Assembly: GCA_029261155.1 (NCBI GenBank)
Contig: JAJDBW010000036.1
Span: forward strand, 1 to 40,089
From: Nitrospirota bacterium
GTDB taxonomy: Bacteria > Nitrospirota > Nitrospiria > SBBL01 > JAADHI01
DNA length: 40,089 nt
Direction of reading: 5' to 3'
The position numbers and the translations under genes were made by a program. Under the pieces are notes generated by a model. The model made no database searches. It saw only the letters and a program-made list of their open reading frames with translations, and was not told the origin of the DNA. Below are positions 1 to 40,089 of this stretch, one piece after another (position 1 is the first letter of the stretch; every line of letters begins with the position of its first letter).

Positions 1-8
1 TTGGCAAC

Positions 9-15
9 GTTATCT
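9..15 (+). other. Possible attC right core (R') at the window edge
   Basis: GTTATCT preceded by GGCAAC resembles the right end of an attC site (consensus GTTRRRY). The left half of the site would lie outside the window. It abuts the stop codon of the reverse-oriented gene that follows, as expected if this gene fills one cassette. The RRR positions are imperfect, so this is a weak call supported mainly by context. Confidence 0.35.
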
Positions 16-276
16 GTAGCAATCGACATTATGTTGTGGTGCTGAGAAAGTGCGCTTATGGTCGCGCTTTAGCGCCACCTGTATCAGCCCTGCTTTTGTC
101 TTTTTCACAATTACACACTCTGCCCCGATGAATTCGCGAGCCTCGTGATGACAGAAAAGATCGCCATTTTCGTTTAGAGTGCAACGCGTTCCTGGCACAG
201 ATAACAATTCAATGTCAGGTCGACCAGCCTTGTCAGCGGTTGCGGTTGGGCTTTCCTGTTCGTTGTTTTCTGCCAT
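10..276 (-). CDS. Small cassette protein, unknown function, reverse orientation
   Basis: This 88-residue soluble protein has no signal peptide or membrane segment, and I do not recognise its family. The N-terminus is acidic and low in complexity (about residues 1-18). The rest is richer in basic and beta-prone residues, with two cysteines in the centre and one near the C-terminus. A GGAG ribosome-binding site sits 7 nt upstream of the ATG, which supports the start. The gene reads against the direction of the other cassette genes, so it cannot use a left-hand integron promoter and would need its own. It lies between an R'-like core at position 9 and a degenerate attC at 276-327, so it is best read as the content of one gene cassette. 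Confidence 0.6.
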   Translation of the reverse strand: MAENNEQESPTATADKAGRPDIELLSVPGTRCTLNENGDLFCHHEAREFIGAECVIVKKTKAGLIQVALKRDHKRTFSAPQHNVDCYR

Positions 277-327
277 GTTAATTCTCCAATTAGTTTTCAG
301 GCTGTCGCCTGAATTGAGCAGTTATGT
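276..327 (+). other. Degenerate attC-like recombination site
   Basis: The right half is good: an L'-like TTGAGC followed by R' GTTATGT at 321-327. TTCAGGC and GCCTGAA form a tight hairpin around position 304. The left half is eroded: where R'' should end in AAC the sequence reads GTTAATT, and the left arm CTCCAATT pairs only partly with AATTGAGC. The site is shorter (about 52 bp) than the others. It may be a decayed attC that no longer recombines, and its start overlaps the start codon of the reverse-oriented gene. Confidence 0.45.
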
Positions 328-339
328 GAAATTAGAGTC

Positions 340-741
340 ATGAGAAGGAAGAGATTTAAACACCAAGTTCATATATTCTGCCATATGTTTTGTGGGTGGC
401 AGTTGGCGAATGATTTCGAAGAGCTTAATAAGCTCCTTTCTGGCTGTCTGGAAATAGATGTAAAAACGGGTAAGTGCCTTTTCAACGGGCAAGCCAACTC
501 AAAATTAACAATGCCTCTTGTTCTAAATGATTGGTTTGTGTCTGACTTGGCAGAAAATAGTATTCAACTCTCAGATATTGATAAAGCTGAACTTCAGGTT
601 AACTTCAACATGAATGAATTTGGTAAAAAGAATGGGAAGCGACCAGAATTTAAGTGTTTAAGTAAATTAGTTGCTGGTGGTAATACTTATTCATTAAATT
701 ACGAAGGTGAGCATGGTAGCAATGAAGTTGCAATCACATAA
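340..741 (+). CDS. Cassette-encoded protein of unknown function
   Basis: This 133-residue protein is the sole gene between two attC-type sites. It has no signal peptide or membrane helix; a short basic stretch and a Cys/His-rich patch lie near the N-terminus (about residues 3-20), followed by alternating charged and hydrophobic segments. No family is recognised, although small proteins of this kind are common in Vibrio and environmental cassette arrays. The ATG lies 13 nt after the R' core with no clear Shine-Dalgarno, and an in-frame ATG at codon 16 is an alternative start. The coding frame ends inside the R'' core of the next attC, a layout often seen in cassettes. Confidence 0.6.
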   Translation: MRRKRFKHQVHIFCHMFCGWQLANDFEELNKLLSGCLEIDVKTGKCLFNGQANSKLTMPLVLNDWFVSDLAENSIQLSDIDKAELQVNFNMNEFGKKNGKRPEFKCLSKLVAGGNTYSLNYEGEHGSNEVAIT

Positions 742-816
742 CAAGTCAATTAACTACGCCCTTCGGGCTGGACAGCCTACGCGTTGCTTCGGCTGCCAGT
801 TATTGAGGCGTTAGGT
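736..816 (+). other. attC recombination site
   Basis: R'' ACATAAC (736-742) and R' GTTAGGT (810-816) bracket inner arms that pair when reverse-complemented: TCAATTAACT on the left against GTTATTGAGG on the right. The central part contains two small hairpins (GCCCTTCGGGC and a TGC-TTCG-like one). Length is 81 bp. This is one of the clearest attC sites in the array and marks the end of the preceding cassette. Confidence 0.9.
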
Positions 817-832
817 TTTTGGAGATAGAGAA

Positions 833-1279
833 GTGAATAGAGTTTACATTACGTTAATAATTTCAACTATATTGGTTGGGTGTGCCTCTACGAGGCAGCT
901 AGGTGAGCTGCCTGCCACAGAAAGTGAGTTCAACCTTTCTTTGGATGAGCTAAAAGAAAAATATCCTGATATTACTGAATATAACAAAGGTTTTGGGCAC
1001 TGCACGAGTGTCGACGAGTTTGTTTCCAAGTTAGGTGAGCCATCAACTATTGATACCGAAGATCTTCAAATGCCATTTCTATCTGTTCCAATTGGTATTT
1101 CTGCCGGTGGTGTAGGCGGTGCGGCAGTTGTCGTTATTGCTTACGGAATGTACCCAAAGCAACCAAGAAAATATTATTGGGTGAAAGGAAAGTATTTAGT
1201 TAGTGCCAGAGTTCTAACTGACATTTCGTGCAGATATAATAATAGAGTTCATATGTTTGAATGGAATGAAGCTAGTTAA
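833..1279 (+). CDS. Cassette-encoded small lipoprotein, unknown function
   Basis: A 148-residue predicted lipoprotein. Residues 1-16 form a type II signal peptide with lipobox LVGC (acylated Cys at position 17). The mature part begins with a charged, helical stretch. A glycine/alanine/valine-rich hydrophobic segment follows at about residues 85-106 and could be a membrane hairpin or buried strand. The start is GTG, chosen because GGAG lies 8 nt upstream and the signal peptide begins there. No family is recognised. It occupies a complete cassette between the attC sites at 736-816 and 1309-1414. Confidence 0.7.
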   Translation: MNRVYITLIISTILVGCASTRQLGELPATESEFNLSLDELKEKYPDITEYNKGFGHCTSVDEFVSKLGEPSTIDTEDLQMPFLSVPIGISAGGVGGAAVVVIAYGMYPKQPRKYYWVKGKYLVSARVLTDISCRYNNRVHMFEWNEAS

Positions 1280-1308
1280 AATATTTTCAATTACTTTGAA
1301 AAATATAA

Positions 1309-1414
1309 ACCTAACAAAACAAATTAATCCGACCCATTTCCGCGGCGCTGCGGCTGTGGCGAATGCCACAGTCCTCGCGCCACTACAATGGTCGGCTTAT
1401 TTGCGACGTTATGC
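1309..1414 (+). other. attC recombination site (long type)
   Basis: R'' ACCTAAC (1309-1315) and R' GTTATGC (1408-1414) enclose arms AAATTAATCCGAC and GTCGGCTTATTT, which pair almost perfectly. The interior holds GC-rich hairpins (CCGCGGCGCTGCGG; GTGGC-GAAT-GCCAC). At 106 bp it is the longest site here, typical of sites with a large variable terminal structure. Confidence 0.9.
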
Positions 1415-1424
1415 GCAATAAAAT

Positions 1425-1880
1425 ATGGAAGCAATATACATAATCATTGGTCTCATCGTCATTGGTGCAATCTATACGGTTGTAGAGCACCGGCGAATGA
1501 AGAAAATTTCTTTAGAGCGTGGAGAGCCAAAACTCTGCGAAGATGCCCGCTCTTTCGATTACCGGAACGTAGATACAAAAATTATTCGAGAAGTATGGAA
1601 TGAACTCCAGGAATGCCTCGGTAAATACAATGGCAAACCATTCCCAATTAAGGCGGAAGATTTATTCGATGATACTTATAAATTAGACCCGGATGATTTA
1701 GATGATGCGTATTGGGCGGTTGCAGATCGTTTAGGAATAGATACTGAAAACCCAGAAAACAACCCATACTGGAACAAGGTAACTTCAGTAAAGAATCTAG
1801 TGCTTTTCCTGCATAATCAGCCAAGGTTAAATGCGCATAACAAATCATTCAAACCGACGCCAAAAAGCGGCGCGGTTTAA
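1425..1880 (+). CDS. Cassette-encoded membrane-anchored protein, unknown function
   Basis: A 151-residue protein with an N-terminal transmembrane helix (about residues 3-20) and a soluble acidic, aromatic-rich domain. The ATG follows the R' core by 10 nt. The coding frame runs on into the next attC, so the last dozen residues are encoded by the recombination site and the stop codon lies inside it. This is a known quirk of cassette genes: the C-terminal tail depends on site sequence rather than on protein function. The soluble part is probably cytoplasmic or periplasmic depending on topology, which cannot be settled here. No family is recognised. Confidence 0.65.
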   Translation: MEAIYIIIGLIVIGAIYTVVEHRRMKKISLERGEPKLCEDARSFDYRNVDTKIIREVWNELQECLGKYNGKPFPIKAEDLFDDTYKLDPDDLDDAYWAVADRLGIDTENPENNPYWNKVTSVKNLVLFLHNQPRLNAHNKSFKPTPKSGAV

Positions 1881-1894
1881 TTCAACCGTTAGCG
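1835..1894 (+). other. attC recombination site (short, 60 bp)
   Basis: R'' GCATAAC (1835-1841) and R' GTTAGCG (1888-1894) flank arms AATCATTCAAACC and GGTTTAATTCAACC, with the hairpin CCGACGCC-AAAAA-GCGGCGCGG at the tip. It closely resembles the classical 59-base elements of mobile integron cassettes in length and layout. It overlaps the 3' end of the preceding gene. Confidence 0.95.
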
Positions 1895-1904
1895 GTAAAT
1901 AATT

Positions 1905-2309
1905 ATGGAACAAGAAATATTATCAGAGCTAGCGGCAATAAAATCAGCAATCTATATCTTAATAGCTATAGTGACTATTGGCGTAGTAGCTAATTTTATC
2001 AGGGTCTATTTTACGTCAAAGAATTATATTAGAAATGAACTAAATGATTTATTTGAAAAAGAGCTGGAAGAAATGTTTGATGATGGAAGATACAATGAAT
2101 TACTCGAAAAATGTGAGAAAAAGCTAAAGTCATCTTCCAATCACACTTATGCTCTTTGGTATAAAGGAAAGGCGCTATTTCAACTTGGCGAATACGAAAG
2201 GGCAAAAGAAGTATTTGGAAAAATCATCGTTCTTCAGCCAAGTTGGGAAGAAGGTACTGTGAAGCCATATCTTCAAAAAATTGAGCAGTATCAAAATGAA
2301 AACCGCTAA
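1905..2309 (+). CDS. Cassette-encoded membrane-anchored TPR-like protein
   Basis: A 134-residue protein: an N-terminal transmembrane helix (about residues 13-32), a charged linker, then a C-terminal helical region. Residues 75-125 look like one to two tetratricopeptide repeats, with the characteristic spacing in ALWYKGKALFQLGEYERAKE. TPR modules mediate protein-protein contacts, so this may be a membrane-tethered scaffold; the partner is unknown. It is alone in its cassette and its stop codon overlaps the next R'' core. No clear Shine-Dalgarno precedes the ATG, as in several cassettes here. Confidence 0.65.
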   Translation: MEQEILSELAAIKSAIYILIAIVTIGVVANFIRVYFTSKNYIRNELNDLFEKELEEMFDDGRYNELLEKCEKKLKSSSNHTYALWYKGKALFQLGEYERAKEVFGKIIVLQPSWEEGTVKPYLQKIEQYQNENR

Positions 2310-2390
2310 CAAAACACTCAAGCAGACGGTTGTTGTCGCAGTTTGTTTCCTGCAAGTTCAGTGTGCCGCAGCTTAGTTAAAACGTTAGAT
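2304..2390 (+). other. attC recombination site
   Basis: R'' CGCTAAC (2304-2310) and R' GTTAGAT (2384-2390) enclose arms AAAACACTCAAGC and GCTTAGTTAAAAC, which pair with a few mismatches. Length is 87 bp. It overlaps the end of the TPR-like gene on the left, and the SIR2-like gene starts 6 nt after R'. Confidence 0.9.
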
Positions 2391-2396
2391 GAGTAA

Positions 2397-3548
2397 ATGA
2401 GCACATCCCCCAGATTTCGAATCTTCATCATCGGCGCAGGCTTTTCAGTCCATGCGGGGTTGCCTCTGGGTGAGCAACTATTTGAGCTTGTCCGGGGAGC
2501 AGTACGTCACAGATATGGCTCGGATAACAAGCTTGAGGGAGATTTGGATTGGTACCTCAAATATCGGCTTCGTTGCGATGAAGTGTCTACTGACGCCCCT
2601 GTGGATTATGAGAAATTCATGTCCCACTTGGACTTGGAGCACTATTTAGGTTTGCGTGGTAGCGATACATGGAGTGATGAGGGCAATGAATCCCAGTTAC
2701 TGATACGAAATGGGATTCAAGAGGTTATTTACTCGCGCACCCCTGAGGCACCAACAGTAGAATGCATTCGCTTCTGTGAGCAATTACTACATAGAGACGT
2801 TGTCTTAACATTCAATTACGACACCTTAATTGAAGACACTCTCGATCATCTGGGCAAGCCGTACAGGCTTTTTCCAAATCGTGTAAAAGAGGTAAGGGCT
2901 TCATCGTCACTAATAGATAGCGATGCTGAGGATCACGAAATATTAATCAGCAAACTGCATGGCTCCATTGACTGGTACGACAAACTTCCATTTTTGAGAG
3001 ATCGTGAGCATGCAAGTCAGTATGAGCATCCTTGGGAATCAAGACACCCCGTTTTTAAGGATGGCTCTACAGTTTCAAGCACCCAGTTGATCGAAGGTCC
3101 TTTTGATGAGGAAGATTCGCTTCAATATGTTTACCGAGTAAACGACTTATCGCAATTAACTGATGCGCAGTTCTGGCAATGCTCGCCTCTAATCCTTTCA
3201 CCATCAAGCTCAAAAATTCTCTACGCGAATCCTCTCAAGTCACTGTGGCGGGGTTTGCAACAGGCTGGAGGTTTAAACTTTGGCCTAGGAGTCGTCGGGT
3301 ATTCGCTGCCGCCATACGATGAATATGCTAGGCAAGCACTCTACCATTTGATGCGGAATTACACAGAATACGAATACGACCTGGAAATGATGGGCCTTAC
3401 AAAGGGTCCTGCAAGAATTCTCGATTATTCGCCGCCTGGGTCGTCCGATTGGAAGATACGGAAGAACTACTCGTTTATGAACTGGGATCGAACCGAGTTA
3501 AACACTACTGGGTTAAGTGTAGATAGCATCAATTGGATTATGCAGTGA
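2397..3548 (+). CDS. SIR2-like domain protein, candidate anti-phage NADase
   Basis: A 383-residue protein with the landmarks of the SIR2_2-type Rossmann fold: the nucleotide-binding motif GAGFSVHAGLP at residues 13-23, FNYDTL at 139-144 (conserved Asn/Asp near the nicotinamide site), KLHGS at 186-190 (His188 in the position of the catalytic histidine) and GYSLPPYDEY at 301-310. Proteins of this group often hydrolyse NAD+ in phage-defence systems (ThsA, DSR and other SIR2 effectors) rather than deacetylate proteins. That activity is family knowledge and is not proven here. There is no transmembrane segment, and no second conserved domain is obvious beyond the C-terminal 70 residues. It fills a single gene cassette between the attC sites at 2304-2390 and 3555-3633. 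Being a one-gene unit, it would be self-sufficient or act with a host factor. Confidence 0.85.
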   Translation: MSTSPRFRIFIIGAGFSVHAGLPLGEQLFELVRGAVRHRYGSDNKLEGDLDWYLKYRLRCDEVSTDAPVDYEKFMSHLDLEHYLGLRGSDTWSDEGNESQLLIRNGIQEVIYSRTPEAPTVECIRFCEQLLHRDVVLTFNYDTLIEDTLDHLGKPYRLFPNRVKEVRASSSLIDSDAEDHEILISKLHGSIDWYDKLPFLRDREHASQYEHPWESRHPVFKDGSTVSSTQLIEGPFDEEDSLQYVYRVNDLSQLTDAQFWQCSPLILSPSSSKILYANPLKSLWRGLQQAGGLNFGLGVVGYSLPPYDEYARQALYHLMRNYTEYEYDLEMMGLTKGPARILDYSPPGSSDWKIRKNYSFMNWDRTELNTTGLSVDSINWIMQ

Positions 3549-3554
3549 GAAATC

Positions 3555-3633
3555 ATCTAACAATGCCATGCACAAGGACGTCAAACTCTACGCTGCGCTC
3601 CGAGTTTGCCGCCTGTGATGGCTGGCGTTGAAG
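3555..3633 (+). other. attC recombination site of the SIR2 cassette
   Basis: R'' ATCTAAC (3555-3561) and R' GTTGAAG (3627-3633) flank arms TGCCATGCACAAGG and CCTGTGATGGCTGGC, which pair well. The central AAACTC and GAGTTT add another stem. Length is 79 bp. The last base of R' departs from the GTTRRRY consensus. The terminal inverted repeat of an insertion sequence begins at the very next base. Confidence 0.85.
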
Positions 3634-3687
3634 CTGTAGGAAAACCCTAAAAAGTGCTGTAAATATTTATTCTGATTTGCTAAAATA

Positions 3688-3719
3688 TCCTCCATTGGAA
3701 TGGTCTATATTGAGGAGGA
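3688..3719 (+). promoter_or_regulatory. RBS-sequestering hairpin ahead of the transposase
   Basis: TCCTCC (3688-3693) is complementary to the Shine-Dalgarno GGAGGA (3714-3719), which lies just before the transposase ATG at 3723. In a read-through transcript entering from the neighbouring cassette these would pair and hide the ribosome-binding site. Such inside-versus-outside transcript control is known for several IS families. The complementarity is seen directly; the function is inferred. Confidence 0.45.
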
Positions 3720-3722
3720 GAG

Positions 3723-5261
3723 ATGGCCCGGTACAAGCCCTATTCTTATGATCAAAGTAAACTCATTCCCATCTATTTTGCCGATCAGATCCTTCCCGGC
3801 ACCTTCGAATACGCCTTAAACCACATCGTCGACAACGAACTCGATCTGTCGATCTTTTTGGGCCGTTTTAAGAATGACGAATGCGGCGCATCCGCCTTCG
3901 ATCCGTCCATTTTACTTAAAATCATCCTCTTCGCCTATTCCCACGGGATTACTTCCAGCCGAAAGATCGAAGCGGCTTGCCAAAACAACATTCTCTTTAA
4001 AGCGCTCTCCGCCGACACCGTCCCGCACTTCACGACGATTGCTGACTTTATTTCTACAATGGAAAAAGAGATCGCCCCGTTGTTTCGAAACGTGTTGTTG
4101 ATCTGCGACGAGATGGGCTTAATCGGCAAAGAGATGTTCGCCATCGACGGCTGTAAACTGCCCTCCAATGCCTCCAAAGAATGGAGCGAAACGCGTACCG
4201 ATTTTAAAAAGAAAAAAGAGAAGATTGAAAAAGTCATCACCCACATTCTGAAACGACACCGGGAAGAAGACCACGCGGGACCTCCGAATAAATCGCTTAA
4301 GGAAAAAAGAGACACGCAGGTAAAAAAGTTGCGCGACAAATCAGAAAAGATTAAAAAATGGCTTATGGAAAATGAAGATAAAACCGGGAGAAGCGGAAAG
4401 ATCATCAAGAGCAATATCACCGACAACGAAAGCGCGAAGATGCCGAGTTCCCACGGTGTCATCCAAGGTTACAACGGCATTGCGGTAGCGGATGCCAAAC
4501 ATCAAGTCATTGTCGGGGCGCAAGCCGTCGGCAGCGGATCGGAGCAGGATAGTCTGGAGCCGATGATCGAATCGACGGAAGCGCACTTTAAAGCGATCGG
4601 GAAAGAAAAAGGGATTTTCAAAAAAACAAAACTGCTGGCCGACAGCGGCTTTCACAGTGAGGCCAACATGAAGATGTTAAATGAAAACAAGATCGACGGC
4701 TACGTTGCCGACAACCGTTTTCGGAAAAGAGATCCCCGTTTTGAAACGGCGGATCGGCATAAAAATCCCATCAAGAAAACAAAACCAAAAAAGAAATATT
4801 TTACGCCTTCCGATTTCAATCGGGACGAGAGAACAGGAGAAGTCCTTTGTCCGGCGGGCAAAAGCTTGTATCTAAAAAACAGCAACTTCGCCGTGCGAGG
4901 CTTAAAAGGCATCAGCTACATGGCTCGGCAAAGCGACTGTGCACCCTGCCGATTAAGAGCACACTGTTTAAGAAAGGCGCACACCGTCGCCCGCCAGGTT
5001 ACTTTTTTTACGGGAAAGACAAAAGAGGCAAAAGAGACCTACACGCAGAAGATGATCAAGAAAATCGATTTGGAAAAAGGGAGAGAAACCTACAGCCGCC
5101 GGATGGGGATCGTCGAACCGGTCTTTGCGAACATACGCAGCACGATGCGACTGGATCGCTTCAGCCTGCGGGGAAAGGTCAAGGTCAACATCCAATGGCT
5201 GCTGTTTTGTATCACGCACAATCTAGGGAAAATCCAACGGTATGGCTTGCAGATGGGATGA
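3723..5261 (+). CDS. IS1182-family DDE transposase
   Basis: A 512-residue intact transposase that catalyses strand cleavage and transfer of the surrounding element. The N-terminal region (about 1-120) matches the DUF772-type domain of IS1182/IS5-like enzymes. Likely catalytic acidic residues are Asp142 (in AIDG), Asp307 (in LADSGFHSE) and Glu465 (in VEPVFANIR). A lysine-rich helical insertion lies between the first two (about 160-225). Cysteines at 376, 406, 409 and 415 (CxxC plus flanking Cys) suggest a zinc-binding knuckle. The start is the ATG after a strong AGGAGGAG. Family length and architecture look complete, so the element could be active. Confidence 0.93.
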   Translation: MARYKPYSYDQSKLIPIYFADQILPGTFEYALNHIVDNELDLSIFLGRFKNDECGASAFDPSILLKIILFAYSHGITSSRKIEAACQNNILFKALSADTVPHFTTIADFISTMEKEIAPLFRNVLLICDEMGLIGKEMFAIDGCKLPSNASKEWSETRTDFKKKKEKIEKVITHILKRHREEDHAGPPNKSLKEKRDTQVKKLRDKSEKIKKWLMENEDKTGRSGKIIKSNITDNESAKMPSSHGVIQGYNGIAVADAKHQVIVGAQAVGSGSEQDSLEPMIESTEAHFKAIGKEKGIFKKTKLLADSGFHSEANMKMLNENKIDGYVADNRFRKRDPRFETADRHKNPIKKTKPKKKYFTPSDFNRDERTGEVLCPAGKSLYLKNSNFAVRGLKGISYMARQSDCAPCRLRAHCLRKAHTVARQVTFFTGKTKEAKETYTQKMIKKIDLEKGRETYSRRMGIVEPVFANIRSTMRLDRFSLRGKVKVNIQWLLFCITHNLGKIQRYGLQMG

Positions 5262-5350
5262 AGAGACTAAAAGAAAAAACGGAATAGCTTCCAATGAGGC
5301 GATCAAGAAACGAAAGACTAAAACCGTTTGAAGGAGTAGACAGCAGAACC

Positions 5351-5375
5351 CATTTTTATTAGATTAATAAAAATG
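5351..5375. repeat. Perfect hairpin near the IS right end
   Basis: CATTTTTATT and AATAAAAATG are perfect complements separated by AGATT. The stem is AT-rich and no T-tract follows, so it is a poor terminator. A second, GC-richer stem (CGATTCC at 5380 with GAGGAATCG ending at 5416) follows. Both lie between the transposase stop and the terminal repeat and may belong to the end structure recognised by the transposase. Confidence 0.6.
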
Positions 5376-5447
5376 AAAACGATTCCGCCTCAAAAATGAT
5401 CCATTAAGAGGAATCGCGTTCCATGAAAAAGGTTTTTCTACAGGTTC

Positions 5448-5454
5448 GTTAGGC
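5448..5454 (+). other. Orphan attC right core (R') next to the IS
   Basis: GTTAGGC fits the R' consensus exactly and stands where the left boundary of the next cassette is expected. No matching L''/R'' arm exists to its left, because the IS ends 4 bp before it. It is therefore either a truncated attC or the left junction of the following cassette after IS-linked loss of DNA. Confidence 0.6.
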
Positions 5455-5475
5455 GTCACGGGTGGGGAATAAGGC

Positions 5476-5946
5476 ATGAATAGCACCTTTCAATGGTTTG
5501 CCTTCGTTGCTGCCATTGTCGCGGCGTCCGATTTATTGTTCGCTCGGCCTGCCATAGAGTCTTTCGAACGACGATTAAGCGAGCGGCTCCTAGCATTCCA
5601 CAACTCTCTGAGGCTCAAATCTGCATTTCGGTCTGCCGTTAAGATACTGTGGTCTCTTTGGTTTCTCGCCTCTCTTGTTATTATCATTTTTGTCGGGGCC
5701 CCAGAAGCGGATGGCTTTGTCGAAACCGTCATAGCTATCGCTAAGGGTGCGCTGTTTTATCTTGTTGCATTTCCAGCTGCAGTGGTAAGTATTCTCGGGT
5801 GGCCTTGGCTTCTGGCAATAGCTACAAAGGCATACCTGCGCTTTGTGCTTTGGTGCCCCAAAGGAGTTCTAGCTGGCATCTTCGCGCCAGTAGTTTTCTA
5901 CGCGATTGCAAGACAATTTCTATCGTTACCGGGAGTTGGAGAGTGA
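5476..5946 (+). CDS. Cassette-encoded integral membrane protein, unknown function
   Basis: A 156-residue hydrophobic protein with about four membrane-spanning segments (roughly residues 5-24, 55-76, 85-112 and 128-147) and a basic loop between the first two. It would sit in the inner membrane. No family is recognised. The ATG follows a purine-rich GGGTGGGGAATAAGG stretch that can serve as ribosome-binding site. It is the only gene between the orphan R' core at 5448 and the attC at 5948-6046, and its GC content is higher than that of the first four cassettes, which suggests a different origin. Confidence 0.6.
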   Translation: MNSTFQWFAFVAAIVAASDLLFARPAIESFERRLSERLLAFHNSLRLKSAFRSAVKILWSLWFLASLVIIIFVGAPEADGFVETVIAIAKGALFYLVAFPAAVVSILGWPWLLAIATKAYLRFVLWCPKGVLAGIFAPVVFYAIARQFLSLPGVGE

Positions 5947-5947
5947 C

Positions 5948-6046
5948 GCCCAACAATGTGTTGCAGGTGACATTTGACCCGCTGCCCATTTTTGCTGACG
6001 CAAAAACAGGTATTGCCTCAAATGCACCTGAACACAGACGTTATGT
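5948..6046 (+). other. attC recombination site
   Basis: R'' GCCCAAC (5948-5954) and R' GTTATGT (6040-6046) enclose arms TGTGTTGCAGGTGACATTT and AAATGCACCTGAACACA, which pair over nearly their whole length with an extrahelical mismatch region, the hallmark of attC. Length is 99 bp. Confidence 0.9.
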
Positions 6047-6084
6047 GTAAACACAATTAAGCAGAAAACAGCCAGGAGAAAAAA

Positions 6085-6366
6085 ATGAATCAAAAACCAA
6101 TAATCCACATCGGTACGCTACACGCAAAACCAGAGTTTACAGAAGCACTTATTCAATCATTTGAAGGGCTGAAACAAGCACCAGGATACATTTCTCACGC
6201 GTGTTACAGAGATATCGAGGATGAAAACAAATTAACCTTGGTTGAGAAATGGGAGAACAAAAAAGACCATGAAAATTTTATTAATTCCTTTCCAAAGGAG
6301 GTCATGGAGCAATGGTTAAATATGCTCTCTAAAAAAGGGGAAGACGCGTATTATCAAGCCGTTTAA
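6085..6366 (+). CDS. ABM-domain (antibiotic biosynthesis monooxygenase-like) protein
   Basis: A 93-residue protein with the ferredoxin-like ABM fold pattern: first strand with IHIGTLHAKP, central GYISHACYRD, then LTLVEKWENKKDHENFINS, a segment typical of putative quinol monooxygenases such as YgiN. Members oxidise small aromatic or quinol substrates without cofactors or bind haem; the substrate here is unknown. The ATG is preceded by CAGGAG at suitable spacing, a strong ribosome-binding site for this array. It is the single gene of its cassette. The downstream attC is degenerate, so this cassette may now be fixed in place. Confidence 0.8.
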   Translation: MNQKPIIHIGTLHAKPEFTEALIQSFEGLKQAPGYISHACYRDIEDENKLTLVEKWENKKDHENFINSFPKEVMEQWLNMLSKKGEDAYYQAV

Positions 6367-6378
6367 ATGTAAGCGCGC

Positions 6379-6454
6379 ACAGAACAAGGCCAATTAACTC
6401 GGACAAATTGCTCCCCTACGCTGCGTAAATTTCCGCATATTGGCGACATTATAT
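6379..6454 (+). other. Degenerate attC site at the distal end of the array
   Basis: R'' ACAGAAC (6379-6385) and arms GGCCAATTAA / CATATTGGCGAC pair reasonably. The R' core reads ATTATAT (6448-6454) instead of GTTATAT. The changed G is the first base of the GTT triplet at which the integrase cuts, so the site is probably weak or dead. It is the last recognisable cassette boundary before the toxin-antitoxin pair. Confidence 0.6.
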
Positions 6455-6469
6455 TTCTGAAATTTCACA

Positions 6470-6502
6470 TGGACAAATCTTAGTAATTACATTATAATTA
6501 CT
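6470..6502 (+). promoter_or_regulatory. mazEF promoter with operator-like palindrome
   Basis: A -35 box TGGACA (6470-6475) and -10 box TATAAT (6493-6498) are separated by 17 bp. The perfect inverted repeat AGTAATTA-CATTA-TAATTACT (6482-6502) overlaps the -10 box, a good operator for autorepression by the MazE/MazF complex. A GGAG ribosome-binding site follows 8 nt before the mazE ATG. Confidence 0.7.
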
Positions 6503-6534
6503 TATAGATTGATTGAAATAAAGGAGTAATCATT

Positions 6535-6777
6535 ATGGCTCAGATTGTAAAAATTGGTAATTCTAAAGGGATAAGGATTCCAAAGGCTTTAATTGAAGAA
6601 GCACACCTTGAAGGAAAAGAGCTCAATTTTCGATTAGTAAAGGAGGGGCTAATCATCTCACCGTCGCAAAAACCAAGAGAGGGTTGGGAGGAAGCCATTC
6701 TAATTCATGGCATCGAGCCCCTTGACCATGAATGGCTAGATTCTCCCTTATCATCAAATGATGAGTGGGAATGGTGA
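6535..6777 (+). CDS. mazE: MazE-like antitoxin (AbrB/SpoVT fold)
   Basis: An 80-residue antitoxin. The N-terminal half carries the swapped-hairpin AbrB motif (VKIGNSKGIRIPKALIEEA, about residues 5-23) that binds DNA and dimerises. The acidic C-terminal tail, rich in Trp, Glu and Asp (about 50-80), is the part that normally threads into the MazF active-site groove. It is expected to neutralise the toxin encoded immediately downstream and repress its own promoter through the overlapping palindrome. Its stop codon overlaps the toxin start, indicating translational coupling. Confidence 0.9.
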   Translation: MAQIVKIGNSKGIRIPKALIEEAHLEGKELNFRLVKEGLIISPSQKPREGWEEAILIHGIEPLDHEWLDSPLSSNDEWEW

Positions 6778-7100
6778 AACCATTTATTAGCCGGTTTCAG
6801 GTTTGGTTGGTCCAACTTGACCCAACAAAAGGAAGAGAAATTAATAAAGCACGACCCTGTGTTGTGCTCTCGCCTGATGAATTGTCGCCATTATCGACTG
6901 TGTTAGTTGCACCGATGACGACGAAAGGGTTTGAATATCCTTTTCGAATAAAGAGTCAATTTCAAAAGAAACAGGGGAAAATCCTGCTTGATCAAATCCG
7001 GTCAGTCGATAAATCACGTTTAGTGAAAAAATTAGGAACCATTAGCAAACAAAAGCAGATTGAAATATGTGCGCTCTTACAAGAAATGTTTTCATATTAG
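6771..7100 (+). CDS. mazF: MazF/PemK-family mRNA interferase toxin
   Basis: A 109-residue endoribonuclease toxin that cleaves mRNA at short motifs and arrests growth when its antitoxin decays. Recognisable family segments are VWLVQLDPTKGREINKARPCVVLSP (start of the fold and the conserved Arg-Pro), VAPMTTKG and LLDQIRSVDKSRL (conserved Gln-Arg and Asp). The ATG at 6771 overlaps the mazE stop. A GTG six bases earlier is an alternative start adding two residues. Length is normal, so the toxin appears intact. The pair stands at the distal end of the cassette array, where toxin-antitoxin units are known to stabilise arrays. Confidence 0.92.
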   Translation: MVKPFISRFQVWLVQLDPTKGREINKARPCVVLSPDELSPLSTVLVAPMTTKGFEYPFRIKSQFQKKQGKILLDQIRSVDKSRLVKKLGTISKQKQIEICALLQEMFSY

Positions 7101-7120
7101 GCCCATGAAGCTGCATAATT

Positions 7121-7187
7121 GCTGAACCTGACCGCATAAATCTCCGCCGTGTTTTTGGTTTTTAGTCGTGTCGAGGCCAGGTTAGCT
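7121..7187 (+). other. attC-like inverted repeat after mazF
   Basis: GCTGAACCTGACC (7121-7133) pairs with GGCCAGGTTAGC (7175-7186). The outer ends resemble R'' (GCTGAAC) and R' (GTTAGCT). Pairing continues straight through where attC sites normally have an unpaired spacer, so the structure is not typical. It could be a diverged attC closing a toxin-antitoxin cassette, or simply a hairpin acting as terminator. Confidence 0.35.
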
Positions 7188-7274
7188 CAACCCTTATATT
7201 CCAGGTCAAAAAGTGTTGTCTCAAACCGATCGTAAAGGGATGATCTCTACACTAGAATATGAATTGATTATGAA

Positions 7275-7487
7275 ATGAGGGACGTTGTCATTTTAAAGGA
7301 GCCGACTGAACTTTATAAAATCCTGAAGTTCGAAGGCATGGTTTCAAGCGGTGGTGAGGCAAAGCTTGTCATTACAGAGGGACAAGTGAAGGTAAACGGG
7401 GTGATTGAAACCAGAAAACGCAAAAAAATAGTTTCGGGTGATATTGTGGCCTTTGGAAAAGAAGAGGTGCGCATACGGCTCAAATAA
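7275..7487 (+). CDS. YbcJ-like S4-domain RNA-binding protein
   Basis: A 70-residue protein made almost entirely of one S4 RNA-binding domain: GMVSSGGEAKLVITEGQVKVNG (about residues 21-42) gives the helix-loop-strand signature, followed by a basic stretch ETRKRKKIVSGDIV. It matches the small YbcJ family, thought to bind structured RNA, perhaps rRNA. No strong Shine-Dalgarno is seen before the ATG. It is the first gene to the right of the cassette array and probably marks the return to chromosomal backbone. Confidence 0.85.
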   Translation: MRDVVILKEPTELYKILKFEGMVSSGGEAKLVITEGQVKVNGVIETRKRKKIVSGDIVAFGKEEVRIRLK

Positions 7488-7604
7488 AAATATCGACGAG
7501 GGCCAAGCTGTACTTACCAAAACCTCATTTACATCAGCGGCGACACTAAAAATTAAAAAATCAAGTCTTGCCTGAATATTTTCTCGCCTACACCAAAGCT
7601 GTGA

Positions 7605-8567
7605 TCAATTCCCGCTCTCCACAATTCGAGAAATATCTCTCGGGAACAAAACGATTTCGATGCGGCGGTTTCGTTGCCGACCATCCGGCGTGTCGTTGGT
7701 GTCTACCGGGCGGTATTTCGAAAAACCTGCGGCCTGCAAATTCTCTGGCGGTACGTTGTGATCGGACAAAAAACGAACCACTTGCGTTGAACGCGCGGTC
7801 GAAAGCTCCCAGTTGCTGGGGAATTTGGCGATGATTCGCGGACCAATGGGAACATTGTCGGTGTGGCCTTCGATACGGATGTCATTTTCTTTTACGTCCT
7901 TTAATACGGCACTCACTTTTTCGAGCACACCCTGACCTTCCGGGGTAATTTGATCGCTGCCGGAGGCAAATAGAATTTTATCCACGATCTCCACGGATAA
8001 ACGATTTTTTATTTGGGTAATCTTTACACTGCCAGCCTCGATCTCTTTTTCAAGCCCGCTGACCAAGTCTTGATGCGCCTTAGACGATTCGTCCAACTCC
8101 CGCTTCATTCGCGCGAGATCGCCCTCGGTCAATTGAAGCGACTCGCTCAGCTTGGCGATTTCGGCATTTTTTTCATCCACTAAGATCTTTTCTTTTTCGA
8201 GTTCATCCTTTAATCGCTGAATTTCTTCGTTAAGAGAACGCTCGACAAAGGCGCCCATGTCCATCGCCGCATTACGTTGTATATCAAGGACGGCGATCCT
8301 TTCTTTTAATTTTTTTTCCGTATTGGCGGCCGCCTCTTTTGTAGCCAAGAGCTCCGATGCGAGATCTGCAATGCGGTTTTTAAGCCGCACGGCTTCGTCT
8401 TCCAGGTTTATGCGCTTTTGTTTTTCGTCTTCGAGTTGGGCGGCCACTTGCTCGGTTTCAGAGACTTGAGACAGAAACCGGTTTTTGGTCACACAAGATT
8501 GAATGAAGAGCGACGCAACCAGGATGAGGAAGACCGGATAGAGATTCGTTTTGCATAAAGCGTTCAT
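7605..8567 (-). CDS. OmpA-family peptidoglycan-binding lipoprotein with coiled coil
   Basis: A 320-residue protein. Residues 1-24 form a lipoprotein signal peptide with lipobox IQSC (acylated Cys25). About residues 33-190 are a long heptad-rich coiled coil. The C-terminal 120 residues form an OmpA_C domain with the GHTDNVPIG motif and the NWELSTARSTQVVRFL helix that bind diaminopimelate in peptidoglycan, ending with RQRNRRIEIV. It probably spans from the outer membrane to the cell wall, like Pal with an extended stalk. GGGAGG lies 7 nt before the ATG. It is monocistronic and divergent from the sucrose genes. Confidence 0.9.
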   Translation of the reverse strand: MNALCKTNLYPVFLILVASLFIQSCVTKNRFLSQVSETEQVAAQLEDEKQKRINLEDEAVRLKNRIADLASELLATKEAAANTEKKLKERIAVLDIQRNAAMDMGAFVERSLNEEIQRLKDELEKEKILVDEKNAEIAKLSESLQLTEGDLARMKRELDESSKAHQDLVSGLEKEIEAGSVKITQIKNRLSVEIVDKILFASGSDQITPEGQGVLEKVSAVLKDVKENDIRIEGHTDNVPIGPRIIAKFPSNWELSTARSTQVVRFLSDHNVPPENLQAAGFSKYRPVDTNDTPDGRQRNRRIEIVLFPRDISRIVESGN

Positions 8568-8917
8568 TGCATTACCTCCCTGTGCGGCAGCACGAAGTCT
8601 ATTTGAATATGCACAACCCGGAACCCGCTTTTTAAAAGTATCCGATAGATGACGACCTTCGGTTCTACACCTATTCTAGGTCTTTGTGAAACCCGAATGC
8701 AATGAGCCAAGCCTTTCGCGAAGATAAGGCCGGAGATCGAGGAAACGATTTGAAAGATGCACCCATACACTGTATATTTCAAAGAGAGGCCGATGAACCG
8801 CGCCGCGTGCTTAGCAGTTTAAAGCAAGAGAGCATCTGGGATCCACAAGCTCCCCTGGTTCATCGGCAGCGCTGTCGTATTTACGCTTAAACCCGGACCG
8901 AGGATTATTGAATTGGC
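8568..8917. other. Divergent intergenic region (350 bp)
   Basis: The region separates the OmpA-like gene (minus) from the sucrose-phosphate synthase gene (plus), so it should hold both promoters. On the minus strand a candidate promoter has a -35 TTGCAT-like box (plus-strand 8697-8702) and -10 TAGAAT (8673-8678), with an 18-bp spacer. On the plus strand I see no convincing promoter. Reading frames here are short and lack family features. Confidence 0.5.
8673..8702 (-). promoter_or_regulatory. Possible promoter of the OmpA-like gene
   Basis: Read on the minus strand: -35 TTGCAT, spacer 18 bp, -10 TAGAAT. It lies about 105 bp upstream of the OmpA-like start codon. The -35 match is partial. Confidence 0.3.
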
Positions 8918-11068
8918 ATGACTTCATCTTCCGAAAAACTCTACCTCGTATTGATTAGCATCCACGGCCTCATTCGAGGACATCAGCTCGAACTGGGTCG
9001 GGACGCCGATACGGGCGGTCAAACAAAATATGTGATTGACCTCATTCACGCGCTTTCGCAACGGGAAGATGTCGCACAAGTCGACTTGGTCACCCGGCGC
9101 ATTGTCGATGCCCATGTGGACAAGGATTATTCACAACACTGCGAAGCGCTATCCAAGACTTCACGAATTATTCGAATCGATGCGGGCCCTGAGGGTTATT
9201 TGCCCAAGGAAGCACTTTGGGACCATTTGGATATTTTCTCTGACAACCTCCTCAATTGGTTAAACGATCAACCGCGCATGCCGGACATCTTGCACAGCCA
9301 CTATGCGGATGCCGGCTATGTTGGGGTAAAGCTCTCGAACCTATTGGAAATCCCTTTGATCCATACGGGTCATTCGCTTGGGCGTGACAAACGGCGCCAG
9401 TTACTGGTCAAGGGCTTAACCCGTGCGGAGGTCGAAACCCGCTACAACATTAGCCGACGGATCGATGCGGAGGAAGAAGTGCTGGCCAATGCCGACAGAG
9501 TGATTACGAGTACCCACAACGAGATCGAACAGCAATACGCCCTTTACGACTATTATCAACCCGATTGCATGACGGTGATTCCACCGGGAACAGATTTATC
9601 GCAGTTTCATCCCCCCGGACCCAAAGACAAAGCTTTCGCCTTAGAAAAAACGATTTCGCCTTTTCTTAAAAACCTGGACAAACCCATCATCCTCGCCCTC
9701 TCTCGACCCGATGAGCGAAAAAATATCGTCTCACTCTTGGAGGCCTACGGCGAGTCCGCCGCGCTTCGGAAAGCCGCGAACTTGGTGATCTTCGCGGGCA
9801 GTCGTGAAGACATTCGCGAAATGGAGAATGGGGCACAAACGGTTTTAACTGAGATGCTGATGCTGATCGACTACTATAATCTTTACGGCCAAGTGGCGAT
9901 TCCCAAGCACATTCTCTCCGAAGACGTCCCTGCGGTCTACCGCTTCGCCACCGCGTCAAAAGGCGTGTTTGTTAATCCGGCCTTAACCGAGCCCTTCGGG
10001 ATTACCTTGCTTGAAGCGGCGGCCAGTGGCTTGCCCCTTGTGGCGACGGAAAACGGCGGTCCGGTCGATATTATCGCAAACTGCAAAAACGGTCTCCTGA
10101 TCGACCCTCTGGATCGAGACGCCATCACCAAGGCCTTATTGACGATATTGGATAAGCCAAAACGTTGGGCGACATTTTCACAACAAGGCATAGAAGGCGT
10201 TCGCAAACACTATTCCTGGGAAAGACATGCGGATTCTTACATGTCAAAAATAAAACAGCTGCGCGAAAAACGCGCGCCCAAAGAGAGGCTTCCGAAAGAC
10301 TATCGCCCTTTGGGCTATATCGACCGCGCCTTGTTCACCGGTTTGGATCTCGACCTTCTAGAAAAACCAGAAGGCTTGTCGCATTTTATCGACGTGTTGC
10401 GTAAACACAGAAAGTCGACCCTTTTCGGCATTGCCACCGGCCGGCGTTTCGATTCCGCCATGGCGGTGATGAAAAAGGCGGGCATTCCGATTCCGGATAT
10501 TTTGATCTCCAGCTTGGGCACCGGCATTCATTATGCGCCGGGGCTCGAGACCGACGCGTATTGGGTCCATCACATCGACCACCTTTGGCATCCGCGTGCC
10601 ATTCACCGCCTGCTCGACACTTTGCCGGGTTTAAAGCTTCAAGCAAAACAAGAGCAAAGCCGTTTTAAACTTTCTTACTACTACGATCCGGAAAAAGCCC
10701 CATCCCTCGAAGAGATCAATACCCTACTGCGTTCGGAAGAACAAACCGTGAAGGTCATCCACTCCTTTGGACAATATCTCGATGTAATCCCAGTGCGCGC
10801 CTCCAAAGGACAGGCCCTGCGCTATTTTGCGCAGCGCTGGGAGATTCCGCTCGAAAGAATCTTGGTGGTCGGCGGTTCCGGTGCCGACGAAGATATGATG
10901 CTCGGCAATACCCTCGCGGCGGTGGTCGCCAATCGGCACCACGAAGAGTTGTCCCAATTGGTTGATCAGGAGCGAATCTACTTCGCCCGCCAGTCGCATA
11001 CCCTAGGCATCCTCGAGGCCATCGACTACTACGATTTTTTCAAAACCTGCCGGGTTCCCCTTCAATAA
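8918..11068 (+). CDS. Sucrose-phosphate synthase with C-terminal HAD-like domain
   Basis: A 716-residue cytoplasmic enzyme joining UDP- or ADP-glucose to fructose 6-phosphate to give sucrose 6-phosphate. The N-terminal two-thirds is a GT-B glycosyltransferase (GT4): HGL with DTGGQTKYV at residues 31-39, HTGHSLGRDKRRQLL near 150, PPGTDLSQF near 225, and the donor-binding EX7E motif EPFGITLLE at 358-366. From about 465 onward there is a HAD phosphatase-like domain. Its first motif reads GLDLDLL, where active sucrose phosphatases have DxDxT, so the domain is probably not a full phosphatase. This matches the long SPS form of cyanobacteria (about 720 residues). It overlaps the next gene by one base, forming a sucrose operon. 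Confidence 0.92.
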   Translation: MTSSSEKLYLVLISIHGLIRGHQLELGRDADTGGQTKYVIDLIHALSQREDVAQVDLVTRRIVDAHVDKDYSQHCEALSKTSRIIRIDAGPEGYLPKEALWDHLDIFSDNLLNWLNDQPRMPDILHSHYADAGYVGVKLSNLLEIPLIHTGHSLGRDKRRQLLVKGLTRAEVETRYNISRRIDAEEEVLANADRVITSTHNEIEQQYALYDYYQPDCMTVIPPGTDLSQFHPPGPKDKAFALEKTISPFLKNLDKPIILALSRPDERKNIVSLLEAYGESAALRKAANLVIFAGSREDIREMENGAQTVLTEMLMLIDYYNLYGQVAIPKHILSEDVPAVYRFATASKGVFVNPALTEPFGITLLEAAASGLPLVATENGGPVDIIANCKNGLLIDPLDRDAITKALLTILDKPKRWATFSQQGIEGVRKHYSWERHADSYMSKIKQLREKRAPKERLPKDYRPLGYIDRALFTGLDLDLLEKPEGLSHFIDVLRKHRKSTLFGIATGRRFDSAMAVMKKAGIPIPDILISSLGTGIHYAPGLETDAYWVHHIDHLWHPRAIHRLLDTLPGLKLQAKQEQSRFKLSYYYDPEKAPSLEEINTLLRSEEQTVKVIHSFGQYLDVIPVRASKGQALRYFAQRWEIPLERILVVGGSGADEDMMLGNTLAAVVANRHHEELSQLVDQERIYFARQSHTLGILEAIDYYDFFKTCRVPLQ

Positions 11069-11925
11069 TGCCCAAACGCATTTTCATCTGTAGCGATTTA
11101 GACAGAACACTTCTCCCCAATGGGACAGAACCGGAATCGCCCGATGCCCGGAAGCGATTTGCCCGACTCGTGGGCAGAGAAGAAGTAACGCTCGCCTATG
11201 TCAGTGGCAGGCATAAAGCCTTGGTCGCGGAAGCCATCGAACACTATGCCTTGCCGCTTCCGAACTACATTATTGGCGATGTGGGCACAACGCTTTATGC
11301 GATCAATGGAAAGGCCTCGCCTTCGGACTGGCAGTCCTCGCTCGAATGGGAAGCGGAAATTGCAGCGGACTGGGCCGGGCAATCACATCAGGCCTTAAAG
11401 CAGATGATGGACGATCTCCCAGATCTGCATTTGCAGGAAGCGGTAAAACAGAACAGATATAAACTCAGTTATTATGTATCGCGAAAGATCGAATGGAAGG
11501 CCTTGGATGGCATCATTCGCCAAAGATTCATGGAAGGCGGAATCAAGGCCAGCCGGATTTGGAGCGTCGATGCCGCTTCGAACAGGGGCTTACTCGATCT
11601 AGTGCCTGAAAACGCAACCAAATATCACGCCATCGATTTTTTGATGCGACAATTAAAAATCCCCATCGAGAACACTTTTTTTGCCGGGGACAGCGGAAAC
11701 GATCTCGAAGTACTGCTGAGCCCCATACAGGCCGTCTTGGTCGCCAACGCGACACCGGAAGTCCGAGACTCCGCCCGTAAACGGGCGGAGTCAGAGGGAC
11801 ACCTGCCCTCGCTTTATTTTGCCAAAGGGGGTTTCTTGGAAATGAACGGAAACTATTGCGCGGGCTTACTCGAAGGTCTGGCGCATTTTATGCCCGAGAC
11901 GGTCGATTGGATGCAGAAAGAATAA
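11068..11925 (+). CDS. Sucrose-6-phosphate phosphatase (HAD family)
   Basis: A 285-residue HAD-superfamily phosphatase with the motif SDLDRTLLP near the N-terminus (nucleophile Asp9, acid/base Asp11), a cap domain in the middle, the lysine motif region VPENATKYHAIDFLM and the final acidic motif FFAGDSGNDLEVL. This arrangement is that of sucrose-phosphate phosphatases and the related mannosylfructose phosphatases. It should remove the phosphate from the product of the synthase encoded directly upstream; the ATG shares one base with that gene's stop. The two genes together suggest sucrose is made as a compatible solute or reserve. No sucrose synthase or amylosucrase is adjacent. Confidence 0.88.
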   Translation: MPKRIFICSDLDRTLLPNGTEPESPDARKRFARLVGREEVTLAYVSGRHKALVAEAIEHYALPLPNYIIGDVGTTLYAINGKASPSDWQSSLEWEAEIAADWAGQSHQALKQMMDDLPDLHLQEAVKQNRYKLSYYVSRKIEWKALDGIIRQRFMEGGIKASRIWSVDAASNRGLLDLVPENATKYHAIDFLMRQLKIPIENTFFAGDSGNDLEVLLSPIQAVLVANATPEVRDSARKRAESEGHLPSLYFAKGGFLEMNGNYCAGLLEGLAHFMPETVDWMQKE

Positions 11926-12015
11926 GGCCGCGCGGCGGCTTATAAAGCGAGGAACCCCCTCGCCGAAAGCCATCGGCGCAAACCTAATAACACCGCCTGG
12001 ATAAGAGGCTTTCTT

Positions 12016-12297
12016 TTACTCGCTGCGTTGCGTGATCTCGATCAGGTGATAGCCGAAATCGGTTTTCACCGGTCCGTGGACCTTGCCGACTTCAGCGCTG
12101 AAAACGACTTGGTCAAACTCGCGGACCATCTGACCTGGAGAAAATTCCCCTAAATCGCCCCCTTTTTTTCCAGAGGGACATTGCGAATGGCTCCCTGCAA
12201 TTTCGGCAAAATCCGCGCCGCCTTCAATTTTCGATTTGAGATCCTTACAAGACTCCTCCGATGCGACGAGTATATGTCGTGCACTTGCCTTTGCCAT
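12016..12297 (-). CDS. ppiC: Parvulin-type peptidyl-prolyl cis-trans isomerase
   Basis: A 93-residue single-domain parvulin with no signal peptide, hence cytoplasmic. It has ARHILVASEE at the N-terminus, SQCPSGKKGGDLGEFSPGQMVREFD in the centre and GPVKTDFGYHLIEI at the C-terminus, all signatures of the PpiC/Pin1-like rotamase fold. It accelerates isomerisation of X-Pro bonds during folding. Length equals E. coli PpiC. GGAGG precedes the ATG, and a good promoter lies about 35 bp upstream. It stands alone, convergent with the sucrose operon. Confidence 0.95.
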   Translation of the reverse strand: MAKASARHILVASEESCKDLKSKIEGGADFAEIAGSHSQCPSGKKGGDLGEFSPGQMVREFDQVVFSAEVGKVHGPVKTDFGYHLIEITQRSE

Positions 12298-12331
12298 GTC
12301 ACTGCCTCCAATGAAAGTTAATAATTTCTCG

Positions 12332-12361
12332 ATTATACCTTTCGCCCTAGCCGCTTGACAA
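12332..12361 (-). promoter_or_regulatory. Promoter of the parvulin gene
   Basis: On the minus strand, -35 TTGTCA (plus 12356-12361) and -10 TATAAT (plus 12332-12337) are separated by 18 bp. The start codon follows about 35 bp downstream behind a GGAGG ribosome-binding site. Confidence 0.6.
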
Positions 12362-12378
12362 ATACTTATGCTCTTTTT

Positions 12379-13575
12379 TTAGAAGCGGCCGGGAATAAAA
12401 CGATAAGGCGTTTTCTCCATGTAATCGCTGTAGGCTTTAAAACGGCAGAGAAAGCGCTCCTCACAAACCGCGCGGGTGATATAGACTGACATCCAAAAGA
12501 GATAGGCCGCGATAATCGGAAACGTATACGAAGATTGATAGCGAAAGATGCTCAAAAAAAAGAAGGCGATCTTAAAAACCGTTCCGGGATGCCGGACAAT
12601 CGCATAAGGCCCCCGGGTTTGGATTTTTTTATAAGACAAGTTGGAATAGGAAAACCCGAGGCAGCTTGTGGAAAGCACAATACCCAAGAGCGCCGTAATC
12701 GTAAGGCCGTTCACGATCAACTCAAAAGAAGGATGCGCGATGAGCAAGGGGGTTCGGCTGTCTCCGGAAGGAAAGGGAACAAAATCTCTCATATATCGGA
12801 TAAAGGGCACATAACAAATCAAGACGACGATCCAATGAAAAGGATAGGGATCGATTGCACGAAATCGGGTTTTTGTCAGTACCGATTCCCAAAAGTATCC
12901 GATAGACGCATTGGTAGAGTCGATTAAAAATAAAACCGCTGTAAAAAGAAAGGCGGTATTTGCAAGGGTGTATTCGAATGAAGTGCTGTTAGCGAATTCC
13001 GACATTCTGCGTATGCCGTAGTAAACTTGCTCAACCATGACCGGAAGGTAATGCAGGCGAATGAGCCAGGACAAAAAGAGGCTCTTCATCCTGCTTTTAA
13101 AAAACAGCGCAATCAAGCGTCGCCACTGTCTGCGCCAGAAGGTCCGAAGGAAAACGAGTCCCTTGAGATAGGGATCGTTCTGCCATTCGAAGGGTCCGCT
13201 TTGTGTGGATTCCACATACAAAAAATAGGGCAGGGCACCCACGGCATAGAGTTTCAAATAACTCAGTAACATGATCCGAGTGTGCGGCGTAAACCGCTGA
13301 TAAAAAGGATGGATGGAATAGATCCCGTAGAGCGCGCCGATTAAGATCAGCCAAAAACAATATTTCGCAATGCTTTTTTTAAAGATCCTCCGCAAAGGCC
13401 GCCGCGTGCATTGATTGGTTTCGGCATATTGGATCATCACCGTGTGATAGAGGATGAGCAGAAAAATTGGGAGGAAAAAGTAGACCTTTGGATCGATGGA
13501 TGTAAAATAAAAAACCAGTAGGCTGATCCCAAACGAAAAACAAACGCCAAAGATGGATCGCAAAGGGCTTAGCAT
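12379..13575 (-). CDS. Multi-pass membrane protein with ICMT-like C-terminal domain
   Basis: A 398-residue polytopic inner-membrane protein with roughly eight to ten hydrophobic segments. The last 100 residues carry the signature of the isoprenylcysteine carboxyl methyltransferase / phospholipid methyltransferase group: TRGPYAIVRHPG (about 325-336), then a hydrophobic hairpin, then EERFLCRFKAYSDYMEKTPYRFIPG near the end. In characterised members these segments bind S-adenosylmethionine and the substrate. About 230 N-terminal residues are extra relative to the usual 150-220-residue bacterial homologues and match nothing I recognise. The substrate is unknown. It lies about 80 bp downstream of the parvulin start, in the same orientation. 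Confidence 0.7.
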   Translation of the reverse strand: MLSPLRSIFGVCFSFGISLLVFYFTSIDPKVYFFLPIFLLILYHTVMIQYAETNQCTRRPLRRIFKKSIAKYCFWLILIGALYGIYSIHPFYQRFTPHTRIMLLSYLKLYAVGALPYFLYVESTQSGPFEWQNDPYLKGLVFLRTFWRRQWRRLIALFFKSRMKSLFLSWLIRLHYLPVMVEQVYYGIRRMSEFANSTSFEYTLANTAFLFTAVLFLIDSTNASIGYFWESVLTKTRFRAIDPYPFHWIVVLICYVPFIRYMRDFVPFPSGDSRTPLLIAHPSFELIVNGLTITALLGIVLSTSCLGFSYSNLSYKKIQTRGPYAIVRHPGTVFKIAFFFLSIFRYQSSYTFPIIAAYLFWMSVYITRAVCEERFLCRFKAYSDYMEKTPYRFIPGRF

Positions 13576-13630
13576 GACATCGATTTTATCCGATAGGGTT
13601 TTTCGTTTCGACCGTCAAAATTATAGCCTA

Positions 13631-13680
13631 TCATCGTTTTAGATTCGTGCAGGACTGAGGCTGAAGCCAAGAAACGATGA
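13631..13680. repeat. Intergenic inverted repeat
   Basis: TCATCGTTT (13631-13639) and AAACGATGA (13672-13680) are perfect 9-bp complements separated by 32 bp, between pyrF and the ICMT-like gene, which are transcribed in the same direction. No T-tract follows, so it is not an obvious terminator. It could form an RNA hairpin in a read-through transcript. Confidence 0.4.
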
Positions 13681-13731
13681 CACGGGTGTTCAACACGTCA
13701 TAGGCGGACAGGTCTATTTAAAAAGTCGGAC

Positions 13732-14475
13732 TTAGATCGAGGGGAAGTCGGAAGCGGCTTCAATCTCTTCTGCGATTTTTCGCGCGGCGCCGACCGGGTC
13801 TTTGTCCCCAATAATGGGCCGACCGATCACGAGAAAATCGGCGCCTTTTTTTACCGCTTCGCCCGGGGTCATCATCCGCCGCTGGTCGTCTTGCGCCACC
13901 TGCGACCATGAGGGGCGAATCCCCGGTGTCACAATAAGGAAGTCATTCCCGATCGACTTGCGAATTTGCTCGGCTTCGTGGCCAGAAGCCACAACACCGG
14001 CGGCGCCTGCGTCTTTCGCAATACGGCTTAAGCGTAGCACGCGATCCTCAAGGGAAGTTGCGTTTTCCGTGTCCATCCCTTCGGATCGACTTTCACTGGT
14101 TAAGACCGTCACGCCAAGGATATCCGCTTTTCCTTGCATCCCATCGACGGCGGCCCGCATAACCCGATCCCCGCCTGAGGTATGAACGGTCACAAAACGA
14201 ATGTCTGAGGCTTCAGAAACCAGCGCCGCTGCAGCGCCCCGAACCTGCCAGGGTGTGTCGTATAATTTTAGATCGAGAAAAATTTTCCGGCCACCGGCAA
14301 TCGCTTCTACCTTCTGGACCACCTGAAGCCCCTCTTGAAGAAAGAGGGTTAGGCCGATTTTAAAGAGGCCCACATGGTCTTTTAATAACTGGATCTTGTG
14401 CCGTGCACTTTCAAAGGAAGGGAAATCGAGCGGTAAAATGATACGCTCTTTAGCCTGAAGGGATGTCTTATTCAA
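13732..14475 (-). CDS. pyrF: Orotidine 5'-phosphate decarboxylase
   Basis: A 247-residue TIM-barrel enzyme for the last step of UMP synthesis, OMP to UMP plus CO2. Seen motifs: substrate-binding LPLDF at residues 14-18, FKIG, the catalytic DLKLYDTP (Asp-x-Lys-x-x-Asp array), VTVHTSGG, and phosphate-binding TPGIRP and IGRPI at the C-terminus. Length is usual for the bacterial class I enzyme. The only in-frame start before an upstream stop is TTG at 14475, with no clear Shine-Dalgarno, suggesting modest translation. It is divergent from gpsA. Confidence 0.95.
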   Translation of the reverse strand: MNKTSLQAKERIILPLDFPSFESARHKIQLLKDHVGLFKIGLTLFLQEGLQVVQKVEAIAGGRKIFLDLKLYDTPWQVRGAAAALVSEASDIRFVTVHTSGGDRVMRAAVDGMQGKADILGVTVLTSESRSEGMDTENATSLEDRVLRLSRIAKDAGAAGVVASGHEAEQIRKSIGNDFLIVTPGIRPSWSQVAQDDQRRMMTPGEAVKKGADFLVIGRPIIGDKDPVGAARKIAEEIEAASDFPSI

Positions 14476-14661
14476 GGTTTTAACACGAACTCAATTTTAT
14501 GATAGGCGGAGCAATAGTACGTGAGGCGCTAAATTAATGTCAAGATAGGACGGCACATGCAAATCCAAGTCGACCATGAATAGGATCGCGTTTTTGTTGA
14601 CAAGCTTCGGTAATGCCCCTAGGATATTCTCTGAATCGGAACAGCACAGAGAGAGACCTTG

Positions 14662-15684
14662 ATGAAGATTGCCGTAATTGGAGGTGGAAGCTGGGGAACC
14701 GCATTGGCGCGGCATCTTGCGCTAAACGGACACGCGGTTTCGCTTTGGGTTTACGAAAAAGCATTGTCCCTTACGATCAACAAAAAACACGAAAATACGA
14801 CTTACCTTCCCGGCGTAGCGCTCCCAAAATCACTCCTTGCCTCTTCGGATATGGAAGCCGTGCTCAAGACCGCCGACTGGGTCCTCTTCGTGGTCCCCTC
14901 TCACGTCGCCCGCTCGGTCCTCTCCACCATGCGTCCCTTTCTCTCGGCACAAACACCGATCATTAGTGCAACGAAAGGGATAGAACGAAAAAGCCTTATG
15001 CTCATATCGGATGTCATGCGCGAAGCACTCGGCCGAAAAAACGATCAGCGAATCGCTGTCTTATCGGGCCCCAGCTTTGCCAAGGAACTCGTCCTCGGCC
15101 ACCCCACCGCTGTTTCCCTGGCCGCCAAAGATCTCCGACTGGCGGCGCGAATTCAAAAAGCCTTTTCCAGCGACACCTTTAAATTGTTTTTAAGCGGCGA
15201 TCTCATCGGCGTGCAACTGGGCGGTGCGCTTAAGAATGTCATTGCCATTGCCGCCGGAGGCTCGGATGGACTCGGATTCGGATACAACACCAAAGCCATT
15301 ATTATCGCGCAAGGGCTTTCCGAAATGGTTCGTCTCGGCGTGGCCATGGGGGCGGAAATCACGACCTTTTATGGGCAATCGGGCATGGGCGATCTTTTCC
15401 TCACTTGCAGCGGACCCCATTCGCGAAACCGGCACGTCGGCGAAGCCATCGGAAAAGGAAAATCGCTCAAAGAAGTTCAGCAATCCATGCAAATGGTGGC
15501 CGAAGGCGTATACACCACCGAATCGGTCTATGCCCTTTCCAAAAAATATAAAGTGACCATGCCCATCGTCGAAGCCGTCTACCAGGTAATGTTCGAAGAC
15601 TTATCGCCCAGGCAAGCGGTGATGAAGCTCTTGGCCTTAGCGCGCGGAGACGAGCCGCTTCTTGATTTAAAACGGAAGACCTAG
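14662..15684 (+). CDS. gpsA: NAD(P)-dependent glycerol-3-phosphate dehydrogenase
   Basis: A 340-residue cytoplasmic enzyme that reduces dihydroxyacetone phosphate to sn-glycerol 3-phosphate for phospholipid synthesis. Seen: the dinucleotide-binding GGGSWGTALA at residues 7-16, SATKGIE, GPSFAKEL, the substrate-binding segment around ALKNVIAIAAG with the conserved lysine, and GMGDLFLTC with SRNRHVG. Length is typical. I chose the ATG at 14662 over a TTG three bases earlier; a weak GAGAGA stretch precedes both. It may supply the backbone used by the phospholipid genes psd and pssA elsewhere in the window. Confidence 0.96.
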   Translation: MKIAVIGGGSWGTALARHLALNGHAVSLWVYEKALSLTINKKHENTTYLPGVALPKSLLASSDMEAVLKTADWVLFVVPSHVARSVLSTMRPFLSAQTPIISATKGIERKSLMLISDVMREALGRKNDQRIAVLSGPSFAKELVLGHPTAVSLAAKDLRLAARIQKAFSSDTFKLFLSGDLIGVQLGGALKNVIAIAAGGSDGLGFGYNTKAIIIAQGLSEMVRLGVAMGAEITTFYGQSGMGDLFLTCSGPHSRNRHVGEAIGKGKSLKEVQQSMQMVAEGVYTTESVYALSKKYKVTMPIVEAVYQVMFEDLSPRQAVMKLLALARGDEPLLDLKRKT

Positions 15685-15728
15685 CCCACCAGCCCCGCAT
15701 TAAAATCAAACACAGGACGAGCAGATAA

Positions 15729-15751
15729 GCCTAAAGCGCTCAATGCGCTAG
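15729..15751. repeat. Small hairpin after gpsA
   Basis: CCTA-AA-GCGC TCAAT GCGC TAGG folds as a stem with a two-base bulge between gpsA and the helicase gene. It lacks a T-tract, so any terminator role is uncertain. Confidence 0.3.
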
Positions 15752-15831
15752 GAAACGGAGATGCGCGATGACTTCAAATAGAGAAGGCTTCGCTTGCTTT
15801 TTTATAGGCCGACGCGTATGATCTACCTTGT

Positions 15832-17121
15832 ATGTCAATTGGATTCGAATCGCTCCCGATTCACCCCAAGGTTCTAATCGGGATAAAAAAACTGGGCTTT
15901 ACCGCCTGCACCCCGATTCAGGAAAAAACGCTCCCGCTTAGCCTTGCGGGTCAAGATGTCGCGGGACAAGCACAAACTGGCACTGGTAAAACCGCCGCTT
16001 TCTTAATCTCCCTCTTTACACGACTTTCAAATTCAAGGCCGGAACCTTCGCGCTCGAAGCGCTCCTCGCCCCGCGCAATTGTCATCGCCCCAACACGAGA
16101 GTTGGTCGTTCAAATCCAGAACGAGGCCAAGGAAATCGGCTGTGCCACCGATTTCAACATCCAAGCGGTCTATGGGGGAATCGATTACGAAAAACAACGC
16201 TCGGAATTAAACGCCGGGGTCGATCTCCTCATCGGTACACCCGGCCGTCTCATCGATTATCTCAAACAAAAAGTATATGACCTGCGACGGGTCGAAATTC
16301 TCGTCATTGACGAGGCCGATCGGATGTTCGACATGGGCTTTATCGCCGACCTCCGTTTTATGCTCCGCCGCCTACCCCCGTTTAACCAACGGCAATCGAT
16401 GCTTTTTTCGGCAACCCTAACCTACCGGGTAATGGAGTTGGCCTACGAACACATGAACCTCCCCGTTAAAGTCGAAGTGACGCCGGAACAGGTCACGGCT
16501 GAAAAAGTGGAACAGAGCCTTTTTCACATCGAACGGAACCGGAAATTCTCCCTTCTCCTGGGTCTTCTCAAAAGAGAGCGCTGGGATCGTGCGCTGATTT
16601 TCGTCAATACAAAACACCAAGGCGAAACGCTTGCAAGGCGGCTCACCGAACAGGGCTATACCGCCAAGGCCATTACCGGCGATCTCCCTCAGAAAAAAAG
16701 AATGCAGTTTTTAGAACAGTTTAAGGGAAATAAAATTCCGATTCTCGTCGCCACGGACGTGGCCTCGCGAGGCCTTCATATCGATGCCGTCGATATCGTT
16801 TTTAACTACGACTTTCCGCAAGACCGCGAGGCCTATGTCCACCGAATCGGGCGCACCGCACGAGCAGGCGCTTTCGGCAAGGCGATCAGTCTGGCGGATG
16901 AGGAATATGTCTTAAGTTTAGAGGAAATCGAAGGCTATATCGACCAGAAGATTCCTGTCGAATGGGCCGATGAGGATCTCTATGTCCGTCCCCTTCGCGT
17001 TGCGTCCCGCCCGCAATCGCCAACGGCGAAAAAGAATACCCATGCGCAATCGCGCCGACCTCTCAGAAAAAGCAAGGCACAAGGGGCACCCTCCAAAAAA
17101 GGGGATGCGAAGGGCAAGTAA
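15832..17121 (+). CDS. DEAD-box ATP-dependent RNA helicase (RhlB/RhlE-like)
   Basis: A 429-residue helicase that unwinds short RNA duplexes in RNA decay or ribosome assembly. All core motifs are present: Q motif GFTACTPIQ (22-30), Walker A AQTGTGKT (47-54), APTRELVVQI, TPGRLIDYL, DEADRMFDMGF, SAT, the C-terminal domain motif VATDVASRGLHID and HRIGRTARAG. A basic, Lys/Arg/Pro-rich tail from about residue 395 is typical of RhlB/RhlE proteins and may bind RNA or a degradosome partner. An approximately 10-residue Ser/Arg-rich insertion precedes motif Ia. It is monocistronic. Confidence 0.93.
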   Translation: MSIGFESLPIHPKVLIGIKKLGFTACTPIQEKTLPLSLAGQDVAGQAQTGTGKTAAFLISLFTRLSNSRPEPSRSKRSSPRAIVIAPTRELVVQIQNEAKEIGCATDFNIQAVYGGIDYEKQRSELNAGVDLLIGTPGRLIDYLKQKVYDLRRVEILVIDEADRMFDMGFIADLRFMLRRLPPFNQRQSMLFSATLTYRVMELAYEHMNLPVKVEVTPEQVTAEKVEQSLFHIERNRKFSLLLGLLKRERWDRALIFVNTKHQGETLARRLTEQGYTAKAITGDLPQKKRMQFLEQFKGNKIPILVATDVASRGLHIDAVDIVFNYDFPQDREAYVHRIGRTARAGAFGKAISLADEEYVLSLEEIEGYIDQKIPVEWADEDLYVRPLRVASRPQSPTAKKNTHAQSRRPLRKSKAQGAPSKKGDAKGK

Positions 17122-17188
17122 GAGCGAGCACAGCACTCAAGCCTTATTCCACTTATTATTCTCAGATGATTTAATAAAGAGATGGATC

Positions 17189-17617
17189 CTAGCGAATCAT
17201 TTGTAAGCTTTGACGGGTTTGCTTGGCACGGAAGGAGGCCTTTCTGGCTGCGGCCAAAGCCAGGCGCTTATTGTTTTCCTCGCTGAAGGCGACCGCCTTC
17301 TTCGCCATATCCAGCGTGCCCTGCACGGAGGCGATCATCTTCTTTTTATTCCCCTTAAACATTTTCGGATCCGCTGTTTCGAGCGTCGCCAGCAACTCTT
17401 CCGACAAGGCAATCATGCGAAGGCCATATTCGATAATCTCATGGATATGCCCTTCGTCTCCATGCACGACCATGTCTTGGGCACTGAGGTAAACCTGGTT
17501 GGCAAGATGTTGAATCGGGCGTAGGGTATCTGCCGAAGCTTGTCTCGAAAGTGGCAAGTTCAGAAGTAAAAATAAAAGAAAATAAGTGGAAACGAGCTGA
17601 AAGCGATCTCTTTGCAT
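17189..17617 (-). CDS. Small exported helical protein, SmbP-like
   Basis: A 142-residue protein with a cleavable signal peptide (about residues 1-29, ending SRQASA). The mature protein is nearly all helical. It contains AQDMVVHGDEGHIHEIIEYG, which echoes the HGxEGH motif of SmbP, the small periplasmic metal-binding protein of Nitrosomonas. Only this one histidine cluster is kept, so metal binding is possible but weakly supported. The ATG at 17617 is preferred because GAGG lies 6 nt upstream and the signal peptide begins there; a start 51 bp further upstream would add 17 residues ahead of it. The gene is divergent from the Ycf48-like gene. Confidence 0.55.
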   Translation of the reverse strand: MQRDRFQLVSTYFLLFLLLNLPLSRQASADTLRPIQHLANQVYLSAQDMVVHGDEGHIHEIIEYGLRMIALSEELLATLETADPKMFKGNKKKMIASVQGTLDMAKKAVAFSEENNKRLALAAARKASFRAKQTRQSLQMIR

Positions 17618-17688
17618 TCGCGCCTCGTAATAGTGTAAAACATAGCATGTCTTAGGCAGGAAGATCAACGCGTGTTTTGGAGAAATAA

Positions 17689-19569
17689 ATGAAGAAAATC
17701 GTCCTTTATGCCCCTTTTTTTGCCCGCCTTTTGACGATCATTTTACTCCTTTTATTTTTTGCTAAATCATCGCTTTTTGCACAAGAATCCGCTTCATCCG
17801 GCGCATGGCGAATTCAACAAGGAGAAGTCAGTGCGACTGCGCTTTGGGGCGTCTATTTTCTCAATAAAGACAAAGGGTGGGCGGTTGGGGCCACCGGGGC
17901 CATCCTCCATACATCGGATGGCGGAAAGCACTGGCGCGCACAGTTTCGAAAACGCGGGGAACGTTTTTTCTCCATTCACTTCCCCGACGAGATAAACGGC
18001 TGGGCGGCCAGCTGGTCGGGCAGCATTTACCACACCAAAAATGGCGGAGTACACTGGGAAAAACAGGCACAACCAAAAACCATTTGGCTTTGGTACATCC
18101 ATTTTACCGATGCAAAAAACGGCTGGGTTGTCGGGGCGCAAGGCACGGTATTGCAAACCAAGGACGGCGGACACACCTGGACGCTTCGGGATATCGGATA
18201 TAAAAATGGACCTTTCCTCGAGGTCTATTTTTTGAATCAGAAAAAAGGATGGATTGTGGGTTGGGATGGGAAAATATTTCACACCCAAGACGGCGGATCG
18301 AGATGGGTCGAACAAAACAGCGGCACGAAAATACCTCTGGAGGGCATCCACTTCGTTGACGAACATCACGGCTGGGCGGTGGGTCGGCAAGGCGTGATTG
18401 TCCATACATCGAATGGGGGCAAGACCTGGTCCCCGCAAGAAAGCCACTTTAACAAATCGCTGCTGCTTAACGTTCGCTTCTCCACGCCCAAGGCCGGCTG
18501 GATCGCGGGAGGGACCGGGGTCTTTTTAAGAACGGAAGACGGCGGCTTTACCTGGGTACCCATTGAAGTCCCCACAGACAAAACGATGGAAGGACTTTCT
18601 TTCGGCGACAATCGGCACGGCTGGGCCGTCGGTTGGGGCGGTTTTATCATCCACACAGCAGACGGCGGACTGACTTGGGACACGCAAAACTACGGGCTCC
18701 CCGATCGTCTTTTTAAAATTCATTTCGTCAACGACAAGCAAGGCTGGATCGTCGGCGAAGCCGGCACCATTCTGCATACAAAAGATGGCGGAAAAATTTG
18801 GGACTATCAGGATAGCAGCACCGACAAATGGCTTTTCTCTGTTTATTTCACCTCTGCTCAAAACGGCTGGATCGTCGGGGCAAAAGGGGCTTTATTGCAC
18901 ACGCGCGACGGCGGAAAAACCTGGAAAACTCAAAAAAAACTGACTGAAGGCAGCCTGGAGAATGTCTTTTTTCTCAACGAAAAGACGGGCTGGGTCATCG
19001 GAGAAAAGGGTTTGATTTTTAAAACCGTCGACGGCGGCAAGGAGTGGAATCTACAGTTTAGCGAAGTAATTACCAATTTAACCGATATCTATTTTTTCGA
19101 TGAAACCAAAGGCTGGCTAACGGGAAGCCGCGGGACCTTGCTCTATACCGAAAACGGCGGGGCAGAATGGAAACGATTTAAATTGCCTTTTTCGAATTTG
19201 CTTTCCAGAATTGTGTTTAAGGACGCGCAGCGCGGATGGATTGTTGGCGGCGATGGACTGGTGATGCGCACAGTCGATGGCGGCACGCATTGGATCCCTC
19301 AGCAAAGCGGAACCGAAGAAGGGCTTTGGGATATCGCCATGAATGGAGACGAGGGATGGGCCATCGGCGATCTGGGCGTTCTCATTCATACAAAGGACAG
19401 CGGTCAGAGCTGGCGCCCTGTAGAAAGCGGATCCCTCAATGGCTTGATGAGCCTCAAGTTTTTCAACCCTAAAAATGGCTGGGCCATCGGCAAAGGGGGG
19501 CTGATCTTAAGATACGATCAAACAAAGACTGCAAGCCAGACTAAATCAACGCAGATCACAAACCGGTAG
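17689..19569 (+). CDS. Exported Ycf48-like protein with 14 propeller repeats
   Basis: A 626-residue protein with an N-terminal signal peptide (about residues 1-31, ending SSLFA). The mature part is built from 14 repeats of about 40-45 residues with the BNR/Ycf48 signature GW-x-V-G-x-x-G-x-x-x-x-T-x-D-G-G-x-x-W. Thirteen are complete and the last lacks its DGG-W end. Ycf48/HCF136 is a single seven-bladed propeller that assists photosystem II assembly. Here the number fits two such propellers in tandem, or one large ring. Relatives in non-photosynthetic bacteria are exported and of unknown role. No lipobox or C-terminal sorting signal is visible. The membrane-protein gene that follows starts 5 nt after its stop, so the two are likely co-translated. 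Confidence 0.85.
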   Translation: MKKIVLYAPFFARLLTIILLLLFFAKSSLFAQESASSGAWRIQQGEVSATALWGVYFLNKDKGWAVGATGAILHTSDGGKHWRAQFRKRGERFFSIHFPDEINGWAASWSGSIYHTKNGGVHWEKQAQPKTIWLWYIHFTDAKNGWVVGAQGTVLQTKDGGHTWTLRDIGYKNGPFLEVYFLNQKKGWIVGWDGKIFHTQDGGSRWVEQNSGTKIPLEGIHFVDEHHGWAVGRQGVIVHTSNGGKTWSPQESHFNKSLLLNVRFSTPKAGWIAGGTGVFLRTEDGGFTWVPIEVPTDKTMEGLSFGDNRHGWAVGWGGFIIHTADGGLTWDTQNYGLPDRLFKIHFVNDKQGWIVGEAGTILHTKDGGKIWDYQDSSTDKWLFSVYFTSAQNGWIVGAKGALLHTRDGGKTWKTQKKLTEGSLENVFFLNEKTGWVIGEKGLIFKTVDGGKEWNLQFSEVITNLTDIYFFDETKGWLTGSRGTLLYTENGGAEWKRFKLPFSNLLSRIVFKDAQRGWIVGGDGLVMRTVDGGTHWIPQQSGTEEGLWDIAMNGDEGWAIGDLGVLIHTKDSGQSWRPVESGSLNGLMSLKFFNPKNGWAIGKGGLILRYDQTKTASQTKSTQITNR

Positions 19570-19574
19570 GGGGA

Positions 19575-20288
19575 ATGGCTACCTTAAGGGATCGTCGAAC
19601 CGAATGGTTTGTCCCTCAATTCGGCCCACTCAAGTTTCGCGTCTTCGTCGGATTGCTCTTTCTGCCCTACACCGGCATGGTCCTCAGTTATACCGTCATC
19701 GGCGCCATGCTGGCCGAGACCCTTTATTGGGACCGCGTCTTCGCCATCGTCCTGATCTATTTTTTGGGGCTTGGCATCGCCGCCCACGCCCTCGATGCCA
19801 TCGGCGGCGAAGGAAAGGCGAAACCCTGGGGCAATCACTTTTCGAAGCGAAGCCTCTGGTTGCTCGCCGTCTTCTCCTTGCTTCCCGCTTATGCGCTGGG
19901 TTTTTACTACATCATTTTTTATACGCCGCTGTTGCTCACCATCGCGATCTTGGAAGGCTTCTTTCTCTTTGCCTACAATCTTGAATGGTTTAATGGCCGC
20001 TTCCACACCGATGGCGCCTTCGCCTTTTCCTGGGGTGTGCTCCCGGTGCTCGGCGGATACATCATTCAAACAAACAGCCTCTCCCTATCCGCCCTCGCCA
20101 TTGCCGCCGCAATGGGGCTGCTGAGTTTCGTTGAAATCAACGCCTCTCGACCTTATAAAGCGATGAAGCGTGCGAACGAAGCCGTCAATCTTTCTTTTCA
20201 GAAACGCTGCGAAAATATTTTAAAAGGGATCAGTCTGGGGGTTATTCTGCTGGCGCTTGCGATGGTCTTATTGCGCTTGGGGCGATGA
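19575..20288 (+). CDS. Polytopic membrane protein, possibly UbiA-superfamily-like
   Basis: A 237-residue protein with about seven hydrophobic segments. The loop AHALDAIGGEGKAKPWG after the second helix resembles the Asp-containing loops of UbiA-type prenyltransferases and related archaeal membrane proteins. A second cytoplasmic loop holds NLEWFNGRFHTDGAFAFSWG. The canonical NDxxDxxxD motif is not present, so enzymatic activity is doubtful. The gene follows the Ycf48-like gene by 5 nt, with AGGGGGA between, indicating an operon. A shared role in assembling a membrane complex is inference. Confidence 0.55.
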   Translation: MATLRDRRTEWFVPQFGPLKFRVFVGLLFLPYTGMVLSYTVIGAMLAETLYWDRVFAIVLIYFLGLGIAAHALDAIGGEGKAKPWGNHFSKRSLWLLAVFSLLPAYALGFYYIIFYTPLLLTIAILEGFFLFAYNLEWFNGRFHTDGAFAFSWGVLPVLGGYIIQTNSLSLSALAIAAAMGLLSFVEINASRPYKAMKRANEAVNLSFQKRCENILKGISLGVILLALAMVLLRLGR

Positions 20289-20309
20289 GGAAAAAGGCCT
20301 TCTTCCCTC
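20287..20309. terminator. Possible bidirectional terminator
   Basis: GAGGAAAAAGG and CCTTCTTCCCTC form a near-perfect palindrome centred on AAGGCCTT. It lies between the convergent membrane-protein gene and the LivJ-type gene and touches the stop of the former. No long T-tract is present. Confidence 0.35.
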
Positions 20310-20310
20310 T

Positions 20311-21492
20311 TTAGCTTTCCGGTTTCCAATATTCTTCAAACTTGCCGTCCTTGGTAATCCAAACAATGTAGGGCGATTTTTTCACATCGCCCTTGTCATC
20401 AAACTCGACATGGCCGCCGGCGCCATCGTATTTCATGGTGCGGATGCTTTCGGCCACCTTTAGACCCTCGGTGGACTTCGCTTCGGAAAGGGCACGTAAG
20501 AGGATGTTCGCCGCATCGTAAGAATAGATGGCGTAGGGGGCCAGTTCATTTCCATATTTTGCCTTATATTTTTTTAAGAACTCGGCGGCATGTGGCATTT
20601 TTTCAGGATCGGCCGTAAAAGTGAGATAGGTGCCTTCGGCGGCCGCACCGGCAATCTCGATGAACTTCGGGTCGATCACCCCATCGCCGCTCATCATCGG
20701 CGCCGACAGACCTAACTCTTTTGCCTGTTTCACCAATTGCCCGCCTTCCGGGAAAATTCCACCAAAAAAGTAGAGGTCCGGCGACTTGCCTTTAAGGGCT
20801 GTCAGGATGCCGCGAAAATCCTTATCGCCTTGAATGAGGCCGTCGAAGGATAGAACCTCAACACCGGCGGCCGGATCGACCTTCAGGCTTTTTTGAAATT
20901 CTTCGGCCAGGCCCTGGCCGTAGGTCGTTTTATCGTGGAGAATCGCGATGCGCTTCGCGTTTAATTTTTTAATCGCGAAATCGGCAGCCACCTTTCCTTG
21001 CTGATCGTCGCGGCCCACCACACGAAAGACATTCCAATAGCCCTGCTCCGTGAGTTTTGGATTGGTCGAAGCGGGGGTAATCATCGGGACCCCGGCATCG
21101 TGATAAACAGAGGAAGCCGGTATGGACGCGCTCGAATTAAAATGGCCGATCATGCCCACTATGCCGAGGTTCACCATTTTATTTGCAATGGAAACGGCCT
21201 GCTTTGGATCATGCACATCGTCGCCCACTTCAAGCCGAATTTTCCGGTTCTCGATTCCGCCACGCGCATTCCATTCATCAACGGCAAGCTGCACGCCACG
21301 GACCAAGTCCCCGCCCAGCTTACTTTGATCTCCCGTCATCGGACCCGCAACCCCGATAAGCATCTCTTTTGGCGCATCTTCCGCCGATTGCTTTTCGCAA
21401 GCGCTGACCAGGAAGGTCAGAGCCAAGAAACCAACAAGTAACAGATAAAAGGTGCCGCGTTTCGATCTTAAAAGAAGAAGCGTTTGATCCAT
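20311..21492 (-). CDS. Branched-chain amino acid-type ABC transporter binding lipoprotein
   Basis: A 393-residue periplasmic binding protein of the LivJ/LivK (Peripla_BP_6) type. A signal peptide with lipobox VSAC places it on a membrane. The mature protein starts with the family pattern KEMLIGVAGPMTGDQSKLGGDLVRG, followed by INKM-like and GHFNSSASIPAS (ligand-contacting serine/alanine stretch). It would capture leucine/isoleucine/valine or another small amide. No permease (LivH/LivM) or ATPase (LivG/LivF) gene is adjacent, so its partner transporter is elsewhere. Its ATG lies 25 bp inside the 3' end of the upstream penicillin-binding protein gene, implying coupled translation. Confidence 0.93.
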   Translation of the reverse strand: MDQTLLLLRSKRGTFYLLLVGFLALTFLVSACEKQSAEDAPKEMLIGVAGPMTGDQSKLGGDLVRGVQLAVDEWNARGGIENRKIRLEVGDDVHDPKQAVSIANKMVNLGIVGMIGHFNSSASIPASSVYHDAGVPMITPASTNPKLTEQGYWNVFRVVGRDDQQGKVAADFAIKKLNAKRIAILHDKTTYGQGLAEEFQKSLKVDPAAGVEVLSFDGLIQGDKDFRGILTALKGKSPDLYFFGGIFPEGGQLVKQAKELGLSAPMMSGDGVIDPKFIEIAGAAAEGTYLTFTADPEKMPHAAEFLKKYKAKYGNELAPYAIYSYDAANILLRALSEAKSTEGLKVAESIRTMKYDGAGGHVEFDDKGDVKKSPYIVWITKDGKFEEYWKPES

Positions 21493-23798
21493 TTGATAAA
21501 ACCCTTTTCACAATTTTTAGTCGGTTCCGTACCTGCGATAAAGGCCTCGTCGGTGCCACCATTGCCGCAGACCGTTCCATTTTGATCGACCGGTTTAATA
21601 AGCACACCCGACGGAACTTCAAAATCCCGCAATTCCCCGGTGGATGCCGCCTTCATAAATTGCGTCCAAATCGGAATGGCCGCGGACGATCCACTAAAAC
21701 CGCCACCCTGGTTTTGATCGAATCCGACCCAAACCACACTCACCAAATCTGGCGTATAACCCGCAAACCAGGCGTCGCGCAGCCCGCTCGTTGTTCCCGT
21801 CTTTCCGGCCGCCGGCCGGTCGAAACCGAGGCGCCGAACGGCTCGGCCCGTTCCATTTTCGATAACCCCTTTCATCATATGCGTCACCAAGTAGCTCGCC
21901 TCCGCAGAGACCACCCGATTCGCCAGATCAGACCCATCGTCCTCACGTTCAATCGGTAAACCGCTGGGATCGACAATCCCCGACACGAATTTCGGGCGAT
22001 GACGCAGGCCGCCGTTCGCCAAGGTGCTGTAGACCGCTCCCATTTCAAGCGGCGTGACTTCGAGACTGCCTAAGGCCAAGGAGGGCAAACTTTTCAACTC
22101 GCTTTCGATACCAACTTTTTTGGCCATCTTCACAATTTCATCGAGTCCAACTTCTTGCGAAAGACGAACCGTCGCCGTATTGCGCGACCCTTCAAGGGCA
22201 GCGCGAAGCGTCAGCGGACCTAAGTATTGTTTATCGTAATTTTCGGGCGACCACTCCTTCCCACCCACAAGCAGGGTGATCGGCGCATCGTCGATCAAGC
22301 TAATGGGTGTATAAGGGATGCCGCCTTTGGCGGCTTGATCGAAGGCCGTCAGGTAAACGATGGGCTTGAATAAAGACCCCGGCTGGCGACGGGCATCGGT
22401 GACGCGGTTGAACTGGCTTTTTTGATAATCGCGTCCGCCCACCAAGGCCCGCACCGCGCCCGTCTTGGGATCGATGGCCACAAGCGCCCCTTGCAAGCCC
22501 GCATCGGGTTCAAAGCGCTTTAAACGTGGATGCTCGCGTTCCAAACGCGCAAGACCATCGCGAAGCGACTCTTCCGCCGAGCGCTGCAGCTCGACATCGA
22601 GGGTCGTAAAAATACGCAGGCCGCCCGAATTAAGCACGCGCGGCGGATATTTTTTAGAGAGTTGCCGGCGGATCTCGTCAATAAAATAGGGCGCGGCGTT
22701 CAGGCGTTGTTTGATTTCCTTGCTCGACACCGTCTCCTCTCGTGCCTGGAGATAGTCTTTGAGGCCAATCTTCCCTTCAGAAAATAAGGATTCGAGTACA
22801 AGATTCCGGCGGCGGATGGACTTGTGCACATCCTTTAACGGAGAGAAGACATTGGGCGATCGGATAATTCCGGCCAACAAGGCCGACTCACCCAGCGTCA
22901 ACTCTTTGGGAGCCTTTTCGAAATAAAACCAGGCGGCTTGGCCAATGCCGTAGATCCCCATAATTCCATTTTGGCCTAAGTAGATCTCGTTAAAATAGGC
23001 CTCTAGGATCTCGTCTTTTTCGTAGTGGCGCTCCAGCAGCAGGGCCAGAAGGGCCTCGCGGCCTTTTCGCGTCCAGGTCTTTTTGCTATCGAGATAAAAA
23101 TTCTTTACCAATTGCTGCGTGAGCGTGCTTCCGCCTTGAACGATGCGCCCCGCCCGTAGGTTCACCCAGCTGGCCCGCGCAATGCCTTTGATATCGATGC
23201 CCGGATGATCGTAAAACTTACGGTCTTCCATCACCAAGACGGCGTCGATGAGGCTTTGTGGAATTTCGGAGAGGCGAAGCAAGCGGCGCTCTTCCCATTC
23301 CGACTCGTAAAATCCACCGATAATCTCCGGTTCGAGCTGCAAACCCGCTTGTTCAAGCACGAGGGATAAATCGAGAATCCGATCGATACGCCCTTCGTCC
23401 GTAAGGGAAATGCGAAAAGGCGTCCCCGGCTCGGTGTTATTGGGATAGCTAAACTCATGCAGATAGAGCTCGAGTTCTTCACCTGTAAAATAATATTCGC
23501 CTCGGCTGCGAACAGGGCGATTCACGCGGCGATAGGCCAAACGTTTGAGGCGAGGGATCAAATGGGCCTCTTCGATATGAAGGCCCGGATAAAGTGGCAG
23601 GGGGGCGGAGTAAATCTTCGAGGGCAATTTCCAACGCTGGCCCTCAAACTTTTTCACCACCTCCGCATCAAAATGCAATAAAAATGCGGCAAAAAGCCCC
23701 AAACCAAGGATCACAGTCACGAAGGCAAGGCGCGTTTTAGTCTTTTTCTTTTTTCTTCGAAGGCCTGGGGATCTTTTCATTCTTAGATTGTATACCAT
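21468..23798 (-). CDS. Bifunctional penicillin-binding protein (PBP1A/1B type)
   Basis: A 776-residue class A PBP that polymerises and cross-links peptidoglycan. There is a basic cytoplasmic tail, a transmembrane anchor (about residues 24-42), and a UB2H-like domain as in PBP1b (about 60-150). The GT51 glycosyltransferase has EDRKFYDHPGID and GGSTLTQQLVKN. The transpeptidase has the SxxK motif in QPGSLFKP, SRN, and KTGTTSGLRDAW. The C-terminus has two cysteines (CGN and NCEKG). The first ATG (23798) and a second at codon 7 (23780) are both possible, and neither has a clear Shine-Dalgarno. A candidate promoter (TTGAAG, 17 bp, TATACA) overlapping the first ATG would favour the second. The overlap with the binding-protein gene is unusual pairing. 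Confidence 0.95.
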   Translation of the reverse strand: MVYNLRMKRSPGLRRKKKKTKTRLAFVTVILGLGLFAAFLLHFDAEVVKKFEGQRWKLPSKIYSAPLPLYPGLHIEEAHLIPRLKRLAYRRVNRPVRSRGEYYFTGEELELYLHEFSYPNNTEPGTPFRISLTDEGRIDRILDLSLVLEQAGLQLEPEIIGGFYESEWEERRLLRLSEIPQSLIDAVLVMEDRKFYDHPGIDIKGIARASWVNLRAGRIVQGGSTLTQQLVKNFYLDSKKTWTRKGREALLALLLERHYEKDEILEAYFNEIYLGQNGIMGIYGIGQAAWFYFEKAPKELTLGESALLAGIIRSPNVFSPLKDVHKSIRRRNLVLESLFSEGKIGLKDYLQAREETVSSKEIKQRLNAAPYFIDEIRRQLSKKYPPRVLNSGGLRIFTTLDVELQRSAEESLRDGLARLEREHPRLKRFEPDAGLQGALVAIDPKTGAVRALVGGRDYQKSQFNRVTDARRQPGSLFKPIVYLTAFDQAAKGGIPYTPISLIDDAPITLLVGGKEWSPENYDKQYLGPLTLRAALEGSRNTATVRLSQEVGLDEIVKMAKKVGIESELKSLPSLALGSLEVTPLEMGAVYSTLANGGLRHRPKFVSGIVDPSGLPIEREDDGSDLANRVVSAEASYLVTHMMKGVIENGTGRAVRRLGFDRPAAGKTGTTSGLRDAWFAGYTPDLVSVVWVGFDQNQGGGFSGSSAAIPIWTQFMKAASTGELRDFEVPSGVLIKPVDQNGTVCGNGGTDEAFIAGTEPTKNCEKGFIKWIKRFFF

Positions 23799-23810
23799 AC
23801 TTAAGGTTGA

Positions 23811-23962
23811 CCTTCAATAAAAGGAGGAACCCAATGTATTGAATTGCGTCATGCCTCCTACCCACTTCCTCGGTACTTCATCGAAAGCAAAATTCCATTC
23901 TTCCTGGCCACCGACGACGCGACTCAAAGCTTGCACCGGCTGCTATCCAAAATAACCGATTA
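23811..23962 (+). pseudogene. Possible remnant of an adenosine deaminase-like 3' end
   Basis: An open frame of about 50 codons, without a start codon of its own, ends in TAA at 23960. Its peptide contains RYFIESKIPFFLATDDATQS, which resembles the C-terminal active-site region of adenosine deaminase-type amidohydrolases: residues leading to the TDD motif, then a helix. The rest of such a gene is absent upstream, where an in-frame stop precedes the fragment. This would be a decayed gene end. The resemblance is judged by eye and could be coincidence. Confidence 0.25.
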
Positions 23963-24036
23963 AGAATGCAAACAAGATCTGCAACATTGAAATTAGAAAT
24001 ACTGTAAGAAGGCATTGAAAAAAATAAAAAAAATGC
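23963..24036 (+). other. AT-rich leader between the fragment and the lipoprotein promoter
   Basis: Together with the previous entry this accounts for the roughly 350-bp gap between the PBP gene and the lipoprotein gene. It contains A-tracts (AAAAAAATAAAAAAAA, around 24018-24033) directly upstream of a -35 box, consistent with an UP element that would raise promoter strength. Confidence 0.4.
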
Positions 24037-24064
24037 TTGCAAGATCTAAAAGGAATGGTATACT
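24037..24064 (+). promoter_or_regulatory. Promoter of the surface lipoprotein gene
   Basis: -35 TTGCAA (24037-24042) and -10 TATACT (24059-24064), spacer 16 bp, follow a run of A residues. The predicted transcript has an approximately 80-nt leader before the ATG at 24154. Confidence 0.6.
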
Positions 24065-24153
24065 TCATCCCGTTACAATTGTAGCACCATAACCCCAAAC
24101 ATAAAAAATCGACATACCATTATCGCTTACAATCTAACTAGAGAGGTATGCTA

Positions 24154-25389
24154 ATGCTAAAAAGTAAAAGCAAGTTTCGAAGTCTATTTATTGCTTTGAG
24201 TATATTGATCGGGACGTCAGGATGTGCAGAACTCTTTGACGCCAACAGCTCCCAAACCATAAACAACCAAACCATCGATAAGAAAGCAACCATTCAAGGC
24301 GGTGTCTTCGATGCCGTCACTGGTGCCCGTATCGGTGGCAACGATCTGAAGATGACGCTTGTTGCGGGTACTTCAGATCGCTCTCCAAGTAAATTAAATA
24401 AAGACACAAATAGTGATCTGATGGGTGAATATGCCTTTTCGGATGTCCCGGTCAACGTGGACGGAGGAAACATCACCTTTAAAATGGTCATTACAAACAC
24501 CGGATATCAACGCTTTGAAGGCACTGTGACTTATAACGTCGCTGAGGGCGAAATTGGTGGCGGGACTACGACCGATGCAACGATCAACCTTATCCGCGAT
24601 GTCTATCTCTTCCCGCTGGGCGTAACAGCGCCTGATATCGAAGTCGCTGTCGAATATGACGGAGAACCGGTGCCAGGGGCCACCGTCGTCCTGCAGCAAA
24701 ATGCAACGGGAAACTCTGCAACAGCAGAAACATCCGCAACAAGACTCTTTGCGACGACAGGCTTGTTGCCGACCTTAACGGCAACAACCGACGCGGCCGG
24801 AAAGGTCACTTTTGCGGGTTCCACCTTGGTCTTAGGTGGCGCTTATACACCGGTAGTCCTCCCCATCAAACATGAGGGAACCCAACTGGCCCGCAATATC
24901 CTTGCGGGAATCGTTGCCGGGACAAGCACCAACCCCATCTTAGCGACCATGGCAGACACCTCACCGGGCGCCCAAGATGACGGTATTTTCGTGGTCTTCG
25001 CATCGAACCGCGATGTCGACGACATTACCGGCCTCACCAATCCCGGTGTCTTAACCCTCGTCTTTAACAGAGCCGTGGCATTAAATAATGCAACGGGCAA
25101 TCCCTTCACCGCGACCTTGGTGAATGCGGGTGCAGCGTTGTTAAATGGTGCGGGTACGGCCACATCCGTTGCTGGCGTTCTTTCGGCGGATGGCTTAACC
25201 TTAACCCTAACGCCCCAATTCACCACCGCGCCTATTGCGACGGATATAAACTTGGATGTGGTGTTTGCCGGTGGGCAACTGACCGTTGCCGGTGATGAAG
25301 GGGCGCAAGCCTCAGCTGTCTTTGGTTTAACCTACCTAGACGGTGTGATCATCAGCGGTACCGTCAATGTGACAGGCCCAGGCGCATAA
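24154..25389 (+). CDS. Surface lipoprotein with carboxypeptidase-regulatory-like and Ig-like domains
   Basis: A 411-residue predicted lipoprotein. The signal peptide ends in the lipobox TSGC (acylated Cys near residue 24). About residues 45-140 form a carboxypeptidase-regulatory-like beta sandwich (IQGGVFDAVTGARIGG, then GEYAFSDVPV). A second, similar segment lies at about 150-225 (PVPGATVVLQQ... AAGKVTFAG). The C-terminal 130 residues look like a bacterial Ig-like domain of the SbsA type (VFNRAVALNNATGNPF, LSADGLTLTLTPQF). Composition is low-lysine, Ala/Thr/Gly-rich, as in exposed adhesive or structural proteins. The ATG at 24154 is chosen because GAGAGG lies 7 nt upstream; the ATG at 24148 is too close. 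It is flanked by its own promoter and terminator. Confidence 0.75.
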   Translation: MLKSKSKFRSLFIALSILIGTSGCAELFDANSSQTINNQTIDKKATIQGGVFDAVTGARIGGNDLKMTLVAGTSDRSPSKLNKDTNSDLMGEYAFSDVPVNVDGGNITFKMVITNTGYQRFEGTVTYNVAEGEIGGGTTTDATINLIRDVYLFPLGVTAPDIEVAVEYDGEPVPGATVVLQQNATGNSATAETSATRLFATTGLLPTLTATTDAAGKVTFAGSTLVLGGAYTPVVLPIKHEGTQLARNILAGIVAGTSTNPILATMADTSPGAQDDGIFVVFASNRDVDDITGLTNPGVLTLVFNRAVALNNATGNPFTATLVNAGAALLNGAGTATSVAGVLSADGLTLTLTPQFTTAPIATDINLDVVFAGGQLTVAGDEGAQASAVFGLTYLDGVIISGTVNVTGPGA

Positions 25390-25410
25390 ACATCACCTGA
25401 GCTTAAATTA

Positions 25411-25461
25411 AAAGGCCCTCCTTTCCTCAATCATCTATTGGGGGAAGGGGGGCCTTTTTTT
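25411..25461 (+). terminator. Rho-independent terminator after the lipoprotein gene
   Basis: AAAGGCCCTCCTTTCC pairs with GGGAAGGGGGGCCTTT across a 15-nt loop and is followed by TTTTTTT. It is a strong, clear terminator, and with A residues at its left foot it might also work for the convergent asd gene. Confidence 0.85.
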
Positions 25462-25566
25462 GTTCTTATGGAAGATAATGATCAGAAAAGTAGACGAACG
25501 CTCACAAATAAGGGCCCATACTTTTCAAGTAGACAGAACCTGAAGGGATACGGATAAAAAACTCGG

Positions 25567-26577
25567 CTAGGCGATGAGCAATTCGGCGATTTGGATGGCG
25601 TTGAGGGCGGCGCCTTTGCGGAGGTTGTCGGCGACAACCCAGAGGTGGAGGCCGTTTTCTGTGGAGCGGTCTTCCCTGACCCGGCCGACGTAGACATTGT
25701 CTTGTCCAACCGTATCGAGCGGGGTGGGATAGATTTTTCGACTGGGATCGTCGAAGACCGTAATGCCGGGTGCATCGGAAAGCAGGGCACGCGCCTCGTT
25801 GATAGAAAGCTTGCTTTCTGTTTCAATGCTGACCGATTCGCCATGTGATCGAAAAACAGGGACACGCACGGTGGTTGCGCTCACCTTAAGCGCGGGATCT
25901 CCTAATATTTTCTTGGTCTCTTCAATAATCTTGACCTCTTCTTCGGTATCGCCGCTTACCGGATCGCAATCCCAGTTGACAATACAATTAAAGGCGATCT
26001 GCTGCGGATAGACCCGGGTCTTGACCTCCTGAAAGGAAAGGATGGCCTTGGTCTGATCCAGTAATTCTTCAATAGCTTCTTTGCCCGTGCCGGAGACCGA
26101 TTGAAACGTGGTAACCATCACCCGCTTTAGCCGGGCCGCATCGTGAAGCGGCTTGAGGGCAACCACCAATTGCGCCGTCGAGCAATTGGGATTTGCGATT
26201 AAGCCTTTGTGACTTGAAATAAGATGGCCGTTGACCTCCGGGACGATGAGCGGAACGGCTTCTTCCATGCGGAAGGCGCTGGAGTTATCGACGATGATGC
26301 AACCGGCTTTCATGGCCTTGGGCATATAGGCCCGGCTCAAGGCCGCGCTCGTGGCGCCCAAGACGATATCGATATTCGAAAAATCCGCATCTTCTAATTT
26401 TTCGACCAGGATGTCCCGACCTGCAAAAGAAAGGCTTGTGCCAGCTGAGCGCTCGGAAGCAAAGGCGTAAAGGGTGTCGACGGGAAATCCGCGCTCGGCC
26501 AAGATCTCAATCATTTCTTGGCCGACGACACCGGTAGCACCCGCGACCGCCACATTATAGAATTCTTTTTTATTCAT
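25567..26577 (-). CDS. asd: Aspartate-semialdehyde dehydrogenase
   Basis: A 336-residue enzyme that reduces aspartyl phosphate to aspartate semialdehyde with NADPH, the branch point to lysine/diaminopimelate, threonine, methionine and isoleucine. Seen: GATGVVGQEM at residues 13-22, catalytic Cys132 in NPNCSTAQLV, SGTGKEAIEEL, and VPVFRSHGESVSIE with the active-site His. Length is that of the bacterial usg-type/short enzymes. It is the last gene of the minus-strand amino-acid cluster, separated from leuB by repeats, and it supplies threonine as precursor for isoleucine made by the ilv genes. Confidence 0.97.
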   Translation of the reverse strand: MNKKEFYNVAVAGATGVVGQEMIEILAERGFPVDTLYAFASERSAGTSLSFAGRDILVEKLEDADFSNIDIVLGATSAALSRAYMPKAMKAGCIIVDNSSAFRMEEAVPLIVPEVNGHLISSHKGLIANPNCSTAQLVVALKPLHDAARLKRVMVTTFQSVSGTGKEAIEELLDQTKAILSFQEVKTRVYPQQIAFNCIVNWDCDPVSGDTEEEVKIIEETKKILGDPALKVSATTVRVPVFRSHGESVSIETESKLSINEARALLSDAPGITVFDDPSRKIYPTPLDTVGQDNVYVGRVREDRSTENGLHLWVVADNLRKGAALNAIQIAELLIA

Positions 26578-26633
26578 AATTATTTCGTCTTAACCAATAA
26601 CAAACCTTTTCTCATGTCTACCGAATGCCTTTC

Positions 26634-26671
26634 TTCCCCCCTTTGAAAAAGGGGGGGGCTAGGGGGGATTT
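26634..26671 (+). repeat. CCCCCTTTG repeat, copy 1
   Basis: TTCCCCCCTTTGAAAAAGGGGGG is a self-complementary hairpin followed by CTAGGGGGGATTT. It is the inverted counterpart of the copy at 26702-26736. Repeats of this CCCCCTTTG...AAAGGGGG type are dispersed in many bacterial genomes. It lies between leuB and asd. Confidence 0.8.
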
Positions 26672-26701
26672 AAGCAAAGCAAACACTAAAGATCAAAATG
26701 C

Positions 26702-26736
26702 AAATCCCCCTCATTCCCCCTTTGCCAAAGGGGGAA
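26702..26736 (-). repeat. CCCCCTTTG repeat, copy 2 (inverted)
   Basis: AAATCCCCCTCATTCCCCC followed by TTTGCCAAAGGGGGAA. It is the reverse complement of copy 1, with about 30 bp between. The hairpin CCCCCTTTGCCAAAGGGGG begins 13 bp after the leuB stop and could cap or terminate the leuB transcript. The two copies together form one long inverted repeat, as in miniature mobile elements. Confidence 0.8.
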
Positions 26737-26749
26737 GTTAAAATCGAGA

Positions 26750-27859
26750 TCAAAGCGCTTTAATCTGATCGATGACGCGGCGGCCCATTTCTTCGGTGCC
26801 AATCTGTTTTGTCCCTTCGGCGGCGATGTCCGGTGTTCGGAAACCTTGCGCCAGAACCTTGAAGACGGCCGTTTCGATTTGGGTGGAGGCCTCATTCAAA
26901 CCGAAAGAATATTTCAGCATCATCGCAGCGGAAAGAATCGTGGCGAGCGGATTGGCCATGTCTTTTCCGGCGATATCGGGCGCGCTCCCGTGAATGGGCT
27001 CGTACATGCCTTTCAAGCACTCCGGACGCCCTGCGATGGCTTGCGAACCTAAACTTGCAGAAGGCAGTAAGCCGATCGAGCCGGTGAGCATGGCCGCTTC
27101 ATCGGACAAAATATCGCCAAACATGTTGGTGGTGACAATGACATCAAATTGTTTTGGATTGCGCACCAGTTGCATTGCACAGTTATCGACATACATGTGC
27201 GAGAGAGCCACATCGGGATAGTCTTGATGCACTTGGGTCACAACCCGGCGCCACAACTCGGTGGATTCCAATACGTTTGCCTTATCGATAGAGGTAAGTT
27301 TCTTTCGCCTTTTTCTGGCGACATCGAAAGCAACACGTGCGATCCGTTCGATTTCTTTTGTGGTATAGACCAAGGTATTGAAGCCCCGTTCGCCGCCTTC
27401 GAAGGCTTCGACGCCGCGCGGTTGCCCAAAATAGATGCCGCCGGTCAACTCCCGTACGACCATGAGGTCGATGCCTTCGATCACTTCCCTTTTTAAAGTA
27501 GATGCATCGGCCATCATTGGATAAAGTACGGCGGGGCGCAAATTGGCGAAGAGGCCGAGTTTCTCGCGCAGGCCTAAAAGCGCGCGCTCGGGCCGGATGG
27601 CATAGTCGAGCCCTTCCCATTTAGGACCGCCGACCGCACCCAGTAAAACCGCGTCCGCGTCCATCGCCAAGCGGAGCGTTTCGTCTGGAAGCGGTACCCC
27701 CTCTTGATCGATTGCGCAACCCCCAACCACGGCTTGTTCAAAGCCAAAGGCAAGGCCCAGTTTTTTCCCCATCGCTTCAAGGACAGCGACAGCCTGCGGG
27801 ATAATCTCTTGGCCGATACCGTCTCCCGGAAGAACGGCAATGTGCATTTCATTATTCAT
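26750..27859 (-). CDS. leuB: 3-isopropylmalate dehydrogenase
   Basis: A 369-residue NAD-dependent decarboxylating dehydrogenase that converts 3-isopropylmalate to 2-ketoisocaproate precursor in leucine synthesis. Seen: [10 protein letters not shown] at residues 9-18, GAVGGPKW, the substrate-binding [37 protein letters not shown] with the catalytic lysine, and [25 protein letters not shown]. The ATG at 27859 has AGGAC 6 nt upstream; a second ATG lies four codons later. It directly follows leuA (22-bp gap). leuC and leuD, encoding the isomerase that must act between the two, are not here. Confidence 0.97.
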
Positions 27860-27881
27860 TCTACTGTCCTATATTTTTAAT

Positions 27882-29432
27882 TTAAATGAGACCGACCTTC
27901 TGATCTTCGGGCCCTTTGGCCGATGAAGCCGCGAGCTTATTCAGGGCATTGAGGTAGGCGTGGACCGAGGCGATAATAATATCGGTGTCAGCGCCGTGAC
28001 CCTTGACGCGCTTGCCGCCTTCTTCTAAGACAACGCTTACGTCGCCCAGGGCATCGGTGCCGCCGGTAATGCCTTTTACCAGGTATTCGCGCAACACACT
28101 CTTGGTCTCCGTGATCGAAGCGATGGTCTTGTAGGCTGCATCCACCACGCCATCGCCGTGACCCGTTTTTTTATGGCCTTTGCCGTCAATCTCCAGTTCA
28201 ATAGTGGCAGTGGGTTTGAGCTCGCTTCCGCTTTCACTGTGGATGGACACCAAACGATAGCGCTCAATGGGTCGCGCCATCTCCTCCGAAATCAGCGCCT
28301 CCAAATCTTCGTCGAAGATTTCTTTTTTTTGATCGGCCAACTTTTTTAAGCGCTCGAAAGCCTTATTCAGCTCCGCCTCGTTCGGATGATAGCCCAGGGC
28401 TTCCAGTCGCGTAAGAAAAGCATGCCGACCGGAATGTTTTCCAAGCACAATGCTGGTCTTCCCTGCGCCCACAGACTCCGGCATCATAATCTCGTAGGTC
28501 AACTTTTCTTTCAGGAGGCCATCTTGATGTATCCCCGATTCGTGGGCAAAGGCATTCATCCCGACGATCGCTTTATTGGGCTGCACCTGCATGCCGGTGA
28601 TCTTGCTGACCAAGCGGCTGGCCTTGGTGATTTCCTCCGTTACAATACCGGTGTCGGCCTTAAAAATATCTTTCCGCGTGCGCAAAGACATCACAATTTC
28701 TTCGAGGGCGGCGTTCCCGGCGCGTTCGCCAATACCGTTAATGGTGCACTCCACCTGTCCGGCACCGGCATAGACCGCGGCCAGTGAGTTCGCGACCGCC
28801 AGACCGAGGTCGTTGTGGCAATGCACCGAGATGACGGCTTGATCAATATTCGCCACCTGCTTGCGGATGGCCGAAATTAAGTCTCCAAATTCCTTCGGGG
28901 TGGTGTAGCCCACCGTATCCGGAATATTCACCGTTTGCGCACCTGCCTCAATCGTGGCCTCCAAGACCTCACAGAGATAATTGACCTCGGAGCGTGTCGC
29001 GTCCATCGGCGAAAACTCGACGTCGTCCACGTAGCCTTTCGCGCGTTCGACCATGTCGACCGCGCGTTTCAAGGCTTCGTCACGCGTCATGCGAAATTGG
29101 TGTTTTAAATGAATGTCCGATGTCGAAATAAAAGTGTGAATCCGGATGTTTGCTCCGCCCTTCAGGGCCTGCCAGGCGCTGTCGATATCGTCAGGCTTGG
29201 CGCGTGCCAGACTGCAGATGGTGGGGCCTTCGACCTCTAGCGCAATTTTGCGGATGGCATCGAAATCGCCTGAAGAACTGTAAGCGAAACCCGCTTCGAT
29301 AATATCGACGCCCATGCGCGCCAATTGCCGTGCGATGGACAACTTTTCGGCAATGTTCATGGTTGCGCCGGGAGATTGCTCCCCATCGCGAAGGGTGGTA
29401 TCGAATATTTTAATTTCTCGTGTCATTGTCAT
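27882..29432 (-). CDS. leuA: 2-isopropylmalate synthase
   Basis: A 516-residue enzyme that condenses acetyl-CoA with 2-ketoisovalerate, the committed step of leucine synthesis. The catalytic TIM barrel begins IFDTTLRDGEQSPGATM and contains VHCHNDLGLAVANSL (metal-binding HxH) and NGIGERAGNAALEE. The C-terminal LeuA regulatory domain (about 385-505) normally binds leucine for feedback inhibition. Length matches the bacterial long form. The start has ATG at codons 1 and 3 with no strong Shine-Dalgarno. Its substrate comes from the ilv genes upstream in the same cluster. Confidence 0.97.
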   Translation of the reverse strand: MTMTREIKIFDTTLRDGEQSPGATMNIAEKLSIARQLARMGVDIIEAGFAYSSSGDFDAIRKIALEVEGPTICSLARAKPDDIDSAWQALKGGANIRIHTFISTSDIHLKHQFRMTRDEALKRAVDMVERAKGYVDDVEFSPMDATRSEVNYLCEVLEATIEAGAQTVNIPDTVGYTTPKEFGDLISAIRKQVANIDQAVISVHCHNDLGLAVANSLAAVYAGAGQVECTINGIGERAGNAALEEIVMSLRTRKDIFKADTGIVTEEITKASRLVSKITGMQVQPNKAIVGMNAFAHESGIHQDGLLKEKLTYEIMMPESVGAGKTSIVLGKHSGRHAFLTRLEALGYHPNEAELNKAFERLKKLADQKKEIFDEDLEALISEEMARPIERYRLVSIHSESGSELKPTATIELEIDGKGHKKTGHGDGVVDAAYKTIASITETKSVLREYLVKGITGGTDALGDVSVVLEEGGKRVKGHGADTDIIIASVHAYLNALNKLAASSAKGPEDQKVGLI

Positions 29433-29488
29433 CGGAATAAAACAAGTGGCGGCTAAACAGGAGTTTTTGCCGACCGGATTTGAGCGGA

Positions 29489-30325
29489 TTAGTGTTTTAA
29501 GATGATCTCCTTGTCCTCGATATCGTCGATCTCTTCATCCATATAGGCCGCCAGCGGATCGGGGCGCTCCTTCGCATTCTGTTCTTGCACCCGTCTATAG
29601 AGGGCCACAATAGGCTTCTCGAAGATGCCCGAGAGCACATACAAGGCGCAGAGGAGAAAGAGCATGACTTGAGGGGCCGTGACCAGCACAAGAAAAACCA
29701 ATAAGATGCCGACCAGCACGCCAAAAGGTTTACGGTCTCTGAGGTTCAGATTTTTAAGGCTCCGATAACGCAGATGACTGACCATAAGAAAGGCCAATAG
29801 ATAGGCAACAAACAAGACGATCAAGGGACGAACGTCCAGTCCAAAAGACGAAACATGCGCATCGAAGACAACCATGGTTGCAATCAAGCCCGCCGACGCG
29901 GGCGTCGGGAGTCCGATGAAGTCTTTACTTTCTGGTCCGGAAACCTGCACATTAAAACGCGCAAGCCGAAGCGCGCTGCAGACGACATAAAGAAAGAGGG
30001 CGGCCCAGCCCAAACGGCCATAGGGCCGTAAGGCCCAAGCATAGGCCAACAAGCCGGGTGCCACGCCAAACGAAATGAGGTCAGACAAGGAGTCGTATTC
30101 GACACCAAAGCGGCTCGTGGTATTGGTCAAACGCGCCAGTTTGCCGTCCAACATATCAAAAATCGTCGCGACGAGAATGGCAATCGCAGCCGTTGTGAAT
30201 TTTCCATCAAGAACGGCGATAATCGCAAAAACCCCGCAAAAAAGGTTACCGCTTGTAAACAGATTGGGAATAATATAGATTCCCTTGCGGCTCAACTCCT
30301 TAATTTTTGGTCTTCTTCGTGTCAT
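29489..30325 (-). CDS. pssA: CDP-diacylglycerol-serine O-phosphatidyltransferase
   Basis: A 278-residue inner-membrane enzyme that makes phosphatidylserine from CDP-diacylglycerol and serine. The CDP-alcohol phosphatidyltransferase signature is complete: DGKLAR, then G, then DSLSD (Asp60 to Asp82). Six to eight hydrophobic segments span the rest. The charged C-terminal tail after about residue 240 is longer than in short relatives. The ATG overlaps the stop of psd (ATGA), so the two are translationally coupled, although the product of pssA is the substrate of psd. Confidence 0.95.
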   Translation of the reverse strand: MTRRRPKIKELSRKGIYIIPNLFTSGNLFCGVFAIIAVLDGKFTTAAIAILVATIFDMLDGKLARLTNTTSRFGVEYDSLSDLISFGVAPGLLAYAWALRPYGRLGWAALFLYVVCSALRLARFNVQVSGPESKDFIGLPTPASAGLIATMVVFDAHVSSFGLDVRPLIVLFVAYLLAFLMVSHLRYRSLKNLNLRDRKPFGVLVGILLVFLVLVTAPQVMLFLLCALYVLSGIFEKPIVALYRRVQEQNAKERPDPLAAYMDEEIDDIEDKEIILKH

Positions 30326-30969
30326 TTTAAAAACCCCACAATGGTCTCTCCCCCAACGACCCCGTCTCCTATTGCGATCCGAACATCGGTTTCCGGGGGG
30401 AGAAAAAGATCGACCCGCGATCCGAAGCGAATAAGTCCAAAACGTTCGCCCCGCTCAACATGGCCTTCCTTTTTTAGCCAACAGACGATTCGCCGAGCAA
30501 TCAAGCCGGCGATTTGAATACAGACAATCCGTTTACCGCTCGCTGTTTCCATCACGAGCGCGTTTTGTTCGTTATCTAAAGATGCCTTTGGAACATTCGC
30601 CGGAAAAAAGCGGCCCGGGTTATAGATGATGTCGATAATTTTACCGGCAACGGGCGCCCGGTTTACATGCACATTAAAAACGTTCAAAAAGATGCTGATC
30701 TTAATTGCAGGTTTGTTGAGAAAGCGGTTTTCTTCCACACGCGAGATATCCACGACCTTCCCGTCCGCCGGAGAAACCAAGAGGCCTTCCCCTTGAGGCA
30801 CTTTCCGCTTCGGGTCTCGGAAAAACCAAAGACAAAATGCGGTAAGCAATGCCGGAAAGATCGCTGCAGATGGCCCAAAAATCGAGAAACAAAGCAAGGT
30901 AATGAGAATGCCGATTCCGATAAACGGATAGCCTTCTTTTGCAATGGGCGATTGGTTTTCTGCTACCAT
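30322..30969 (-). CDS. psd: Phosphatidylserine decarboxylase (short, PSD-B type)
   Basis: A 215-residue pro-enzyme converting phosphatidylserine to phosphatidylethanolamine. It has an N-terminal membrane segment pair (about 15-50), FRDPKRKVP and SPADGKVV typical of the family, and FLNVFNVHVNRAPVAG. The self-cleavage site lies in RFGSRVDLFLP: the serine of the Gly-Ser pair becomes the pyruvoyl group. Length and FGS site fit the short archaeal/deltaproteobacterial form. I prefer the ATG at 30969; a GTG at 30984 would add five residues. It overlaps pssA by four bases. Confidence 0.94.
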   Translation of the reverse strand: MVAENQSPIAKEGYPFIGIGILITLLCFSIFGPSAAIFPALLTAFCLWFFRDPKRKVPQGEGLLVSPADGKVVDISRVEENRFLNKPAIKISIFLNVFNVHVNRAPVAGKIIDIIYNPGRFFPANVPKASLDNEQNALVMETASGKRIVCIQIAGLIARRIVCWLKKEGHVERGERFGLIRFGSRVDLFLPPETDVRIAIGDGVVGGETIVGFLK

Positions 30970-31154
30970 GATACCGAATCTCACTTAATTTAAAGCTGCG
31001 ACAGAATAGAAACATACTCCTCTCTCTCCTACAATAAGAAAGGAAGGCAAGGTCTTCCATCTATTACATTATGGTTAATGAGTGCCTTCGAAATCAATCA
31101 GGGTCGCATGGGGATAAATGAAGGCCTAGGTGCTTGTATGATGAAGGTCCCGCG
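30970..31154 (-). other. Gap between ilvC and psd (185 bp)
   Basis: This gap inside the biosynthetic cluster separates the amino-acid genes from the phospholipid genes. Read on the minus strand it has a small stem GGAAG-ACCTTG-CCTTCC and a purine-rich GGAGAGAGAGGAG. I see no clear promoter or terminator. It may hold a separate start for psd-pssA. Confidence 0.3.
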
Positions 31155-32180
<1,026 letters not shown>

Positions 32181-32211
32181 CTAACATGACTTCGCATTAT
32201 AATGAGTGCGG

Positions 32212-32745
32212 CTAGCCCGAAACGGCGCGGCGTTCGGAAGTCTCTCGCGAGACAGCGCTCTTCACTTCTTCCCGCGGAATCGCAATGCGACCCGTTCGGA
32301 TTAAATTTTTAATCCCCAGCGGCTGAAGCAGGTTGATAATGGCTTCGACTTTCTTGACATCGCCGGTGATTTCGATCGTATAGGTATTTGGAGAGGAGTC
32401 GATAATGCGCGCGCGAAAAATATCGGCGATGCGTAAGGCCTCCGCCCGATCCTCTTTCAAGGTGTTAATCTTTATTAACGCGGTTTCCCGTTCGACATAT
32501 TCTTTTTCGGTTAAATCGATCACCTTGATCACATCGACCAGTTTATTGAGTTGCTTGGTGATCTGCTCTACGATCTGGTCATCCCCGATCGTGACGATCG
32601 TCATGACCGAAACGTCCGGATCGAGCGTTGGGCCAACCGATAGGCTTTCAATATTAAAACCTCTTCCGGAGAAGAGGCCTGAAATACGAGACAAAACGCC
32701 GAATTTATTTTCGACAAGAACCGAAATAATATGCTGCATGGGCAT
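32212..32745 (-). CDS. ilvN: Acetolactate synthase small (regulatory) subunit
   Basis: A 177-residue regulatory subunit of acetohydroxyacid synthase. An ACT domain fills about residues 1-80 (HIISVLVENKFGVLSRISGLFSGRG), which binds valine for feedback inhibition and activates the catalytic subunit. The C-terminal half matches the ALS_ss_C domain. Length lies near the common 160-175 form. It sits 53 bp after ilvB and would be made with it. Confidence 0.96.
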   Translation of the reverse strand: MPMQHIISVLVENKFGVLSRISGLFSGRGFNIESLSVGPTLDPDVSVMTIVTIGDDQIVEQITKQLNKLVDVIKVIDLTEKEYVERETALIKINTLKEDRAEALRIADIFRARIIDSSPNTYTIEITGDVKKVEAIINLLQPLGIKNLIRTGRIAIPREEVKSAVSRETSERRAVSG

Positions 32746-32798
32746 CCATTCTATGACAGGTTAGATTTCTATGCGTGGACTTTAATTCGAAAAACCGA

Positions 32799-34553
32799 TC
32801 AAGCCGTTAAAACGCCTGTGGTTTTTTTACCACCCGACTTTGCGGCCTGCTTATTGGAATCGGCATCCGAAAAAACCATTTCGTGGATGGCGGCACCTGC
32901 CGGAACCATGGGGTAACAATTTTCCTCTTCATCCACATGAACGTCGACCAAGACAGGTTTTTTAAGACTGAGGGCCTCTTTGAGCACCGGCTCGACTTCG
33001 CTAACCTCCAAGGCGCGGAGCCCCACGGCCCCAAAGGCTTCGGCCAGCTTTACAAAATCGGGCGGGCCACCGATAAAACTCGAGGAATAGCGGCCTTTAT
33101 AAAAAAGCTGCTGCCATTGGCGGACCATGCCCAAATATTTATTGTTGATTACCACGGTAATCACAGGAAGCCCATATTGTACGGCGGTTGCCATCTCTTG
33201 GATATTCATGACGATCCCGCCGTCGCCCGCAATGCAAACCACCTGACGATCCGGAAAAGCCGCCTGAGCGCCGATCGCAGCGGGAAAACCAAATCCCATT
33301 GTGCCGAGTCCGCCGGAGCTTAAAAAGGTTCGCGGTTTGTCGAACTTATAATACTGTGCAGCCCACATTTGATGCTGGCCGACATCGGTGGAAATAATGG
33401 CATCGCCCTGAGTCAGCTCATAAATCTTATCGATCACGTACTGAGGCTTAATAATTTTATCGCCTTGGTCATAAGAAAGTGGATGTTCTTTCTTCCAATC
33501 CTCAATCTGCTTCATCCAGGGTTGGCGTTTTCCGGCAACGCCGTTTCCGGAAGCCTTCACTTGTTGGATTAAATCGCTGAGGATGGTTTTCGCATCGCCG
33601 ACAATTGGCACATCCGCCTTGATCACTTTATGAACAGAAGTGGGATCGATATCGAGTTGAATAATTTTTGCCGAGGGGGCAAAATCGGCTGCCCGCCCTG
33701 TCACCCGATCGTCAAAACGGGAACCGATCGCGATGATCAAGTCCGAATTGTGAATGGCCATATTTGCCCAGTAGGTCCCATGCATTCCCAGCATCCCTAA
33801 AAAAAGTGGATGGGTTCCGGGAAAACCGCCGAGCCCCATAAGGGTGTTGGTGACGGGGATTTGAGCCGCCTCCGCCAGTTCGCGCACCTCTTTCGACGCG
33901 CCGGAGGCCAAGACGCCACCGCCGGCATAAATGACCGGTTTTTTTGCTCGAGCAATTTCCTGCGCGGCTTGCTTAATCTGCCATTTATTGCCCTTCAGGC
34001 TGGGCGAGTAACTTCGAATATACACGTTCTCCGGATAGTTAAATTCCGTCTTCGCCAAAACAACATCTTTTGGAAGATCGACCAGCACCGGGCCAGGGCG
34101 GCCCGAACCCGCGATATAAAAGGCCTCCTTCATCGCTTGAGCGAGATCTCTTACGTCTTTGACCAGGATATTGTACTTGGTGCAGGGACGCGTAATGCCC
34201 ACCACGTCGGCTTCCTGAAAGGCGTCGTTTCCCATCGCATAAGTGGGCACCTGGCCGGTTAGGATCACCATCGGGGTCGAATCCATGGCGGCATCGGCAA
34301 TCGCGGTAACCGTATTGGTGGCTCCTGGTCCAGAGGTCACCAAGACCACACCGACCTTGCCGGTCGCGCGCGCATAGCCTTCCGCCATGTGCGTCCCGCC
34401 TTGCTCATGACGGCAGAGGATCACTTCTATCGCCTTCTCGTCGTATAAGACATCGAAGATGGGAAGATTAACACCCCCCGGATAGGCAAACAACACATCT
34501 ACGTTCTCTTTTTTGAGACACTTAATAACGATTTCCGACCCTGTCAGCTTCAT
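32799..34553 (-). CDS. ilvB: Acetolactate synthase catalytic subunit
   Basis: A 584-residue thiamine diphosphate enzyme that condenses two pyruvates, or pyruvate with 2-ketobutyrate, at the start of branched-chain amino-acid synthesis. Seen: FAYPGGVNLPIFD with the catalytic glutamate in RHEQGGTHMAEGYARATGK, GQVPTYAMGNDAFQE, and the ThDP/Mg2+-binding GDGGIVMNIQEMATAVQYGLPV...NN motif. The ATG at 34553 has AGAGGG a few bases upstream and gives the usual N-terminus; an upstream TTG would add 12 residues. The C-terminus has a short Lys/Ser-rich extension. About 90 bp upstream on the minus strand a TTGACT -35 box with a weak -10 may drive the cluster. Confidence 0.97.
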   Translation of the reverse strand: MKLTGSEIVIKCLKKENVDVLFAYPGGVNLPIFDVLYDEKAIEVILCRHEQGGTHMAEGYARATGKVGVVLVTSGPGATNTVTAIADAAMDSTPMVILTGQVPTYAMGNDAFQEADVVGITRPCTKYNILVKDVRDLAQAMKEAFYIAGSGRPGPVLVDLPKDVVLAKTEFNYPENVYIRSYSPSLKGNKWQIKQAAQEIARAKKPVIYAGGGVLASGASKEVRELAEAAQIPVTNTLMGLGGFPGTHPLFLGMLGMHGTYWANMAIHNSDLIIAIGSRFDDRVTGRAADFAPSAKIIQLDIDPTSVHKVIKADVPIVGDAKTILSDLIQQVKASGNGVAGKRQPWMKQIEDWKKEHPLSYDQGDKIIKPQYVIDKIYELTQGDAIISTDVGQHQMWAAQYYKFDKPRTFLSSGGLGTMGFGFPAAIGAQAAFPDRQVVCIAGDGGIVMNIQEMATAVQYGLPVITVVINNKYLGMVRQWQQLFYKGRYSSSFIGGPPDFVKLAEAFGAVGLRALEVSEVEPVLKEALSLKKPVLVDVHVDEEENCYPMVPAGAAIHEMVFSDADSNKQAAKSGGKKTTGVLTA

Positions 34554-34767
34554 TGGTCCCTCTATTCGATAGTTTTCAAAAATGCCCAAGGCACAAACCC
34601 GATGAAATGCGCCTTATATAGTACGGAATTTACTACTTTTAGCATAGCAATACTACGGAGTCAACTGAGGAAAAAGGAGAGACCGGACAACGATCCCGAT
34701 TCTTAGCGATTGCGCCAGCCCTAATGTCTGCCAGAAAAAGAATCTTCAATACAAAAAAAATGCGATA

Positions 34768-36027
34768 TTAGAAAAAATACGCAATTGACGCATTCAGGAT
34801 GTGGGCGCTCGATTTGAATTCACCGTCGATCCCCTTTCCGCTATTGGAGATCGATCGTCTTTCTTTCTTCGCGTAGAGATAGCCGGCAGCAATACGGACT
34901 TTGTCGTTTGGGCGATGCGAAAAACCTGCTGAAAAGATGTGGGCATCCGCATCGGGGATATCGAAGTTGAGGGTTTCCTCCGGCACCGGGCTTTTGTCGA
35001 TGGCAAACCCGAACATCAACAAAATCGCTGGCCTGTATTGATATGAAAGACCGAAGCGGTAAGTATCCGAATCCGACCAGTTTTTTTCGATGGGATCGTC
35101 GAAGGCCCCAATCAAGACGGGATGAGTCAAGGTCGAATCGTACTCGAAATCCAAGGATTTGTAGCGGCCCCAATAGGTCCGTTCGTAAACAAACTCGAAG
35201 ACTGCCTTATGGTAAGTCATCGCGGTCGCGAGCTGCGCGGTCGCGGGTAATACGACCTCGACGCTCGCCGGACCGTTATATGTGCCACTCGATGATCCCG
35301 AGGTAGAAAGCGTCGCATGGCCTTCCAAGTCTGGTGTCACTTCTGAACGATAGGTCGCAGCCATCACGACGTTTTTTATCGGTCGGAAGGAGAGCGCGAG
35401 GTAATATCCCGGAGAAAAGGCATCGCCTTTCAAGTCGCGAGTCAAACGGCTTGAAGGCGATGGAGCACCGTCGCTTTTTACCCTTCCCTCGCTGTAGATC
35501 CCTCGTATGCCGCCGCCGATCGAAAAGGTTTCATGCACGAGAAAACCTGCCGAAACATCAAGCTCTATGGTCTTGAGTGTGAATTCTTCGGCAATTAATT
35601 TTTGAAACGGCGCATCCCAGCGTTTGGAGAGGCCGAAGGGGAAAACCAAGGAGGTGCCGAAGCGATAGGCCTTGTGCTGGGCAAAAACAAAGTGAATATT
35701 GGGAAGGAGAACCGACTCCGACCGCGATGCCGCATTGGCTTGAAGACCTCCGACAGTCCCAGAGAATTGAAGTGGAGGGAGCCGAATAAAACTGAGACTC
35801 AGCTCGCTTTGGGTGCCATCGTCTCCATAAACCATGTTGGCGGGGTTGTAATAAGCCGCCGCCGCCCCCTGGGCATGGGCCACGTAGGCCGCCGATAAGG
35901 CGAGGGCCGAAGCAGATTGTTCCGGAATCTTATATCCAGCGGCGAAAGCCTTTTCCCCGCCCGACCCGGACACGACGACAAAGATAATGCCGACACGGAA
36001 AAAGAAAGAAACTAAGCCTAAGCGCAT
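34768..36027 (-). CDS. FadL/TodX-family outer-membrane transport protein
   Basis: A 419-residue outer-membrane beta-barrel with a signal peptide (about residues 1-30, ending KAFA). The mature N-terminus, AGYKIPEQSASALALSAAYVAHAQGAAAAYYNPANM, is the hallmark of the OmpP1/FadL/TodX family: the N-terminal plug and the NPA box. The last residue is Phe, as in most barrel proteins. Family members let long-chain fatty acids or hydrocarbons pass the outer membrane; the substrate here is unknown. GGAGGAGG precedes the ATG at good spacing. It is monocistronic, in the same direction as the ilv cluster but not clearly joined to it. Confidence 0.9.
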   Translation of the reverse strand: MRLGLVSFFFRVGIIFVVVSGSGGEKAFAAGYKIPEQSASALALSAAYVAHAQGAAAAYYNPANMVYGDDGTQSELSLSFIRLPPLQFSGTVGGLQANAASRSESVLLPNIHFVFAQHKAYRFGTSLVFPFGLSKRWDAPFQKLIAEEFTLKTIELDVSAGFLVHETFSIGGGIRGIYSEGRVKSDGAPSPSSRLTRDLKGDAFSPGYYLALSFRPIKNVVMAATYRSEVTPDLEGHATLSTSGSSSGTYNGPASVEVVLPATAQLATAMTYHKAVFEFVYERTYWGRYKSLDFEYDSTLTHPVLIGAFDDPIEKNWSDSDTYRFGLSYQYRPAILLMFGFAIDKSPVPEETLNFDIPDADAHIFSAGFSHRPNDKVRIAAGYLYAKKERRSISNSGKGIDGEFKSSAHILNASIAYFF

Positions 36028-36066
36028 GTCCTCCTCCGCTTTGCCTGTTTGAACAAGGACGGCCCC

Positions 36067-36876
36067 CTACTTCGGTTTTCGAAGCGGGCGAGGCCTGGGC
36101 TTCGCCCCAGAGGATCTCACCGGGGCTTTCCTCGGCTTCATCTCGGCGGGGCTCGAAACACGCGACTTGAGCTTGGCGACTTCAAATTCGGTGAGATATC
36201 GGTGTTGCCCCGTGGCAAGCTTGTTGATTTTTAAAAAGGCATAGGCCACCCGTTTTAACTTCACGACCGGATGTCCCAGCAGCTCCATCATATAGCGGAT
36301 TTCTCTTTTCTTTCCCTCATGGAGAACGAGTTCGAGCCAGTCGTTTTGTTCAGTCTGGCGGATAACGCGGGCACGGCAAGGCGCTGTTTTTCCTTTCGGA
36401 AGGGGAATTCCGCCCCGATTCACTCTTTTTAAATCCCGCGCGGGTAGATGGCCTCTGACCTTAGCCCAATAGGTCTTTTCAACCTGGAGCCTCGGATGCA
36501 TTAAGGCGTTGGCCAGATCACCATCGTTGGTCAGTAAGAGCAGGCCTTCCGTATCGTAGTCAAGTCGTCCCACCGGACACACCCGTGCTTTGACATCGGG
36601 AATTAAATCCATCACCGTCTGCCTCCCCTCCGGATCGCTTAAAGAGGTAATGCAGCCCTTTGGTTTGTTCAACAGAAGATAGACCTTGCCTTGCTCCGGC
36701 AAAAGTCGCTTTCCCTTCACTTTAATAAAATCTTTGTCAGGATCCGCCTTGGTTCCGAGTACACTCACCACAAGGCCATTGACTTGGACCTCACCCTCCA
36801 GAATCAATTGTTCCGCATGGCGACGCGAGGCAATACCCGCCTTCGCGAGGATCTTTTGTAAGCGTTCCTGGCTCAA
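36067..36876 (-). CDS. rluB: 23S rRNA pseudouridine synthase (RluB/RsuA family)
   Basis: A 269-residue enzyme that isomerises a uridine in rRNA. It has an N-terminal S4 domain (about residues 2-60: RLQKILAKAGIASRRHAEQLI), then the synthase core with LLNKPKGCITSLSD, the catalytic aspartate in VGRLDYDTEGLLLLTNDG and HEGKKREIRYMMELLGHPV. The C-terminal 35 residues are a Lys/Pro/Arg-rich tail, as in RluB. The start is TTG, overlapping the stop of the upstream universal stress protein gene (TTGA). No Shine-Dalgarno is evident, so it may depend on translational coupling. Confidence 0.92.
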   Translation of the reverse strand: MSQERLQKILAKAGIASRRHAEQLILEGEVQVNGLVVSVLGTKADPDKDFIKVKGKRLLPEQGKVYLLLNKPKGCITSLSDPEGRQTVMDLIPDVKARVCPVGRLDYDTEGLLLLTNDGDLANALMHPRLQVEKTYWAKVRGHLPARDLKRVNRGGIPLPKGKTAPCRARVIRQTEQNDWLELVLHEGKKREIRYMMELLGHPVVKLKRVAYAFLKINKLATGQHRYLTEFEVAKLKSRVSSPAEMKPRKAPVRSSGAKPRPRPLRKPK

Positions 36877-37307
36877 GAGCGTACCGTAAGCACGGGGCAG
36901 GACGCGGCCCGGACGATCTTTTCGGCCACGCTGCCGATTAAGAGATGTTCCACGCCACTCCGCCCATGCGTGCCCACCACAATTAAATCGACCGCTTCCG
37001 CTTCCGCCTTATCAATCAACTCCCGATAAGGACTCCCGTCGGCCAGGTGGCTTTTTACCGAGATGCCTTGCTCAACTAATTCTTTTTTTAGATTGTCCAG
37101 CAAGGCTTTGGCGGTGACGGTCAAGGCTTTATCGTGCCCAACGACCGTCATGCTGTCAGTCACGCTATACCCGAAGGATTCGATGACATGAACCAAAATA
37201 ATACTGGCCTCGAATTGCTTTGCCAGCCCCACGGCATAGGCGACGGCTTTTTCGGAATGAGACGAGAAATCCGTCCCGACTAATATCTTCTTAATTGATA
37301 ATTTCAT
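36873..37307 (-). CDS. Universal stress protein, UspA family
   Basis: A 144-residue cytoplasmic protein of the single-domain, ATP-binding Usp type. It starts KKILVGTDFSSHSEKAV and ends with VVGTHGRSGVEHLLIGSVAEKIV, which fits the G-2x-G-9x-G(S/T) nucleotide motif. Such proteins are induced in stress and stasis; the exact role is unknown. The ATG at 37307 is chosen because AAAGG lies just upstream and the fold starts there; the longer open frame upstream adds 35 residues of unlikely sequence. It overlaps the pseudouridine synthase gene. Confidence 0.93.
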   Translation of the reverse strand: MKLSIKKILVGTDFSSHSEKAVAYAVGLAKQFEASIILVHVIESFGYSVTDSMTVVGHDKALTVTAKALLDNLKKELVEQGISVKSHLADGSPYRELIDKAEAEAVDLIVVGTHGRSGVEHLLIGSVAEKIVRAASCPVLTVRS

Positions 37308-37391
37308 TTTTTGCCTTTCACGATCGAGAATCACTCCCTTTGATGACGCTACTCTACTTGAGTCTCCGATGTTAATCAACGCTTTCCCGCA

Positions 37392-37420
37392 TTGCGAGGC
37401 CCTGGCGAACATGCTATTCT
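37392..37420 (+). promoter_or_regulatory. Promoter of the MMPL exporter gene
   Basis: -35 TTGCGA (37392-37397) and -10 TATTCT (37415-37420), spacer exactly 17 bp. The -10 box ends only 7 bp before the GTG start codon, so the transcript may have no leader. Confidence 0.5.
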
Positions 37421-37427
37421 ATGACCA

Positions 37428-39890
37428 GTGAAACAGGCCTATTTTAAATGGATCGTCAAACATGCCTATGGGGTCATGGCGCTGATTTCAGCCCTGACCC
37501 TTTTTTGTCTCTTCCAAATTACCTCAATCGAAACCGAAATTGATCCGAAACAGATTCTCCCTCAAGAACATCCTTATATTGAAACCAACACCAAAATTGA
37601 GCGCCTTTTTGGGGGTGGACGCATCATCGTCATGGGAGTCGTCTCGAAAAACGGAAACATCTTTACGCCAACCCTTTTATCTAAAATTGACCGGATCACC
37701 CAGGAAATAAAAACCCTTCCAGGGATTTATAGCGACAACGTCCTCAGTATCGCTTCCCGCCGGATCAAGCACCTCCATTTCACCGATCAGGGCTTCAATG
37801 TTGAGCGATTGATGTCCGGCCTGCCCTCAACGCAGGCCGAGGCTGAGACCCTAAGAAAAAGGGTCTTCTCAAATCCGCTCCTTATCGGGGCATTGGTTTC
37901 TCCAGACGCCAGCGCAGCGGCCGTCATTATCGATGTACAGGATAAGGAAGCCGTTGTACAAAGCGGAGAGATCAGCGGGGAACCCATCGGAAAAGCCGTC
38001 AGCGACCTTGAAATTTATGAGGCTTTAGAAGCCATCGCGATGCGGGAGGGCGATGCGGAAACCTCTATTCACCTCGGTGGCCTCCCGGTTTCACTGGCCT
38101 TCCTCGAAAAAGACACGGCCCTCATGAATCGTTGGGTCTTCCCCATCGCTTTCCTCCTGATTATGTTTATCCATTACCGTGCCTTCAAAACGCTTCAAGG
38201 GATGTTGATCCCGGCCCTCACGGCCCTATTAAGTGTCGTCTGGGCCATGGGAGTGGTCGGCATCACCGGCATGAAGCTCGATTTGTGGACCAAGGGTCTC
38301 ACCCCCATCCTCATTGTCGCAATGGCTGCGGGTCACTCCGTCCAGATCCTGCGCCGATTTTACGAAGAGCTGGACTACGCCGTGGGCATGGACGTCCCCG
38401 AACCGGCACAAAAGATTGCCGTCGTCGCGGCAACCTCTAAGATGGCCCCCGTCGTGCTCACTGCCGGATTTGTCGCCGCCGCCAGTTTTGCCTCTCTGGT
38501 GACCTTCGATCTGCCGACCTTTCAATCTTTTGGTTTGATGACGGCCTTCGGCGTCCTTAGCGCCTTAATATTAGAGATGACCTTAATTCCCGCCCTCCGT
38601 TCCCTGATTCCCCCGCCGACGGGTGAGGAGTTGTCTATCGTCCTCAAAGGAGACGCCTCCGATGTCTTTCTTAAAACCATTGGCGATTGGTGCTTTGGAC
38701 CGAAGCAACGCTGGGTCGTCTTCGGCGGACTGGTCTTAATCCTCGTCCCTTTTATCTTCACAGGCCGCATTCAATTTGCGAACAGCCTGCGCGACTTATT
38801 TTTCGAACGGACGGCCTTAAGCCGAGATGATAAGGTCTTGAACGAAAAGTTCGGCGGCACATCGACCTTAAACATACTGATTACAACCGAGGAAGAAGGC
38901 GGATTAAAAGACCCCGCAGTCATGCGGGCAGTTGAGTCTCTCCAAGGACTTTTAAGGGGCAACCCCTTGGTAGGGCGAACCGAATCCTATGTCGATTACA
39001 TCAAACGGATGCGGCGTTCTTTTTATGGCGACAATCCCGAGGAAGAACGGATCCCCGAGACTCGGCAAGAGGCCGCGCAGTTTCTGTTTCTCTATTCCGT
39101 TTCCGGCAACCCCGACGATTTTAAGCGGATGGTTGATATCGGCTTCCAAAATGGCGTGGTCACCACTTTTTTGAAATCGGACGCGACAGAATTGGCCGAG
39201 GCTTTGATTGGCCAGATTGACCAATTACAAAAAGAAACCTTTCCGCCCAATATAACCCTCAGTATCGCCGGAAGCGTCCCTGTCACCCTGGCACTCAACG
39301 ATGTCATTATCCGAGGCAAACTTTTGAACATCGCCCAGATGATGGGTATTTGTTTTCTTCTCGTTTCTATCATTTTTCGCTCGCTACTCGCCGGGTGCTT
39401 TGTGCTCATCCCGCTTATCCTGTCCGTGGTCTGGAATTTCGGTTTCTTGGGCATTAGTGGATTGCCCCTCGGCATTTCCACCGCCGCGGCCTCCGCCATG
39501 GCCGTGGGCATGGGCGCCGACTACGCAATCTATATCTTATATCGTTTTAGGGATGAGCTTTCTCTCAACCGGCATCTCGACCGCGTCATGCACACCACCT
39601 TGGATACGGCGGGCCGAGCTATCCTGATTATTGCAATGGCCTTTGCGGCAGGAACCTTTCTGGTGGCCTTTCCAGGCTACTACCTTCACATTGAAGGCAT
39701 TCTCATGCCCATCGCGATGCTGAGCAGCGCACTTTCAGCCATTATCCTCCTTCCCGCCATGGTTATGGTTTTTCGTCCCCGCTTTATCTTCCGCGTTATC
39801 CCAAACGAATGGATCGAACTCTATACCCGAGGAGAATCCCAGAAATTTAATGTCGAAGGCGACGTCCTCCGCAGACCTCGAAACGATTAA
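37428..39890 (+). CDS. MMPL/RND-superfamily exporter (HAE3-like)
   Basis: An 820-residue inner-membrane protein with the RND plan: TM1 at about 15-32, a periplasmic domain to about residue 235, five TM segments (about 237-395), TM7 near 430, a second periplasmic domain, and five more TM segments to about 790. The motif GMGADYAIYILYRFRDEL in the second half matches the TM4-equivalent GxxxDY/F signature of MMPL and HAE3 transporters. These move lipids or hydrophobic compounds using the proton gradient. The start is GTG with no ribosome-binding site. No membrane-fusion protein or outer-membrane partner is adjacent. It is divergent from the Usp gene. Confidence 0.9.
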   Translation: MKQAYFKWIVKHAYGVMALISALTLFCLFQITSIETEIDPKQILPQEHPYIETNTKIERLFGGGRIIVMGVVSKNGNIFTPTLLSKIDRITQEIKTLPGIYSDNVLSIASRRIKHLHFTDQGFNVERLMSGLPSTQAEAETLRKRVFSNPLLIGALVSPDASAAAVIIDVQDKEAVVQSGEISGEPIGKAVSDLEIYEALEAIAMREGDAETSIHLGGLPVSLAFLEKDTALMNRWVFPIAFLLIMFIHYRAFKTLQGMLIPALTALLSVVWAMGVVGITGMKLDLWTKGLTPILIVAMAAGHSVQILRRFYEELDYAVGMDVPEPAQKIAVVAATSKMAPVVLTAGFVAAASFASLVTFDLPTFQSFGLMTAFGVLSALILEMTLIPALRSLIPPPTGEELSIVLKGDASDVFLKTIGDWCFGPKQRWVVFGGLVLILVPFIFTGRIQFANSLRDLFFERTALSRDDKVLNEKFGGTSTLNILITTEEEGGLKDPAVMRAVESLQGLLRGNPLVGRTESYVDYIKRMRRSFYGDNPEEERIPETRQEAAQFLFLYSVSGNPDDFKRMVDIGFQNGVVTTFLKSDATELAEALIGQIDQLQKETFPPNITLSIAGSVPVTLALNDVIIRGKLLNIAQMMGICFLLVSIIFRSLLAGCFVLIPLILSVVWNFGFLGISGLPLGISTAAASAMAVGMGADYAIYILYRFRDELSLNRHLDRVMHTTLDTAGRAILIIAMAFAAGTFLVAFPGYYLHIEGILMPIAMLSSALSAIILLPAMVMVFRPRFIFRVIPNEWIELYTRGESQKFNVEGDVLRRPRND

Positions 39891-39955
39891 GTTCCAATCT
39901 CATTGAATCTTACTTGTCTTAAATACCCAAAAAATCACTTTAAACATCAGCGGAT

Positions 39956-40089
39956 TCAAGTAGTAAGTGCAACGGTTAGTGAAGTTTTGGTATTAAAGAA
40001 TACCTCATAGGGTGTTCTAAAGCCCAGTGATTTTCTGGGACGGTGGTTGAGTTTATTCATGGCTTTTATTATTTCGGTCTTGTTCACGG
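39956..40089 (-). CDS. IS30-family transposase, C-terminal fragment cut by the window edge
   Basis: Read on the minus strand, the frame from the window end gives 44 codons whose start NKTEIIKAMNKLNHRPRKSL and following GFRTPYEVFF are the conserved end of IS30-type transposases, finishing SLTVALTT. The rest of the gene and the far end of the element lie beyond the window. The near terminal repeat should be within about 50 bp to the left of the stop, between it and the MMPL gene, but cannot be fixed without the other end. Confidence 0.85.
   Translation of the reverse strand, partial: VNKTEIIKAMNKLNHRPRKSLGFRTPYEVFFNTKTSLTVALTT

Follow-up and report, generated by a model that had tools for sequence, protein, structure and literature searches.

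An exported 14-repeat Ycf48-like protein and a divergent UbiA-superfamily membrane protein are usually encoded side by side in the Troglogloeales

In a 40,089-nucleotide stretch of DNA from a Nitrospirota genome of 3.56 Mb (the window), the gene for an exported repeat protein is followed on the same strand by the gene for a membrane protein, which starts 5 nt past the stop codon. Do the two proteins work together, and if so, in what process? A first-pass annotation of the window had suggested that the repeat protein could work in the periplasm, as a chaperone or an assembly platform for a membrane complex built with its neighbor. We call the two proteins PROP and MEM, and we call the small protein encoded on the other side of PROP C5. 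The locus consists of:

17189 to 17617, minus strand: C5, a small secreted helical SmbP-like protein of 142 amino acids from the ATG at 17617 (from its neighborhood, Pfam, and alignment)
17618 to 17688, no strand: the 71-bp intergenic region between the divergent C5 and PROP genes, a candidate shared regulatory region (from the gene coordinates)
17689 to 19569, plus strand: PROP, an exported 14-repeat Asp-box (Ycf48-like) beta-propeller protein of 626 amino acids (from PF14870, its repeats, and its orthologues)
19575 to 20288, plus strand: MEM, a divergent UbiA-superfamily membrane protein of 237 amino acids (from the AF2 model, PDB fold matches, and Pfam matches of relatives)

The closest named relatives of this genome are Nitrospirota MAGs, including Candidatus Manganitrophaceae and Candidatus Troglogloeales, and on this basis we refer to its order as Troglogloeales. 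We sought orthologues of PROP and MEM in 18 genomes of the order. We also surveyed an even sample of 148 Nitrospirota genomes, which included two from Troglogloeales.

PROP contains 14 GW-x-x-G repeats in register that recur every 40-42 residues, and its sequence begins with a hydrophobic signal; both the repeat number and the export agree with the first-pass annotation. There are 13 Asp-boxes; the one in repeat 14 is absent, together with the outer strand. The strict pattern GW..G..G...DGG..W matches 12 times in PROP and not once in 2000 shuffles, and PROP matches PSII_BNR in Pfam (PF14870) with E = 3.6e-89. Full-length orthologues with 47-64% identity and the same 14-repeat layout are found in 17 of the 18 genomes, if we include one that is split over two contigs (G003) and one with a frameshift (G017). 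Two features lie at the ends of the repeat array:

17803 to 17829, plus strand: an N-terminal strand of the SGAWRIQQG type, which is similar to the outer strands of the repeats (inferred from the sequence register)
19435 to 19512, plus strand: the incomplete repeat 14, which ends in GKGGLILRY, lacks an Asp-box, and is like the C-terminus of Ycf48 (from the register and comparison of orthologues)

The N-terminal strand may close a ring. Together with the incomplete repeat 14, it is consistent with PROP closing in the manner of Ycf48, whether into a single ring or two. A sequence test for a clean 7+7 duplication found no excess similarity at an offset of seven repeats (p = 0.33), and the single-sequence AlphaFold model of PROP is of low confidence (pLDDT 35). 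Besides the Asp-box repeat sequence, PROP shares with Ycf48/HCF136 its export, the incomplete last repeat, and the possible ring-closing strand; in a profile alignment, repeats 8-14 cover nearly the whole Ycf48 chain (8AM5_S). However, PROP has 14 repeats instead of 7, its conserved face is different, and its score of 310.3 bits is below the NCBIfam equivalog cut-off of 326 (NF010237).

Double propellers with two 7-bladed rings are known from GH74. Since PROP has Asp-box repeats, and since these repeats also match Sortilin-Vps10 in Pfam (E = 3.7e-21), it could conceivably be a double propeller of the GH74/Vps10 type that acts on or binds polysaccharides. We consider this very improbable, as the Ycf48 match, at 3.6e-89, is far better, and neither a GH74 model nor a GH74 structure was among the matches of PROP.

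The conservation of PROP is concentrated in one part of the array:

17956 to 18822, plus strand: repeats 2-8 of PROP, with a strongly conserved face (from a comparison of entropy across repeats)

The conserved face residues are E91, R92, W109, W133, P175, W192, R233, G275, T299, W316, D339, and R340. At face positions, the mean entropy is 0.56 in repeats 2-8 versus 1.43 in repeats 9-14 (p = 1e-4, which is optimistic because we picked the positions after inspecting the conservation table). Non-face positions have similar entropy in both sets of repeats. Because the face is conserved in repeats 2-8 and not in 9-14, one half of PROP probably carries a binding face.

Ycf48 binds D1 through six clustered arginines on its face, which cover D1's manganese ligands in photosystem II (PMC10403576). 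In PROP, arginines occur singly in different repeats (R92, R233, R340, and R585 are conserved, one per repeat), and when its C-terminal half is aligned with Ycf48, no conserved arginine cluster appears, although the mapping of residues in this alignment is uncertain. We also looked for photosystem reaction-centre proteins (Photo_RC, PF00124) in the host genome and found none, while the control cyanobacterium was positive, so we rejected a photosystem-like client for PROP.

MEM was called an unassigned seven-segment membrane protein by the first-pass annotation. The seven segments and the 5-nt spacing are borne out by the gene coordinates and by a confident AlphaFold (AF2) model with seven long helices (pLDDT 91.1, pTM 0.89), but MEM can be assigned. 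The ten best fold matches of the model in PDB (Foldseek) are all from the UbiA superfamily, with probabilities of 0.99-1.00, E values of only about 0.03-0.08, and TM scores of 0.44-0.58 by query length; the best viral match is a putative UbiA as well. Pfam's UbiA model (PF01040) matches 24 of 38 relatives of MEM, at best with E = 4.6e-8, and the matches shown score 20-24 bits, which is below the cut-off of 34.2. The MEM of the window itself has no match in Pfam, a sequence search against PDB gave nothing meaningful, and comparing the MEM profile to canonical UbiA proteins of the phylum (hhalign) gave no significant result. The assignment therefore rests on structure and on the Pfam matches of relatives, which together indicate that MEM is a divergent member of the UbiA superfamily, as judged from a predicted fold.

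The predicted fold and the positions of the motif loops are like those of UbiA-superfamily prenyltransferases (PF01040; for instance, UbiA from A. fulgidus, 4TQ3, or UBIAD1, or DGGGP synthase). MEM differs from them in its seven long helices and in having lost or degenerate forms of both Asp-rich motifs:

19782 to 19808, plus strand: AHALDAIGG, where helix 2 ends, occupying the site of the first Asp-rich motif of UbiA (from the model and motif comparison)
20145 to 20159, plus strand: SRPYK, where helix 6 ends, occupying the site of the second Asp-rich motif of UbiA, basic and without Asp (from the model and motif comparison)

Canonical UbiA proteins of the phylum have N...D...D and D......D...D at these two sites. 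Instead of the catalytic motifs, MEM has H..D and SRPYK: within AHALDAIG (residues 70-77), H71 and D74 are invariant, and a single Asp is retained. Since both motifs are degenerate, it is doubtful that MEM carries out ordinary Mg-diphosphate prenyl transfer. MEM proteins are mostly 55-70% identical across bacterial phyla, yet we found no named family for them, and our literature search turned up no paper that describes them.

Within the order, MEM is present in 17 of 18 genomes, and the exception, G010 (94% complete), is the one genome that lacks PROP as well. Of these 17 genomes, 14 have the two genes next to each other. In the other three (G001, G005, and G007) the genes are unlinked, and in two of those PROP stays beside C5, not MEM. 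Both genes occur twice in G008; one PROP gene adjoins one MEM gene, and the remaining two are on different contigs. The C5-PROP-MEM block is kept while the other flanking genes vary between families. Because of the operon-like spacing and the joint loss, we suggest that PROP and MEM take part in a shared process. (Our literature search found no papers that join Ycf48 and UbiA.)

Outside of the order, the picture is different. In the sample of 148 genomes, full-length PROP was found only in the two from Troglogloeales; a third genome encodes a different, longer repeat protein. MEM was found in the same two genomes and in one other. The first-pass annotation had proposed conservation of the gene pair as a check, and this holds within the order, with adjacency in most genomes and joint presence or absence, but not beyond it: none of the MEM loci that we fetched from outside of Troglogloeales has a PROP-like gene. 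The pairing with PROP is real but specific to this lineage, and MEM itself is much older and more widespread.

Could PROP act in the periplasm as a chaperone or an assembly platform, binding MEM itself or a complex of which MEM is part? This would fit the 5-nt spacing, the side-by-side genes in 14 of 17 genomes, and the joint absence from G010, and Ycf48, itself a propeller, helps to assemble a membrane complex (PMC10403576). On the other hand, given the lysine and arginine counts (the positive-inside rule), the N-terminus of MEM and its AHALDAIGG and SRPYK loops are predicted to be cytoplasmic, and the model together with charge counts indicates periplasmic loops of about 4-6 residues that are nearly uncharged. 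Such tiny loops are a poor docking surface, and the AHALDAIGG loop would be on the wrong side of the membrane, so a direct complex of PROP and MEM is unlikely. Also, MEM occurs without PROP in every relative that we fetched from outside the order, and the two genes are unlinked in three genomes within it. We consider it improbable that PROP binds MEM or a complex containing it. PROP may be a chaperone or scaffold, as originally proposed; its client is probably not MEM.

To what is MEM linked elsewhere? In 29 of the 31 testable loci outside the order (those with enough sequence, counted by hand from the neighborhood table), a UbiE-like methyltransferase is encoded downstream of MEM on the opposite strand, so that the two genes are tail-to-tail. 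These loci are from Nitrospirota, Geobacteraceae, Methylococcaceae, Acidobacteria, Chloroflexi, and Nitrosopumilus. A cultured Methylocaldum is among the carriers of the gene pair. In about half of them, a polyprenyl-diphosphate synthase is encoded between or beside MEM and the methyltransferase, and several have a geranylgeranyl-reductase-like FAD protein. Since the methyltransferase is the older partner of MEM, these neighborhoods point to a poorly-known isoprenoid-lipid pathway rather than to a machine made of a propeller and a membrane protein.

In several of these other lineages, a conserved exported protein is encoded directly upstream of MEM, in the place of PROP (L042:2169-2921, L044:199-906, L046, L053, and L058). 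It has a weak match to the LolA3 family (E = 0.004).

Within Troglogloeales, the MEM-associated methyltransferase is found in 16 of 18 genomes and is absent from G010. It is mostly unlinked to MEM, as in the genome of the window, where it is at G000:C58; it is beside or near MEM in G008, G009, G011, and G016. The methyltransferase belongs to the UbiE family (PF01209), like UbiE, MenG, and MpqE, but it scores far below the equivalog cut-offs (79-82 bits, versus 335 for MpqE). Because the genome of the window has its own canonical UbiA, encoded elsewhere, as well as a true, separate MpqE (G000:C85, 378.6 bits, above the cut-off of 335), MEM and its methyltransferase are probably not the methyl-plastoquinone enzymes, and we set this candidate aside. 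A separate MpqE above the cut-off is present in 15 of the 18 genomes. In G003, the genes for MpqE and the MEM-associated methyltransferase adjoin each other tail-to-tail (L187:5290-6943, on G003:C47).

The most constant neighbor of PROP is C5, which is adjacent and divergently oriented in 16 of 17 genomes. We called no promoter-like site within the 71-bp region between them. C5 resembles SmbP in being small, secreted, and apparently helical and in having conserved histidine and glutamate; the motif M..HG..GH..E is invariant in an alignment of 16 members. However, the similarity is weak: the best family member matches Pfam's SMBP (PF16785) with E = 1.7e-5 and 25.4 bits, which is below the cut-off of 29, the C5 of the window does not match this profile, and a search of PDB gave a weak match of C5 to SmbP (E = 0.66). 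Any metal binding by C5 is putative.

The strongest linkages of the two proteins thus differ: MEM goes with the methyltransferase and PROP goes with C5. This, together with the three genomes in which PROP and MEM are apart, would be expected if their adjacency reflected mere co-regulation or inherited gene order, with PROP (and C5) and MEM in unrelated envelope functions. But then it is harder to see why C5, PROP, and MEM stay together while their flanks are shuffled between families, why one genome has two copies of both PROP and MEM, and why both were lost from G010. We view unrelated functions as somewhat unlikely.

Instead, we propose that C5, PROP, and MEM form an envelope locus that is inherited together in Troglogloeales, and we put the probability of this reading, with the roles that follow, at about one half. 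The polar pocket of MEM would face the cytoplasm, and given its fold and gene neighborhood, MEM would handle an isoprenoid substrate (a prenylated ring or a polyprenyl lipid) without the usual Mg-diphosphate chemistry. The UbiE-like methyltransferase encoded elsewhere in the genome would act in the same pathway, on a prenylated substrate. PROP, which is joined to MEM only in Troglogloeales, would be a binding or assembly scaffold in the periplasm, acting through the face of repeats 2-8, as suggested by its export, its repeat family, and that face. The client of PROP may be an envelope or metal/redox partner, rather than MEM, and the SmbP-like C5 would be its closest functional associate.

Both PROP and MEM are of known kinds. 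What is new is that the propeller has 14 repeats, that the UbiA protein lacks the motifs, and that MEM is paired with a methyltransferase in two domains of life. We find this pair, which is common to bacteria and archaea, to be the more interesting part. Tentatively, and at slightly less than even odds, MEM and the tail-to-tail methyltransferase might be the core of an undescribed pathway that modifies isoprenoid lipids or quinones in bacteria and ammonia-oxidising archaea, with a UbiA fold that lacks the motifs; in Troglogloeales, two periplasmic proteins, the 14-repeat propeller and one that resembles metal-binding proteins, would have been coupled to this pathway. Should MEM and its methyltransferase partner indeed define a pathway, bacteria and ammonia-oxidising archaea would share an unnamed branch of prenyl-lipid metabolism. 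The paired genes would make this branch easy to recognize, and lipidomics could test for it. Similarly, the propeller would be a Ycf48-type protein outside of photosynthesis with a conserved binding face. The lineage with the PROP-MEM pair includes manganese oxidisers, and in photosystem II it is the manganese site that Ycf48 covers (PMC10403576), so the client of PROP is worth identifying.

We also noticed several other genes in the window and in related genomes. A large RND-superfamily exporter-like protein, recognized by eye, is encoded at 37428-39890 of the window; we saw no linkage to PROP in relatives. In one family, a gene near the C5-PROP-MEM block encodes a fusion of two domains, a molybdopterin oxidoreductase and a P-II regulator (L085:9207-10310, in G013). 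Elsewhere in the genome of the window is a second pair of propeller genes (G000:C31:23245-25271, or L079:7246-9272), which encode a BNR-repeat lipoprotein of 327 amino acids and then a seven-repeat Ycf48-like lipoprotein of 355 amino acids. Finally, the protein encoded at 2397-3548 of the window, near a transposase gene (3723-5261), has a SIR2-like look by eye (FNYDTLIEDTL) and is a possible defence gene.
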